Source: Flavobacteriales bacterium (GTDB taxonomy: Bacteria > Bacteroidota > Bacteroidia > Flavobacteriales > Flavobacteriaceae). From it: a DNA stretch of 56,358 nt. How positions within the stretch are numbered: position 1 is the first letter of the stretch; each line of letters opens with the position of its first letter. Shown in pieces: positions 1 through 56,358 of this stretch. Location: contig JAMOVT010000104.1 in assembly GCA_027061855.1 (NCBI GenBank), positions 1 to 56,358 of the forward strand, written 5' to 3'. The notes beneath the pieces were generated by a model, which searched no databases, was not told the origin of the DNA, and saw only the letters and a program-made list of their open reading frames with translations. A program made the translations under genes and the position numbers.

Positions 1-49
1 TTTGTAAACACCTGTTCCCATAAGTTTGAGTTTTTATTTTGATTTGTGA

Positions 50-57
50 CAAATTTA
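50..57 (-). promoter_or_regulatory. Possible leftward -7 box
   Basis: Read on the minus strand this is TAaaTTTG, a full match to the Bacteroidota -7 consensus. No TTTG lies 19 bases upstream. It would serve a gene beginning left of the window. Bases 1-127 otherwise hold nothing I can recognise. Confidence 0.25.
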
Positions 58-127
58 ATAAAAATAAACTTCTAAAAAACTGAGAATAAATGGCCTTCCT
101 GTTAAAATTTACTTAAAGAAAAAGCAT

Positions 128-219
128 AAAAAAAACGGCTCGAATAAATCGAGCCGCTTTTCCTTGCTTCCCAAGTAATTAACACACACAAACTAATAAT
201 AAATTGAGAAGTCGTTTTC
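128..219 (-). ncRNA. Candidate small RNA between promoter-like box and terminator
   Basis: A minus-strand promoter-like sequence (226-256) is followed about 90 bases later by a strong intrinsic terminator (136-156). No ORF with a normal start fits between them. A transcript of this size would be a small noncoding RNA. The same terminator would also end the two-component operon upstream, so the RNA depends entirely on whether the promoter is real. No known RNA family was recognised. Confidence 0.22.
136..156 (-). terminator. Intrinsic terminator of the two-component operon
   Basis: CGGCTCG and CGAGCCG form a perfect 7-bp stem with a 7-base loop, followed on the minus strand by eight U residues (128-135). 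It lies downstream of the response regulator gene in the sense of transcription. Confidence 0.8.
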
Positions 220-225
220 TAAGTA

Positions 226-256
226 CAAATATATTACGCTTTTTTCAAATAACAAG
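226..256 (-). promoter_or_regulatory. Promoter-like sequence, minus strand
   Basis: The minus strand reads CTTG, 19 bases, TAtaTTTG, that is a perfect -7 box (226-233) and a 3-of-4 match to the -33 TTTG (253-256) at consensus spacing. It lies after the response regulator stop codon and before the terminator at 136-156. Confidence 0.35.
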
Positions 257-315
257 TTTCAATATATAAACGTCGAAGTTCATTTTATATTCGTGGAAAA
301 TAAGCCCATTTATGG

Positions 316-1044
316 CTAATTTTTAAGAAATTTTACTACTTCTTGTTTTTTTCGTGTGGATATAGGCACTTTGTCTCCGTTTTTTAAAAGGATATTTCCG
401 TCTCTTTCGATAGAGACCATATAATTCATATTTACCAAATGAGATTGATGAACCCGAAGAAAATCATTTCCTTTCAAAATACTCTCATAATGTTTTAGAT
501 TTCTCGATACTACAAGATTTTTATTTTTCAATATAAAAACCGTATATGAACCATCAGCTTCCAAACGTATGATATCTTCCCTATTGACTAATGTTTTTCC
601 TTTGGATGTATTTAATACTATGGTTTGGTTTTGCTCTTTAATAAAATGTTTTAAAGTGGATAACATTTTTTGATATTCAAAGTTTTGTTTCATATATTTT
701 CTAGCACGATCCAAAGCATTTTTTAAATCGATTGGGTCAATAGGTTTAAGTAAGTAATCCAAAGCGGCATATTTAAAAGCTTTAATGGCATAATTATTAT
801 AGGCAGTAGTAAAAATAATTTTGAAGTCAATTGTATCCAATTTCTCCAAGAGTTCAAAAGCAGTACCATCTTTTAAACGGATGTCTAGAAAAACCAAATC
901 CGGTTTAATTTCTTTAATGCTTTTTTCGGCCTCTTTAATTGTTGATACCATAGATACTATTTCTATATCTCTGGCCACTCTATTAATCATAAAATACAAA
1001 ACTTCTGCCGCTCCTTTTTCATCTTCGATAATGATTGCTTTCAT
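316..1044 (-). CDS. LytTR-family response regulator
   Basis: This 242-residue protein has a receiver domain (about 1-120) and a LytTR DNA-binding domain (about 140-240). The receiver shows the acidic pair D8/E9, the phosphoacceptor D54 in VFLDIRL, T79/T80 and K100 in the LLKP motif, so it should accept phosphate. LytTR proteins bind DNA through a beta-rich fold instead of a helix-turn-helix. Its ATG overlaps the stop codon of the upstream sensor kinase gene (ATGA), so the two are translationally coupled and are almost certainly cognate partners. The regulated genes cannot be read from the sequence; the divergent receptor locus at 2932 is a natural candidate by position only. Confidence 0.93.
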   Translation of the reverse strand: MKAIIIEDEKGAAEVLYFMINRVARDIEIVSMVSTIKEAEKSIKEIKPDLVFLDIRLKDGTAFELLEKLDTIDFKIIFTTAYNNYAIKAFKYAALDYLLKPIDPIDLKNALDRARKYMKQNFEYQKMLSTLKHFIKEQNQTIVLNTSKGKTLVNREDIIRLEADGSYTVFILKNKNLVVSRNLKHYESILKGNDFLRVHQSHLVNMNYMVSIERDGNILLKNGDKVPISTRKKQEVVKFLKN

Positions 1045-2846
1045 ATTGTTTCTTTTTTATCTATACAAAAAAATACTGAGGTTCCGGGTTTTAGGTTTTG
1101 GATTTTAAAAACTATTTGTTTGTCTTTATTAAATAACTGCACACGTTCTTTTAAAATTTCCAAAGCATGTACACGTTCTTCTTGCCCGGGTTTCTTTTCT
1201 TTGAATCCCACTCCATTATCTATTACTTCAAAACAAATTTTATTGGCCTCAGATCTTATTTTAAGAATGATTTTTCCGGGATAATCAATCTTTGTAAAAC
1301 CATGTTCAATGGCATTTTCTATTAATGGCTGCAATAATAGGGGAGGTATATATACTTGCGAAGGATCAATATTATCGTCTAAATCAATTTCAAAATCAAA
1401 ATCATGTATATCCCTGATTTTTTGCATTGCCACAAAATCTTTTAACAAAGAAATTTCTTCATTAAGATTTACTTTTTCTTTCCTAATCATTTCAAAATTT
1501 TGGCGGATTAATTTGGCAAATCTCGATAAATAAGTGATTGCGCGCAAAGGGGTTTCACGAATCAAAGAATTCTGTAAAGCCGTAAGACTATTAAAAATAA
1601 AATGAGGATTGAGTTGCGCACTAAAAAGTTTTTGCTGCAATTGCATTTTTTCTTGCCTGAATTTCAAGTTTTTATTTACATAAGCTAAGGCGGCTATAAT
1701 TATGGATAGGATCAAGATCAAAATCAAAGAAGTATAAAGGAAAATATTCTTTTTAAGTTTTGCTTCTTTGTTTTCCAATTGTGCTTTTTGTAGATTCAGT
1801 TTGTAATTCTGATTAAGTAGTCTTACTTTTTCTTCATTTTTTATTTTTTGTAATTCCGAAGCAAGTGAATCTCTTTTTTCAATATATTCTTCAATTTTAT
1901 TTACATCTTTTTTTTGCAATGCCAAGTCCAAATAATAATCGTATACCGTTTTCTTTTGGCTTAAATTGTTGGCAGATAATATTAAGGCCTTTCTCAATAG
2001 TTTTTCAGCTTTTTTATATTTTTTGTTTTTTGTATATACATAAGCAATATTAATCAGTTCATCAACATAAGGGACTCCTTTCATCTTTTTTATGGCAATC
2101 GCTTTGTTATACCAAGAAATGATTGTATCACTATTTAAATTTAACATGGTAGCATACGCTCCTAAATTATTATATGAAATTGCCAAAAAATCCTTGTCGT
2201 TGCGCTGTTTATCCAGTTTATAAGCTTTAAGAGTAATGTCATAAGCTTTGCGATAATCTTTGTCCTGATAATAAATAACTCCGAGATTAGAATAGGAAGC
2301 CGACATTCCAGCAGAGTCCTTTTTTTTCTTTTGCATTTCCAGAATATGAAGAATCATATCGGCTGATTTTTTATAATCACCGTAAAAGAAATAGGATTTG
2401 GATAGTGCTTGGAAAGCAAGTATTTTTAATTTATCGTCGTTGTATTTATCGGCAATCTGCAAAGCTTTATGTGCAAATTCCAGTGCTTTGTCTTTTTGAT
2501 CTTTGTCAACGTAGGCATAACTTAAATTGACAAAAATTTTTGCTTTGAAAGAGTCGTCTTGTGTTTCTTTTAAGGCTCTATTGTAGAATAAAACCGTTTT
2601 ATCAAAATTTTGCAACTCAAAATTTGCATTCCCCAATTCAAAGTAAAGTTTGGATTTGATTTCTTTATTTGGATAATTATGGGATAATAACGAATCAAAA
2701 ATTTTGATTTGAGCCGGAACATTTTTCTTTTTTGCAGCCTTTATTATCGAATCAATTTTAGACTCAGTGTTGTCATTGACTAAATCTTTATGACAAGATG
2801 AAAAAATAATCAAAAGTAATATGTTAAATGATAAAAAATATTTCAC
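1041..2846 (-). CDS. TPR-containing sensor histidine kinase of the LytS/His_kinase type, probable lipoprotein
   Basis: With the GTG start at 2846 the protein has 601 residues: a lipoprotein-type signal with Cys18 (IIFSSC), a region of tetratricopeptide repeats (about 65-325), a coiled-coil stretch, one membrane helix (about 368-390) and a His_kinase plus HATPase module. The phosphoacceptor is H415 in NPHFIFN, the N box is LIENAIEHGF and the G box is DNGVGF. The ORF is open to an ATG at 2885, but the GTG gives a normal signal peptide and sits just below a -7 box at 2875-2882, which overlaps the region before the ATG start. Flavobacterial kinases of this build sense through the TPR region; the ligand is unknown. 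It overlaps the response regulator gene by 4 bases. Confidence 0.88.
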   Translation of the reverse strand: MKYFLSFNILLLIIFSSCHKDLVNDNTESKIDSIIKAAKKKNVPAQIKIFDSLLSHNYPNKEIKSKLYFELGNANFELQNFDKTVLFYNRALKETQDDSFKAKIFVNLSYAYVDKDQKDKALEFAHKALQIADKYNDDKLKILAFQALSKSYFFYGDYKKSADMILHILEMQKKKKDSAGMSASYSNLGVIYYQDKDYRKAYDITLKAYKLDKQRNDKDFLAISYNNLGAYATMLNLNSDTIISWYNKAIAIKKMKGVPYVDELINIAYVYTKNKKYKKAEKLLRKALILSANNLSQKKTVYDYYLDLALQKKDVNKIEEYIEKRDSLASELQKIKNEEKVRLLNQNYKLNLQKAQLENKEAKLKKNIFLYTSLILILILSIIIAALAYVNKNLKFRQEKMQLQQKLFSAQLNPHFIFNSLTALQNSLIRETPLRAITYLSRFAKLIRQNFEMIRKEKVNLNEEISLLKDFVAMQKIRDIHDFDFEIDLDDNIDPSQVYIPPLLLQPLIENAIEHGFTKIDYPGKIILKIRSEANKICFEVIDNGVGFKEKKPGQEERVHALEILKERVQLFNKDKQIVFKIQNLKPGTSVFFCIDKKETI

Positions 2847-2874
2847 CGCTACTATTAAAATAAAGAAATTTATA

Positions 2875-2882
2875 CAAAAATA
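2875..2882 (-). promoter_or_regulatory. -7 box for the two-component operon
   Basis: The minus strand reads TAttTTTG, a full consensus -7 box, about 29 bases before the GTG start. No -33 TTTG is found at 19 bases. It is back to back with the plus-strand box at 2903-2910; between them lies TTTGACAAA (2889-2897), a short dyad shared by both. Confidence 0.45.
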
Positions 2883-2902
2883 CATTTTTTTGACAAAGTC
2901 TA

Positions 2903-2910
2903 TATATTTG
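2903..2910 (+). promoter_or_regulatory. -7 box for the small protein and TonB receptor genes
   Basis: TAtaTTTG matches the Bacteroidota -7 consensus and ends 21 bases before the ATG at 2932. A TTTG lies at 2889-2892, but only 10 bases upstream, so the -33 element is not canonical. Confidence 0.45.
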
Positions 2911-2931
2911 CATAATTTTTGATGAATAAAA

Positions 2932-3267
2932 ATGATGATGAAAGATTATAAAAATATAATTTCTCTTTTTTTAATCCTGGTTTTACAATTTCCGTTTTTG
3001 ATAGAATGGGAACATAATCTTTCTGTCAACCATATTGAATATAAGCAAGTTAAAGGCAAACAAATTGTAAAAAAAAGTATTTCTTCTTGCTATTTATTGC
3101 ATAAAACCCCTTATGGAATTTTTCAACAGAGTTCTTTTTATTTTATTCCTAAAAATGATTTACATTATTCTCTTCATCCGGTATTAAAGATCCGGCATAA
3201 AGAATATTATCTTTCCACTCCCTATGCATTACGCGCTCCACCTTTTCATTTCTCTATTTTAGCTTAA
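2932..3267 (+). CDS. Small exported protein upstream of a TonB receptor
   Basis: This protein of 111 residues begins with a hydrophobic segment (about 6-24) that looks like a signal peptide or anchor. It ends with a YALRAPP motif 15 residues from its C-terminus. From memory, short Bacteroidota proteins with a SLRAPP/SLRGPP tail and scattered His and Cys residues often lie next to TonB-dependent receptors thought to handle metals. This copy keeps the tail, several His residues and one Cys. Only 42 bases separate it from the receptor gene, with no terminator between, so the two are probably cotranscribed. The function is unknown. The start could also be either of the next two ATG codons. Confidence 0.7.
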   Translation: MMMKDYKNIISLFLILVLQFPFLIEWEHNLSVNHIEYKQVKGKQIVKKSISSCYLLHKTPYGIFQQSSFYFIPKNDLHYSLHPVLKIRHKEYYLSTPYALRAPPFHFSILA

Positions 3268-3309
3268 AGATTAATTACTAATTACCTTACCAATTTAAAA
3301 ACAGACGAA

Positions 3310-5511
3310 ATGAAAAAAATATTTTTTACATTTATTTTTTTGTTGATTGCTCATAATATATCTGCACAATATGCAATCAAAGGAAAAGTAACAGATAAAA
3401 CAACGGGAGAAGCCTTAACCGGTGTTACCGTCTACATTCCCCAAACAAAACAAGGAACGACCACAGATCTGGATGGAATTTATAAAATTGATAATATTTC
3501 CCTCAAAGAAATTGATATTGAGTTTTCCTATCAAGGATATAAAAGCATCAAAAGACATATTGTTTTTACTTCTCCCTTAATAGAATTAAATATCGCTATG
3601 GAAGAAGATGTTTTTGAACTCAATGAAGTGATTGTTTCGACGCCTTTCAGCAAATTACAAAAAGACAATGTAATGAAGGTTTCCCGCAAAACAATTTCTT
3701 CTATGGAAAAACAAGGAATACAAAGCCTTATGGAAGGGGTCTCACAGGTTGCCGGAGTATCTCAACTCTCAACCGGAACAGGCATCAGCAAACCCGTTAT
3801 ACGTGGACTTACGGGTAATCGTGTTCTTGTCTATAATCAGAATACACGAGTAGAAAATTTTCAGTTTGGCGAAGAGCACGGAATGGGAATTGATGACTCG
3901 GGCATTGAAGCAATAGAGGTCATCAAAGGCCCCGCCTCTTTATTATACGGTTCTGATGCATTAGGTGGAGTATTGTATTTGGTGCCGGAAAAATACGCTC
4001 CGAAAAACAAACAAACTGCCGATGCACAATTCAAATATTTTTCAAACACTAAAGGATACGCTGTAAATTCCGGTTATAAAAAATCCTTTGAAAGATGGAA
4101 GTTTTTAATAAGAGGCAGTATAAAAAGAAATGGAGACTATGCTATCCCCGGAGGCTTATATGCGGAGAATTCTGCCAATGAATTGCAGGATTTTAAATGG
4201 GGAACAGCTTATAAAGCAGGAAGGATATCATCTGATTTCAGGTATAATTATAACCATCAAAAAAATGGCTTGCCTCATAGGATTTCTACCGAATTTCATT
4301 TTTCACCTTCCGGTAAATATCAGGACCTTACTAATCACCGGTTGAGTTTAAAAAATGATTTCCATTTTGAAAAATCAAGTATTCAAACCACACTGGGATA
4401 TACCTCTCATAAAAGAGCGGTGATAATAAATAATAATCCCAAAATCGGGATGCATCTGCAAACTTGGGAAATGGATGCAAAATGGTATCTCCCACAAAAA
4501 ATTGCATTTGAAAGTATAATTGGCATGCAGGCAATGTATCAAACAAATACTAATTATGGAGAACATTTTCTCTTACCGGATGCTACCATAGCAAATGGCG
4601 GTGTCTTCGGAACAATAAATTATACCCGAAATGAAACGGTAGTACAAGGAGGTCTTCGTTTTGACAGCCGTTATATCTCCACTAAAGATATCGGAAGTAT
4701 TTCTTCTGCCGATTATCGTCCCGGCTTTGACAAAAATCTTTATAGCTTTTCGGGCTCCTTGGGGATAAAACAAAATTTTAATTCGCATTTTATTGGGCGG
4801 TTAAATATCGCCAGCGGATTCCGTGCGCCCAATTTGGCAGAACTTAGCTCGGCAGGATTACATGAATCAAGAGTGGAGATAGGAAATCCCGATTTAAAAA
4901 ACGAACAAAATCTGCAAACCGATTTTAATTTATCCTATGAAAATATTCATATCGAATTCTTTGCCAATGCTTTTTACAATAAGATAAATAATTATATTTT
5001 TCTTCAACCGACAGGAGAGTTTCAAGAAGGATTCCCCGTTTATAAATATACTCAAGACGATGCTTATCTTTACGGAGGAGAAGCAGGGCTCCATTTCCAT
5101 CCACATCCTCTTGATTGGTTACACTTTGATTCGAGTTATGAAACGGTGATAGGGAAAAGAGCGGATGGACGGTATTTGCCTCTTCTTCCCGCTGATCAAT
5201 GGAAAAATACACTTCGGTTATCACGAAAATTGCAGAAAAAAAACATTCAAGAATATTATTGGTATACATCTGTTAATCATTCCTTTGAGGCTTCACGTAT
5301 AAGTGATTTTGAAGACCCTCATCCTGCTTATACTTTAATAAACAGCGGTATTGGAATATACGGAAAAACCCGCAAATTTTCTTTCGAGACCAACCTTTCT
5401 GTTCATAATTTAACCGATAAAAAATATATTTCACATCTTTCCGTATTAAGAGAAGATGGAATTCCAAATCCGGGAAGAAATATCATTTTAAGCTTAAAAA
5501 TTAAAATTTAA
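3310..5511 (+). CDS. TonB-dependent outer membrane receptor, possibly for a metal
   Basis: The 733-residue protein has a signal peptide (about 1-19, cut before QYAIKG), a carboxypeptidase-regulatory-like domain (about 22-105), a plug domain (about 115-230) with RGLTGNRVLVY and IEVIKGPASLLYGSDALGG, and a 22-strand barrel ending in LSLKIKI. Receptors of this class bind a ligand outside and import it with energy from TonB-ExbBD. The plug wording, the lack of SusC length and an upstream SLRAPP-like small protein suggest a metal or metal-chelate ligand; this is inference. A two-component system is transcribed divergently. Confidence 0.9.
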   Translation: MKKIFFTFIFLLIAHNISAQYAIKGKVTDKTTGEALTGVTVYIPQTKQGTTTDLDGIYKIDNISLKEIDIEFSYQGYKSIKRHIVFTSPLIELNIAMEEDVFELNEVIVSTPFSKLQKDNVMKVSRKTISSMEKQGIQSLMEGVSQVAGVSQLSTGTGISKPVIRGLTGNRVLVYNQNTRVENFQFGEEHGMGIDDSGIEAIEVIKGPASLLYGSDALGGVLYLVPEKYAPKNKQTADAQFKYFSNTKGYAVNSGYKKSFERWKFLIRGSIKRNGDYAIPGGLYAENSANELQDFKWGTAYKAGRISSDFRYNYNHQKNGLPHRISTEFHFSPSGKYQDLTNHRLSLKNDFHFEKSSIQTTLGYTSHKRAVIINNNPKIGMHLQTWEMDAKWYLPQKIAFESIIGMQAMYQTNTNYGEHFLLPDATIANGGVFGTINYTRNETVVQGGLRFDSRYISTKDIGSISSADYRPGFDKNLYSFSGSLGIKQNFNSHFIGRLNIASGFRAPNLAELSSAGLHESRVEIGNPDLKNEQNLQTDFNLSYENIHIEFFANAFYNKINNYIFLQPTGEFQEGFPVYKYTQDDAYLYGGEAGLHFHPHPLDWLHFDSSYETVIGKRADGRYLPLLPADQWKNTLRLSRKLQKKNIQEYYWYTSVNHSFEASRISDFEDPHPAYTLINSGIGIYGKTRKFSFETNLSVHNLTDKKYISHLSVLREDGIPNPGRNIILSLKIKI

Positions 5512-5513
5512 CA

Positions 5514-5550
5514 AATTTATAAGGTGGCCGTAAAGGCTGCCTTATAAATT
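5514..5550. terminator. Bidirectional terminator between the receptor and lysE-type genes
   Basis: Two 16-base arms (5514-5529 and 5535-5550) pair around a 5-base loop, with two imperfect pairs. The arms are AU-rich outside and GC-rich inside, as expected between convergent genes. Confidence 0.7.
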
Positions 5551-5559
5551 CTCTTATAC

Positions 5560-6261
5560 TTAGGTGTTGGTTTCCATTTTCTTTAAATGTTCAATAGTCG
5601 AATTAAGTTTTTTATCCGAATAAAAACCTTCATATATTAAATATATTCCCCCAATTAACAAAACCATTCCTATTATTTTCCGGATTTTGACTACCCGTTG
5701 CCGTGTCATTTTTGACTTAAATTGTTTGGCAAGAAATATTTTGGCTAAATCAATCAAAAAATAACCGGTAATAATTCCTCCAAAAAAAGCAATGATTCGA
5801 TCTACTTGTAAATCGAGTTTAGGAGTAAAAATAACTATCATTGCCAGCCAAAAGGCTAATACACCTATATTGATAAAATTGAGAAGAAAACCTTTAAAGA
5901 ATAGTCCTAAATAATTATTTTTGGGAATTTCAATCTCTGTCTGATTTTCAAGGCTTTCTTTGGTAGGTTTTTTTATAATGGTAATCAGCCCATAAATCAT
6001 CATAAACATTCCGCCTAAGGCATAAAGAGCAGGGTGATTAGTTAATTGTTCCAATAGTTTGTAGCTTCCTAAAAAAGCGATAGCAATAAAAACGATATCT
6101 GCAAATATTACTCCCAAGTCCAAAACAATAGCTGCACGGGCTCCTTTGGTTGCGCCAGTTTCCAGAAGCACAAAAAAGACAGGGCCGATTAAAAAACTAA
6201 GAGTAATCCCCAGGGGTATAGCTTTAATAAAATCTAAAAACAAAATATAAGTGGATTGCAT
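5560..6261 (-). CDS. LysE/RhtB-family exporter
   Basis: The 233-residue membrane protein has about six hydrophobic helices and the family opening FIKAIPLGITLSFLIGPVFFVLLETG. A soluble linker (about 95-115) separates the first three helices from the rest. LysE-family proteins export amino acids or related small molecules from the cytoplasm. The substrate cannot be told from sequence. It is a single gene with a terminator on each side. Confidence 0.85.
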   Translation of the reverse strand: MQSTYILFLDFIKAIPLGITLSFLIGPVFFVLLETGATKGARAAIVLDLGVIFADIVFIAIAFLGSYKLLEQLTNHPALYALGGMFMMIYGLITIIKKPTKESLENQTEIEIPKNNYLGLFFKGFLLNFINIGVLAFWLAMIVIFTPKLDLQVDRIIAFFGGIITGYFLIDLAKIFLAKQFKSKMTRQRVVKIRKIIGMVLLIGGIYLIYEGFYSDKKLNSTIEHLKKMETNT

Positions 6262-6295
6262 TTATTCTCTTTTTTTGTTGCTCTAAGATAATAAA

Positions 6296-6326
6296 AAAAC
6301 TCTTCTCGTAAACCGAGAAGAGTTTT
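6296..6326 (-). terminator. Terminator after tRNA-Leu
   Basis: AAAACTCTTCTCG pairs with CGAGAAGAGTTTT around a 5-base loop. On the minus strand it is followed by a U run and lies 4 bases past the tRNA 3' end. Confidence 0.8.
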
Positions 6327-6330
6327 TATG

Positions 6331-6412
6331 TGCGGGTGAAGGGACTCGAACCCCCACGCCTTGCGGCACCAGATCCTAAGTCTGGCGTGTCTACCAATTT
6401 CACCACACCCGC
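6331..6412 (-). tRNA. tRNA-Leu (anticodon UAG)
   Basis: An 82-base cloverleaf on the minus strand: acceptor GCGGGTG pairs with CACCCGC, discriminator A, D-arm with GGTAGAC, anticodon loop CTTAGGA (anticodon TAG) on stem CAGA/TCTG, a long class II variable arm (GCCGCAAGGCGT) and T-loop GTTCGAGTC. The long variable arm fits leucine. The 3' CCA is not encoded. Confidence 0.96.
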
Positions 6413-6425
6413 TTAATTGCGATTG

Positions 6426-6456
6426 CAAATTTACATATTTTTTTAAAACCAATAAA
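6426..6456 (-). promoter_or_regulatory. Promoter of tRNA-Leu
   Basis: The minus strand reads TTTA, 19 bases, TAaaTTTG: a perfect -7 box (6426-6433) and 3 of 4 bases of the -33 box (6453-6456) at exact spacing, 13 bases before the tRNA. Confidence 0.6.
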
Positions 6457-6564
6457 GTTTTATCCCATTTTTTTGTTTTGTGTTACTTTTCCATTTCAGT
6501 TTTTTTACAGAAAAGTTATATCTGCAATGATACTTGTTCAGAAAGAGGCTATAAAATATATAAA

Positions 6565-6592
6565 AAGAGACTGCCTTTTGAGACAGCCTCTT
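6565..6592 (-). terminator. Terminator of the second SusCD operon
   Basis: Arms of 11 bases (6565-6575 and 6582-6592) pair with two G-U wobbles around a 6-base loop and are followed on the minus strand by UUUUU. It lies 33 bases past the lipoprotein stop codon. Confidence 0.75.
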
Positions 6593-6624
6593 CTTTTATT
6601 TCCCATCAATGATAGGAATTTTAT

Positions 6625-7512
6625 TTATTCATTACAATAATTAGGTACAAACTCTCCGGAAGCAGGAGCAGGGTCAGGACCCGCTTCATAGATCACATCT
6701 CCTGTATTAGGTCCATAGATTTTAAATGAACATTCAGGATAAAGATCCGGCACCCATTCCCATTTCAAAGAAGTAAAGTTTTGTGGTACAGTTACTGTTA
6801 CAATTTTATGTGTATAATCAGCTTCTGGAACACCCTCCCAATAGTTACCAATGGTTAATTCTTGAGAAACTCCGTCAATTGTAACAATAATTTTTCCTCC
6901 TTGCCATCCATCACCATAGCTATCAAACATTTCAACTACATAATCGCCGGGTACGGGAGGACAAACTAAAGGAACTTTATAAAGGAAAGGGGAATTAAAA
7001 TATTGACCTTGTATATCACCTGTTGCATTATAGGAAGAGAATTTTCTACCATCTGTTAGTACAAGTTCAAGTCTAAAGTCGAATGAATCGCCTCCAAAAT
7101 ATTCTCCGGTATCTAAACCGGCAGCATTTAATGCTTCTCCTAATGAAATTGTAACTTGACCGCGAGGTAAATTAAATTCATCTTTACTGAAAGCACTGGC
7201 GGGGATTTCCTTAACAACAGTTTCAGGTTTGCTATTGTCTACACCATCATCATTATTATCATAGAAAGTTTCATAAATTACAACTTTCTCAAAGAGGCCA
7301 CCGTCTTTTTCATCTTGTTCTTCAATTATCAAATCAAAGGTAGAAGAAGTATCAAAGACATTAAAAGCAGGGCTTATTTTTTCAATTTCCCTAAGAACGG
7401 CACCATATGTTTGTCCGTCCATGACCTTATATACTGTTTGATCTTCTTTTGCACAACTCCAGACCAGAGCTAATACAAAATAAATTATCGTTAGTTTTTT
7501 TATTGTTTTCAT
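6625..7512 (-). CDS. Lipoprotein of the SusCD operon (SusE/F-position)
   Basis: The 295-residue protein starts with a lipoprotein signal (Cys20 in ALVWSC). The middle is acidic and beta-rich. Residues 197-206 read DSYGDGWQGG, a D/G-rich motif known from many secreted Bacteroidota proteins and likely to bind calcium; it begins a compact C-terminal beta domain. It is the third gene after a SusC and a SusD, the usual place of a surface lipoprotein that binds the same ligand. I do not recognise a named family. The gap to the susD-like gene is 23 bases and a terminator follows. Confidence 0.8.
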   Translation of the reverse strand: MKTIKKLTIIYFVLALVWSCAKEDQTVYKVMDGQTYGAVLREIEKISPAFNVFDTSSTFDLIIEEQDEKDGGLFEKVVIYETFYDNNDDGVDNSKPETVVKEIPASAFSKDEFNLPRGQVTISLGEALNAAGLDTGEYFGGDSFDFRLELVLTDGRKFSSYNATGDIQGQYFNSPFLYKVPLVCPPVPGDYVVEMFDSYGDGWQGGKIIVTIDGVSQELTIGNYWEGVPEADYTHKIVTVTVPQNFTSLKWEWVPDLYPECSFKIYGPNTGDVIYEAGPDPAPASGEFVPNYCNE

Positions 7513-7535
7513 TTTTATTAAATTTTTTGTTTAAA

Positions 7536-9260
7536 TTAATTTGCAACTGGGAATCCTGGTGAAGAAGGATTTGTATCCCAAAATACTTGTTGAGTTACGC
7601 CGGGTTTTTGTGATACATTAGCATTTCTATTCACTAATGAAGAAGGATACCAGAAGGATCTGATAAAACCACCGGGATTTGGCTCTAGATTAGGTTGCAT
7701 AATGTGGACACCGTTTCCTATATTTTTAGGGAAGCCGGTTCTTCGATAGAAATTATAAGCATCATTTCCATTACCATATAAGGCAACAAAAAATTGCTCA
7801 GCAAAAATTTCCCATTTTTCATCATCGGTTGCAGCATTATCCCAATCACTCATTATTTGAGATTTAAAGTATGCCCAATAATCGTTAATGTCAGGTAAAT
7901 AGAGACTGAATATTACTTCAAAGCGATCGGTACGTGGTTTAAAGTTATACACTTTTTGCCAGGATTCTTCCATAGCAGTATCCAAATCAGTTTTTGCTCC
8001 GTTAAAATCCTGGTTAATCATTTTTGATTCAGCAATCATAAATTTAACCCAGCTACTCAACATAATAGGAGTAATTCCTTCGCCACCAAATCCGTATCCT
8101 TTTTTCTGTTTTTTAAAAGAAATGTCGTCAAGGGTACCTCCGGCAGGATAGACACCGGCTAGAGTCCTATCAAATCCATCAGGTGGAATTCCCAAATCAT
8201 TACCATGGTCTCTTCCCCACCATCCATTGGCTACACCACAAAAAGTAAATCCGGCATAATGGGGTGGAGGTGTTTGAAGTGAACATTCGAGAAGTTCAGC
8301 ATCCGGAGCGGCATCTTTACCGGGTGTATCACCTCTTTGTCTATAAAAATAGAATAATATTCTAGGGTCAAAGTGATCAGGATTAAAATAAGCGTCATTA
8401 TTTCTTCCACTCATGTAATCCATAAGTGAATTAGACATATATTCATCTCCACCGGTACTTGTATAATTATCAGCATATCGAGGGTGACGAGCATCGGGGT
8501 CTGCATCACTTTTTTGCCATTGGAATTGAAAATCATCGGAAGAGCTGGTAATATAATTTCCGTCATCCACTATGGCTTGAAATTTATCCATGGCAGTAGC
8601 ATCCACTAATCTTGTATTTAATAGAGCTTTCATTTTGATTGTGTTGGCTGCTTTTACCCATTTGTCCCAATCTTTATTATAATATAAATCCAATTCAGGA
8701 TCAAATGTGTCATTATAGTTGGGATCGGTAAGTTTGGCAATAGCATCATCTAGTAAATCAATAGCAGCGTTATATACATCTTGACCATTGTCTAATTTAG
8801 GATTAGTATTTTCTGCTCCTAAAATAGTTTCTGAATAAGGAATGTCTCCAAAGTAATCAACCAATGAAATTAAAGTATAAGCTTTCATTATTTCAGTCAT
8901 AGCAATATGATGGGTGTTTCCTTTCTCACCTGCTATTTGATTGATAAGTTTCATGTCTGTAAACATATCTGCATAAGATTTTCTCCATATATAATCCATT
9001 TGAGCAGGTGTATAAGCACTTTCATAATTTCGTCCACTCATATGGAATATTCTCACTAACTCACCACTTCTATGCCCCATAGATTCTACTAAATAGGCGA
9101 AATCAACCTGGACCTTATTCAATAGCACATCCAAGTCTGCTTGTTCTTCTCTTAAATAATTAGGGTTTTGTGTAAGATCCAAGTTAAATGAATCTTTTTC
9201 ACAGGAGGTAAATATCCCTAATCCTAAGAATAGTATAAATAAAATTTTAATTTGTTTCAT
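7536..9260 (-). CDS. SusD/RagB-family outer membrane lipoprotein
   Basis: The 574-residue protein has a lipoprotein signal (Cys20 in GIFTSCEKD) and the SusD-like layout: helical TPR-like framework with YSETILGAENTNPKLDNGQDVY and a C-terminal Trp/Tyr-rich part. SusD proteins sit as lids on the SusC barrel and capture the ligand at the cell surface. The gene follows its susC partner by 12 bases. The sequence is of the SusD-like group common in non-glycan systems, so the ligand may be a peptide or other polymer; this is not decidable here. Confidence 0.92.
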   Translation of the reverse strand: MKQIKILFILFLGLGIFTSCEKDSFNLDLTQNPNYLREEQADLDVLLNKVQVDFAYLVESMGHRSGELVRIFHMSGRNYESAYTPAQMDYIWRKSYADMFTDMKLINQIAGEKGNTHHIAMTEIMKAYTLISLVDYFGDIPYSETILGAENTNPKLDNGQDVYNAAIDLLDDAIAKLTDPNYNDTFDPELDLYYNKDWDKWVKAANTIKMKALLNTRLVDATAMDKFQAIVDDGNYITSSSDDFQFQWQKSDADPDARHPRYADNYTSTGGDEYMSNSLMDYMSGRNNDAYFNPDHFDPRILFYFYRQRGDTPGKDAAPDAELLECSLQTPPPHYAGFTFCGVANGWWGRDHGNDLGIPPDGFDRTLAGVYPAGGTLDDISFKKQKKGYGFGGEGITPIMLSSWVKFMIAESKMINQDFNGAKTDLDTAMEESWQKVYNFKPRTDRFEVIFSLYLPDINDYWAYFKSQIMSDWDNAATDDEKWEIFAEQFFVALYGNGNDAYNFYRRTGFPKNIGNGVHIMQPNLEPNPGGFIRSFWYPSSLVNRNANVSQKPGVTQQVFWDTNPSSPGFPVAN

Positions 9261-9272
9261 AATATAAATTTT

Positions 9273-12200
9273 TTAAAAAGTTGCTTTAACACTTAATCCA
9301 TATCTCCTAGACTTAGGAGCATTTAGATATTCAAAACCGGAACCATTACCAACACCTAATCCGTTAACTTCGGGGTCAAAGTTAGTATCTTTGGGTATAC
9401 CTGGTGCATAGAACCAAAGATTGTTTCCTGTTATAGAGATTGATAAAGCTCCAAAAGGCAATGATTTTAAAACCTTTTTGGAGAAATTGTATGTCAGACT
9501 TAACTCTTGAAGTCTTACTACGGTAGCATCATATACTCTCATTTCATCCGGCCCATATAAAATGGTATTGAAGAAATAAGAAGAGTTATTGATTTGTTTG
9601 GTATTAGGTTCACCAGTTGTGGTAACTCCTGGGAGGATAAAGGAATTTTTTCTATCAACACCTTCAAGATTTACAACACCACGACCAAGTAATGTCGCTA
9701 CAGTTGTAGAATAAACATCTCCACCTTGTGACCAATGTACCAATACACCTAGGCTTAAGTTTTTGTATTTGAATTCATTATTAAAGTTCATAATAAAATC
9801 CGGAGTAGCATTTCCTATAATTCCTATATCCGGAGCAGTTCTATATTTACCATCTTCACCCACTATAAAGTTTCCATCGGCATCTCTATCGATTTTACTT
9901 CCAATCATAGATCCTAAAGGTTCACCTTCCATAGCCACATTTCCTAGATCGGAAAATCCGGCATACACAATTTTATCTGTGTCTTGCCCTAAATCAACAA
10001 CTACTGCTTCACTGGAAGAGAAGTTTATTCCGGAATTCCATTTAAATGAAGAAGTATTGAAAAGATCATAGTTTAAATCAACTTCGTATCCGGTATTATT
10101 AATTTCTCCAATGTTTGTAAGGGTACTAGTATAACCTGTAGAAGGATCCAATGGTCTTGAAATAATCAAATCAGTTGTTTTTCTAGAATAATAAGAAAAA
10201 TCCAATTTTAATTTATTCTTAATTAATTTTGATTCAAAACCAACTTCAAATTCATTTAGCAACTCAGGTTTAAGATCGGGGTTAGGTAATGTATTACCGA
10301 CAGTATTAGTAATAACATAATCTTGACCGTCTTTGAATCCGTGTGTATTTATAAGAACATTATCGGAAACAGGATATCCACTAGGGAAATTAGCAGAAGA
10401 CCCATAACCTACACGAAGTTTAAGGTAGTTAACAAGATCACTTTCTTTTAATGCTCCAATAGCGCTTGTGGGTATGAATGAGAGACTAGCAGACGGATAG
10501 AATAAGGATCTGTTTGCTTTGTCTAGGTTAGATACCCAATCATTTCTACCAGCCAAAGTTGCATATAGATAATCTTTATATCCAAATTGAGCTTGAGCAT
10601 AAACTCCCAATGTATTTCTTTTTGATTTATACTCTATAGCATTATGATTGATGAAATTGGAATGATTAAGCACATTAAAAGCAACTTGTTTGGAACTGGC
10701 CACTCCTTGACGATTATATCTGTTAGTACGTAGGGTTGAACCGATTGTATAATCTAATTTAAAATCATCGCTGATTTTTGTATTACCAAGTAACATGAGA
10801 GTATAATCCATGATTCGGTTATTATTATTCCATGTTTCGTAAATTCCGGATTGAGTTACCTCTGAACCTGTTTTTCCACCTTTATTTGCGGAGTTTAGAT
10901 TCGATTCGTTATAAATGTCCAATCCCATTCGATAATTAATCTTTAAATTATCGGTTAGGTCATAACCAAAGGTAATTCCTCCGTATACACGGTTTGTATT
11001 TTGGGCATTTTTTGTATTATGAACTGTCCATAAAGGATGTTGAATATCATTGCTTCCTCTATAATATACAGATTCACCAGTAACAGGATCTTGATAAGGG
11101 AGGTTCATTAAATCAATACTTCTAGGTGTATAAAATAAATTACCAAATACAGAGGGTAAGCTTCCACCTACATTACTTCCATAACTTGCAGCAATAGGAG
11201 GGGTTTCATAGTTGGTTATAACATAATTTAAGGTACCTTGGATTTTAAAATTATTCGTTAAGTCAGCTTTACCTCCAATACTAAAATTAGTTCTATCCAA
11301 ATTATTTCCGGGAGTAAAACCGGAATCATCCAATCTACTTACTCCCAAATTATATGCATATTTTCCATCATCAGATAGACCTTTTGCATTCAATGAGATA
11401 TTTTGTACAGTACCCATTCTGAAAAAATCAGCTACGTTATTTTCATAAGCTTTATAAGGGTATCTAACACCGGCATATTCAGGAAAATGCCCCGATTCTC
11501 CAATTACACCAATTGAATAGGGGTGTGGAACAGTTCCATCACTATCAATATAAGGGTCTCTGCCCCAACCATCAATTCCTTCCTTACGGAAAGCCGGCCC
11601 CCAGTTACTGTAAAACCAACCGAATGCTTGATTAAATCCTCCTCCATACTCATTTTGATAATTAGGTAGAGTTGCAATTTCGTTTCTGAAATAAGACGAA
11701 GTTATACTAATTTCGTTTTTCTTCTTTCCTTTACTAAACTTACCGGTTTTTGTCGTAATTAAAACCACACCGTTTCTTCCCTCAGCACCATATAAAGTAG
11801 TAGCTGCCAAACCTTTTAAAATACTGATATTAGCAATATTATTAGGGTCTAAATCCAAAAAACGGCTGGACCCGTTATTACCATCAACAAAGTCACCAAA
11901 AGCATTTGTATCACTGGCAAACGGTATTCCGTCAATTACGAATAATGGTCTGTTTGAACCGGAGAAAGAATTCATTCCTCGAATAAGAATATTGGTACCC
12001 GAACCGGATAAACCATTTTGTTGTACAATTTGTACACCGGAGGTTTTTCCATCGAGAATCCGAGCAATATCGCCTTCTGCTTTTTGTTCCAATTTTTCCG
12101 ATTTTACATTGGATACAGCGTAACCAAGTGCCTTTTTCTCTTTTTTAATACCTTGTGCCGTCACAACTATTTCTTCTAATTGGTCACCTTCTTTCAAGGT

Positions 12201-12482
12201 CACATTTATAGTATTGGAGGCACCCACCTTTATTTCAACAGGTTGGTATCCAACTACAGATATTACCAATACATCACCTTCTTTTGCTTTGAGAGTAAAT
12301 TTACCATCAAAATCAGTAGCTGTTCCAGTATTGGTTCCTTTGATAACTATATTAGCTCCGGGTATTGGTTCTCCCGTGCCTTCTTCGGTAACTACACCTG
12401 TAATTACCTTCTCTTGTGCAAATGTAATTTGCACAACTAACGCTAGCAAGAGCGTCAAGAATACATTAAACTTTGTTCTCAT
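9273..12482 (-). CDS. SusC/RagA-family TonB-dependent transporter
   Basis: The 1069-residue protein has a signal peptide (about 1-22), a carboxypeptidase-regulatory-like domain (about 25-105), a TonB-box-like stretch EEIVVTAQGIKKEK (about 103-116), a plug with GVQIVQQNGLSGSG and ISILKGLAATTLYGAEGRNGVVLI, and a large barrel ending in SVKATF. It imports a ligand caught by the adjacent SusD-like protein. The first 44 residues and the 5' leader are nearly the same in DNA as those of the SusC gene at 14245-17538, while the barrels differ strongly. Confidence 0.95.
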   Translation of the reverse strand: MRTKFNVFLTLLLALVVQITFAQEKVITGVVTEEGTGEPIPGANIVIKGTNTGTATDFDGKFTLKAKEGDVLVISVVGYQPVEIKVGASNTINVTLKEGDQLEEIVVTAQGIKKEKKALGYAVSNVKSEKLEQKAEGDIARILDGKTSGVQIVQQNGLSGSGTNILIRGMNSFSGSNRPLFVIDGIPFASDTNAFGDFVDGNNGSSRFLDLDPNNIANISILKGLAATTLYGAEGRNGVVLITTKTGKFSKGKKKNEISITSSYFRNEIATLPNYQNEYGGGFNQAFGWFYSNWGPAFRKEGIDGWGRDPYIDSDGTVPHPYSIGVIGESGHFPEYAGVRYPYKAYENNVADFFRMGTVQNISLNAKGLSDDGKYAYNLGVSRLDDSGFTPGNNLDRTNFSIGGKADLTNNFKIQGTLNYVITNYETPPIAASYGSNVGGSLPSVFGNLFYTPRSIDLMNLPYQDPVTGESVYYRGSNDIQHPLWTVHNTKNAQNTNRVYGGITFGYDLTDNLKINYRMGLDIYNESNLNSANKGGKTGSEVTQSGIYETWNNNNRIMDYTLMLLGNTKISDDFKLDYTIGSTLRTNRYNRQGVASSKQVAFNVLNHSNFINHNAIEYKSKRNTLGVYAQAQFGYKDYLYATLAGRNDWVSNLDKANRSLFYPSASLSFIPTSAIGALKESDLVNYLKLRVGYGSSANFPSGYPVSDNVLINTHGFKDGQDYVITNTVGNTLPNPDLKPELLNEFEVGFESKLIKNKLKLDFSYYSRKTTDLIISRPLDPSTGYTSTLTNIGEINNTGYEVDLNYDLFNTSSFKWNSGINFSSSEAVVVDLGQDTDKIVYAGFSDLGNVAMEGEPLGSMIGSKIDRDADGNFIVGEDGKYRTAPDIGIIGNATPDFIMNFNNEFKYKNLSLGVLVHWSQGGDVYSTTVATLLGRGVVNLEGVDRKNSFILPGVTTTGEPNTKQINNSSYFFNTILYGPDEMRVYDATVVRLQELSLTYNFSKKVLKSLPFGALSISITGNNLWFYAPGIPKDTNFDPEVNGLGVGNGSGFEYLNAPKSRRYGLSVKATF

Positions 12483-12509
12483 CTTATATTATTTTTGAGT
12501 TTGTCAAAA

Positions 12510-12541
12510 CAAATATGCTAATAAAAAGTTAAAAAAACAAA
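12510..12541 (-). promoter_or_regulatory. Candidate promoter of the second SusCD operon
   Basis: The minus strand reads CAtaTTTG (one mismatch to the -7 consensus) 27 bases before the ATG, with TTTG 20 bases further upstream. The paralogous susC gene has the same -7 core at the same place. Confidence 0.4.
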
Positions 12542-12685
12542 ATTCCTCATTATCTGATTTAATATTCAATTAGCATATTTATAATTTTTTGTATTTTTTG
12601 TTTCTCAAATTATAATTATTTTAATTATATGCCTTGCTATTCAAATTTTAATAAATTTAGACACTTAAATTTTTTTTTAATAAAA

Positions 12686-12711
12686 AAGAGCTGCTCATTT
12701 GAGCAGCTCTT
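12686..12711 (-). terminator. Terminator of the first SusCD operon
   Basis: AAGAGCTGCTC pairs perfectly with GAGCAGCTCTT around a 4-base loop (11 bp) and is followed on the minus strand by a U run. It separates the two SusCD units, so each is its own transcript. Confidence 0.85.
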
Positions 12712-12734
12712 AATTTATCTTTTAAAGATGAGTT

Positions 12735-14225
12735 TTATTGTTCCCACCAGATTTTAGAAGTATTAAGATCTTCTTGAGGAAGAAGTCCTTGAACACCTTG
12801 TTCCCACCCTTTAGGGTTTACATTTTTCTCATTATCTGGATAAAGCATTCTGTGAGGAATCACTCCTCCGTTTACAGCTTCCGGAGCAGGGCGAAGCTCA
12901 GGGAATCCTGTTCTTCTTTGCTCAGCCCAAGCGGCAAAACCGTCAGGGAACAAAGCAAACCATTTTTCTTCTCCTACAACTTGTGCTTGTCCAATATTAG
13001 CATCGGCAGCATCAGCTTTTCTGGCAGGAATATAAGTTCCTGTCACATATGTCATGGCAGCTGTTTGATCAGCAGCAGAGAATGGTGCAAAGAATTGTTT
13101 ATATGATTCTGTAATACCATTTTCAAGTGCATCATCAAATGTGTCTACTGTATTCCATCCTAATACAACCCCTTCTGCTCTGTTAAGCCAAGTATAAGCA
13201 GCACTGAATAATGTAAAAGGAGCATCTTCCGCATCTAAATTATCATTCATATCATCCGCATACTGGGGATAGGAGTCATAACCATAGGGCAATCCATCTT
13301 GACCATGTTGTGTAAATGCATATAACCTGTAATCAAATGTATGGTTAGAAGTAACATTTTTAGGATCAGTTAATTGAGGTCCCCAAGTTTCGGGATTTAT
13401 TCCTTTAAGAGCATCTGTCATTTCTTTTGTAATATTAAAATCAGCTGCACGTGATCTGGAAATGGGGTTAGGTAATTCACCTGTTACATCAGGAATAAAT
13501 ACCATATTATCAGCACTATCTTCAAGTAATCCATAAGCATTTCCTAAAGCTTCTTGGTATGCTGCTTCTGCTATTGCAGCTTCACTGGTATTAGATAGTT
13601 GAAGACTCAAAGCCAAAATCAATGAATTGGCAAACTTTCTCCATTTATTAATATCTCCTCCATAGTAAATATCTGTATATGCATCAGGCACAAAAGCATT
13701 GTCATCAAACATATCTCTTGCAGCTTTAGCTCTTGAAAGCAAGTCAAGATATATATCTTTTTGAGGAGTATACCCGGGAGTTAATTCAGCACTTCCTTGT
13801 AATGCATCAAAGTAAGGTATATCTCCATAGGTGTCAGTTACTCTTTTGGTAATCATAACACTTACCAATTCTGCTATTGCTCTCATGTTAGCAGTATTTC
13901 CTCTTACATCATTTGTAGTATTATAAACTTCTCTAAGGGGTTTCAATTGATTAATGTAGTAAGCATAAAAACTTCCTTTATATTGAACATATCTTTGCTC
14001 TTGTGTATATACAGTTTGAGCCTGATATTGCGAATATAATGTAGCATTTGAATAGTAAACTCTTCCACCGGAAGTTCCAAAGCTACCTAATGCGCCTCTC
14101 ATCAGTGCGTCAATATTACCTTCAGTGGCAACAGACGGATCTTGATTAATATCGCCAAAGTCTATCCTTTTACAGGCACTAAGGCTTATAGCGAGTATAA
14201 ATATACTTAAAATTATTTTTTTCAT
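12735..14225 (-). CDS. SusD/RagB-family outer membrane lipoprotein
   Basis: The 496-residue protein has a lipoprotein signal (Cys18 in ISLSACKR) and the SusD-like plan with VTDTYGDIPYFDALQG and a C-terminal EEKWFALFPDGFAAWAEQRRTG segment typical of the SusD-like lipoproteins paired with SusC. It lies 19 bases after its susC partner and ends the operon. It would bind the ligand at the cell surface. The ligand is unknown. Confidence 0.93.
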   Translation of the reverse strand: MKKIILSIFILAISLSACKRIDFGDINQDPSVATEGNIDALMRGALGSFGTSGGRVYYSNATLYSQYQAQTVYTQEQRYVQYKGSFYAYYINQLKPLREVYNTTNDVRGNTANMRAIAELVSVMITKRVTDTYGDIPYFDALQGSAELTPGYTPQKDIYLDLLSRAKAARDMFDDNAFVPDAYTDIYYGGDINKWRKFANSLILALSLQLSNTSEAAIAEAAYQEALGNAYGLLEDSADNMVFIPDVTGELPNPISRSRAADFNITKEMTDALKGINPETWGPQLTDPKNVTSNHTFDYRLYAFTQHGQDGLPYGYDSYPQYADDMNDNLDAEDAPFTLFSAAYTWLNRAEGVVLGWNTVDTFDDALENGITESYKQFFAPFSAADQTAAMTYVTGTYIPARKADAADANIGQAQVVGEEKWFALFPDGFAAWAEQRRTGFPELRPAPEAVNGGVIPHRMLYPDNEKNVNPKGWEQGVQGLLPQEDLNTSKIWWEQ

Positions 14226-14244
14226 TTTTTTAATTTTTTAATTT

Positions 14245-17200
14245 TTATAATGATAGATAAACGTTGAAGCCAAAACTTCTAGTTCCGGGTAATTGAGCAT
14301 CATCACCAAATAAGTATCCAAATTCGGAAGGATCCCAATTATGTTTATTGTCTTTTGCAACAGCTAACATACCCAAGTTTCTTGCAACAACACCAATTCT
14401 GGCTGCCTTAATTCTTTTACCCAACATTTTTTTAGGGAAGCTGTATGTTAAACTTACCTCACTTAATTTAATATAATCTGCATCATGAATAAATGTTTCG
14501 GCTAATGTAGGGTATTGTTGTTGGAAATAGTCTTGTGCAGGTACATAAGCATCAAAAGTTGCTCCTGATGGATCTACTCCTACTACATGTACTCCACCAC
14601 CATTGGCAACATCATCTCGTTTTTCATGTCCTTTGTCGTTCAAGCCGGCAGTTTCTTCAAGAATACCAGTGTATCTTCCCCACCATTCAGTAAGTGAAAA
14701 GAATTTACCCCCTTTTTGGTAATTAATTGTAGCAGCCAAACTAAATCCTTTGTATTTGAATTTATTAACTATACCGCCGTTAAAGTCTGGAAGAACACTT
14801 CCGAAATTGTAGTTTTGTTCTTGAACATAAAGTCCGGTGGTAGGATCAACTACATTTTGTCCATCAATTTTTTTAATAGCAGTCCCTTGTAGTTGTCCAT
14901 ATTCTTGACCGGGTACATTAACAACAGATACCACACCAAAACTACTTCTGGCCAATAATTGACTATCCTGTCCGGAAGCTAATTCAAGAACTTTTACATA
15001 CGGATTAGAGAAGTTGAATGCTATGTCCCATTCAAAGTCATCAGTTTTTACAGGAGTTCCTGTAATTTCCATTTCGATACCTGTTCTTTGAACATCCCCT
15101 GCATTGGTCATTAAATATCTCGCACCTGTACTATAAGGAATTTCAGTTCTGATTATCTCATTCGTTCTATGTTCGTTAAAATAAGTAATAGTAAAACCTA
15201 ATCTGTTATCAAACATTTTTGTATCTAATCCAAATTCATATGCATTAGAGGTTGCCGGATGTACATTTGGATCTACAATAGTATTAGGAGGATACATTAA
15301 GGGAAGATTTCCATAACTCGATCCCGAAATGATATAACCCGGATTTAATTCGTTTGCACTCACTTCTGTACCTACAACGGCATAATTTGCACGGATTTTC
15401 CCATAATTAATAAATTCAGGTAAATCTTGAATTGCATTTGTAAACACAAAACTTAATCCGGCAGATCCAAACATAAAGGAGTTGTCATTATCTCTTCCGA
15501 TTAAATCATAACGGCTATCCCAAACATTGGAGAAATCACCGGTAAAGAATAAATAATCTTTAAATCCTAGTTTAAAACGACTGAACATAGTGTAGGCTTT
15601 GAATTGAGATATAGAGGTAGTTGGTTTGATCACTTCCTTAGAGTTGGCAAAGTTATATACATCAGGTATAACAAAACCTTTAGTAGTTGGTTGTCCTTCT
15701 CTACTCATAGCACTTGTAAGACGACTATATTCAGCTCCTCTATAGTTCAAACCAACAATCAATCCAGCTTTCAAATCTTCAGAGAATTGTTTATTATAAT
15801 CTCCATAAACGGTCGCTTCATTCAAGTTATATATACTTTTAGAGTCGGTCATAGAGTTTAGATACTCAGTATAATCAAATGAAGTTGCATTAGAATTATA
15901 TTGCATCAAGTAGTTAGTTTTTCGATTATAATGATAGGCTGTACTTGTTCTTGATGCGTTAGCATTAAATTTTAAATTTTCAGACACTTTATATTCTAAA
16001 TCAACTTTACCAACATATCTATTATATTCAGTTGAATAAGTTTCTTGCTCTAATTGCCAGTAAGGATTAAACCAGAATACAGGTTTTTCCACTTCGGGCA
16101 AGCCAGGAATATATCCTAAATCTGCTAATTTGTATCCGTAAGGACTCCACCAGTTCCAAGAAGCTGTATAACCGTTAACGGTTTTAAGGTTTTTCAATTC
16201 TTTCATTCTGTCTGTTCTCAATTGACGTCCAAACCATTGGTTAAATGAACCTGAAATTGCATTTCCGTATGAATCGTCAAAATTTGTACCCCCATCAATA
16301 TTCTTCTTGGAGATTACTCCATTAATACCTATATTAAATTTATCGGTTACATTGATTTTAAATTTACCGGTAAAAATATTTTGTTTCATACTGGTAGTAG
16401 GAATTAAACCGGAAATATTATTTGAAGAAAAAGTTACCCTTCCGGTAGCTTTATCGGTACCACCACTCAAAGCAAAACCTGACTTGCTATTCACACCTGT
16501 ATTGTAAAAGTTTTTAACATTATCAGGAGCTGCTTCATATTTTTGAGGTTGTCCATAATAAGGGTTATCATTATTTTCTCCCGGCCACCATACATACCAT
16601 GGGGCGTAGTCACGTCCGTCAAATTTTGGCCCCCAACTTTCATCAGCATAGGGTCTTTTAATATAGCTTACTCCGTCAAGAACAGCCCATTCTGCCGGAT
16701 AATTTGAAGCCCAAGTTTGATCATAAGTTGCCCATTCAGCATCACCTCTATATCCTTGTCCGTATTCATTTTGATAGTTAGGCAAATAGGCTACCTTGTC
16801 AAAAGTTGTATTGTTATATACTTCTAATGATAATTGTCCTTTTTTACCTTCTTTGGTTTGAATAAGAATAACCCCACTAGCTCCTCTTAATCCATAAAGC
16901 GCTACAGCGGCGGGACCTTTCAGTACGTTAATGGATGCAACGTTGTCCATATCCACATTGTCAGGTGATGTTTGGACTCCATCCACAATATAAATCGCTT
17001 CTTCTCTTCCAATAGCAGAAATTGCTCCACGAAGATATACATTACCGGTTTGTCCTAATTTTGATCCTGCTTGCGCGTGAACTTGTACACCGGCAACTTT
17101 ACCTGCTAATGCGGTTTTAATATTATTGTCTTTCCCAATACTCAGGTCTTTTCCTTTTACAACTTGTTGTGCATAAGAAACTTCTTTCGGTTTTTCTTTG

Positions 17201-17538
17201 ATACCTTGCGCACCTGTAATAACTACGGTTTCCAATACATCACCGCTTTTCAAGGCGACATTTACGTTATTGGAAGCTCCTACTTTCACTTCTTTGGGTT
17301 GATATCCCACAACAGAGATCACCAATACATCACCTTCTTTGGCTTTAATGGTAAACTTACCGTCAAAATCCGTAGCGGCTCCGATATTGGTCCCTTTGAT
17401 TACCACATTGGCTCCGGGTATGGGTTCTCCCGTGCCTTCTTCGGTAACTACACCTGTAATTACCTTCTCTTGTGCAAATGTGATTTGCACAACTAACGCT
17501 AGCAAGAGCGTTAAGAATACATTAAACTTTGTTCTCAT
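14245..17538 (-). CDS. SusC/RagA-family TonB-dependent transporter
   Basis: The 1097-residue protein has a signal peptide (about 1-22), a carboxypeptidase-regulatory-like domain (about 25-105), a TonB-box-like ETVVITGAQGIKEK, a plug with GVQVHAQAGSKLGQTG and INVLKGPAAVALYGLRGASGVILI, and a barrel ending in NVYLSL. It forms an operon with the SusD-like gene at 12735. The mature barrel is only distantly like the second SusC, so the ligands probably differ, although the first 44 residues are identical. Confidence 0.95.
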   Translation of the reverse strand: MRTKFNVFLTLLLALVVQITFAQEKVITGVVTEEGTGEPIPGANVVIKGTNIGAATDFDGKFTIKAKEGDVLVISVVGYQPKEVKVGASNNVNVALKSGDVLETVVITGAQGIKEKPKEVSYAQQVVKGKDLSIGKDNNIKTALAGKVAGVQVHAQAGSKLGQTGNVYLRGAISAIGREEAIYIVDGVQTSPDNVDMDNVASINVLKGPAAVALYGLRGASGVILIQTKEGKKGQLSLEVYNNTTFDKVAYLPNYQNEYGQGYRGDAEWATYDQTWASNYPAEWAVLDGVSYIKRPYADESWGPKFDGRDYAPWYVWWPGENNDNPYYGQPQKYEAAPDNVKNFYNTGVNSKSGFALSGGTDKATGRVTFSSNNISGLIPTTSMKQNIFTGKFKINVTDKFNIGINGVISKKNIDGGTNFDDSYGNAISGSFNQWFGRQLRTDRMKELKNLKTVNGYTASWNWWSPYGYKLADLGYIPGLPEVEKPVFWFNPYWQLEQETYSTEYNRYVGKVDLEYKVSENLKFNANASRTSTAYHYNRKTNYLMQYNSNATSFDYTEYLNSMTDSKSIYNLNEATVYGDYNKQFSEDLKAGLIVGLNYRGAEYSRLTSAMSREGQPTTKGFVIPDVYNFANSKEVIKPTTSISQFKAYTMFSRFKLGFKDYLFFTGDFSNVWDSRYDLIGRDNDNSFMFGSAGLSFVFTNAIQDLPEFINYGKIRANYAVVGTEVSANELNPGYIISGSSYGNLPLMYPPNTIVDPNVHPATSNAYEFGLDTKMFDNRLGFTITYFNEHRTNEIIRTEIPYSTGARYLMTNAGDVQRTGIEMEITGTPVKTDDFEWDIAFNFSNPYVKVLELASGQDSQLLARSSFGVVSVVNVPGQEYGQLQGTAIKKIDGQNVVDPTTGLYVQEQNYNFGSVLPDFNGGIVNKFKYKGFSLAATINYQKGGKFFSLTEWWGRYTGILEETAGLNDKGHEKRDDVANGGGVHVVGVDPSGATFDAYVPAQDYFQQQYPTLAETFIHDADYIKLSEVSLTYSFPKKMLGKRIKAARIGVVARNLGMLAVAKDNKHNWDPSEFGYLFGDDAQLPGTRSFGFNVYLSL

Positions 17539-17566
17539 CTTATTTTATTTTTGAGTTTGTCAACCA

Positions 17567-17574
17567 CAAATATC
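17567..17574 (-). promoter_or_regulatory. Candidate -7 box of the first SusCD operon
   Basis: The minus strand reads GAtaTTTG, one mismatch to the -7 consensus, 28 bases before the ATG, in a leader shared with the other susC gene. A TTTG occurs 23 bases upstream, off the usual spacing. Confidence 0.3.
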
Positions 17575-17696
17575 CAAAAAAAAAGTTAATAAAAAAACAA
17601 AAAACACAAAAAATTTACCATAAAAGATGTGCTTTTTAGTTATTTGCCTTTACATAACCTTTGTTAAAGAAAATAAAAAATCTTATTTTAATTGTT

Positions 17697-19097
17697 CTAA
17701 AATTTGATATTGTGTTTTATTTTTAGCAGAATACCTTTTTTTTTGCAATTATAATATTCGATGATTGAATAATTGATTTCAATAGTCATTATTCCTGATT
17801 TCCCTAGATTTTTTATTCCGATTCCACTATTGAACTGACTGTTTTCTTTTTCGGATTTAAATAGACTAAATGAACCGGTTAAATATAAAAGGGAAGTCTT
17901 ATAATTTTTAATTAGTTTAAGATTAATAAAATATTCATCTTTTACATACATTGCTTTGATTGATTGATTGACCGGGTTTTCTGGGTCTTCCAAAAAAAAT
18001 AATCCTTGTGAGGAAAAGGATTTGTAGATTTTGTTATGTATCAAAAATGTATATTTTTCTGATAAAGAAACAGGATAAGAAACTTCCCCTTTTACCAGAT
18101 ATTCATTTTGAGAGTTGATTTCTTTTGAGAAAGAGAATTTTCCTTCTTTTTTGATGTCGAATCGATATAAAGGATTATTAACGGACCGGTAACTAATTTT
18201 TATGCCGATAAGATTTTTAATGTTTTTTGATTGCGCTAATCTGTAATAATTCAATCCCGCTTTCCATCTTCTATCTATAAGTCCTGACTCCAATCCGTAT
18301 TTACTTTGCGTGGCGGTTTCCTTTCCGGATGAAATATAGAAATCTCCTTTCAGGTACATATTTGTAGACATCAAATAGGGAAAATCAAGGTTTAAATTGA
18401 GTTTTTGTATCTCATTTTCTTTTCTCCAGTTAAAAATCAACTTTTCCGATTGTGAAAATATATTATATAAATCCAAATGGAGATAACCCTGCCATAGGGT
18501 TTTATTATTTTGAATCAATGTGTTTATTTCGGCGCTGAGTTGTTGCTTCTCCAAAATAGTATATTCCACCTTTGCGCCGGTGAAGTTCTTATAGATTACA
18601 GGGGCTGTTTTTTTGAATTCGATATAGGGAGTGATATCTTTGAATTCACTATTTAAATAGGTTAAAGTTTTGTAGTTTAAAGGTTCGTATAAAACTTTAT
18701 TCTGAATTTTCTTTTTTAAATTATTTGGAAATTTCTTTTCAGCAGATGAAAAAAAAATCAAAGTATCTATTTTTTGAATTTTATATTGTTCCACTTTATA
18801 ATGATATTCAATGCTTGAGTCTTGCTGTTTTATTAGGAAAGGTATGAGTTGAGAAAAAATTCTGCCTTCATTGATTAAATGAAGATGATAGGTTTGAATA
18901 TCTTTGTTTTTTGTTTGTTCGGTAGAAAAAAGTGTGTCTGCCTCTTTGTTCTTTTCAAAAATCAATATTACAGGAGTGTTTTTTGCCTTTTCATGGGATA
19001 TAAGCCCGAAAAATTCATCAAAAAGCTTTTCAGGTAATTGTTGAGAAAATATATTTCCTCCATATATTAATATAATGTATAAAAAATATTTTTTCAT
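17697..19097 (-). CDS. Probable outer membrane beta-barrel protein
   Basis: The 466-residue protein has a signal peptide (about 1-18, cut after IFS). Residues about 100-200 look like a POTRA-type or periplasmic region (LYEPLNYKTLTYLNSEF, PVIYKNFTGAKVEYTI). The rest is made of alternating amphipathic strands and ends in KIKHNIKF, with a terminal Phe as in outer membrane barrels. The plan recalls a short Omp85-like protein, but I cannot place it in a family. It stands alone between the SusCD operons and the ribosomal block, with no clear promoter or terminator. Confidence 0.65.
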   Translation of the reverse strand: MKKYFLYIILIYGGNIFSQQLPEKLFDEFFGLISHEKAKNTPVILIFEKNKEADTLFSTEQTKNKDIQTYHLHLINEGRIFSQLIPFLIKQQDSSIEYHYKVEQYKIQKIDTLIFFSSAEKKFPNNLKKKIQNKVLYEPLNYKTLTYLNSEFKDITPYIEFKKTAPVIYKNFTGAKVEYTILEKQQLSAEINTLIQNNKTLWQGYLHLDLYNIFSQSEKLIFNWRKENEIQKLNLNLDFPYLMSTNMYLKGDFYISSGKETATQSKYGLESGLIDRRWKAGLNYYRLAQSKNIKNLIGIKISYRSVNNPLYRFDIKKEGKFSFSKEINSQNEYLVKGEVSYPVSLSEKYTFLIHNKIYKSFSSQGLFFLEDPENPVNQSIKAMYVKDEYFINLKLIKNYKTSLLYLTGSFSLFKSEKENSQFNSGIGIKNLGKSGIMTIEINYSIIEYYNCKKKGILLKIKHNIKF

Positions 19098-19236
19098 TAG
19101 ACGTTCTCATGATGTCCGGCTATTTATGTAGGCCGGAATATGATCAAGGTATAAACGTAATTATTCTTTTTTTGTTTTTCACTAAGCTAAAATACACAAA
19201 ACATCTTTTCTTTTTTTGTAATTGTATAAAAATCAG

Positions 19237-19267
19237 TTTGAAAAACAAAAAATTATTTCTATCTTTG
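19237..19267 (+). promoter_or_regulatory. Main promoter of the str/S10 ribosomal block
   Basis: TTTG (19237-19240), exactly 19 bases, then TAtcTTTG (19260-19267): a perfect match to the Bacteroidota housekeeping promoter. Transcription should begin near 19273, giving a leader of about 20 bases before rpsL. A CCGGC-rich hairpin (19115-19137) of unknown role lies further upstream. Confidence 0.85.
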
Positions 19268-19295
19268 CCGTCCGAAAAAGAATAAAGATAAAAAT

Positions 19296-19670
19296 ATGCC
19301 TACAATTCAACAATTAGTTAGACAAGGAAGAACCAAAATAACTAAGAAGAGTAAATCGGCTGCTTTGCAAGGCAGTCCTCAAAAACGTGGTGTATGTATT
19401 CGTGTTTACACAACGACTCCTAAAAAACCGAACTCTGCAATGAGAAAGGTGGCAAGGGTGCGTTTGACAAACGGAAACGAAGTGAATGCATATATCGGTG
19501 GAGAAGGCCATAACTTGCAAGAGCACTCGATAGTATTAGTTAGAGGTGGAAGGGTAAAAGATTTACCTGGAGTGAGATACCATATCATTCGTGGTGCGTT
19601 AGATACCGCCGGAGTGGATGGAAGAAAACAACGTAGATCCAAATACGGAACGAAACGCCCTAAAAAGTAG
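19296..19670 (+). CDS. rpsL: 30S ribosomal protein S12
   Basis: The 124-residue protein carries the decoding-site loops [15 protein letters not shown] and [14 protein letters not shown]43/K44 and K88, the positions where streptomycin resistance usually arises, are the wild-type lysines. It is the first gene of the str block and lies just below a strong promoter. Length is normal. Confidence 0.98.
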
Positions 19671-19689
19671 TAACTGAAAATTTTTAGAA

Positions 19690-20166
19690 ATGAGAAAAGG
19701 AAGACCTAAAAAAAGAGTCATTTTACCGGATCCTAAATTCAATGATCCATTAGTGACCAGATTTGTAAACAACCTAATGTGGAACGGAAAAAAATCTTTG
19801 GCTTTTAAATTGTTTTACGATGCGCTTGATATCGTAGATCAAAAAAAAGGTGAAGAGGAAAAATCTGCATTGGAAATATGGAAAGATGCTTTATCAAACG
19901 TTATGCCTCATGTAGAGGTAAGAAGTAGACGTGTAGGAGGGGCTACTTTTCAAATTCCCATGCCTATCCGTCCCGAAAGAAAAGTATCATTGGCCATGAA
20001 ATGGATGATTAATTTCGCACGTAAGCGAAATGAGAAATCTTATCCTCAAAAATTGGCCGGAGAAATTCTTGCTGCCTACAAAGAAGAAGGTGGAGCGGTT
20101 AAAAAGAAAAATGATACTCACAGAATGGCAGAAGCAAACAAAGCTTTCTCACATTTTAGATTTTAA
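19690..20166 (+). CDS. rpsG: 30S ribosomal protein S7
   Basis: The 158-residue protein has the S7 opening MRKGRPKKR and the conserved [17 protein letters not shown] segment. S7 nucleates assembly of the 30S head on 16S rRNA. It lies 19 bases after rpsL and 12 before fusA, in the usual str order. Confidence 0.98.
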
Positions 20167-20178
20167 TAAAGTTTAGAA

Positions 20179-22269
20179 ATGGCAAAAGATTTAAGTAAAG
20201 TAAGGAACATAGGTATTGCGGCTCATATTGATGCCGGAAAAACTACAGTTACCGAAAGAATATTATACTATACAGGTATCAGTCATAAAATAGGTGAGGT
20301 ACATGACGGTGCAGCCACTATGGACTGGATGGAACAAGAGCAAGAAAGAGGAATTACCATTACCTCTGCTGCTACACAATGTGTATGGCCTTATAACGGG
20401 GAGAATTACATTGTGAATATCATTGACACTCCGGGACACGTTGATTTCACCGTAGAGGTGGAACGCTCATTGCGTGTGTTGGATGGAATGGTTGCTTTGT
20501 TCAGTGCCGTAGACGGTGTGGAACCGCAATCGGAAACCGTTTGGAGACAAGCAGATAAATATAAGGTGCCTCGTATAGGATTCGTTAATAAAATGGACCG
20601 TCAAGGCGCCGATTTTTTTAATGTATGTAACCAAGTAAAAGAAATGTTGGGAGGGAATCCCGTTCCTTTGCAAGTTCCCATAGGAGAAGAAGCAGACTTC
20701 AAAGGAGTAGTGGATTTGATTTCCAAAAAAGCCATTATCTGGAATGAGGAAGACAAAGGTATGACCTATGAAGAAGTGCCCATTCCCGAAGAATTAATGG
20801 ATGAAGTGGATCAACACAGAGCTAACCTTATTGAAGCGGTTGCCGAGTATGATGACGAATTGATGGAAAAGTTCTTTGAAGATGAAGATTCCATTACCGA
20901 AGATGAAATCATTGCCGCTTTGAGAGCCGCAACTATCGATATGTCTATCATTCCTATGTTTGCCGGTTCGGCTTTTAAAAACAAAGGAGTGCAAGCAATG
21001 TTGGACGGAGTAATGCGTTTCTTACCTTCTCCTTTGGATATTGGAGCCATTGAAGGTGTGAATCCCAAAACAGGAGAAAAAGAATTGAGAAATCCCGATC
21101 CCAAAGAGCCTTTTGCTTCTTTGGCCTTTAAGATTGCCACCGATCCTTTTGTAGGACGTTTGGCCTTCTTCAGAGTATATTCGGGAGGGCTTGATGCCGG
21201 TTCTTATGTTTTGAATAACAGAACCGATAAAAAAGAACGTATTTCCAGAATCTACCAAATGCATGCCAACAAGCAAAACCCCATTAAAAGGGTTGAAGCG
21301 GGTGATATTGCTGCCGGTGTAGGTTTTAAAGATATCAAAACAGGAGATACATTGACCGATGAACAACATCCGTTGGTATTGGAATCTATGGACTTCCCCG
21401 AACCCGTTATCGGTATTGCGGTAGAGCCTAAAACCAAAGCCGATGTGGATAAATTGGGGATGGCTTTGGCAAAATTAGCCGAAGAAGATCCTACCTTCCA
21501 AGTAAAAACAGACGAAGCCTCCGGACAAACCATTATTTCCGGTATGGGTGAATTGCACTTGGAAATTATCGTTGATCGTTTAAAAAGAGAATTTAAAGTA
21601 GAAGTAAACGTAGGGCAACCTCGTGTAGAATATAAAGAAGCGCTTACTGCCGAAGTAAATCACCGTGAAGTATATAAAAAGCAAACCGGTGGTCGTGGAA
21701 AATTTGCCGATATCATTTTCAAATTGGAACCTGCCGAAGAAGGCAAAGAAGGTTTGGAATTTGTTAATGAAATCAAAGGAGGTAACATTCCGCGTGAATA
21801 CATTCCTTCGGTAGAAAAAGGTTTCAAAGAAGCCATGAAAACAGGTCCTTTGGCCGGTTTTGAAGTGGATGGAATGAAAGTAACCTTGGTGGACGGATCT
21901 TTTCACCCTGTAGATTCCGATTCGCTTTCTTTTGAATTGGCAGCGAAAATGGGCTTTAGAGAAGCCGCCAAAAAAGCAAAACCTGCTTTGTTGGAGCCAA
22001 TCATGAAGCTCGAAGTGGTTACTCCCGAAGAAAATATGGGAGATATCGTAGGAGATTTGAACAGAAGACGCGGACAAGTTCTTAGTATGGATGAAAGAGC
22101 CGGAGCAAAAGTAATCAAAGCTCATGTGCCTCTTGCCGAAATGTTTGGTTATGTAACTACCTTACGTACCTTATCATCAGGTAGAGCAACCTCTTCCATG
22201 GAGTTCTCGCACTATGCGGAAACCCCTAAGAATATTGCAGATGAAGTAATTGAAAAAATAAACGGATAA
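20179..22269 (+). CDS. fusA: Elongation factor G
   Basis: The 696-residue GTPase drives tRNA-mRNA translocation. G1 is AHIDAGKT (15-22), followed by the switch region [11 protein letters not shown]3 DTPGH and G4 NKMD. Domain IV contains GGRGKFADI and [18 protein letters not shown]. tuf does not follow fusA here, unlike in the enterobacterial str operon; rpsJ comes next after 10 bases. Confidence 0.98.
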
Positions 22270-22279
22270 ATTTTAAGAC

Positions 22280-22585
22280 ATGGCTCAAAAAATAAGAATA
22301 AAATTAAAGTCATACGATCACAACTTGGTGGATAAATCTGCCGAGAAAATCGTAAAAACCGTAAAAAGCACCGGAGCAGTGGTTACAGGACCGATTCCGT
22401 TGCCTACACACAAAAGAATTTTTACGGTATTGAGATCGCCACACGTCAATAAAAAATCAAGAGAGCAATTTGAATTGAATACTCACAAGAGATTGTTGGA
22501 TATTTACAGTTCTTCGCCTAAAACGGTGGATGCTCTTATGAAATTGGAATTGCCCAGTGGAGTAGAAGTAGAAATCAAAGTTTGA
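22280..22585 (+). CDS. rpsJ: 30S ribosomal protein S10
   Basis: The 101-residue protein shows [14 protein letters not shown] and the loop [29 protein letters not shown]10 belongs to the 30S head and also pairs with NusB in antitermination. It is the first gene of the S10 operon, but no separate promoter is visible, so it is read through from fusA. Confidence 0.98.
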
Positions 22586-22615
22586 TAATAATAGAAACTA
22601 AATTAAATTAAAATA

Positions 22616-23236
22616 ATGTCGGGTATAATAGGAAAAAAAGTAGGAATGACCAGCATTTTTGACGAAAACGGGAAAAATATTCCCGTAACTGTCATCTTAG
22701 CCGGTCCCAATTATGTTACCCAAGTCAGAACCAAAGAAGTTGACGGGTATGATGCAGTGCAGCTTGGTTTCGATGACAAAAAAGAGAAAAACACCCCAAA
22801 GGCTCTTAAAGGCCATTTTGAAAAAGCAGGTGTATCTCCTAAAAGAAGAGTCGTCGAATTCCAGGATTTTGAAAAAGAGGTGAAATTAGGAGATGAAATC
22901 ACCGTAGCGGATATTTTTGAAGAAGGCGAATATGTCGATGTATCGGGAATATCCAAAGGAAAAGGTTTCCAAGGGGTTGTAAAACGCCATGGATTTAAAG
23001 GGGTAGGACAAGCTACTCACGGACAACACAACAGATTGAGAGCACCGGGTTCTATCGGAGCTTCTTCTGATCCATCCAGAGTTTTTAAAGGAATGCGAAT
23101 GGCAGGTAGAATGGGAAATGAAAAAGTAACCGTTCAAAACCTCAAAGTAATGAAAATCATTCCTGAACAAAATCTCTTAATTGTAAAAGGGAGTGTTCCC
23201 GGACATAAAAATGCTTATTTAATTATTAAGAAATGA
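22616..23236 (+). CDS. rplC: 50S ribosomal protein L3
   Basis: The 206-residue protein starts [15 protein letters not shown] and has the L3 loop with [15 protein letters not shown] and [21 protein letters not shown] reaching the peptidyl transferase centre. The Gln in the GQ-type motif that PrmB methylates in other bacteria lies in this region. Its stop codon overlaps the rplD start. Confidence 0.97.
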
Positions 23237-23859
23237 TGGAATTGAAAGTTTACGATATTAAGGGAAAAGAAACAGGAAGAACAGTAAACCTTCCTGAAGA
23301 AATCTTTGGAATAGAGCCCAATACACATGCTATCTATTTAGCCGTGAAACAATATTTGGCAAACCAAAGACAAGGAACACATAAAGCAAAAGAAAGAGGA
23401 GAGGTCAAAGGAAGTACCCGAAAAATAAAACGTCAAAAAGGAACAGGAACCGCAAGAGCCGGTGCCATCCGTAACCCTTTGTTCAAAGGTGGAGGACGTG
23501 TTTTCGGTCCCAGACCCAGAAGTTACTCTTTCAAATTGAATAAAAAAGTAAAAAGATTGGCACGTAAATCGGCATTGAGCAGCATGCTAAAAGACGGTAA
23601 AATTATGGTGATTGAGGAATTTGATTTTGAAACTCCCAAAACCAAAAATTTCCAAGAAGTGCTCAAATCTTTTGACTTAGAGAACAAAAAATCTACGTTT
23701 GTATTTGTTAATCCAAATAAAAATGTATATTTGTCATCCCGTAATTTACCGAATTCAAGAATCGTAAATAGTTCAAACTTAAACACTTACGAAATATTGA
23801 ATGCGGGTAAATTGGTGTTAACCGAGCCTTCAATTTCCGAAATTGAAGCAAATTTTTAA
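23233..23859 (+). CDS. rplD: 50S ribosomal protein L4
   Basis: The 208-residue protein has the long loop with [19 protein letters not shown] and [13 protein letters not shown] that lines the exit tunnel. The start at 23233 overlaps the rplC stop as ATGA; the next codon is also ATG, so the protein may begin one residue later. In Escherichia coli L4 represses the S10 operon; no matching leader is seen here. Confidence 0.97.
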
Positions 23860-23871
23860 AATTAGCAAGTT

Positions 23872-24159
23872 ATGAGTATTATAAAAAAGCCGATTTTAAC
23901 GGAAAAAATGATGAACGAAACCGAACAATTTAACAGATACGGTTTTGTGGTGGACAAGAGAGCTAATAAGGTTGAAATTAAAAAAGCAATCGAAGATTTG
24001 TTCGGCGTGGAAGTGTTGAAGGTGAGAACCATGAACTATCCTCCCGAAAGAAAAACTCGTTACACCAGAAGTGGAGTTGTACAAGGAAAAACCAGTGCCT
24101 ATAAAAAGGCGATTGTGGATATAGCTGAAGGACAAAATATAGATTTCTATAACATTTAA
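23872..24159 (+). CDS. rplW: 50S ribosomal protein L23
   Basis: The 95-residue protein begins [14 protein letters not shown] and holds [22 protein letters not shown], as in L23. It surrounds the tunnel exit and is the docking site of trigger factor and SRP. It lies 12 bases after rplD. Confidence 0.97.
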
Positions 24160-24163
24160 GAAA

Positions 24164-24988
24164 ATGGCAGTAAGAAAATTAAAACCAATCACTCCCGGTC
24201 AGCGTTTTAGAGTTGTAAATCAATTTGAAGAAATTACAACTGATAAGCCTGAGAAGGGCCTTTTGGCTCCTAAGAAAAGGACCGGTGGTAGAAATAAAAA
24301 AGGAAGAATCACAGCGCCTCACAGAGGTGGTGGACATAAGAAAAAATACCGTATCATTGATTTCAAACGAAACAAAACCGGTATCCCTGCAACCGTTAAA
24401 ACGATAGAATATGATCCTAACAGATCGGCCTTTATCGCTTTAGTTGTTTATGCCGATGGAGAAAAAAGATATATTTTGGCTCCTAACGGTTTGCAAGTAG
24501 GACAAACCATTATGTCAGGAGAAAATGCAGCGCCCGAAACAGGAAATGCACTTCCTCTTAAAAGTCTTCCCTTGGGTACCATCATTCATAATATTGAAAT
24601 GAAACCCGGAAAAGGAGGACAAATAGCACGTAGTGCAGGAACCTTTGCTCAATTAATGGCAAGAGACGGAAAATATGCCACTATCAAACTTCCTTCGGGA
24701 GAAACCCGTTTGATTTTGGTTGAATCCTATGCGACAGTTGGTGTAGTTTCTAACTCCGATCACCAATTGGAAGTATCCGGTAAAGCCGGGAGAAGCCGTT
24801 GGCTGGGAAGAAGACCGAGAACAAGACCGGTAGCTATGAACCCTGTGGATCACCCGATGGGTGGTGGTGAAGGACGTGCTTCCGGAGGACACCCCAGATC
24901 TAAAAAAGGAATCCCTGCAAAAGGATACCGTACAAGATCCAAGAAGAAATATAGTAATAAGTATATCATTGAACGTAGAAAGAAATAA
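24164..24988 (+). CDS. rplB: 50S ribosomal protein L2
   Basis: The 274-residue protein has [22 protein letters not shown] near the N-terminus and the C-terminal [16 protein letters not shown] motif with the conserved His close to the peptidyl transferase centre. Length and position are normal. Confidence 0.98.
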
Positions 24989-24991
24989 GAT

Positions 24992-25276
24992 ATGGCTAGA
25001 TCGTTAAAAAAAGGACCTTATGTTCATTATAAGTTAGAAAAGAAGATACTTGCCAATAAAGAAGCAGGAAAGAAAGTGGTAGTCAAGACTTGGTCTCGCG
25101 CTTCCATGATCACTCCTGATTTTGTTGGAGAAACAATAGCAGTACATAACGGACGCCAATTTATTCCGGTATATATTACTGAAAATATGGTAGGACACAA
25201 ATTAGGCGAATTCGCTCCTACACGTACATTTAGAGGACATGCCGGTGATAAGAAAAAAAATAAAGGCAAAAAATAA
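24992..25276 (+). CDS. rpsS: 30S ribosomal protein S19
   Basis: The 94-residue protein opens [12 protein letters not shown] and has [21 protein letters not shown] and PTRTFRGH. S19 sits in the 30S head next to S13. It lies 3 bases after rplB. Confidence 0.98.
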
Positions 25277-25281
25277 GGATT

Positions 25282-25680
25282 ATGGGACGAAGAAAACATG
25301 ATATGGCACAAGCCATAAAAGAAAATAAAAAGAAACTTGCCTTTGCAAGTTTGAGTAATCATGGAGTTTCTGCCAAGAAAACTAAATTGGTTGTCGATTT
25401 AGTAAGAGGAATGGATATCACCAGAGCTTTAGGAGTATTGAGATTTACTCCCAACAAAAGTGCGGCTGTTATAGAGAAACTTTTGTTGAGTGCCATTGCA
25501 AATTGGGAAAATAAAAATCCCGATAGAGATATTGAAGATGCAGGTTTATACATCAAAGAAATTTTTGTCAATCAAAAAGGGATGTTAAAAAGAATTCAAC
25601 CTGCTCCTCAAGGACGTGCACACAGAATCCGTAAGAGATCCAGTGAGATCAAAATAGTTTTAGGAGAAAAAAATAGTTAA
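25282..25680 (+). CDS. rplV: 50S ribosomal protein L22
   Basis: The 132-residue protein shows [15 protein letters not shown] and the C-terminal hairpin [19 protein letters not shown] that enters the exit tunnel, where macrolide resistance changes occur in other species. The N-terminus is a little longer than in Escherichia coli. Confidence 0.97.
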
Positions 25681-25691
25681 TTTCAAAGCAG

Positions 25692-26399
25692 ATGGGACAA
25701 AAAACAAATCCAATAGGAAATAGATTAGGAATCATCAAAGGATGGGATTCTAATTGGTATGGTGGAAAAAACTATGGTGATAAAATTGCCGAAGATCACA
25801 AAATAAGAGAATATATAAAAGCACGGTTACCAAAAGCCAATATTTCAAAAGTATTTATTGAAAGAACCCTTAAGTTAATCACTGTAACCATTACCACTTC
25901 ACGCCCCGGTATCATTATCGGAAAACAAGGCTCTGAAGTAGATAAGTTAAAAGGTGAGTTAGCTAAATTAACAGGGAAAACCGTTCAAGTAAATGTATTT
26001 GAAATAAAAAGACCCGAACTCGATGCAAGTTTGGTAGCGCAAAATATCGCACGCCAAATTGAAAATCGTATTTCATACAGAAGAGCAATTAAGCAAGCCA
26101 TTGCTTCCACAATGAGAATGAACGAAGCCGAAGGGATCAAAGTTCAAATCTCAGGAAGATTAAACGGGGCGGAAATGGCTCGTTCTGAATCGTATAAAGA
26201 CGGAAGAATTCCTCTTTCCACTTTTAGAGCGGATATCGACTATGCATTGGAAGAAGCCCATACTACTTATGGCCGTTTAGGCATAAAAGTATGGATTATG
26301 AAAGGAGAAGTATATGGAAAGAGAGATTTATCTCCGATGATTGGTTTATCCAAGAAAGATTCCAGACGTTCCAGAAGAGGAGATCGAAGAAGAAAATAA
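25692..26399 (+). CDS. rpsC: 30S ribosomal protein S3
   Basis: The 235-residue protein starts [14 protein letters not shown], has a KH domain with [18 protein letters not shown] and the C-terminal part [25 protein letters not shown]3 forms part of the mRNA entry site. The tail is rich in Arg and Ser. Confidence 0.98.
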
Positions 26400-26420
26400 T
26401 TGATTTAAAAAATTGTTGAA

Positions 26421-26843
26421 ATGTTACAACCAAAAAGATATAAACATCGTAAGCAGCAAAAAGGGAGAATGAAAGGAAATTCCCAAAGAGGTCATCGTTT
26501 GGCCTATGGAATTTACGGAATCAAATCCCTTGATTCCGCCTGGTTAACTTCCAGACAGATTGAAGCTGCTCGTGTGGCTGCTACCCGTTACATGAAAAGG
26601 GAAGGTCAGTTATGGATCAAAATTTTTCCGGATAAACCCATTACCAAAAAACCTCTAGAGGTAAGGATGGGGAAAGGAAAAGGAAACGTGGAATATTGGG
26701 CTGCAGTAGTTAGACCGGGAAAAGTATTGTTTGAAGTGGATGGAGTTCCCTTGGAAGTTGCCAAGGAAGCACTACGTCTTGCAGCACAAAAATTACCCGT
26801 AAAAACCAAATTTATCATCGCTCCCGAATTTCAAGAAAAATAA
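26421..26843 (+). CDS. rplP: 50S ribosomal protein L16
   Basis: The 140-residue protein starts [19 protein letters not shown] and contains [20 protein letters not shown] and [13 protein letters not shown]16 organises the A-site region of the 50S. It lies 21 bases after rpsC. Confidence 0.98.
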
Positions 26844-26853
26844 TGTTTGAATT

Positions 26854-27042
26854 ATGAAAATGTCTGAAATAAAAAAAATGGAAACGGCTGAATTGCTTGA
26901 AAAAGTGCAAGATTTAAAAACAAAATTGGCAAACTTGGAAGTAAGCCATGCCGTAACACCTTTACAAAATCCGATGGAAATTCGTAAAACACGAAGAACC
27001 ATTGCGCGATTATTAACGGAGCTAAATCAAAGAGGTAACTAA
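26854..27042 (+). CDS. rpmC: 50S ribosomal protein L29
   Basis: This short protein of 62 residues is almost all helix, with ELLEKVQDLKTKLANLEVSHAV and ETRKT-like IRKTRRTIARLLTELNQR. It lies at the tunnel exit beside L23. A second ATG two codons in (MKMSE) is also possible as the start. Confidence 0.96.
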   Translation: MKMSEIKKMETAELLEKVQDLKTKLANLEVSHAVTPLQNPMEIRKTRRTIARLLTELNQRGN

Positions 27043-27055
27043 TAGAATTTAAGAA

Positions 27056-27319
27056 ATGGAAAATTTAACTAGAAACTTAAGAAAAGAACGTATCGGGTTG
27101 GTTACCAAAAATAAAATGGATAAAACCATTATAGTATCCGAGGTAAAAAGAATGAAACACCCTTTATATGGAAAATTTGTTCACAAAACAAAGAAATATG
27201 TTGTACACGACGAAAAAAACGAGTGCAATGTGGGTGATAAAGTAAGAATTATGGAAACCCGTCCTTTGAGTAAAACCAAAAGATGGAGATTAGTAGAAAT
27301 ATTAGAAAGAGCTAAGTAA
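27056..27319 (+). CDS. rpsQ: 30S ribosomal protein S17
   Basis: The 87-residue OB-fold protein has [19 protein letters not shown] and [26 protein letters not shown] is its core; it ends [13 protein letters not shown]. It lies between rpmC and rplN as usual. Confidence 0.97.
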
Positions 27320-27321
27320 TT

Positions 27322-27693
27322 ATGGTACAACAAGAATCAAGAGTTAAAGTTGCAGATAATACCGGTGCCAAAGAAGCATTGGTTATCCGCGTATTAGGCG
27401 GTACAAAGAAAAGATATGCCTCGCTTGGCGATAAAGTGGTTGTTACCGTGAAAGAAGCTACTCCCAACGGAACCGTAAAAAAAGGAACCGTATCCAAAGG
27501 AGTGGTTGTAAGAACCAAAAAAGAAGTAAGAAGACCTGACGGTTCATACATTCGTTTTGAAGACAATGCGATTGTATTGCTCAAACCCGAAGGTGATGAA
27601 ATGAGAGGAACTCGTGTATTCGGCCCTGTTGCCAGAGAATTACGCGATAAGAAATTCATGAAAATTGTATCATTAGCCCCTGAGGTTTTATAA
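27322..27693 (+). CDS. rplN: 50S ribosomal protein L14
   Basis: The 123-residue protein begins [20 protein letters not shown] and ends with [24 protein letters not shown]14 forms intersubunit bridges and binds L19 and RsfS. It lies 2 bases after rpsQ. Confidence 0.98.
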
Positions 27694-27705
27694 AAAAATC
27701 GAACA

Positions 27706-28020
27706 ATGAAGAAGTTTAAAATAAAAACGGGAGATCAAGTAGTGATTTTGGCCGGAAAGGACAAAGGGTCCAAAGGAACGGTTATCAAAATCATTAAAGA
27801 CAAAGACCGGGTTATCGTTGAAGGTGTAAACATGATTAAAAAACATGTGAAACCAAGTACTGAAAATCCTCAAGGCGGTATTGTTGAGAAAGAAGCGCCT
27901 ATACATATTTCTAACGTTGCTTTGGTAGATCCCAAAACAGGTGAACCTACCAGAGTAGGTTATGAAATTAAGGATGGTAAGAAAGTAAGAGTTTCCAAAA
28001 AATCAGGAGAAGTTATTTAA
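27706..28020 (+). CDS. rplX: 50S ribosomal protein L24
   Basis: The 104-residue protein has a KOW motif ([20 protein letters not shown]) at residues 4-23 and [15 protein letters not shown]24 starts 50S assembly. It lies 12 bases after rplN. Confidence 0.97.
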
Positions 28021-28024
28021 GATT

Positions 28025-28582
28025 ATGAAAAACTATACACCAAGACTAGAGAAAGAATATAAAGAACGTATCATTGATGCGTTGATGAAGGAGTTTGGAT
28101 ATAAAAATGTCATGCAAGTTCCGAAATTGGAAAAAATCGTGGTAAGTCGCGGAGTTGGAGCTGCCGTTTCTGACAAGAAATTGGTAGACTATGCCGTAGA
28201 CGAACTCACTACCATTACCGGACAAAAAGCCATTCCTACCATCTCAAAAAAAGACGTTGCCGCGTTTAAATTGAGAAAAGGAATGCCTATCGGTGCAAAA
28301 GTAACTTTGCGCAAAGATAAAATGTATGAATTTTTAGATAGACTGATTACAGTTGCATTGCCTCGTGTACGTGATTTTCAAGGAATCAAAGCCGATGGTT
28401 TTGACGGACGTGGAAATTACAATCTGGGCGTAACTGAACAAATTATTTTTCCTGAAATTGATTTTGATAAAATCAACAAAATCAACGGAATGGATATTAC
28501 TTTCGTGACTTCTGCCAAAACAGATAAAGAAGCACAAGCATTATTAAAAGAATTAGGTTTACCATTTAAAAAGAAAAAATAA
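28025..28582 (+). CDS. rplE: 50S ribosomal protein L5
   Basis: The 185-residue protein has [20 protein letters not shown] and the loop [19 protein letters not shown]. It binds 5S rRNA and contacts the P-site tRNA. It ends in a lysine cluster and is followed at once by rpsN. Confidence 0.98.
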
Positions 28583-28583
28583 T

Positions 28584-28853
28584 ATGGCAAAAGAATCAAT
28601 GAAGGCCCGCGAACGTAAACGCGAAAAATTAGTTGCCAAATATGCAGCCAAAAGACAAGCCTTGAAAGAAGCGGGAGACTGGGAAGCTTTGCAGAAACTT
28701 CCTAAGAATTCATCTCCGGTACGTTTACATAACAGATGTAAAATTACCGGTCGTCCTAGAGGATATATCAGAATATTTGGTATTTCTCGTGTTACATTCA
28801 GAGAAATGGCGAATGAGGGATTAATACCGGGCGTCAAAAAAGCCAGTTGGTAA
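28584..28853 (+). CDS. rpsN: 30S ribosomal protein S14, zinc-free form
   Basis: The 89-residue protein is the long form without the CxxC...CxxC zinc site; only one Cys is present ([12 protein letters not shown]). The C-terminus [23 protein letters not shown] is typical. It lies 1 base after the rplE stop codon. Confidence 0.98.
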
Positions 28854-28874
28854 ATTAATTAAAAAGAAGAAGAA

Positions 28875-29270
28875 ATGAATACAGATCCAATAGCAGATTT
28901 TCTAACACGAATCAGAAACGCTCAAAGCGCAGGACATAAAGTAGTAACTATTCCGTCATCTAAATTGAAAAAGGAGATTACCAAAATCCTTTTTGACCAA
29001 GGATATATCCTTAGTTACAAAGTAGATAAGGACGGAAATAGAGAAATTATAAAAATAGCCTTGAAATATGATGATAACAATTTACCCGTTATCAAAAAAT
29101 TAGAACGAATCAGTAAACCCGGTTTACGAAAGTATGCCGATGTGGATAATATCCCTAAGGTATTAAACGGTTTGGGTACGGCTATTTTATCCACTTCAAA
29201 AGGAGTGATGACAGGAAAACAAGCTCGTAAAGAGAATGTTGGAGGAGAGGTTTTATGTTACGTATATTAA
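28875..29270 (+). CDS. rpsH: 30S ribosomal protein S8
   Basis: The 131-residue protein starts [16 protein letters not shown] and ends with [21 protein letters not shown]8 binds the central domain of 16S rRNA and in Escherichia coli represses the spc operon; no such site was found here. Confidence 0.98.
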
Positions 29271-29281
29271 AAAATTGAATT

Positions 29282-29827
29282 ATGTCAAGAATAGGATTTA
29301 AACCCGTTCAAATCCCTGAAGGAGTCACTGTTGATATTAAAGACAATGTTGTGACAGTTAAGGGTAAATTAGGAGAATTAACTCAAGAGATAAAAGGTGG
29401 AATCGAAATCGATATCCAAGACGGAGAAATACATGTGAAAAGACCTTCCGAAAGCAAACAACACAAAGCTTATCACGGTCTGTATCGTTCTCTTTTATAT
29501 AATATGATTGAAGGAGTTTCAAAAGGTTGGACCAAAGAATTGGAATTGATCGGTGTTGGTTACAAAGCCAGCAATCAAGGACAATTATTGGACTTATCTC
29601 TTGGATTTTCTCATAATATATTAATGGAGTTGCCTCCTGAGGTAAAAGTAGAGACAACATCTGAAAAAGGAAAAAATCCGATGATCAAATTGACGTCTTA
29701 CGACAAACAATTAATCGGACATATAGCCGCAAAAATCAGATCATTCCGTAAACCGGAACCTTACAAAGGAAAAGGAGTACGATATAAAGGAGAAGAAATC
29801 AGAAGAAAAGCAGGTAAAACAGCTTAA
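29282..29827 (+). CDS. rplF: 50S ribosomal protein L6
   Basis: The 181-residue protein has MSRIGFKPVQIPEGVTV and the C-terminal PEPYKGKGVRYKGEEIRRKAG. It lies near the factor-binding site of the 50S. It is 12 bases after rpsH. Confidence 0.98.
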   Translation: MSRIGFKPVQIPEGVTVDIKDNVVTVKGKLGELTQEIKGGIEIDIQDGEIHVKRPSESKQHKAYHGLYRSLLYNMIEGVSKGWTKELELIGVGYKASNQGQLLDLSLGFSHNILMELPPEVKVETTSEKGKNPMIKLTSYDKQLIGHIAAKIRSFRKPEPYKGKGVRYKGEEIRRKAGKTA

Positions 29828-29839
29828 TAATTAGGTATT

Positions 29840-30196
29840 ATGAAACTAAGTAAATTAGAAAGAAGAAAAAGAATTCAGAAAAGAATAAGAAAGATTGTGG
29901 AAGGCACTGCCGACAGACCCCGTCTTTCTATCTTTAGAAGTAATAAAGAGATCTATGCGCAATTGATTGATGATGTAAACGGAGTTACTTTGGTTGCCGC
30001 TTCTTCAAGAGATAAAGATCTCAGCGGAAACAAAGGAACAAAGATCGAAAAAGCAGAAGCTGTTGGTGAAAAAATAGCTAAATTAGCTTTGGATAAAGGA
30101 ATCGATAAGGTTGTATTTGACCGTTCCGGATTTTTATATCACGGACGCGTTAAATCTTTGGCCGAAGGAGCAAGAAAAGGTGGTTTAAAATTTTAA
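29840..30196 (+). CDS. rplR: 50S ribosomal protein L18
   Basis: The 118-residue protein has [18 protein letters not shown] and [22 protein letters not shown]. It binds 5S rRNA with L5 in the central protuberance. It is followed 3 bases later by rpsE. Confidence 0.98.
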
Positions 30197-30199
30197 GAT

Positions 30200-30724
30200 A
30201 TGCTTGATAAATATAAAGATATAGAAAGAGTAAAACCGGGAGGTTTGGAATTAGAAGATCGTTTGGTTGCCGTAAACCGTGTAACCAAGGTAACCAAAGG
30301 AGGAAGAACGTTCAGTTTTTCTGCCATCGTGGTTGTAGGTGATAAAAACGGTGTGGTAGGATACGGAATGGGAAAATCAAAAGAGGTTCCCGATGCCATC
30401 CAAAAAGCCATAGATAACGCCAAGAAAAATTTAGTTAGAGTACCTGTAATCAAAGGAACTATACCTCATGAACAACACGGAAAATTCAGTGGAGCACATA
30501 TTTTTCTTAAACCTGCTTCTCCCGGTACCGGGGTAATCGCAGGAGGTGCTGTACGTGCCGTATTGGAATCTGCCGGAGTGCATGACGTATTGACTAAATC
30601 TCACGGTTCTTCTGATCCCAATAACGTAGTAAAGGCCACTTTGGACGCACTATTAAAAATGAGAGACGCTCATAAAGTTGCCAAACAAAGAGGTATTTCA
30701 CTAAATAAATTGTTTAACGGATAA
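30200..30724 (+). CDS. rpsE: 30S ribosomal protein S5
   Basis: The 174-residue protein has a double-stranded RNA-binding fold with [20 protein letters not shown] and [22 protein letters not shown]5 helps decoding accuracy and helicase action on mRNA at the entry tunnel. Confidence 0.98.
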
Positions 30725-30731
30725 ATTTGAG

Positions 30732-30914
30732 ATGATGACAAAAGTAAGAATTAAACAAGTGAAAAGTACCATCAACAGACCCAAAGATCAAAAACAAACT
30801 TTGGAAGCTCTTGGAATTAGAAGAATAGGACAAGAACGTGTACATGAATTAACACCTTCTATTCAAGGAATGATCAATAAGGTGAAACATCTTATAGTAG
30901 TAGAAGAAATTTAA
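30732..30914 (+). CDS. rpmD: 50S ribosomal protein L30
   Basis: The 60-residue protein has KVRIKQVKSTINRPKDQKQT and LGIRRIGQERVHE. Two ATG codons stand in a row (30732 and 30735); the second gives the more usual MTKV start. It lies between rpsE and rplO in the standard order. Confidence 0.96.
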   Translation: MMTKVRIKQVKSTINRPKDQKQTLEALGIRRIGQERVHELTPSIQGMINKVKHLIVVEEI

Positions 30915-30928
30915 AAAATTTGATTGAA

Positions 30929-31381
30929 ATGGAATTACACAATCTTAAACCGGCTAAAGGTTCGGTAAAAAACAATATAAGAAAAGGTAGAGGAGAAGGA
31001 TCCAAACGAGGAGGAACCGCTACCAGAGGACATAAAGGAGCTAAATCCCGTTCGGGATATTCCAGAACTCCCGGATTTGAAGGAGGACAAATGCCTTTGT
31101 ACCGTCGTGTGCCTAAGTTTGGTTTCACCAATATCAATCGTGTGGAATACCAACCGGTAAATCTTGACAAAATACAAGAGTTAATTGATGACAAAAAAGT
31201 AAATGATACCATTACTTTTGAAGACTTTGTTGCTCTTGGTATAGTAGGAAAAAGAGAATTATTAAAAGTGTTGGGGAGAGGAGAAATTAAATCCCCCGTT
31301 ACTGTTTACGCTCATAAATTCTCTAAAAAAGCCAAAGAAGCCATTGAAGCGGCAGGAGGAAAAGTTGAAATTTTAAAATAA
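30929..31381 (+). CDS. rplO: 50S ribosomal protein L15
   Basis: The 150-residue protein begins MELHNLKPAKGSVK and has the Gly/Arg-rich part GRGEGSKRGGTATRGHKGAK. The frame is open to a TTG at 30920, but the ATG at 30929 matches the family start. It is followed 12 bases later by secY. Confidence 0.97.
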   Translation: MELHNLKPAKGSVKNNIRKGRGEGSKRGGTATRGHKGAKSRSGYSRTPGFEGGQMPLYRRVPKFGFTNINRVEYQPVNLDKIQELIDDKKVNDTITFEDFVALGIVGKRELLKVLGRGEIKSPVTVYAHKFSKKAKEAIEAAGGKVEILK

Positions 31382-31393
31382 CCCTTGACTTAG

Positions 31394-32728
31394 ATGAAGA
31401 AGTTTATAGACACAATCAAAGCGATATGGAGCATTAAAGAGCTTCGCCAGAAAATTTTATTCACTTTAGGTTTGATATTGGTATATAGATTCGGCGCACA
31501 GGTTTCTTTGCCCGGGATTGATCCTACACAGTTAGGAAAATTATCCCAGCAAGCAGAAGGGAACACTTTGCTCGATTTGCTAAACCAATTTACCGGAGGG
31601 GCTTTTGCTAGAGCTTCCATTATGGCTTTGGGAATTATGCCCTATATTTCTGCATCGATCGTCGTTCAATTAATGGGGATTGCCTTGCCCGCTCTTCAAA
31701 AACTGCAAAAAGCAGGAGAAAGCGGACGAAAAAAAATCACACAAATTACCCGTTGGTTAACCATCGGAATTACTTTGATACAAGGACCGAGTTATGTATA
31801 TAACCTTACCGTGCAGTTACCTCATACCGCCTTTTTGATTGAACAACGATGGTTGTTTGTATTACTAGCGGTTATTGTTCTTTCTGCCGGTACGGTATTT
31901 GCCATGTGGTTGGGAGAAAAAATTACTGACAAAGGAATCGGTAATGGTATTTCCTTATTAATTATGGTAGGTATTATTGCCCGGATGCCTTCGGCATTTC
32001 TTCAAGAATTTGCCAATCGTGTCACCGAACAAAACGGAGGGCCGATGTTGCTTTTATTTGAAATAGTTGTATGGTTAATGATTATTGCTGCCAGTATAAT
32101 GTTGGTTAAAGCCTATCGACCGGTACCTCTTCAATATGCTCGTAGAGCTGTAGGAGGAGGATATGAGAAAAATATTTTCGGTGCCCGTCAATATTTGCCT
32201 TTAAAATTAAATGCGGCCGGGGTTATGCCTATCATTTTTGCCCAAGCCTTGATGTTCTTTCCAACTATGTTGGGATCTATGTCAGATTCTGACTGGGCCA
32301 TGTGGATGAAAACCACTTTTGGTGATATGTTCAATCCTTGGTATAATCTGGTATTTGCATTGTTGATAATTATTTTCACCTATTTCTATACGGCCATTAC
32401 TGTTCAAACCAGTAAAATTGCCGAAGATTTGAAAAGAAGCAACGGATTTGTTCCCGGCGTAAAACCCGGAACACAAACGGCTGAATATTTAGATGATATT
32501 CTATCTAAAATTACTTTGCCGGGAGCTATATTTTTGGCCATCATAGCAGTTTTCCCTGCTTTGGTACACTCTTTGTTTCCCGGAATGCAAACGTCATGGG
32601 CGATGTTTTATGGAGGAACTTCCCTATTGATTTTGGTAGGTGTTGCAATAGATACTATCCAACAAGTGGAAGCTTACTTATTGAACAGACACTATGACGC
32701 ATTAATGAAAACAGGTAGAAAAAAGTAA
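31394..32728 (+). CDS. secY: Protein translocase subunit SecY
   Basis: The 444-residue protein has ten membrane helices and forms the channel of the SecYEG translocon in the inner membrane. TLGLILVYRFGAQVSLPGID is helix 1 with its plug region, and GEKITDKGIGNGISLLI and QYARRAVGGG-type cytoplasmic loops are typical. No adk or map gene separates it from infA. Confidence 0.98.
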   Translation: MKKFIDTIKAIWSIKELRQKILFTLGLILVYRFGAQVSLPGIDPTQLGKLSQQAEGNTLLDLLNQFTGGAFARASIMALGIMPYISASIVVQLMGIALPALQKLQKAGESGRKKITQITRWLTIGITLIQGPSYVYNLTVQLPHTAFLIEQRWLFVLLAVIVLSAGTVFAMWLGEKITDKGIGNGISLLIMVGIIARMPSAFLQEFANRVTEQNGGPMLLLFEIVVWLMIIAASIMLVKAYRPVPLQYARRAVGGGYEKNIFGARQYLPLKLNAAGVMPIIFAQALMFFPTMLGSMSDSDWAMWMKTTFGDMFNPWYNLVFALLIIIFTYFYTAITVQTSKIAEDLKRSNGFVPGVKPGTQTAEYLDDILSKITLPGAIFLAIIAVFPALVHSLFPGMQTSWAMFYGGTSLLILVGVAIDTIQQVEAYLLNRHYDALMKTGRKK

Positions 32729-32731
32729 ATT

Positions 32732-32947
32732 ATGGCAAAACAACCCGCAATAGAAGTTGACGGAATCATCAAAGAAGCCTTGTCCAATGCGATGTTTAAA
32801 GTCGAATTGGAAAACGGCCATGTGATAACCGCACATATCTCCGGAAAAATGAGAATGCACTACATTCGATTACTTCCGGGAGATAAAGTAAAAGTAGAAT
32901 TGAGTCCCTATGATTTGACCAAGGGAAGAATAACATACAGATATTAA
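32732..32947 (+). CDS. infA: Translation initiation factor IF-1
   Basis: The 71-residue OB-fold protein has [40 protein letters not shown] and ends [11 protein letters not shown]. It occupies the ribosomal A site during initiation. It lies 3 bases after secY. Confidence 0.98.
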
Positions 32948-32970
32948 AATACAGGAAAAGCTTATATATT

Positions 32971-33087
32971 ATGAAAGTAAGAGCATCAATTAAAAAAAGA
33001 AGTCCCGAGGACAAAATCGTTCGTCGTAAGGGACGTCTATACGTAATTAACAAAAAGAATCCGAAACATAAACAAAGACAAGGATAA
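32971..33087 (+). CDS. rpmJ: 50S ribosomal protein L36, zinc-free form
   Basis: A 38-codon gene starts [19 protein letters not shown] and ends [12 protein letters not shown]. The zinc-binding cysteines of the common form are all replaced. It fills the 142-base gap between infA and rpsM and ends 2 bases before the rpsM ATG. Confidence 0.96.
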
Positions 33088-33089
33088 TT

Positions 33090-33464
33090 ATGGCACGAAT
33101 AGCAGGGGTAGATTTACCAAAAAACAAAAGAGGAGTAATCGGATTGACCTATATTTACGGAATAGGAAGATCCAGAGCGAAAGAAATTTTGGCTAAAGCC
33201 GGAGTGGATGAAGATAAAAAGGTAAAAGATTGGGATGATTCTGATATTGCAAATATAAGAAAGACCATCTCCGAGTACCGTATTGAAGGTGAATTGAGAT
33301 CAGAAGTTCAATTGAACATCAAACGTTTGATGGACATCGGTTGCTACAGAGGAATCCGTCACAGAATCGGATTGCCTTTACGTGGACAAAGAACAAAAAA
33401 CAATTCCCGTACCCGAAAAGGTAAGAGAAAAACTGTAGCGAACAAGAAAAAAGCAACGAAATAA
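33090..33464 (+). CDS. rpsM: 30S ribosomal protein S13
   Basis: The 124-residue protein has [20 protein letters not shown], the [11 protein letters not shown] turn and [21 protein letters not shown] at the tail that contacts the P-site tRNA. It begins the alpha-operon part. Confidence 0.98.
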
Positions 33465-33476
33465 TAATTAGTGATT

Positions 33477-33872
33477 ATGGCAAAATCAAAATCAAATAGT
33501 AGAGCAAAGAAAAGAAAAGTTGTCGTTGAACCCAATGGTAGAGCTTATATTCAAGCTACATTCAATAATGTAATCATTTCTTTAACCAACAAAAAGGGAG
33601 AAGTTATCTCTTGGTCTTCTGCCGGAAAAAACGGTTTTAGAGGATCAAAGAAAAATACTCCTTATGCTGCTCAAGTAGCTGCTGAAGACGCAGCCAAAAC
33701 CGCTTATGAAGCCGGTTTAAGACGAGTGAAAGTTTATGTAAAAGGACCCGGAAACGGAAGAGAGTCTGCTATAAGAACTATACACAATAGCGGAATTGAA
33801 GTCACCGAAATTATAGATGTAACACCCATTCCGCATAATGGATGTCGTCCCCCTAAAAGAAGAAGAGTTTAA
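33477..33872 (+). CDS. rpsK: 30S ribosomal protein S11
   Basis: The 131-residue protein has [20 protein letters not shown] and the C-terminal [18 protein letters not shown]. An in-frame GTG lies two codons upstream at 33471, but the ATG at 33477 gives the normal MAKSKS start. Confidence 0.98.
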
Positions 33873-33885
33873 AAATTATTGAATT

Positions 33886-34491
33886 ATGGCGAGATATACA
33901 GGACCTAAAACAAAAATAGCCCGTAAATTTGGCGAACCCATTTACGGAGAAGATAAATTTTTTGAGAGAAGAAAATACCCTCCCGGACAACATGGTCCGA
34001 ATAGAAGAAGAGGAAAAAAATCTCAATATGCCATTCAATTGGCCGAAAAACAAAAAGCAAAATATACTTACGGTATTTTGGAAAAACAATTTAGTAATTT
34101 GTTTAAAAAAGCTTCCAGACAAGGAGGAAATACCGGAGAAGTTTTGATGCAATTGGTAGAATCCCGATTGGATAATGTGGTTTACCGTTTCGGATTAGCT
34201 CCTTCAAGAAGAGCGGCCCGTCAATTGGTTTCCCACAGACATATTACCGTAAACGGAGATGTGGTAAATATTCCTTCTTATCAATTGAAACCCGGAGATG
34301 TTGTCGGTGTAAGAGAAAAATCAAAATCACTACAAGTGATTACCGATTCTCTCGACAATAACAAATCCAATTATGAATGGTTGAAATGGAACGATGAAAA
34401 AATGGAAGGAGAATTTGTCAATCGTCCCGAACGCGTTCAAATACCAGAAAATATACAAGAACACTTGATTGTCGAGTTGTATTCTAAATAA
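33886..34491 (+). CDS. rpsD: 30S ribosomal protein S4
   Basis: The 201-residue protein starts [19 protein letters not shown] and has an S4 RNA-binding domain with [20 protein letters not shown] and [19 protein letters not shown]4 starts 30S assembly. The N-terminal zinc-site cysteines of some S4 proteins are absent. Confidence 0.98.
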
Positions 34492-34501
34492 TAAAATCTA
34501 T

Positions 34502-35494
34502 ATGGCCATATTAAATTTTCAAAAACCAGATAAAGTTTTTCAAATTGAAGCCGATGATAAATACGGCAAATTTGAATTCAAACCTTTGGAACCGGGGTTT
34601 GGACTAACTATTGGTAATGCACTTCGCAGAGTACTCTTATCGTCTCTCGAAGGATATGCCATTACTTCTATTAGAATCGACGGGGTAGATCATGAATTTG
34701 TTTCTATGGACGGAGTAGTGGAAGATGTCACTAAAATCGTTCTAAATTTTAAACAAATCAGATTTAAAAATCAAGTTGAAGGCATCGACAGGGAAAATGT
34801 AAAAGTTTCCATCACAGGAAAAGACGTGATTACTGCCGGTGACTTACAAGAATATATAACCGGTTTTCAAATCCTTAATCCCGAATTGGAATTGATACAT
34901 TTGGATCCCAAAGTATCTTTAAATTTCGAATTCAATATTGAAAAAGGACGAGGATATGTTCCAGCAGACGAAAACAAAAAGGCGGATATGCCTTTTGGAA
35001 CCATCTTTATGGATGCTATTTTCACGCCCATTAAACATGTGAAATATTCCATAGAAGACTATCGTGTGGAGCAAAAAACCGATTATGACAAGCTTATTAT
35101 TGAAGTAGAAACTGACGGTTCAATTCATCCCAAAGATGCTTTGACAGAATCGGCAAAAATATTGATTAAACATTTTATGCTGTTTTCAGACGAACGCATC
35201 TCTATCGATGAAGAAGCTACTTCAGAGCCTGAAACTTATGATGAAGAGTCATTGCACATGAGACAATTGCTAAAAACCAAATTGGTAGATTTACATTTGT
35301 CCGTAAGAGCTTTGAACTGCTTAAAAGCAGCGGATGTGGAAACATTGGGTGAGCTTGTGCAATATAATAAATCAGATTTGATGAAATTCAGAAACTTCGG
35401 GAAAAAATCAATGTCCGAATTGGAAGAATTGGTAGACAGGAAAGGACTTACCTTTGGTATGGATCTTTCGAATTATAAATTGGATGATAAATAA
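34502..35494 (+). CDS. rpoA: RNA polymerase subunit alpha
   Basis: The 330-residue protein has an N-terminal dimerisation domain (about 1-230) with [20 protein letters not shown] and a C-terminal domain (about 255-320) with [16 protein letters not shown] and [14 protein letters not shown], which contacts DNA and regulators. The open frame reaches back into rpsD, but [11 protein letters not shown] at 34502 is the normal start, 10 bases after the rpsD stop codon. Confidence 0.98.
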
Positions 35495-35506
35495 AGAAAT
35501 TAGGTT

Positions 35507-35986
35507 ATGAGACATAGAAAGAAATTTAACCACTTAGGAAGAAAAACCGCCCATAGAAAATCCATGTTGGCAAATATGGGAAGTTCATTGATCAAACATA
35601 AACGTATCAATACCACATTGGCAAAAGCCAAAGCTTTAAGAATGTTCTTGGAGCCGCTTATTACCAAATCAAAAAACGACACTATGCATAATCGTCGTGT
35701 TGTTTTCAGTTATTTAAGAGACAAAGATGCGGTAACGGAATTGTTTAGAGAAATATCTACCAAAGTGGCTGATAGACCCGGAGGATATTTACGTATCATT
35801 AAATTAGGAAACCGTTTGGGTGATAATGCTGAAATGGCAATGATCGAATTTGTAGATTATAACACTACCTACAATGCAGACAAACCTGCCAAGAAAAAAT
35901 CCAGAAGAAGAAGAAAAAAAGCGGCTCCAGCACAAGCGGAAACCGCTCCCGAAACGCAAACGGAAGAGACACAAGAGAAAGAATAA
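35507..35986 (+). CDS. rplQ: 50S ribosomal protein L17
   Basis: The 159-residue protein has [20 protein letters not shown] and the core AMIEFVDYN. Beyond the core (from about residue 125) it carries a tail with a basic KKSRRRRKK cluster and then an acidic Ala/Thr/Glu stretch, as in several Bacteroidota L17 proteins. It is the last gene of the ribosomal block. Confidence 0.97.
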
Positions 35987-36008
35987 ACTCTTAACTATAA
36001 ATTTACTT

Positions 36009-36041
36009 AAAAGCCGGATAAGATCATTATCCGGCTTTTTT
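36009..36041 (+). terminator. Terminator of the ribosomal block
   Basis: AAAAGCCGGATAA pairs perfectly with TTATCCGGCTTTT (13 bp) around a 5-base loop, followed by a U run. It lies 23 bases past the rplQ stop codon and separates it from eno. Confidence 0.9.
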
Positions 36042-36049
36042 AATTTTCG

Positions 36050-36057
36050 TAACTTTA
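36050..36057 (+). promoter_or_regulatory. -7 box of eno
   Basis: TAacTTTA, 7 of 8 bases of the consensus counting the fixed positions loosely (last G replaced by A), 21 bases before the eno ATG. No -33 TTTG at 19 bases. Confidence 0.4.
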
Positions 36058-36078
36058 CATAACTAAAAAATTGAGATC

Positions 36079-37368
36079 ATGAGTAGAATACAAGATGTAA
36101 AAGCCAGACAAATTTTTGATTCCAGAGGGAATCCTACAGTAGAAGTCGATATTATAACTGAATATGGAGTGTTGGGAAGAGCCGCTGTGCCTTCGGGAGC
36201 ATCAACCGGAGAACATGAAGCGGTAGAACTTAGAGATGGAGGAAAAGACTATAAAGGAAAAGGGGTATTGAAAGCCGTGGAAAACGTCAATGATGTAATC
36301 GCACCGGAAATTATAGGTATGGAGGTTTCCAACCAATTGGAACTTGATAAAGTGTTAAAAGAACTGGACGGTACCGAAAACAAAGCAAAATTAGGAGCCA
36401 ATGCTATTTTAGGCGTTTCATTGGCAGCAGCAAAAGCCGCTGCAAACGAACAAGATATGCCTTTATATAAATATATTGGCGGTGTTGGAGCCAAAACACT
36501 TCCCGTGCCTATGATGAATATCATTAACGGAGGCTCACATTCCGATGCACCCATTGCATTTCAAGAATTTATGATTGTGCCCTACGGAGCAAAAAATTTC
36601 TCTGAAGCCATGAAAATGGCAACCGAAACTTTCCATACATTAAAATCCATTTTGAAAAAAAGAGGTTTATCAACTGCCGTAGGAGATGAAGGTGGTTTTG
36701 CACCTAATTTTAAAGGAACCGAAGATGCGATTGAAACCATTTTGGAGGCCATTAAAGAAGCGGGATATGAACCCGGAAAAGATATCGGTTTGGCTTTGGA
36801 TGTAGCCGCTTCCGAGTTTTATCATGACGGAATCTACGATTATACAAAATTTGAAGGCCCCAACGGAAAGAAAAGAACTCCACAAGAGCAAGCCGAATAC
36901 TTGGCCGAATTGGTAGAAAAATATCCTATTGTCTCTATCGAAGACGGAATGGATGAAAACGATTGGGAAGGATGGAAACTTCAACAAAAATTATTAGGAG
37001 ATAAAATTCAATTGGTAGGAGACGATATCTTTGTTACCAATACCAAGATATTGGAAAGAGGAATCAAAGAAGGGGTAGCTAATTCTATCTTGATCAAATT
37101 AAACCAAATCGGTTCTCTATCAGAAACCATTGATGCCATTAATATGGCACATAATGCGGGATATACAGCAGTGGTTTCACACCGGTCAGGAGAAACGGAA
37201 GATACTACCATTGCCGATTTATCCGTTGCTTTAAATACCGGACAAATTAAAACCGGTTCCCTGTCAAGAACCGACAGAATGGCAAAATATAATCAATTAC
37301 TTCGCATAGAAGAAGAATTGGGAGATGTGGCTTATTATCCCGGAATAAAAGCTTTCAAAAAGCTATAA
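36079..37368 (+). CDS. eno: Enolase
   Basis: The 429-residue enzyme interconverts 2-phosphoglycerate and phosphoenolpyruvate in glycolysis. It shows [11 protein letters not shown], the substrate loop [15 protein letters not shown], the acid [10 protein letters not shown], the family signature [18 protein letters not shown] and [15 protein letters not shown]. It is a single gene between two terminators. Confidence 0.98.
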
Positions 37369-37392
37369 ATTAGAGAGATTATAATCATTCAC

Positions 37393-37428
37393 AAAAAAGC
37401 CTTTGGAGATTTCTCCAAAGGCTTTTTT
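37393..37428. terminator. Bidirectional terminator between eno and trxA
   Basis: A perfect 16-bp stem (37393-37408 with 37413-37428) with a 4-base loop has an A run on one side and a U run on the other, so it can stop transcripts from both convergent genes. Confidence 0.92.
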
Positions 37429-37446
37429 ATTATAGTTGTCTTATTC

Positions 37447-37776
37447 TTATTTTTCTTCGCCAACCAATTGACCGATAGCTTTGTCAAAAACTTCAAAAGG
37501 AGCGACTCCTACTTGACGGCCGATGGCTTCACCGTTTTGAAATACCAAAATAGTAGGGATATTTCTTACTCCGTACTCAGCGGCATATTTTTGTTCTTTA
37601 TCAACATCAACTTTGGCGACAACAATTTTGTCTCCGTATTTTTCTTCCAATTGATCCATTACGGGAGCAACCATTCTACAAGGTCCGCACCAAACAGCCC
37701 AAAAATCTACGATTACGGGTTTGTCGGATTTTAATACTACATCTTCAAAAGTATCATCAGTGACTACTACTGGCAT
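37447..37776 (-). CDS. trxA: Thioredoxin
   Basis: The 109-residue protein has the redox motif WCGPC with C30 and C33 and the cis-proline P74 (NIPT). It reduces cytoplasmic disulfides. The frame is open upstream, but MPVVVTDDTF at 37776 is the family-like start and fits the promoter at 37808. Confidence 0.96.
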   Translation of the reverse strand: MPVVVTDDTFEDVVLKSDKPVIVDFWAVWCGPCRMVAPVMDQLEEKYGDKIVVAKVDVDKEQKYAAEYGVRNIPTILVFQNGEAIGRQVGVAPFEVFDKAIGQLVGEEK

Positions 37777-37807
37777 AATTTCTAATTTTTTAAGGTTTAA
37801 AACTTTG

Positions 37808-37838
37808 CAAAAATACATAATATTTTAATTTATGCAAT
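37808..37838 (-). promoter_or_regulatory. Promoter of trxA
   Basis: The minus strand reads ATTG, 19 bases, TAttTTTG: a perfect -7 box (37808-37815) and 3 of 4 bases of the -33 box (37835-37838) at exact spacing. The -7 box is 31 bases before the chosen trxA start, which rules out the longer ORF. Confidence 0.65.
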
Positions 37839-37908
37839 AGAATGATAATCAAGATTTTTTATAGTGATATTAGCTCTGTAAACAAGCGGTTTTCAAGCGG
37901 TTTTTTCT

Positions 37909-37916
37909 TACTTTTG
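37909..37916 (+). promoter_or_regulatory. -7 box of prfC
   Basis: TActTTTG is a full consensus match, 24 bases before the prfC ATG. There is no TTTG at the -33 position. Confidence 0.45.
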
Positions 37917-37940
37917 CAAATCGAATAACAAAGCCATAGA

Positions 37941-39527
37941 ATGAGTTTAGAACAAGAAATAGCAAAAAGGAGAACTTTCGGGATTATTTCCCACCCCGAT
38001 GCCGGGAAAACCACATTGACAGAAAAATTATTGCTTTTTGGGGGCGCCATTCAAGAAGCCGGAGCGGTAAAATCCAATAAAATTAAAAAAGCAGCCACCT
38101 CCGATTTTATGGAGATAGAGAAACAAAGAGGAATATCGGTGGCTACTTCGGTATTGGCATTTTATTATAAAAACAAAAAAATAAATATCCTCGACACCCC
38201 CGGGCATAAGGATTTTGCTGAGGATACTTATAGAACACTTACGGCGGTCGATAGTGTAATTGTGGTGATTGACGTGGCAAAAGGAGTCGAGGAACAGACG
38301 GAGAAACTGGTACAGGTTTGCCGCATGCGAAATATTCCCATTATCGTGTTTATCAATAAGCTGGACCGTGAAGGGAAAGATGCTTTTGAGTTATTGGATG
38401 AGATTGAACAAAAATTGGGCTTGAAAGTTACTCCGTTGAGCTTTCCCATCGGAATGGGAAGTGATTTTACGGGAGTATATAATATTTGGGAAGAAAAATT
38501 GAAACTCTATTTTGGAGAAAATAAGCAAAAAATAGCAGATTTCGAAGAAATTACCGATGTAAATGATCCTCGTTTGGTCGAATTAATCGGAGAGGAAAAG
38601 GTGGAAGAATTAAAGGAAAACCTCGAATTGGTAGAAGGGGTATATCCTCCTTTTGATCATGATGCTTACCTCAAAGGAGAGTTGCAACCCGTATTTTTCG
38701 GTTCGGCTTTAAATAATTTTGGAGTCCAGGAATTGCTGGATTGTTTTGTAGAGATTGCCCCTCCGCCACAACCCAAAGAAGCCGAAGAGCGTATAGTTTA
38801 TCCCGATGAGCCCAAAATGACCGGATTTGTTTTTAAAATCCATGCCAATTTGGATCCCAAGCATAGGGACCGGATAGCTTTTGTGAAAATTGTATCGGGG
38901 ACTTTTAAAAGAAATCAGCCTTATTTTCATACGCGCTTGAAAAAGAATTTCAAGTTTAGCAGCCCCAATACGTTTTTTGCCCAGAAAAAGCAGGTGGTGG
39001 ACGAGTCTTACCCGGGAGATATAGTAGGTTTGCACGACACGGGAAACTTTAAAATAGGTGATACCTTTACAGAAGGAGAGATGTTGCATTTCAAAGGAAT
39101 CCCCAATTTCTCCCCGGAACATTTTCGCTATATCAACAATGCCGATCCTATGAAATCCAAGCAATTGGCCAAAGGAATCGACCAATTGATGGATGAAGGA
39201 GTAGCCCAATTGTTTATCTTGGACAGCAATGGACGTAAAGTGATAGGAACCGTAGGAGCGCTGCAATATGACGTAATTCAATACCGCTTGGAACACGAAT
39301 ACGGAGCTAAATGTACCTATGAACCTTTGAATGTTTACAAAGCTTTTTGGGTAGCCCCCGAAGATCCCAACAACGAAGAATACAAAGATTTTAAACGCGT
39401 AAAACAAAGATATCTGGCCAAGGACAAATACGGAAAACAGGTATTTCTTGCCGATTCTCCTTTTTCTTATGAAATGACCAAAACCAAATATCCGACTGTT
39501 AAATTGTATGAAAAATCGGAGTTTTAA
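37941..39527 (+). CDS. prfC: Peptide chain release factor 3
   Basis: The 528-residue GTPase removes RF1 or RF2 from the ribosome after termination. G1 is SHPDAGKT (17-24), the switch region contains [12 protein letters not shown]3 is DTPGHKDF and G4 is NKLD. The C-terminal part with [20 protein letters not shown] is specific for RF3 and separates it from EF-G. No other gene shares its transcript. Confidence 0.97.
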
Positions 39528-39664
39528 AAAATGAACGTTTTTTAATCATAGTAGTTTTTATAATTAATTTAAAATGATTGATTTAGAGAGATGCTTGAAA
39601 TTTAAGTTTTTCTTCTTAAAATCAAGCCGGAATATTTATTTAACCTCTTTTAAAATTTTATATT

Positions 39665-40051
39665 ATGATTGAAAAACTCATCAAAAATTTGGAATCATTA
39701 AATTATAATTTCAAAATAATCGACGAAGATACCGTCAAGGTTTATCTTACCAATGCACTGGTTGTTACGGTTAAAAATGTAAAGAACAATTGGATTATCG
39801 AGGAAAAATTTGAAAGCCTTAATTTCATTACGACTTTTTTAAAAATCGGTTTTAGCGATGCCCTTATTGTAAATGTAGTTTTCAGTATCTTGGCTATAAT
39901 TATCGGAACCACTATCGGGGCTTATCTTCATATCACTTATTTTGTGATGATTGTAATTCTTTTGGCGTGGGTGATTTATTTTTATTATTATATCAAATTC
40001 CTTGCATTTAAAGTATTTTTAAATAATATGATAATAGGTTTTGAGAAGTAG
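39665..40051 (+). CDS. Hypothetical membrane protein
   Basis: The 128-residue protein has a polar N-terminal half (about 1-62) and two close hydrophobic helices (about 66-88 and 90-112). I do not recognise the family. It stands alone between prfC and the GLPGLI-family gene, with no clear promoter. The preceding 137 bases hold nothing else that I can support. Confidence 0.6.
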   Translation: MIEKLIKNLESLNYNFKIIDEDTVKVYLTNALVVTVKNVKNNWIIEEKFESLNFITTFLKIGFSDALIVNVVFSILAIIIGTTIGAYLHITYFVMIVILLAWVIYFYYYIKFLAFKVFLNNMIIGFEK

Positions 40052-40192
40052 GAAAAAAGAAGTCCGGCTGTTAGGGTAATTTATATTTTTCATAACCAAT
40101 GATAGAAGGATTCAAAGCCTAAAAATTATATATAAGAAAAGCAAATTTTTTAAAAAAACCTAATTGAAAGGGCGTAAAACTAAAAAATTAGT

Positions 40193-40200
40193 TATATTTG
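40193..40200 (+). promoter_or_regulatory. -7 box of the first GLPGLI gene
   Basis: TAtaTTTG is a full consensus match and ends 21 bases before the ATG at 40222. It overlaps the upstream TTG of the open frame and so decides against that start. No -33 TTTG at 19 bases. Confidence 0.5.
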
Positions 40201-40221
40201 TTTATTGCCATGTGGTTTTTT

Positions 40222-40965
40222 ATGTCAAAATTTTTGTCTTTTATAATTATAAGCTCTTTCATTTCTCTTGGATTGAATGCCCAACAAAATGCAATTGTTT
40301 ACTATGATTATTCCTTCCATCCGGAAAAATTATCCATTAACAAAGAATTAAAAAATGCTCCGAAAACCGAAATGAATTTTTTTATGAAGCTTGCGGAAGA
40401 ATATGCCAAGCAACATAAATATATTTTAAAATTTACTCCGAAAGAAGCACTTTATAAAGTGGAAGCGGGAATTAAACCGGATGAACTTTTGGATCCGTCC
40501 GCTTGGCGTATCTCGCAGTGGACTTTTGGAAAAGGTGTTTTTTATCAAAATGCCCCTCAACGTTATATATTGAATCAAAAGACAAGTATGAATCAATTGT
40601 ATTTGGTCAGAGATACCATAAAAAGCGATTGGACGATTAGTTACGAAAAAAGAATAATTGGCGGATTGAAATGTTATAAAGCGACCAAAAAGGCAAAAAC
40701 CAAGAAAGGCTTTGATATAGAAGCTTGGTTTACACCTGAGATTCCTGTTCCTTTTGGTCCCGGAAGGTTTGCCGGCACACCGGGCTTGATTGTGGAATTA
40801 AATTATGGTCCGCATACATTGAGCTTAAAAAAATTGACATATAAAAAACATCTGAAAATTAAAAAACCCATAGAAGGTAAGCCGATAAGTGCCGTGGAAT
40901 TAAAAGATCTGTTTTTTAAAAAGAAATGGGAGTTATACCAAAAGATGCAAAGTAGAAACAGGTGA
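40222..40965 (+). CDS. GLPGLI-family protein
   Basis: The 247-residue protein has a signal peptide (about 1-20, cut after LNA) and the family core FTPEIPVPFGPGRFAGTPGLIVEL, here with GTPGLI instead of GLPGLI. GLPGLI proteins are exported Bacteroidota proteins of unknown function that often neighbour TonB-type receptors. Two more members lie at 42140 and 42894. The ATG at 40222 is chosen because the earlier in-frame TTG lies inside the -7 box. Confidence 0.85.
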   Translation: MSKFLSFIIISSFISLGLNAQQNAIVYYDYSFHPEKLSINKELKNAPKTEMNFFMKLAEEYAKQHKYILKFTPKEALYKVEAGIKPDELLDPSAWRISQWTFGKGVFYQNAPQRYILNQKTSMNQLYLVRDTIKSDWTISYEKRIIGGLKCYKATKKAKTKKGFDIEAWFTPEIPVPFGPGRFAGTPGLIVELNYGPHTLSLKKLTYKKHLKIKKPIEGKPISAVELKDLFFKKKWELYQKMQSRNR

Positions 40966-41339
40966 AATAAATAAAAAAGAATAGAAATTATAAAAAAAAA
41001 TCATTGAAGGATAATGATTAAAAATAAGAGAAAGAATGCGGGCGAAAAGAAGGTAGAGGAATTTTTAGACGGTCTTTTTCTTTAATTGATTGTAAACCGA
41101 TATAAAATAGTATTTTTGGATTGTTGAGTGAGCAAAAAATAATGATTTTATACAAAATAAATTATAAAATTGTTTTTTATAAGTGGTAATAAAAATTCAC
41201 TTTTCTTAAAATCTTAAAAATAATTAAATTATATGAGGGGGGGGGATTTTGATAGCGTAACAAAAACTGCCTAATTTTTAAAATATCAATAAAAATACAA
41301 AAATACCATATTGAATGCAATTTTACATTAAAAATTTTA

Positions 41340-41347
41340 TATATTTG
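41340..41347 (+). promoter_or_regulatory. -7 box inside a dyad, leader copy 1
   Basis: TAtaTTTG lies inside the dyad TTATATA-N7-TATATAA (41337-41357), which is fully conserved in copy 2. A -33 TTTG is missing, which fits a promoter that needs an activator or another sigma factor. The leader to the ATG at 41593 would be about 240 bases. Confidence 0.5.
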
Positions 41348-41353
41348 ACATAT

Positions 41354-41592
41354 ATAAATCAGTAAATTGTGAAATTATGACTTAGCTATAATGTAAAAAC
41401 AAAGAGGGAATGCCGCCGTGATCTCGGGAAAGCTCTTGGCGGCAAACCCATAGACGCCAAATTTGCATTTGACAAGACAAAGATACGTTTTTTATTGTTT
41501 AAAATGCAAGTTTGGAAGCTCTCCACTTCCTTGTCAAGCGGAAGGAAAAGGTGCTTGATAAAAATTATTTTAAACAATAAAAATTTACGATT
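41354..41592 (+). ncRNA. Structured 5' leader, copy 1
   Basis: Visible pairings are a 7-bp GC hairpin TGCCGCC/GGCGGCA (41411-41417 with 41438-41444), a 17-bp closing stem (41489-41505 with 41567-41583), and inside it GGAAG/CTTCC (41514-41518 with 41526-41530) and TCAAGC/GCTTGA (41534-41539 with 41553-41558). CTTCC can instead pair with a second GGAAG at 41540-41544, so two forms are possible. The closing stem ends 9 bases before the ATG. I know no RNA family that fits. Confidence 0.5.
41478..41485 (-). promoter_or_regulatory. Opposing -7 box inside leader copy 1
   Basis: The minus strand reads TAtcTTTG, a perfect -7 box, also kept in copy 2 (47084-47091). A CTTG lies 21 bases upstream. A transcript would run left across the GC hairpin and reach a U-rich stretch near 41395, about 80 bases in all. 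Confidence 0.35.
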
Positions 41593-41799
41593 ATGAAAAA
41601 ATTAGTTTTAATTATTGCAATTATGTTTTCAAATATTGGTTTAATAAGTGCAGTAACAAGTGCACAAGACAATCAGGAAGATAGTTATAAATGTAGGTTA
41701 AAGGCTTTTCAAGAGGCTCAGGAAAGTGGTTATGAATATGCCTCAAAAGAATGGCAATGGATCTATTATTCTGAAAAGAAAATGTGTGAAATGGAATAA
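41593..41799 (+). CDS. Small secreted two-cysteine protein
   Basis: The 68-residue protein has a signal peptide (about 1-20, LISA) and a short mature part with C34 and C65, which can form one disulfide. SYKCRL, ESGY, WQWIY and EKKMCE are shared without gaps with the next gene. The function is unknown. It is the first gene behind leader copy 1 and is followed by a weak hairpin terminator. Confidence 0.8.
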   Translation: MKKLVLIIAIMFSNIGLISAVTSAQDNQEDSYKCRLKAFQEAQESGYEYASKEWQWIYYSEKKMCEME

Positions 41800-41816
41800 A
41801 TCCAAATTCTATATGT

Positions 41817-41833
41817 AGAGGAAGTCTTCCTCT
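41817..41833 (+). terminator. Weak terminator after the first miniprotein
   Basis: AGAGGAA pairs with TTCCTCT (7 bp) around a 3-base loop, followed by CCUUUUU. It probably lets part of the transcripts through to the next gene. Confidence 0.5.
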
Positions 41834-41861
41834 TCCTTTTTAATTATTTAAAATTTATATT

Positions 41862-42068
41862 ATGAGAAAAATAATTTTAATTTTCACATTTGTCTTTTCA
41901 AATGTAAACTTAATAAGTGCGGAAACAAATATACTATTTAATCAGCAGGAAAGTTATAAATGTAGATTACAAGCTTACCTTTTAGCAGAGGATAGTGGTT
42001 ATCCATTTGGTTCTTATACTTGGCAATGGATCTATAAGATGGAAAAGAAAATGTGTGAAAGGGAATAA
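41862..42068 (+). CDS. Small secreted two-cysteine protein, paralogue
   Basis: The 68-residue protein is a tandem paralogue of the gene at 41593, with a signal peptide (about 1-20), C34 and C65 in the same places and the shared SYKCRL, SGY, WQWIY and EKKMCE motifs. The mature parts differ at many other positions, so it is an old duplication. A strong terminator follows. Confidence 0.8.
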   Translation: MRKIILIFTFVFSNVNLISAETNILFNQQESYKCRLQAYLLAEDSGYPFGSYTWQWIYKMEKKMCERE

Positions 42069-42080
42069 ATTCAAATTTTA

Positions 42081-42108
42081 TGTAGAGAGGAAGAAAAAAA
42101 CCTCTCTA
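42081..42108 (+). terminator. Terminator after the second miniprotein
   Basis: GTAGAGAGG pairs perfectly with CCTCTCTAC (9 bp) around a 10-base A-rich loop and is followed by UUUUU. It looks like a diverged copy of the hairpin after the first miniprotein. Confidence 0.8.
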
Positions 42109-42139
42109 CTTTTTCTAATCTTATTAACATATTTATACT

Positions 42140-42877
42140 ATGATAAAAAAGAAATTTATAACATTATTTTTATTATTTATTTTTTCTATTATTCGATCCC
42201 AAACAAATGGTACTATAATATATAAGGTGAGAAAAGTACCAGATGATCAGGTAAAAAACATTTATACCAAAAATAATATCGATTATGAAGAAACCATGCA
42301 AAAATTTAATAAATATTATGCAATAGCTAGTCAATTTAATTTTATTTTAAAATTCAATAATGAAGAAAGTCTATATTTTTGGGAAGAAGAAATGTTGACG
42401 GAGGACTTACCAGAATATTATTTGATAAGAGCTAAATTATTAGGAGGTGGTATGGATAAATATTATCAAAATAAAATAAGTAATGTAAAAATAACCCAAG
42501 GAATGTCTCCTTTTTCCCGAGAAATGGAAAGAGAAAAAAGTAGTTTATATAATAATCCGAAATGGAAAATAACTGAGGAAAGAGATATTATACTTGGTTA
42601 TCCTGTGATTAAAGCTATTTATAAAAATGTTGAAGTATGGTTTACCCCCGATATTACTTTACCCTTTGGTCCGGCTGGTTATGGTGGATTACCAGGATTA
42701 ATTTTAAAGAAGAAATTTATAAAGCAATTTCCAGCAACAGAAATTGTTGCAGATAAAATTATATTTACAAAAGATAAAATTAAAATAAAAAAACCCAAAA
42801 AAGGAATATTAAGAACAAAAGAAGCAGCAGATAGTATTAGAAGAAAAAGATTGGCGAAAGAAATGTTAATGCATTAA
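42140..42877 (+). CDS. GLPGLI-family protein
   Basis: The 245-residue protein has a signal peptide (about 1-19, cut near IRSQ) and the core FTPDITLPFGPAGYGGLPGLILKK. Upstream it shows the family TERDIILGYPVIKA-like segment (here TEERDIILGYPVIKA). It is the first of a four-gene run (GLPGLI, GLPGLI, barrel, small membrane protein) with very short gaps. Function unknown. The gene is much richer in A+T than the barrel gene that follows. Confidence 0.9.
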   Translation: MIKKKFITLFLLFIFSIIRSQTNGTIIYKVRKVPDDQVKNIYTKNNIDYEETMQKFNKYYAIASQFNFILKFNNEESLYFWEEEMLTEDLPEYYLIRAKLLGGGMDKYYQNKISNVKITQGMSPFSREMEREKSSLYNNPKWKITEERDIILGYPVIKAIYKNVEVWFTPDITLPFGPAGYGGLPGLILKKKFIKQFPATEIVADKIIFTKDKIKIKKPKKGILRTKEAADSIRRKRLAKEMLMH

Positions 42878-42893
42878 ATCCATAATAACTTTA

Positions 42894-43616
42894 ATGAAAA
42901 AATTTATATTATTATTTCTATTATTAAATATTTATTTTTTACAAGGGCAACAAAATGGAAAAGTGATTTACAAAATTGCTTTTGACGAAAAGGCTTTTGA
43001 TAAAGAACTGGAAAATGTTGAAGATCCCGTTTTAAGAAATATGATTTATAATAATAAAGCCAAAAAACTCAAACGATATGAGTGGGCCAAAGAGATTCCG
43101 TTTATTTTAAAGTTTAATCCCAATGAAAGTATTTACTATATGGAAGATATCTTAGTTCCTGATAATTTATCAAACAGAGATTTATTGAGGATTAAAGTAA
43201 ACGGAAGAGTATTAAACAAAATATATGTGAACAAAAAAGATTCTATAATAATGTTTCAATATACAGCTTTGGAATTGGGAAAATTGGTAAGAGAAACCAA
43301 ACATTTTAAAGATGTTAAATGGAAAATCACTCCCGAGAGAGATACTATTTTGGGCTATCCTGTTATTAAGGCGACAAAAGGAAGGGCTATGGCCTGGTTT
43401 ACTCCCGATATTCCCGTTCCCTTTGGGCCCGGTGATGATGTGGGTTTACCCGGATTAATATTAAAGTACCAATATAATTCAAATAGCATTGTGGCAGAGA
43501 AGATTATTTTTAGTAAAAAACCAATCAAAATAAAGATTCCTACAAAAGGTCTGTTGAGAACAAAAAAAGAGGGAGAAGAGGCTCGTATAAAAGCCTTTCA
43601 TAAATTAGAAAGATAG
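42894..43616 (+). CDS. GLPGLI-family protein
   Basis: The 240-residue protein has a signal peptide (about 1-18) and the core FTPDIPVPFGPGDDVGLPGLILKY, with PERDTILGYPVIKA before it. It is a paralogue of the upstream gene (16-base gap). Its stop codon lies 5 bases before the barrel gene, so these two are translated together. Confidence 0.9.
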   Translation: MKKFILLFLLLNIYFLQGQQNGKVIYKIAFDEKAFDKELENVEDPVLRNMIYNNKAKKLKRYEWAKEIPFILKFNPNESIYYMEDILVPDNLSNRDLLRIKVNGRVLNKIYVNKKDSIIMFQYTALELGKLVRETKHFKDVKWKITPERDTILGYPVIKATKGRAMAWFTPDIPVPFGPGDDVGLPGLILKYQYNSNSIVAEKIIFSKKPIKIKIPTKGLLRTKKEGEEARIKAFHKLER

Positions 43617-43621
43617 GATTG

Positions 43622-46276
43622 ATGAAATTTATATTAAGTTTGCTTTTCGTTTTTTCTTTTTTTATTTCTTTTTCACAAGAGCGGGAAATCAAAGGGCAAG
43701 TAAGGGATAGTTTAAAACAACCTGTGGTTTTTGCAAATCTCATGGCAGAAACGATAAATGCGCCTGATATCCCGCCGGTTTTTGCTATGAGCGGTGAAGA
43801 CGGGAGCTATAAAATCCGCTTGTTAAAAAAAATTTCCTATCAAATTACCGTGCTTTCCATGGGTTATGAAAAATATGTTTTCAGGGTGGATAGTTTATCG
43901 GGAGATTTGGAAAAAAATATCGTGTTGAAAGAGGCAAAAAATCAATTGGACGAAGTGGTAATCACCGCTGATATGCCCGTTAAAGTGACCCAAGACAGTA
44001 TAGTTTATAAAACAGACCGGTTTAAAACCGGAGAAGAACGCAAACTGAAAGACGTACTCAAAAAATTGCCCGGAGTGGAAGTGAGCAAAACGGGACAAGT
44101 TACCGTTATGGGCAAGAAGGTGAGCAAAGTGCTGGTGGAAGGCAAAGAGTTTTTTGGAGGAGGAACCAAACTGGCGGTCGAGAATATTCCCGCCGATGCA
44201 GTGGATAAAGTTACGGCGGTGGACGACTATCACAGCATAAGTTTTATGCAAGGCTTGACAGACGAGCAAAAAATGATCATCAATATCAAGCTCAAAGAAG
44301 GAAAGAAACGGTTTGTTTTCGGCGATATTTATGCGGGGGCGGGCGACGACGAGAAATATTCGGGCAAAGCCAATTTGTTCTATTACAGTCCCAAAACCAA
44401 TTTGAGCTATATAGGAAATATAAACAATACCGGCGAAGCCTCAATGGATATTTCGGATTTTATGCGTTTTGAAGGAAGCAGCATGAGTTTGGATAAAATG
44501 CGTTCCTCTTTTCGCAATTTCAATTCCATTAGCAGCTTGATTTTTCAAGATCAATTCATCAGTAAGGAAATCCATTTTCAGGCCGCCCAATGGCAACAAG
44601 ATGTGGGGCCTAAGCATGAGTTTTCCACCTATATGATTTACGATAAAGACCGGCAAACCGCCGGCGAAGATATACACAATGAATACCTGGAAACCGGAAT
44701 CGAAGAAATACGCAATACTTCGCAGCAACAAGATTTTGAAACGGCTATCGGGAAAGTACATTGGAGGTATAAAAAAGAGATATTTGACTATTTGGATTTA
44801 AACCTTTCGGGAAATTGGCAAAATCAAAAAAACCTTTCCGGGATTGCCAATCAATATGAATCCGTTGATCGCTTTATAAATAAAACCGGACGCAAAGAAA
44901 ATTTTTATATCGACGGAATTTTTACTTGGCACAAAAGGTTTAACAAAAAAAATACCTTGCGAGTGATCAATGAATGGAAGCATTCCAAAGAAACTCCGGA
45001 AGACAATTGGACCACAAACGACGGCAACTTGAATCCTTTATTGCCCTTGGAAACGCAAGCGGTATATGAGATTAACCAAAACCGGGAAATACAAAAAAAT
45101 CAATGGTATGCCGAGTTGAAACATTATTGGATCATCGATAATAAGCAACATATTTATACTACTTTGGGAAATGATTTAATGGATGGTAAATTGGATTCCT
45201 ATGTGTATCAAATTTTGGAAAACGGGCAATCCGTATCCTTTGAATCAGCGGGTTTTACAGACGATATGCATTTAAAAATCAATGATTTGTTTGGCGGCTT
45301 GCAGTACAAGAGAAAAATGGGAAAATTTGTTTTAAAGACCGGCCTTTTTGCACATTCCTATCGCTGGAATTTCAAAAATTTGCCGGTGCGGACAAAATTT
45401 AATTTACTGCCTGAATTCCGGTTGGAGAGAAAATACAGTTTGGCCAAAAAGATTGTTTTCAATTACCAATTAAAAAGCAGCATCTACGGCCTGCAAAAAT
45501 ATTCCGGTGCTTTTTATCTGCGGGAATTTTCTTCTGTTTACAGGGGAAATCCGGCTTTGGAAAACGAACTTTTTCATCAATTATCTTTATCAATCAACAA
45601 TTACAGCTTTATCAAAAAGCATCAATATTACCTGCGTTTTCAATATCGGCGCAAACTCAATCCCATTAAAGACAAAGTGGTTTATACGGATATTTACAGT
45701 TATTACCAAGCGGCACAACTTTCTATGGCGGAGGATTTTTTCAGCAGCCGGTTGTTTTATAAATTGGATTTAAGGCGTTTTTATGTCAAACTCACTCCGG
45801 CTTTTTCATACGGCCGTTATATGCAAAACATACAGGAAAATTGGAAGGAGATCAAAAATTTTACGCAAAATTATAAATTGAGTTTCGGCACCTATTTCAA
45901 AAAATGGCCCAATATGGATTTTGGAGTGGATTATAATCACTCTGCTACCGATTACGGAAATTTATATATCACAAATAAAAAAATCAGTCCGTTTTTTGAA
46001 TTGGAATATGATTTTTTAAAGCATTTTGTATTTAGCGGAAGCTATGAATATCAAATAAATTATGATACAAATAACCGGAAAAAAGATTTTCAAAAAGCCC
46101 GGTTCACTCTTTCTTATCAAAAGGAAAACAATCCTTGGGGTTTTGAATTGAAGGCCAAAAATATATTCAATACTTCCTATATCCAAGACATTATATACGG
46201 GCCTTATATGATCACAACTCAAAATATTTACCGTCAACCTTCTGTTTGGTTGTTAGTAATTCATTATAAACTTTAA
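43622..46276 (+). CDS. TonB-receptor-like outer membrane beta-barrel protein
   Basis: The 884-residue protein has a signal peptide (about 1-18, cut near SFS), a carboxypeptidase-regulatory-like domain (about 20-105), a plug-like part with DEVVITADMPV and KDVLKKLPGVEVSKTGQVTV, and a long barrel. It belongs to the outer membrane proteins that usually accompany GLPGLI genes. The frame opens with a TTG at 43619, but the ATG at 43622 starts the signal peptide. The gene is clearly richer in G+C than its neighbours. Confidence 0.9.
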   Translation: MKFILSLLFVFSFFISFSQEREIKGQVRDSLKQPVVFANLMAETINAPDIPPVFAMSGEDGSYKIRLLKKISYQITVLSMGYEKYVFRVDSLSGDLEKNIVLKEAKNQLDEVVITADMPVKVTQDSIVYKTDRFKTGEERKLKDVLKKLPGVEVSKTGQVTVMGKKVSKVLVEGKEFFGGGTKLAVENIPADAVDKVTAVDDYHSISFMQGLTDEQKMIINIKLKEGKKRFVFGDIYAGAGDDEKYSGKANLFYYSPKTNLSYIGNINNTGEASMDISDFMRFEGSSMSLDKMRSSFRNFNSISSLIFQDQFISKEIHFQAAQWQQDVGPKHEFSTYMIYDKDRQTAGEDIHNEYLETGIEEIRNTSQQQDFETAIGKVHWRYKKEIFDYLDLNLSGNWQNQKNLSGIANQYESVDRFINKTGRKENFYIDGIFTWHKRFNKKNTLRVINEWKHSKETPEDNWTTNDGNLNPLLPLETQAVYEINQNREIQKNQWYAELKHYWIIDNKQHIYTTLGNDLMDGKLDSYVYQILENGQSVSFESAGFTDDMHLKINDLFGGLQYKRKMGKFVLKTGLFAHSYRWNFKNLPVRTKFNLLPEFRLERKYSLAKKIVFNYQLKSSIYGLQKYSGAFYLREFSSVYRGNPALENELFHQLSLSINNYSFIKKHQYYLRFQYRRKLNPIKDKVVYTDIYSYYQAAQLSMAEDFFSSRLFYKLDLRRFYVKLTPAFSYGRYMQNIQENWKEIKNFTQNYKLSFGTYFKKWPNMDFGVDYNHSATDYGNLYITNKKISPFFELEYDFLKHFVFSGSYEYQINYDTNNRKKDFQKARFTLSYQKENNPWGFELKAKNIFNTSYIQDIIYGPYMITTQNIYRQPSVWLLVIHYKL

Positions 46277-46278
46277 AT

Positions 46279-46623
46279 TTGTATGTTAGGAAAAAGAAAA
46301 TAGCCCTTTTGCTTTTTTTAATCGCCACATTATTTTTAATGGGAGGTTTATTAAAAAAATCCTTTACTCCACAATCCATTTATTTTCTATCATTGATATT
46401 ATTTTTCTTGGGATTTTTTTTATATCCGAAAAAAACTCTTTCCGGCAAGTTCAATTTTTTAATTCTCCCTTTTTTGGTAATGATAATTTTTAATCTCATC
46501 AATCTTTTTTCTATAAAAACTTATAAAGGAGATATTTCCTTAATCAATATTTTATTGGGTATGTATGGGTTTATTTCTTATTATTTAAATGAGAAAAGAA
46601 TGAAGTTTATAAATCGAAAATAA
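46279..46623 (+). CDS. Small hypothetical membrane protein
   Basis: The 114-residue protein has about four hydrophobic helices with basic ends. The only start that keeps the whole frame is TTG at 46279, directly after the barrel stop codon; the nearby ATG at 46283 is out of frame and stops after six codons. Translational coupling with the barrel gene is plausible. No family was recognised. Confidence 0.55.
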   Translation: MYVRKKKIALLLFLIATLFLMGGLLKKSFTPQSIYFLSLILFFLGFFLYPKKTLSGKFNFLILPFLVMIIFNLINLFSIKTYKGDISLINILLGMYGFISYYLNEKRMKFINRK

Positions 46624-46947
46624 ATGCCCCCCTTTATAATTTATAAGAAAACAGTTTTGATGCTGAGGAACTGAAAAATGATAAATCTATTTCAAAACAC
46701 TATATAATAAAAAAGCACTATCCTTTGATTATATAATGACCAAAAAATCATGTTTGTGTCCAAAATAAATTGAAAGAATGCTTTTTGGAAATGAGAATAA
46801 AAATTCACTTTTCTTAAAATCTTGAAAATATTTAAATTAACATAAGGGGGGGGATTTTAATAATGTAGCAAAAATAGCCTAATTTTTGAAACATTAATAA
46901 AATTGCAAAAATACAATAATAAATGCGGTTTTATATTAAAAATTTTA

Positions 46948-46955
46948 TATATTTG
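46948..46955 (+). promoter_or_regulatory. -7 box inside a dyad, leader copy 2
   Basis: TAtaTTTG within the dyad at 46945-46965, as in copy 1. No -33 TTTG at 19 bases. Confidence 0.5.
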
Positions 46956-46961
46956 ACATAT

Positions 46962-47199
46962 ATAAATCAATAAATCGTGAAATTATGAGTTAGCTATAAT
47001 GTAAAAACAAAGAGGGAATGCCGCCGGACCCGGGAAAGCTCTTGGCGGCAAACCCATAGACGCCAAATTTGCATTCGACAAGACAAAGATACGTTTTTTT
47101 ATTGTTTAAAATGCAAGTTTGGAAGCTCTCCACTTCTTTTTCAAGCGGAAGGAAAAGGTACTTGATAAAAATTATTTTAAACAATAAAAATTTACGATT
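46962..47199 (+). ncRNA. Structured 5' leader, copy 2
   Basis: The same pairings as in copy 1 are possible: GC hairpin 47019-47025 with 47044-47050, and the 17-bp closing stem 47096-47112 with 47174-47190, which ends 9 bases before the ATG. The TCAAG/CTTGA inner stem is kept with its top pair lost, and GGAAG now meets CTTCT (a G-U pair). Confidence 0.5.
47084..47091 (-). promoter_or_regulatory. Opposing -7 box inside leader copy 2
   Basis: The minus strand reads TAtcTTTG, as in copy 1. Its conservation in both copies is the main argument for a minus-strand transcript. Confidence 0.35.
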
Positions 47200-47721
47200 A
47201 TGAAAAAAGCAATAATATACCTTAGTTTGATTATAGCGATTATTACTATTTCATGTAATAAATCAGATGAAAGAACAAATTTAATTAATGATAATTATGA
47301 ACATTTCTTAATAACAAATTACGAAATTACTATTGATAAAGACAGTGGTTTAATGATGGTTGATATTGATAATAATAAAAAATATAAAGGTGAGTATAAA
47401 TTATTTAATATTAAAGTTGATGAAAATGGAAAATTAACATGTCCAAAAGATATGTCATTTTACTTCATACCCTTCGACGATAATACAATTGCTATCCGAT
47501 TAATGGATCCTGTATATAAATGTGACTGCATAGATAGTCCAGACCCTTTAAATAATTGCGATTATTTTGTAGATGGTAATAAATTAAGATGTGGGGGGTC
47601 CGACTGCTGTGAAGGATATATAGAAGATGATGATATTAAAAAGGGTTTCAATAATAAATATACTGACGGTATACTTTTAGCTTGTAAAACTCTTATATTA
47701 AATGGGAAAAAAATAGATTAG
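47200..47721 (+). CDS. Cys-rich lipoprotein of unknown function
   Basis: The 173-residue protein has a lipoprotein signal (Cys19 in ITISCNKSD). The C-terminal half has a Cys cluster: C81, C108, C110, C120, C131, C136 and C137 (KCDC, NNC, RCGGSDCC), which suggests disulfides or metal binding outside the cytoplasm. It is the first gene behind leader copy 2 and is followed by a thioredoxin-domain lipoprotein, a fitting partner for a Cys-rich protein. No family was recognised. Confidence 0.75.
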   Translation: MKKAIIYLSLIIAIITISCNKSDERTNLINDNYEHFLITNYEITIDKDSGLMMVDIDNNKKYKGEYKLFNIKVDENGKLTCPKDMSFYFIPFDDNTIAIRLMDPVYKCDCIDSPDPLNNCDYFVDGNKLRCGGSDCCEGYIEDDDIKKGFNNKYTDGILLACKTLILNGKKID

Positions 47722-47735
47722 TAATTTTTATTTAA

Positions 47736-47767
47736 TATCCAAGCCAAAATCACTTTTGGCTTGGATA
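47736..47767 (+). other. Perfect 14-bp hairpin between two lipoprotein genes
   Basis: TATCCAAGCCAAAA pairs with TTTTGGCTTGGATA around the loop TCAC. No U run follows, so it is not a normal terminator. It ends 11 bases before the ATG at 47779 and may act on RNA processing or on translation of the next gene. Confidence 0.6.
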
Positions 47768-47778
47768 AATTTATATAT

Positions 47779-48783
47779 ATGTATAAAAAATTAATAATAG
47801 CATTACTTATTTTTATATCCTGTAAAACAGAATATAAGACATTAACAAATCCTGAAAGTTTTAATACAGCCTACAATTTAGAATACAAAAGAAAAAGTCT
47901 ATTAAAAAGTGATACTGCCAAATACAATTATAAATTAATAATAAATAATAATTGCAATTATTATATTGAAAGTGCAAATCATTTTATCTTTTACATTAAT
48001 GATTCCCTTTATACTTTTTATAAAAATCACAATAAATATATCGTTCAAAAACGCAATAAATACTTTTCATTTGTAAGGCCAATTTGCAGACCTTATAAAG
48101 AAATGTTTAGAGATTCTACAATTATAACTGTAAAAAATGATACAATTAGAGTTGAAAAAATTAATAAGAAAAAAAACAGTTTTAAATATGCCTATTTTAT
48201 CAATGATAATAGAATTGTCAGTCTTGAAAAAACAATAAATTATTTAGGATATGATCAGTATGAAAAATTAAATTTTACTAATTTTAAAAAAGTGAGTTTC
48301 AATATAGAAAATGAATTAAATATAAAATTAAAAAATTACAAAAAATATTCTATTTCAAAAAATATTGGACAAGTAAAAAAACCTTTCTTTTTTACTGGAA
48401 GATACTTAAATGGAGATAATTTTAATTCACAGAAAGATACGACAAACAATGTAATATACTTTTTTTGGCATAAGAAATGTTTTCCATGCATTTTATCTTT
48501 ACCAAAAATGAATAATTTATATAATACCTATAAAGGCAATATAAAAATTATTGGAGTAAATATGTTTGATAAAATACAAATAATAGATGAAATGATAAAA
48601 CAAAAAAAAATTATATTTCCTAATGTTATTGCTGATAGCATTTTTATAAAAGAAAGGATTAAAGCTTTTCCTTATTACGTATTAATTCACAACAAAAAGA
48701 TTTTGTATGAATCATCAGGCTATTCTAATGAGCAATTTAATAAGCTGGATAGTATTATTCAAAAACTAATTATTGAAAAATAA
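47779..48783 (+). CDS. Lipoprotein with a C-terminal thioredoxin domain
   Basis: The 334-residue protein has a lipoprotein signal (Cys15 in LLIFISCKTE), a beta-rich middle part of unknown fold (about 20-190) and a thioredoxin-like domain (about 195-334) with the redox motif C234-F-P-C237 and a later FPYYVLI, whose Pro is the expected cis-proline. It would reduce or exchange disulfides outside the cytoplasm. The frame is open to a TTG at 47761, inside the hairpin, so the ATG at 47779 is chosen. Very A+T-rich. Confidence 0.82.
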   Translation: MYKKLIIALLIFISCKTEYKTLTNPESFNTAYNLEYKRKSLLKSDTAKYNYKLIINNNCNYYIESANHFIFYINDSLYTFYKNHNKYIVQKRNKYFSFVRPICRPYKEMFRDSTIITVKNDTIRVEKINKKKNSFKYAYFINDNRIVSLEKTINYLGYDQYEKLNFTNFKKVSFNIENELNIKLKNYKKYSISKNIGQVKKPFFFTGRYLNGDNFNSQKDTTNNVIYFFWHKKCFPCILSLPKMNNLYNTYKGNIKIIGVNMFDKIQIIDEMIKQKKIIFPNVIADSIFIKERIKAFPYYVLIHNKKILYESSGYSNEQFNKLDSIIQKLIIEK

Positions 48784-48801
48784 TTCTAATATATTTCCTA
48801 A

Positions 48802-48960
48802 AAACAAGGGAATTATTACTTTTTAATTTTGAATATAAAGTGCCAACTGAGATATAAAAAGTTAAATTTGGAAGATAAACTATTAGACTTATCTGATAAA
48901 ATTCCAAGAAGTTTAACAGTTAAATCAATTGATTTGGGTGTTAGATTTATTTTTCAATAA
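48802..48960 (+). pseudogene. Remnant of the C-terminus of an outer membrane barrel
   Basis: A frame of 52 codons without an ATG lies between two stop codons. It ends KSIDLGVRFIFQ, an alternating strand as at the end of outer membrane barrels, and has another such strand, YYFLILNIKCQLRY, near its beginning. No start codon or promoter is visible and it is cut off after about 50 residues, so it is probably what is left of a larger gene. A chance frame cannot be ruled out. Confidence 0.45.
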
Positions 48961-49016
48961 AAATTCCTTTAATTTCAAGAGTTTTAAAAATTAAATAAAA
49001 TATACCCAAATGTTTT

Positions 49017-49047
49017 TTTGCAAAATAAAAAAATAGTTATAAATTTG
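49017..49047 (+). promoter_or_regulatory. Promoter of the trp operon
   Basis: TTTG (49017-49020), exactly 19 bases, TAaaTTTG (49040-49047): a perfect Bacteroidota promoter. Transcription should begin near 49053, about 15 bases before the leader peptide ATG. Confidence 0.85.
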
Positions 49048-49067
49048 GTGCTTATAAAATTCAAACG

Positions 49068-49121
49068 ATGACTTTATTCAATGCTTGGTGGTGGTTTAAA
49101 ACTAATTCGATAACCGGATGA
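49068..49121 (+). CDS. trpL: trp operon leader peptide
   Basis: The frame encodes MTLFNAWWWFKTNSITG, 17 residues with three consecutive Trp codons (49086-49094). When charged tRNA-Trp is scarce the ribosome should stop on these codons. The last two codons and the stop codon overlap the left arm of the antiterminator (49113-49119), so a ribosome that reaches the stop codon covers that arm. It lies between a perfect promoter and an intrinsic terminator, directly before trpE. Confidence 0.9.
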   Translation: MTLFNAWWWFKTNSITG

Positions 49122-49167
49122 GATAGCCGCTGCTTTGCAAAAAAGATATGAGCTTACCCAATCCGGT
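49113..49167 (+). promoter_or_regulatory. Antiterminator of the trp attenuator
   Basis: ACCGGAT (49113-49119) pairs perfectly with ATCCGGT (49161-49167). This pairing takes the loop and the first bases of the right arm of the terminator at 49151-49178, so the two structures exclude each other. A ribosome stalled on the Trp codons would end near 49106-49109 and leave the left arm free. Confidence 0.82.
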
Positions 49168-49178
49168 AAGCTTTTTTT
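49151..49178 (+). terminator. trp attenuator terminator
   Basis: AGCTTACC pairs with GGTAAGCT (8 bp) around CAATCC, followed by a run of six or seven U. It lies 20 bases before the trpE ATG and would stop transcription when tryptophan is plentiful. Confidence 0.9.
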
Positions 49179-49198
49179 GTGTGATAAAAAATGAAAAT

Positions 49199-50584
49199 AT
49201 GAAATATACTTTAAAATATCATTCTTTACCTGCCGACACTTTAACTCCCGTGAGTGTATATTTGCGCATCAGGGATCAATTTCCGGAAAGTCTTTTGCTG
49301 GAAAGTTCCGACTATAACAGCAACAAAAACAGCTTTACTTTTATAGTGGGCGGATTGATGGAAAACTTTAAAATAGAGGAAGACAAATTATATGTAAATA
49401 ATGAATTGAAAGGGGAAGCACGAAATTTTGACATTCCTCTTGAACTCAAAAGATTCATAGCCGGAATTGACGTTCAACAAGAAGGAGATCCTTTTCAATT
49501 TAACGGAATTTACGGTTTTACGGGTTTTGAAGCGGTAAAATATTTTGACACGCTCCCTTTCGAGAATAAAAGGCGAGAGGAACAAATCCCTTTGATGAAT
49601 TACGGTTTTTACCGTTTTATTGTCGCCATCAATCATTTTAACGACGATGTGCTCATTCTGGAAAATATTCCCGAAGGAGAAGAAGTCCAACTCGATGATT
49701 TTGTCAATACGGTTTATGCGCAAAAACTTCCTGCATTTCATTTTAAAGCCATGGACGACGAGCAGTCTCCCATTACCGGTGAAGATTTCATGCAATTGGT
49801 GGAAAAAGGAAAAGAATACTGCCGGTTGGGAGAGGTGTTTCAAATCGTTTTTGCCCGAAGGTTTTCCCTTTCGTTCAAAGGCGACGAATTCAATGTTTAC
49901 AGAGCTTTGCGTTCGGTCAATCCTTCGCCCTATTTGTTTTATTTTGATTATGGCAATTATAAACTTTTCGGCTCTTCCCCCGAAAGCCAATTGGTGATCT
50001 CGGAAGGCAAGGCCGTATTGAATCCCATTGCGGGAACTTATAAAAAAACAGGAGATTTTAAACTGGACAAAATCCTGGGAGAAGAATTGAGCCGGGATCC
50101 CAAAGAAAATGCCGAGCATACCATGCTGGTGGATTTGGCCCGGAACGATTTGGGAAAATTTTGCTCGGATGTGGAAGTAACCAAATACAAAGAAATACAG
50201 CATTTCAGTCATGTAATTCATATTGTATCCGAGGTAAAAGGAAAGGTGGATAATAAAGAGACTTCCATCGATATTTTCGGGGCTACTTTTCCTGCGGGAA
50301 CATTGAGCGGCGCTCCCAAATACAGAGCCTTGGAATTGATTCATCAAAACGAGAAACATGAACGCGGCTTTTATGGTGGAACCGTTGGAATTATCAGTCT
50401 CACCGGCGATATCAATACGGCCATTACCATACGTTCCATCCTTAGTCAAAACGGAAAATTACATTACCAAGCCGGAGCAGGCGTGGTAGTGGATTCGGTG
50501 CCCGAAAAAGAGCTTAAAGAAGTGGATAATAAACTCGGAGCTTTGCGAAAAGCCATTAAACTAGCGGAAAAATTTAATAAATAG
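49199..50584 (+). CDS. trpE: Anthranilate synthase component I
   Basis: The 461-residue enzyme makes anthranilate from chorismate and ammonia. LLLES (32-36) is the conserved site of tryptophan feedback inhibition. The catalytic part has FQIVFARRFS, SPYLFYFDYGNYKLFGSSPE, AGTYKKTGD, DLARNDLGKFC and FPAGTLSGAPKYRALELI. The frame is open to 49148, but that stretch is the attenuator; the ATG at 49199 is the proper start. It is the first structural gene of the operon. Confidence 0.97.
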   Translation: MKYTLKYHSLPADTLTPVSVYLRIRDQFPESLLLESSDYNSNKNSFTFIVGGLMENFKIEEDKLYVNNELKGEARNFDIPLELKRFIAGIDVQQEGDPFQFNGIYGFTGFEAVKYFDTLPFENKRREEQIPLMNYGFYRFIVAINHFNDDVLILENIPEGEEVQLDDFVNTVYAQKLPAFHFKAMDDEQSPITGEDFMQLVEKGKEYCRLGEVFQIVFARRFSLSFKGDEFNVYRALRSVNPSPYLFYFDYGNYKLFGSSPESQLVISEGKAVLNPIAGTYKKTGDFKLDKILGEELSRDPKENAEHTMLVDLARNDLGKFCSDVEVTKYKEIQHFSHVIHIVSEVKGKVDNKETSIDIFGATFPAGTLSGAPKYRALELIHQNEKHERGFYGGTVGIISLTGDINTAITIRSILSQNGKLHYQAGAGVVVDSVPEKELKEVDNKLGALRKAIKLAEKFNK

Positions 50585-50587
50585 ATT

Positions 50588-51160
50588 ATGAAAAAAATAC
50601 TCATTATCGATAATTACGATTCTTTTACTTATAATTTGGTTCAATATATCAAGGAATTGACGGATGCCGCGGTCGATGTGGTGCGCAACGATCAAATCTC
50701 TTTGGAGGAAATAGAGGCTTACGACCAAATCGTTTTTTCCCCCGGGCCCGGTCTGCCTGCAAAGGCGGGAATCATGATTGAGGCTATCAAAAAATATGCT
50801 CCTGTCAAAAAAATATTGGGAGTATGTTTGGGACATCAAGCCATAGGCGAAGCTTTTGGCTCTTCATTAAAAAACTTGGAAAAAGTTTATCACGGTGTAA
50901 AAACTCCTATCGAAATTATCGATTCCCAAGATCCCGTTTTCAAAGGAATTTCTCCCGTAACCGAAGTGGGACGTTATCATTCCTGGGTAATAGACGAGGA
51001 AAACCTAAGCCCCGAACTCAAAGTCACCGCACGTACAAAAGACGGGCAAATTATGGCACTGAAACACAAAGATTATAAAGTGTGGGGAGTACAATTTCAT
51101 CCCGAAAGCATTATGACGGACGAAGGCAAACAAATGATAAAAAATTTCTTGGAAATATAG
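50588..51160 (+). CDS. trpG: Anthranilate synthase component II (glutamine amidotransferase)
   Basis: The 190-residue class I amidotransferase supplies ammonia to TrpE. The catalytic triad is C80 (GVCLGHQA), H171 and E173 (FHPESI), and the oxyanion part is SPGPGLP. It is a separate protein, not fused to TrpD. It lies 3 bases after trpE. Confidence 0.97.
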   Translation: MKKILIIDNYDSFTYNLVQYIKELTDAAVDVVRNDQISLEEIEAYDQIVFSPGPGLPAKAGIMIEAIKKYAPVKKILGVCLGHQAIGEAFGSSLKNLEKVYHGVKTPIEIIDSQDPVFKGISPVTEVGRYHSWVIDEENLSPELKVTARTKDGQIMALKHKDYKVWGVQFHPESIMTDEGKQMIKNFLEI

Positions 51161-51162
51161 CT

Positions 51163-52155
51163 ATGAAAACAATTTTGGAAAAACTATTTAAACATTACAA
51201 ATTAACCGCCGAAGAAGCCGAACACATTCTCAAAGAAATTGCTTCGGGTAAATATAACAATGCCCAAATCGCTTCTTTTTTAACGGTTTTCAATATGCGT
51301 CCCATTAGAGTGGAAGAACTCAAAGGTTTTAGAAAAGCCTTATTGGATCTTGCCATTCCCGTGGATTTATCGGCCTATGAAACCATTGATATGTGTGGAA
51401 CCGGCGGAGACGGAAAAAATACTTTTAATATTTCCACCCTTGCCTCTTTTGTAGTGGCCGGAGCGGGATATAAAGTAGCCAAACACGGAAATTACGGCGT
51501 TTCATCCGTGAGCGGCTCTTCCAATGTGCTCGAAGCATTGGGATATGAATTTACCAATGATGAAAAAACTTTACAACAGCAAATAGAAACCGCCAATATT
51601 ACTTTTTTGCATGCGCCCAAGTTCCATCCGGCAATGGCTTCCGTGGCACCCGTAAGAAGGGAACTCAAAATGAAAACTTTTTTTAATATGTTGGGGCCCA
51701 TTGTCAATCCATCCCGCCCCAATCATCAATTGGCCGGAGTATTCAGCTTGGAATTGGCCCGACTGTATCATTATCTTTTCCAAGAAGAAAAAGGGAAAAA
51801 ATATGCGGTAATCTATGGATTGTCCGGTTATGATGAAATTTCCCTCACCGATGATTTTGTTTTGAAAAACAACAAGGGGGAACATTTATTAAAACCCGAA
51901 GATTTGGGACTTTCACGCATCGCTCCCGAAGAAATTTTCGGAGGAAATACAGTGGAAGAAGCGGTCGAAATCTTTAAAAAAATTCTTTCCGGAAAAGGAA
52001 CGGAGGCTCAAAATAATGTGGTTTGTGCCAATGCGGCCATGGCCATAAGCCTGATGAAAAAAGAAGAAGAGGATTTTTCTACGTGTTTTGAAGAATCCAA
52101 AGAGTCTTTATTGACGGGAAAAGCTTTAAAAAGTTTACAACTCATAACGGGATAA
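51163..52155 (+). CDS. trpD: Anthranilate phosphoribosyltransferase
   Basis: The 330-residue enzyme joins anthranilate with PRPP. It has the phosphate loop CGTGGDGKNTFNIST (GTGGD at 79-83), KHGNYGVSSVSGSSNVLEALG and PVRRELKMKTFFNMLGPIVNP. The frame is open upstream into trpG, but MKTILEKL at 51163, 2 bases after the trpG stop codon, is the family start. Confidence 0.97.
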   Translation: MKTILEKLFKHYKLTAEEAEHILKEIASGKYNNAQIASFLTVFNMRPIRVEELKGFRKALLDLAIPVDLSAYETIDMCGTGGDGKNTFNISTLASFVVAGAGYKVAKHGNYGVSSVSGSSNVLEALGYEFTNDEKTLQQQIETANITFLHAPKFHPAMASVAPVRRELKMKTFFNMLGPIVNPSRPNHQLAGVFSLELARLYHYLFQEEKGKKYAVIYGLSGYDEISLTDDFVLKNNKGEHLLKPEDLGLSRIAPEEIFGGNTVEEAVEIFKKILSGKGTEAQNNVVCANAAMAISLMKKEEEDFSTCFEESKESLLTGKALKSLQLITG

Positions 52156-52157
52156 AT

Positions 52158-52937
52158 ATGGATATACTGGAAAAAATTATCGCTTATAAAAAGCCTCAAA
52201 TCGAAGAATTAAAAAAGGTTATGCCGGTTTCTCTATTGGAAAAAAGTCCTTTTTTTGAGAGGCAAACTTTTTCATTGCCCGAATATATTTTGGTGAAACC
52301 TCCGGGAATCATAGCCGAATTTAAAAGAAAGTCCCCTTCAAAATCCGATATAAATATCCGTGCGGTTCCGGGACAAATAATTCCCGAATATGAAAAAGCG
52401 GGAGCGGCTGCCGTTTCCATACTCACCGATTCTTATTTTTTCGGAGGGAATATCGAAGATATAAAGAATATAAGACCGCAAATAAATATTCCCGTTTTAC
52501 GAAAGGATTTTATTTTTGATGAATACCAGGTTTTGGAAGCCAAAAGTGCCGGCGCCGATGCCATACTGCTGATTGCCGCCGTTTTGGACAAAAAAGAAAT
52601 TAAAAAATTGACCAAATTGGCAAGCTCCTTGGGATTGTCGGTATTGATGGAAATTCATCATGAAGGCGAATTGGAAAAATTATGCGAAGGAATTGATATA
52701 GTGGGAGTGAATAACCGGAATTTGAAAACTTTTGAGGTAAGCCTTGACAATTCCTTGGAATTGGTAGATAAAATCCCCGCCGAATTTGTAAAAATTTCCG
52801 AAAGCGGAATCAAAAATCCCGAAGATATAGAAATATTATCCCAAGCCGGATTTCAGGGTTTTTTAATAGGGGAAAGTTTTATGAAAACAGCCGATGCCGG
52901 CAGAGAATTACATAAATGGGTCAAAGAATTGCAATGA
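52158..52937 (+). CDS. trpC: Indole-3-glycerol phosphate synthase
   Basis: The 259-residue TIM barrel closes the indole ring. It shows IIAEFKRKSPSKSDI with E53 and K55, VLRKDFIFDEYQV with the catalytic Lys, GVNNRNLKTFEV and SESGIKNPEDI. It is a single-domain enzyme, not fused to TrpF as in enterobacteria. It overlaps trpF by 4 bases. Confidence 0.97.
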   Translation: MDILEKIIAYKKPQIEELKKVMPVSLLEKSPFFERQTFSLPEYILVKPPGIIAEFKRKSPSKSDINIRAVPGQIIPEYEKAGAAAVSILTDSYFFGGNIEDIKNIRPQINIPVLRKDFIFDEYQVLEAKSAGADAILLIAAVLDKKEIKKLTKLASSLGLSVLMEIHHEGELEKLCEGIDIVGVNNRNLKTFEVSLDNSLELVDKIPAEFVKISESGIKNPEDIEILSQAGFQGFLIGESFMKTADAGRELHKWVKELQ

Positions 52938-53581
52938 AGAAAAAGTTGAAAATAAAAGTTTGCGGAATGCGTGAACCGGAAAATATACGGGAGGTTTTGG
53001 CTCTTGAACCGGATTATATGGGATTCATATTTTATCCGCCTTCCAAGAGATATATAAGAGATTTTCCAGTGGAAACCGATTTTGGCAAAACAAAAAAAAC
53101 CGGAGTATTTGTAAATGAAGATTTATCCGTTCTTCTCGATAAGGCAAAGGCTTATAAATTGGATGTAATTCAATTGCACGGAGATGAAAATCCGCAATAT
53201 TGCCAAGCGGTGAAAAAGGCGGGATATGAGGTTTTCAAGGCGGTGGCCATAGATGATCAATATGATTTTGACCAATTGTTACCGTTTATCCCTTTTACGG
53301 ATATGTTTGTTTTTGATGCCAAGGGAAAATTACCGGGAGGAAACGGCATCCGTTTTAATTGGAAAAAACTGAAAGAATATAAGGCGAAGCATTCTTTTCT
53401 CCTGAGTGGAGGAATAGGCATGGAGCATTTGGATGAAATCCGCAATTTTACTCATCCACAATGGAAGGGAATAGATGTAAACAGCGGGTTCGAAATATCG
53501 CCGGGCCTAAAAAATACCGGTTTTTTAAAAGAATTAATTAAGGAATTAAGAAATAAAACAGATGAAAAACAGCGTGGATAA
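52934..53581 (+). CDS. trpF: Phosphoribosylanthranilate isomerase
   Basis: The 215-residue TIM barrel has the catalytic Cys C10 in [29 protein letters not shown] with the catalytic Asp, LSGGI and DVNSGFE. The start at 52934 overlaps the trpC stop codon as ATGA; an earlier in-frame start at 52916 would lie deep inside trpC. The end overlaps trpB by 20 bases. Confidence 0.96.
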
Positions 53582-54743
53582 ATTGGGTTTTTACGGAGAA
53601 TTCGGAGGGGCTTTTATTCCCGAATTATTACAACAAAATGTACGGGAGTTACAAGAAAAATATTTGGATATTATCGAGAGCCATAATTTTCAAGAGAAAT
53701 TCCGTAAATTATTAAGGGATTATGTAGGAAGGCCTTCTCCTTTATATTTTGCAAAGCGTCTTTCCAATAAATATAAAACCCGTATTTATTTAAAAAGAGA
53801 AGATTTAAATCATACGGGCTCCCATAAAATAAACAATACCATAGGTCAGATTTTATTGGCCCGGGAATTGGGTAAAAAACGTATTATTGCCGAAACGGGA
53901 GCCGGCCAACACGGAGTGGCTACGGCGACGGTGGCAGCATTGGCAGGGCTGGAATGTGTGGTTTATATGGGCGAAAAAGATATCGAACGGCAAGCGCCCA
54001 ATGTAATGCGAATGAAAATGTTGGGAGCGGAAGTGCGGCCGGCAAAATCGGGGAGTAAAACCTTGAAAGATGCTACAAACGAAGCCATCAGGGACTGGAT
54101 CAATCATCCGCAGGATACCCATTATATTATCGGTTCTGTGGTGGGTCCTCATCCCTATCCCGATATGGTGGCCCGTTTTCAATCGGTGATTAGTGAGGAA
54201 ATGAAAAAACAATTAAAGGAACAAACGGGCAGGGATTTTCCCGATAAAATCATTGCTTGTATTGGAGGAGGAAGCAATGCTGCCGGTGCTTATTATCATT
54301 TTTTGGATAACGAAAAAGTGGAATTGATTTCGGTGGAAGCAGGTGGAATGGGAATTGACAGCGGCCATTCTGCGGCAACGAGCATTTTGGGAAGTCCGGG
54401 AGTGATTCATGCGAGTAAAACCCTGTTGATGCAAGATAAAGACGGGCAAATCATAGAGCCTTATTCCATTTCGGCCGGATTGGATTATCCGGGAATCGGG
54501 CCTTTGCATGCTCACTTAATCAAAACCGGAAGAAGCACGGTACTCCATGCCACCGATGAAGAGGCTTTGCAAGCGGGATTTGAACTCACGAGACTCGAAG
54601 GAATTATCCCGGCACTGGAATCGGCTCATGCTTTGGCGGCTTTGTCCAAATTAAAATTTAAATCCGGTGAAGTGGTGGTGGTAAACCTTTCGGGACGCGG
54701 AGATAAAGACATGGCGACCTATTTAAAGCATTTAAATATTTAA
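53562..54743 (+). CDS. trpB: Tryptophan synthase beta chain
   Basis: The 393-residue PLP enzyme joins indole and serine. K89 in HKINN holds PLP and GGGSNA binds its phosphate; [17 protein letters not shown] and [12 protein letters not shown] are typical of TrpB1. It begins inside the end of trpF, so the two are coupled. Confidence 0.98.
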
Positions 54744-54747
54744 AAAA

Positions 54748-55524
54748 ATGGGAAAACAAAAAATAGAAAATCTTTTCAAGCAAAATAAAAATCTTTTGAG
54801 TCTTTATATTACCGCCGGTTATCCCGTGCTGGATGCCATGCCGGAATTGGCCCGAACAGTCTATGAAAACGGGGTGGATTTTATTGAAGCGGGCATGCCC
54901 TATTCCGATCCCTTGGCCGACGGAGAAACCATACAAAAAAGCAGTGAGCAAGCTTTGAAAAACGGAATGAATTTAGCTTTGTATTTTGATCAAGTAAAAG
55001 AAATAAAAAACAATACCGGCTTGCCGGTGATTTTTATGGGATATTTTAATCAGGTTTTGCAATACGGTCCCCGTAAATTTTTGGAAACCTGTCAAGAAAA
55101 AGGCATCGACGCTTTGATTATCCCCGATTTACCACCCGAAATTTATGAAAAAGAATATCAAAATCTATTTGAAAAATATGATTTGGCCATGATTTTTCTG
55201 GTTTCACCGACTACCCCGGCAGACAGAATTAAAGAAATAGACCGTTTGAGTTCGGGATTTGTTTATGTGGTTTCCACCTCTTCCACTACGGGAAATAAAG
55301 CATTATTTGGCGAGGCGCAAACGGAATATTTTAAACGCATAAAAAAAGAGTTGAAAAAAAATCCCGGAATAGTAGGTTTCGGGATAAACAATGCCGAAAA
55401 ATTTATGATGGCCAACAAATTTTTGGACGGAGCGATTATAGGCTCTGCATTTATCAAAAGCATATCCAATCCGGTAACTTACTTGGAAGATGCAAAAAAT
55501 TTTATAAAGGAGATATTAAAGTAA
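54748..55524 (+). CDS. trpA: Tryptophan synthase alpha chain
   Basis: The 258-residue TIM barrel splits indole-3-glycerol phosphate and passes indole to TrpB. The catalytic acids are E47 (DFIEAGMPYSDP) and D58 (PLADGE); VVSTSSTTG and VGFGINNAE are the phosphate-binding loops. It lies 4 bases after trpB and ends the trpEGDCFBA operon. No clear terminator follows. Confidence 0.98.
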   Translation: MGKQKIENLFKQNKNLLSLYITAGYPVLDAMPELARTVYENGVDFIEAGMPYSDPLADGETIQKSSEQALKNGMNLALYFDQVKEIKNNTGLPVIFMGYFNQVLQYGPRKFLETCQEKGIDALIIPDLPPEIYEKEYQNLFEKYDLAMIFLVSPTTPADRIKEIDRLSSGFVYVVSTSSTTGNKALFGEAQTEYFKRIKKELKKNPGIVGFGINNAEKFMMANKFLDGAIIGSAFIKSISNPVTYLEDAKNFIKEILK

Positions 55525-55599
55525 TTTTGAATGAATCGAGAGAATTTTCCCCAATAAATTTGGGATATAGTCCTGCCTCCGGTTGTTTGATTAATGTAA

Positions 55600-55846
55600 G
55601 AGAGAATCTTCACTTCGCTCCCTTTGGTCACTTCGTTCTGATTGACAAGAGAGAATCTTCACTTTACTCCCTTTGGTCGCTGCATTCTGATTGACAAAAG
55701 AGAATCTTCACTGCACTCCCGGGGGTCGTTTCGTTCTGATTGACAAGAGGGAATTTTCACTTCGCTCTCTGTGATCGCTTTGTTCTGATTGACAGAGCGT
55801 TATGAATGAGATTGTCTTTCAGAAGGAGCGTAGCGACTGAAGAATC
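55600..55846. repeat. Tandem 47-bp repeat array, block 1
   Basis: Four units of about 47-49 bp, each reading roughly AGAGAATCTTCACTTCGC, CTCCCTTTGGTC and TTCGTTCTGATTGACA, follow trpA. The block ends with a 56-bp closing element (55791-55846) whose last half is an inverted, diverged copy of the unit. Noncoding in all frames. Confidence 0.85.
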
Positions 55847-55876
55847 TCTAATTAATATTTATATTTTTATATAAAA

Positions 55877-56358
55877 GAATCTTCACTTCACTCCTTGCGG
55901 TCGCTTAGTTCTGATTGACAAGAGAATCTTCACTTCACTCCCTTTGGTCACTTCGTTCTGATTGACAAGGGAGAATCTTCACTGCACTCCCTGGGGTCGT
56001 TTCGTTCTGATTGACAAGAGAGACTCTTCCCTTCGCTCCCTGCGGTTGCTTTGTTCTGATTGACAAGAGAATCTTCACTTCACTCCCTTTGGTCACTTCG
56101 TTCTGATTGACAAGAGAATCTTCACTTCACTCCCTTTGGTCACTTCGTTCTGATTGACAAGGGAGAATCTTCACTGCACTCCCTGGGGTCGTTTCGTTCT
56201 GATTGACAAGAGAGACTCTTCCCTTCGCTCCCTGCGGTTGCTTTGTTCTGATTGACAAGAGAGAATCTTCACTGCACTCCCTTTGGTCGCTACGTTCTGA
56301 TTGACAGAGCGTTATGAATGAGATTGTCTTTCAGAAGGAGCGTAGCGACTGAAGAATC
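55877..56358. repeat. Tandem 47-bp repeat array, block 2
   Basis: Nine units of the same repeat, some identical. Bases 55921-56065 and 56113-56257 are an exact 145-bp duplication of three units. The block ends with the same 56-bp closing element (56303-56358), identical to the one in block 1. The array may continue past the window. Confidence 0.88.

Follow-up and report, generated by a model that had tools for sequence, protein, structure and literature searches.

What is repeated in front of two unrelated genes on one contig of an uncultured flavobacterium, and what might the repeat do for the genes that follow it? A sequence-only reading of this stretch of DNA (hereafter the window, 56,358 nucleotides) had proposed a portable control module, either a 5' leader RNA or an RNA-RNA switch, that serves genes for secreted proteins. 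Our analyses support that proposal and give it a more specific form. We consider it reasonably probable that the element is a portable 5' leader in which an antisense RNA of its own operates a translational switch.

The repeated element and its parts

The direct repeat is real: positions 41133-41601 and 46741-47208 share 89% identity (E = 5.6e-176), and similarity within this repeat family (D1) can be traced from about 41104 and 46712. Similarity falls to background level past the ATG, and the two open reading frames (ORFs) that follow are indeed unrelated (68 aa with 2 Cys versus 173 aa with 9 Cys; BLASTP E 0.97). When both copies are read directly, the parts named earlier appear in the same order, and the hairpin stem is kept while the loop differs in length (21 versus 19 nt in copies 1 and 2, as delimited for loop analysis). 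Two points required revision. Not every copy of the element has the poly-G tract, and the 17-bp inverted repeat, although present, does not stand alone: it forms one of two helices that exclude each other (a:b versus b:c). Absent from the earlier reading were a two-codon upstream ORF (uORF), the helix arm designated a, and three more copies on two other contigs of the same genome. The features of the window are as follows, with -7 boxes assigned by the TAnnTTTG consensus as given in the consulted parts of PMC7366714 and PMC9723704.

41133-41592, plus strand: copy 1 of the leader element, reaching to the ATG at 41593 (similarity traceable from about 41104)
41237-41245, plus: poly-G tract of 9 G, copy 1
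41340-41347, plus: sense -7 box TATATTTG, copy 1, matching TAnnTTTG
41377-41385, plus: two-codon uORF ATG ACT TAG, copy 1
41392-41472, minus: predicted antisense small RNA, copy 1 (ends estimated; strand from the wobble test)
41406-41449, minus: GC hairpin with hypervariable loop, copy 1; terminator-like hairpin of the predicted antisense RNA
41457-41470, plus: arm a, copy 1; mRNA partner of arm b, within the predicted antisense RNA
41478-41485, minus: opposing -7 box TATCTTTG, copy 1
41489-41515, plus: T run and arm b, copy 1 (41502-41515 pairs with a, 41489-41505 with c)
41567-41583, plus: arm c, copy 1, 9 nt ahead of the ATG; 17-bp inverted repeat with 41489-41505
41593-41799, plus: exported-looking 68-aa two-Cys miniprotein
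41862-42068, plus: second 68-aa miniprotein, tandemly duplicated (73% over 257 nt with the first)
42140-42877, plus: GLPGLI family protein (TIGR01200)
42894-43616, plus: GLPGLI-like protein (by reading)
43622-46276, plus: 884-aa protein with a CarboxypepD_reg-like domain, outer-membrane-protein-like by reading
46741-47199, plus: copy 2 of the leader element, reaching to the ATG at 47200
46846-46853, plus: poly-G tract of 8 G, copy 2
46948-46955, plus: sense -7 box TATATTTG, copy 2
46985-46993, plus: two-codon uORF ATG AGT TAG, copy 2
47000-47078, minus: predicted antisense small RNA, copy 2 (ends estimated)
47014-47055, minus: GC hairpin, copy 2 (stem as in copy 1, loop different)
47084-47091, minus: opposing -7 box TATCTTTG, copy 2
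47096-47112, plus: T run and the c-pairing part of arm b, copy 2; 17-bp inverted repeat with 47174-47190
47174-47190, plus: arm c, copy 2, 9 nt ahead of the ATG
47200-47721, plus: exported-looking 173-aa lipoprotein-like protein with 9 Cys
47779-48783, plus: 334-aa thioredoxin-fold protein (AhpC-TSA), lipoprotein-like by reading

Distribution of the family and the genes behind it

When the whole element was used as a nucleotide query against 60 relatives, only short matches of 27 to 73 bases were found outside its own genome. Searches with covariance models were more productive: a first model (R1, antisense strand, 4 copies) led to 10 copies and these to a second model (R2). The resulting set comprises 28 strong copies, with 5 in the same genome, 1 in a congener and 22 in one other genus, where 9 of 13 genomes carry them. 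Samples of 397 genomes from the family, 395 from the order and 395 from the phylum held no further strong match. As judged from these sequences, the element is an RNA family that unrelated exported-protein genes share and that occurs in two uncultured groups of flavobacteria. No copy that was scanned matches Rfam, in agreement with the earlier view that the leader lies outside known families. The only Rfam match in 39500-49500 of the window at E <= 1 lies outside the element (49294-49347, E 0.54), and among six loci searched at E <= 0.5 (L030 left out) the sole match was to a miRNA family, again outside the copies (L124:6295-6400). Among the papers that a literature search listed, no title or abstract opening describes this leader.

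Weaker matches were also considered. In the family sample, model R2 matched 19 of 397 genomes at E <= 0.05, of which four were strong (G000, G001, G153, G342) and fifteen weak (E 4.9e-4 to 0.046); six of the fifteen were read by eye, and five of these lacked the anatomy. The sixth, in G405 (E 4.9e-4), has a similar hairpin with a GGAAA loop and a CAAAGATAC box, and neither a uORF nor an exported ORF. The order sample gave two weak matches, G228 (also among the fifteen) and G614. Three weak matches in G001 and G002 look like chance, one more was noted in G000 (E 0.98), and G425C81 was discarded on visual inspection; G423C6 (E 0.042), apparently a copy with an insert, was left out of the 28. A pattern scan of genome contigs returned five stretches, four of them in the family genomes G153, G429 (two) and G421 and the fifth, from Paludibacteraceae, attributable to chance. 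One pattern had a single match in viral records, a chance occurrence within a coding frame, and a second pattern had none.

The sequence-only reading had suggested looking for more copies directly before exported-protein genes, and all 28 strong copies lie ahead of an ORF start in the same sense. Twenty-four of these ORFs are intact; of the other four, three are short or broken and one begins with ATA instead of ATG. A simple hydropathy rule marks 25 of the 28 products as exported-looking, compared with 14 of 39 window ORFs of at least 150 aa. Most of the first genes scanned with Pfam (13/28) or NCBIfam (14/28) were assigned to no family, and none of those scanned with Pfam is SusC-like; the outer-membrane-like CarboxypepD_reg protein occurs only further downstream of the leader. 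One exported protein matches a fulvocin C-related bacteriocin model. The leader may flag sets of uncharacterised exported proteins, including this one, as jointly controlled.

This arrangement bears directly on whether the repeat is a mobile element, MITE-like or an insertion sequence, that landed before genes by chance. The element occurs many times, several copies sit at the ends of contigs, as repeats tend to, and two copies have transposase-like ORFs (by reading) further downstream (L125:4155-4589 and L132:1968-2387). However, every copy has the same orientation to its ORF, and the distance from the opposing box to the start codon is 108-159 nt in 27 of 28 copies (245 nt in the other, which carries extra DNA). 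Identity stops at the ATG in all three copy pairs examined, and in one pair it also takes in the 3' end of the gene upstream, the pattern of a segmental duplication. The window copies show no sign of belonging to a known insertion element, no transposase-like ORF is present among those listed around them (by reading), and two queries of plasmid records and one of phage records gave no match. We therefore regard a mobile element as very improbable, and return to the leader reading.

Shared anatomy, helix strands and rival folds

The 28 copies share a common order: -7 box, uORF, hairpin, arm a, opposing -7 box, arm b, arm c and start codon, with about 250 nt from the -7 box to the start codon. 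Twenty-five of the 28 copies have an exact opposing -7 box, in which the two n positions vary; by eye, the -33 box of the predicted antisense promoter is weak or absent. In the second genus, at least five T directly follow the stem in 21 of 22 copies. The antisense RNA predicted from these signals would be about 80 nt long, from its estimated ends, and would consist of a 5' hairpin, a linker, a terminator-like hairpin and a U-rich tail.

Homopolymer tracts are a looser companion of the leader. Long G runs recur in the copies beyond chance expectation: in the whole 2.04-Mb assembly, just four distinct runs reach 8 G or more, two in the window copies, one in a third copy and one in a probable rpoB coding region (assigned by its rplJ-rplL neighbours). 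Poly-G occurs in four of the five copies of this genome, and a T tract in most other copies. Among the 20 usable copies (those of the 28 in which the -7 box is clear and the sequence before it clean), 15 have a run of at least seven T or seven G within 45 nt before the -7 box, compared with 3 of 40 control windows. The tract falls inside the promoter spacer in some copies only; the G tracts of the window copies precede the -7 box by about 100 nt. Where copies carry promoter tracts, these could add slow phase variation of transcription.

Covariation is strong: compensating base changes, which the earlier reading had proposed as a check, were found both in the alignment of 28 copies and in one made without reference to structure. 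In the former, 88.0% of 641 cells are paired and 74 cells are compensatory (shuffles 19.7 +/- 5.5, slid controls 9-19), although the A6 alignment leans toward its own model, and the shuffles overstate significance because all copies are related and come from two genera. The structure-free MAFFT alignment of 10 copies gave 87.7% paired cells and 28 compensatory cells against 10.0 +/- 2.7. The number of further pair types was not above that of shuffles (410/500 and 342/500).

Imperfect pairs distinguish the strands, because an A:C mismatch in one strand is a G:U wobble in the other. The GC hairpin has 46 A:C cells, clustered in few columns (16 in 10:56 and 14 in 16:50), and no G:U, whereas the a:b helix has 25 G:U and 6 A:C, as expected of a helix of the sense RNA. 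By their wobble pairs, the hairpin belongs to the antisense RNA and a:b to the mRNA, an assignment that, like the parts, their order and the covariation, can be read from the alignments themselves. These counts are relevant to two further explanations. If the inverted repeats a/b or b/c flanked a segment flipped by a recombinase, the promoter box between them in nearly all copies would be accounted for. Yet sense-RNA wobble, which makes up most of the a/b mismatches, is meaningless for DNA recombination, the arm spacers are only about 30 and 60 bp in the window copies, and no flipped copy was noticed among the 28. An invertible promoter is accordingly the least credible of the explanations weighed here. 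Alternatively, the conserved unit might be a set of multi-copy, trans-acting minus-strand small RNAs, for which the sense leader is merely the gene site. The hairpin kept on the antisense strand fits this idea, as does the compact gene of promoter box, hairpin, linker and terminator-like element in nearly all copies. The small RNA, however, does not include arm b, arm c, the uORF or the fixed start distance, and the wobble with which a:b is kept is that of the sense strand; we judge this explanation improbable in comparison with a leader governed by its own antisense RNA.

Arms a and c compete for arm b in a copy-specific manner. For a:b, own arms gave 33.3 and swapped arms 24.5; for b:c the values were 33.1 and 26.5 (0/2000 permutations in each case). 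The two are therefore rival helices specific to each copy. When the part covered by the predicted antisense RNA was blocked, the mean number of expected b:c pairs rose from 6.2 to 17.2, partly because blocking removes a competitor, with an increase in 25 of 28 copies and no rise in 3; b:c was favoured even without antisense RNA in 8 of 28 copies.

The uORF is the remaining conserved part. Of the 28 copies, 25 have a uORF of no more than four codons (8.2 expected), 20 have one of exactly two (2.43 expected), and 3 have none. Among two-codon uORFs, both the middle codon and the stop codon vary among leaders; some leaders contain additional ATGs, and the one in G421C55 has a first ATG that starts a frame of 27 codons. 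A dyad operator (CTAT-N3-ATAG) seems a less likely reading of this part than a uORF, since many copies have a disrupted dyad but keep the ATG and in-frame stop.

The excess of tiny uORFs argues for a uORF-driven translational attenuator, in which stalling, or its absence, on two to four codons sets the a:b or b:c fold and the antisense RNA is secondary. There is precedent in the consulted portions of the literature, where translational attenuation is reported for tetQ in Bacteroides (PMC5418344) and opening of a ribosome binding site by uORF stalling for toiL/topAI (PMC12121999). In the window copies, however, the uORF stop is 20 nt upstream of the hairpin (41385 versus 41406; 46993 versus 47014) and the arms are further off, too far for a ribosome stalled there to disrupt either helix, a:b or b:c, directly. 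Nor does the variable codon between start and stop suggest codon-specific stalling, and an attenuator leaves the conserved opposing box, the antisense-strand wobble and the hypervariable loop unexplained. We view it as an unlikely primary mechanism, albeit one that deserves more weight than the others considered above.

A predicted antisense-thrown switch and its possible relatives

Because a shared leader combines a tiny uORF, an opposing RNA and rival folds, it probably serves as an on/off switch for exported products. We infer both transcription and the direction of control, as follows. The upstream TAnnTTTG promoter would drive the leader, and the ribosome would first meet the uORF, usually AUG-NNN-stop. 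In the free mRNA, a would pair with b, leaving c open near the start so that the exported protein is made. The opposing TAnnTTTG box would yield the small RNA, ended by the GC hairpin and U run. This RNA may contact the mRNA through complementary hairpin loops and then cover the hairpin and arm a, whereupon the released arm b would pair with c and close the start region (OFF). The uORF, the least certain step, probably tunes the switch by protecting the mRNA or by sensing its translation state.

The targets of the RNAI and CopA antisense RNAs carry a short leader reading frame, a likeness to the uORF described here. These RNAs, which control rep in I-complex and R1 plasmids, also resemble the predicted system in that an antisense stem-loop meets a leader hairpin and the start region has rival folds; as described in the consulted part of PMC10724649, their specificity is set by loop nucleotides, and in our leaders the loop is hypervariable, the stem conserved and the pairing predicted. 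The flavobacterial leaders differ in having no rep-like gene behind them (by reading), no plasmid match for either of two queries, many paralogues per genome and unrelated genes downstream. Closer in phylogeny are the DonS-type cis-antisense RNAs of Bacteroides polysaccharide loci, which oppose the leader of an exported-protein operon, as our predicted RNA would, use a TAnnTTTG-type box and occur in Bacteroidota; they are 78-128 nt long in the consulted part of PMC7366714, against about 80 nt predicted here. There the target is susC, whereas here the leaders are those of exported miniproteins and lipoproteins, and the antisense box lies inside a leader that adds a uORF, the a:b/b:c rival helices and hypervariable loops and has no Rfam match.

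Leader-peptide attenuators (tetQ, ermC, toiL/topAI) share a short uORF and mutually exclusive start-region helices. In our family, by contrast, the uORF is mostly two codons and away from the helices, an antisense RNA is predicted, and the genes are not known resistance or toxin-antitoxin genes. The axe-txe two-codon minigene is likewise a leader ORF and acts in cis on the next gene, though the consulted part of PMC8708949 concerns one operon, whereas two-codon frames with changing middle and stop codons recur across our leaders.

RNA control in Bacteroidota has been little explored; according to PMC7366714, as consulted in part, only two Bacteroides small RNAs were known before that 2020 paper. 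A covariation-supported family in which mRNA leader and antisense RNA are both predicted in detail allows each helix to be broken and restored in a reporter. It also offers a natural case for examining the role of two-codon uORFs, the avoidance of cross-talk among paralogous antisense systems and the transfer of regulatory segments between unrelated genes.

Since loops differ between paralogues, many leaders in the proposed switch would answer mainly to their own antisense RNA. The loop also raises a more speculative prospect. It is conceivable, though doubtful, that it serves a chromosomal addressing system, in which the hypervariable antisense loop would be the leader's address, duplicated loops would diverge to gain independence, and shared loops would define cross-silencing groups. 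If so, plasmid-style incompatibility would have been re-used to govern surface and secreted proteins and, together with changes of tract length in some promoters, would let a cell choose and re-choose the displayed members of an exported, partly bacteriocin-like repertoire. U-turn motifs in the loop were also inspected visually but play no part in the argument.

The 5' half of the loop has an entropy of 1.58 bits, compared with 0.5-0.8 in stems, arms and opposing box; the linker (1.24 bits) and the loop 3' half (1.23 bits) are variable too, and the 5' half is thus the extreme and not the sole variable part. Ten pairs of copies that are at least 90% identical outside the loop average 94% identity outside and 71% inside, the inside value being lower in nine. 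In G153, most of one loop is common to three copies and another whole loop to two, and the closest G429 pair has nearly alike loops (95%). Such shared and near-identical loops speak against strict one-to-one addressing.

A portable leader before exported-protein genes

The sequence-only reading had picked out two stretches of the window as copies of one leader element, and these proved to be 89% identical over 469 bases, with the named parts where it had placed them. Measured per 40 columns, identity between the two stays at 0.93-1.00 through most of the 260 bases that lead up to the start codon. Past that codon it drops to background, as it does in two other copy pairs. The downstream proteins are unrelated, as that reading had held. 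A DNA search of the same genome (G000) returned two diverged matches on contig C34, which alignment showed to be the same element. Each ends at the ATG of a gene for a further exported-looking protein, and these two proteins are again unrelated.

41133-41601, window: leader copy 1
46741-47208, window: leader copy 2
L030:4679-5300, reverse strand, contig C34: leader copy E3
L030:9196-9816, reverse strand, contig C34: leader copy E4

E3 also contains the last (3') part of the coding sequence of a methyltransferase-like gene, the one that stands before E4. A segmental duplication, not a transposition, is therefore the probable origin of this copy. The 2.04-Mb assembly contains just four distinct runs of at least eight G; three lie within copies of the leader, and the fourth is in what its neighbours indicate is presumably the rpoB coding region.

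A covariance model built from four copies on the antisense strand (R1) added a fifth copy in this genome, a single copy in a congener and four copies belonging to a second genus. A second model, built from 10 copies on the sense strand (R2), yielded the final set of 28 strong copies, all with E of 3.2e-5 or lower. G000 has five of them and G001, of the same genus, has one; the other 22 are spread over nine of the 13 genomes of one other genus in the same family. A tenth genome of the second genus (G423) has a weak match resembling a copy with an insert. Overlapping genome samples drawn from the family (397), the order (395) and the phylum (395) gave no further strong match; at this sample size about nine candidates per genome were fully scored, so that weak relatives may have escaped. 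One possible distant relative, L097 (G405:C199), scores 40.7 bits and has a hairpin, a GGAAA loop and a CAAAGATAC box, without an upstream ORF (uORF) or an exported ORF.

The proposal that the leader is portable and stands before exported-protein genes extends to the further copies: by a simple hydropathy rule, the first product is exported-looking in 25 of the 28, compared with 14 of 39 window ORFs of at least 150 aa. The element is a real portable regulatory leader, limited in these samples to two genera. It had no match in Rfam, in plasmid records (two queries) or in phage records (one query), and literature searches found no description of it. Its individual parts are already known from other systems, and the leader is therefore not regarded as a wholly new kind of system.

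Anatomy of the leader and its predicted promoters

The RNA anatomy is well supported. From 5' to 3' on the sense strand, which corresponds to the mRNA leader, a -7 box is followed by the uORF, a hairpin, arm a, an opposing -7 box, a T run, arm b, one or two small hairpins, arm c and the start codon. Of the 25 copies on contigs that extend far enough, 22 have the exact -7 box TAnnTTTG, which excerpts of PMC7366714 and PMC9723704 give as the primary sigma consensus of Bacteroides and Flavobacterium; the opposing box CAAAnnTA is exact in 25 of 28. The hairpin's stem is about 10 bp long, and its loop, some 20 nt in length, usually contains GGAAA. Arm a is itself palindromic. In 27 of 28 copies the opposing box lies 108-159 nt upstream of the start codon; in the remaining copy, which has extra DNA, it lies 245 nt upstream. 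Extra stretches in the G421C158 and G424C52 leaders have ATTTGGTAT in common, and an insert interrupts the G423C6 leader (L124 copies a and b, L127, L137); these stretches and the insert are possibly small mobile repeats.

Twenty copies have a clear -7 box as well as clean sequence upstream of it, and 15 of these carry at least seven T or seven G in the 45 nt before the box. The same holds for 3 of 40 noncoding TAnnTTTG sites elsewhere in these loci. The C34 copies place G7 and G8 tracts between TTTG and the -7 box, giving spacers of 19 and 20 nt; the G tract of the window copies is about 100 nt upstream of the box.

The uORF starts 24-34 nt past the -7 box and has the form ATG-NNN-stop in 20 of 28 leaders, ATG-stop in one and four codons in four, with none in three. 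When these leaders are dinucleotide-shuffled, 2.43 two-codon uORFs are expected, or 8.17 of up to four codons, although the excess is not a probability because the copies are related. Middle codons (among them ACT, AGT, ATT, ACA, ATA, CTT, CGT, AGA, AAA) and stops (TAG, TAA, TGA) vary, which indicates that a start with a near-immediate stop is kept, rather than a sequence. Some leaders have additional ATGs, and the first ATG of G421C55 opens 27 codons. In axe-txe, according to the abstract of PMC8708949, a two-codon ORF acts in cis on the next gene; a role for the uORF here is predicted.

Two predicted RNAs and a predicted switch

In the 28-copy alignment, 88.0% of cells are paired and 74 are compensatory, versus 19.7 +/- 5.5 after shuffling and 9-19 with slid partners. 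A structure-free MAFFT alignment of 10 copies agrees; one of the five measures, further pair types, did not exceed shuffles in either alignment. Imperfect pairs reveal the folding strand, since an A:C on the sense strand is a G:U on the antisense strand. Hairpin cells comprise 277 Watson-Crick, no G:U and 46 A:C, the last concentrated in few columns, whereas a:b cells comprise 262, 25 and 6, respectively. Thus, the hairpin is kept on the predicted antisense RNA and a:b on the mRNA. This antisense RNA, of about 80 nt, reads as a compact gene with promoter box, 5' hairpin, linker, hairpin and U run. The predicted folds have z-scores between -1.9 and -4.6 for four such RNAs, and -1.8 and -2.5 when the sense strand is folded for two of these stretches.

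Arms a and c compete for arm b, which cannot pair fully with both. Pairing scores are higher for a copy's own arms than for arms of other copies, both for a:b (33.3 versus 24.5) and for b:c (33.1 versus 26.5), each with 0 of 2000 permutations. Partition-function folding of the free leader gives mean expected pairs of 11.9 for a:b and 6.2 for b:c, with b:c already ahead in eight copies. When the antisense-covered stretch is blocked, b:c rises to 17.2 and increases in 25 of 28, partly because its competitor is removed. The antisense RNA would therefore be expected to close the start region; this OFF role, like transcription of the leader, is a prediction from sequence.

Column entropy averages 1.58 bits over the 5' half of the hairpin loop, whereas the stem, the arms and the opposing box have 0.5-0.8; the GGAAA core has 0.74, the 3' half of the loop 1.23 and the linker 1.24. 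Ten copy pairs reach at least 90% identity outside the loop; their means are 94% there and 71% inside, with lower identity inside in nine; one pair within a single genome is 100% identical outside and 70% inside. Loop-determined specificity of the kind found in IncK plasmids, whose RNAI loop nucleotides affect compatibility (PMC10724649, in excerpt), would look like this. However, most of one loop is common to three leaders of G153 and another loop to two, G429 has one leader pair with nearly identical loops, and a few loops recur across genomes before different genes, all of which counts against strict one-to-one addressing.

Genes behind the leader

Intact first products range from 68 to about 590 aa and include lipoproteins and several miniproteins, mostly with two to six Cys; one has a type IX secretion tail and weak metallopeptidase matches. 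No common family emerged among those scanned (13 with Pfam, 14 with NCBIfam). The 211-aa lipoprotein behind E3 (L030:4044-4679, reverse strand) matches the NCBIfam model NF033852, bacteriocin fulvocin C-related protein, at 89 bits (cut-off 35), and DUF1573 and thioredoxin-fold genes lie behind its gene. In 12 of 28 copies, the genes that follow read as one or more GLPGLI proteins and an outer-membrane-like protein whose called length is roughly 710-885 aa; HMM tests covered certain proteins of G000 and one from G153.

A tandem duplication (257 nt, 73%) at window positions 41568-42093 covers the first miniprotein gene with its start region and places two 68-aa two-Cys miniproteins behind one leader. 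Another copy precedes a 288-aa lipoprotein-like protein with 13 Cys (L069:4688-5554, forward strand) that has no family in Pfam or NCBIfam. Two near-identical leaders, at L130 and L132 (G429 C34 and C102), stand before a short ORF that has C tracts of 6 and 8, and behind this ORF lies another that looks exported. Further downstream of two copies are ORFs that read as transposase-like (L125:4155-4589 and L132:1968-2387).
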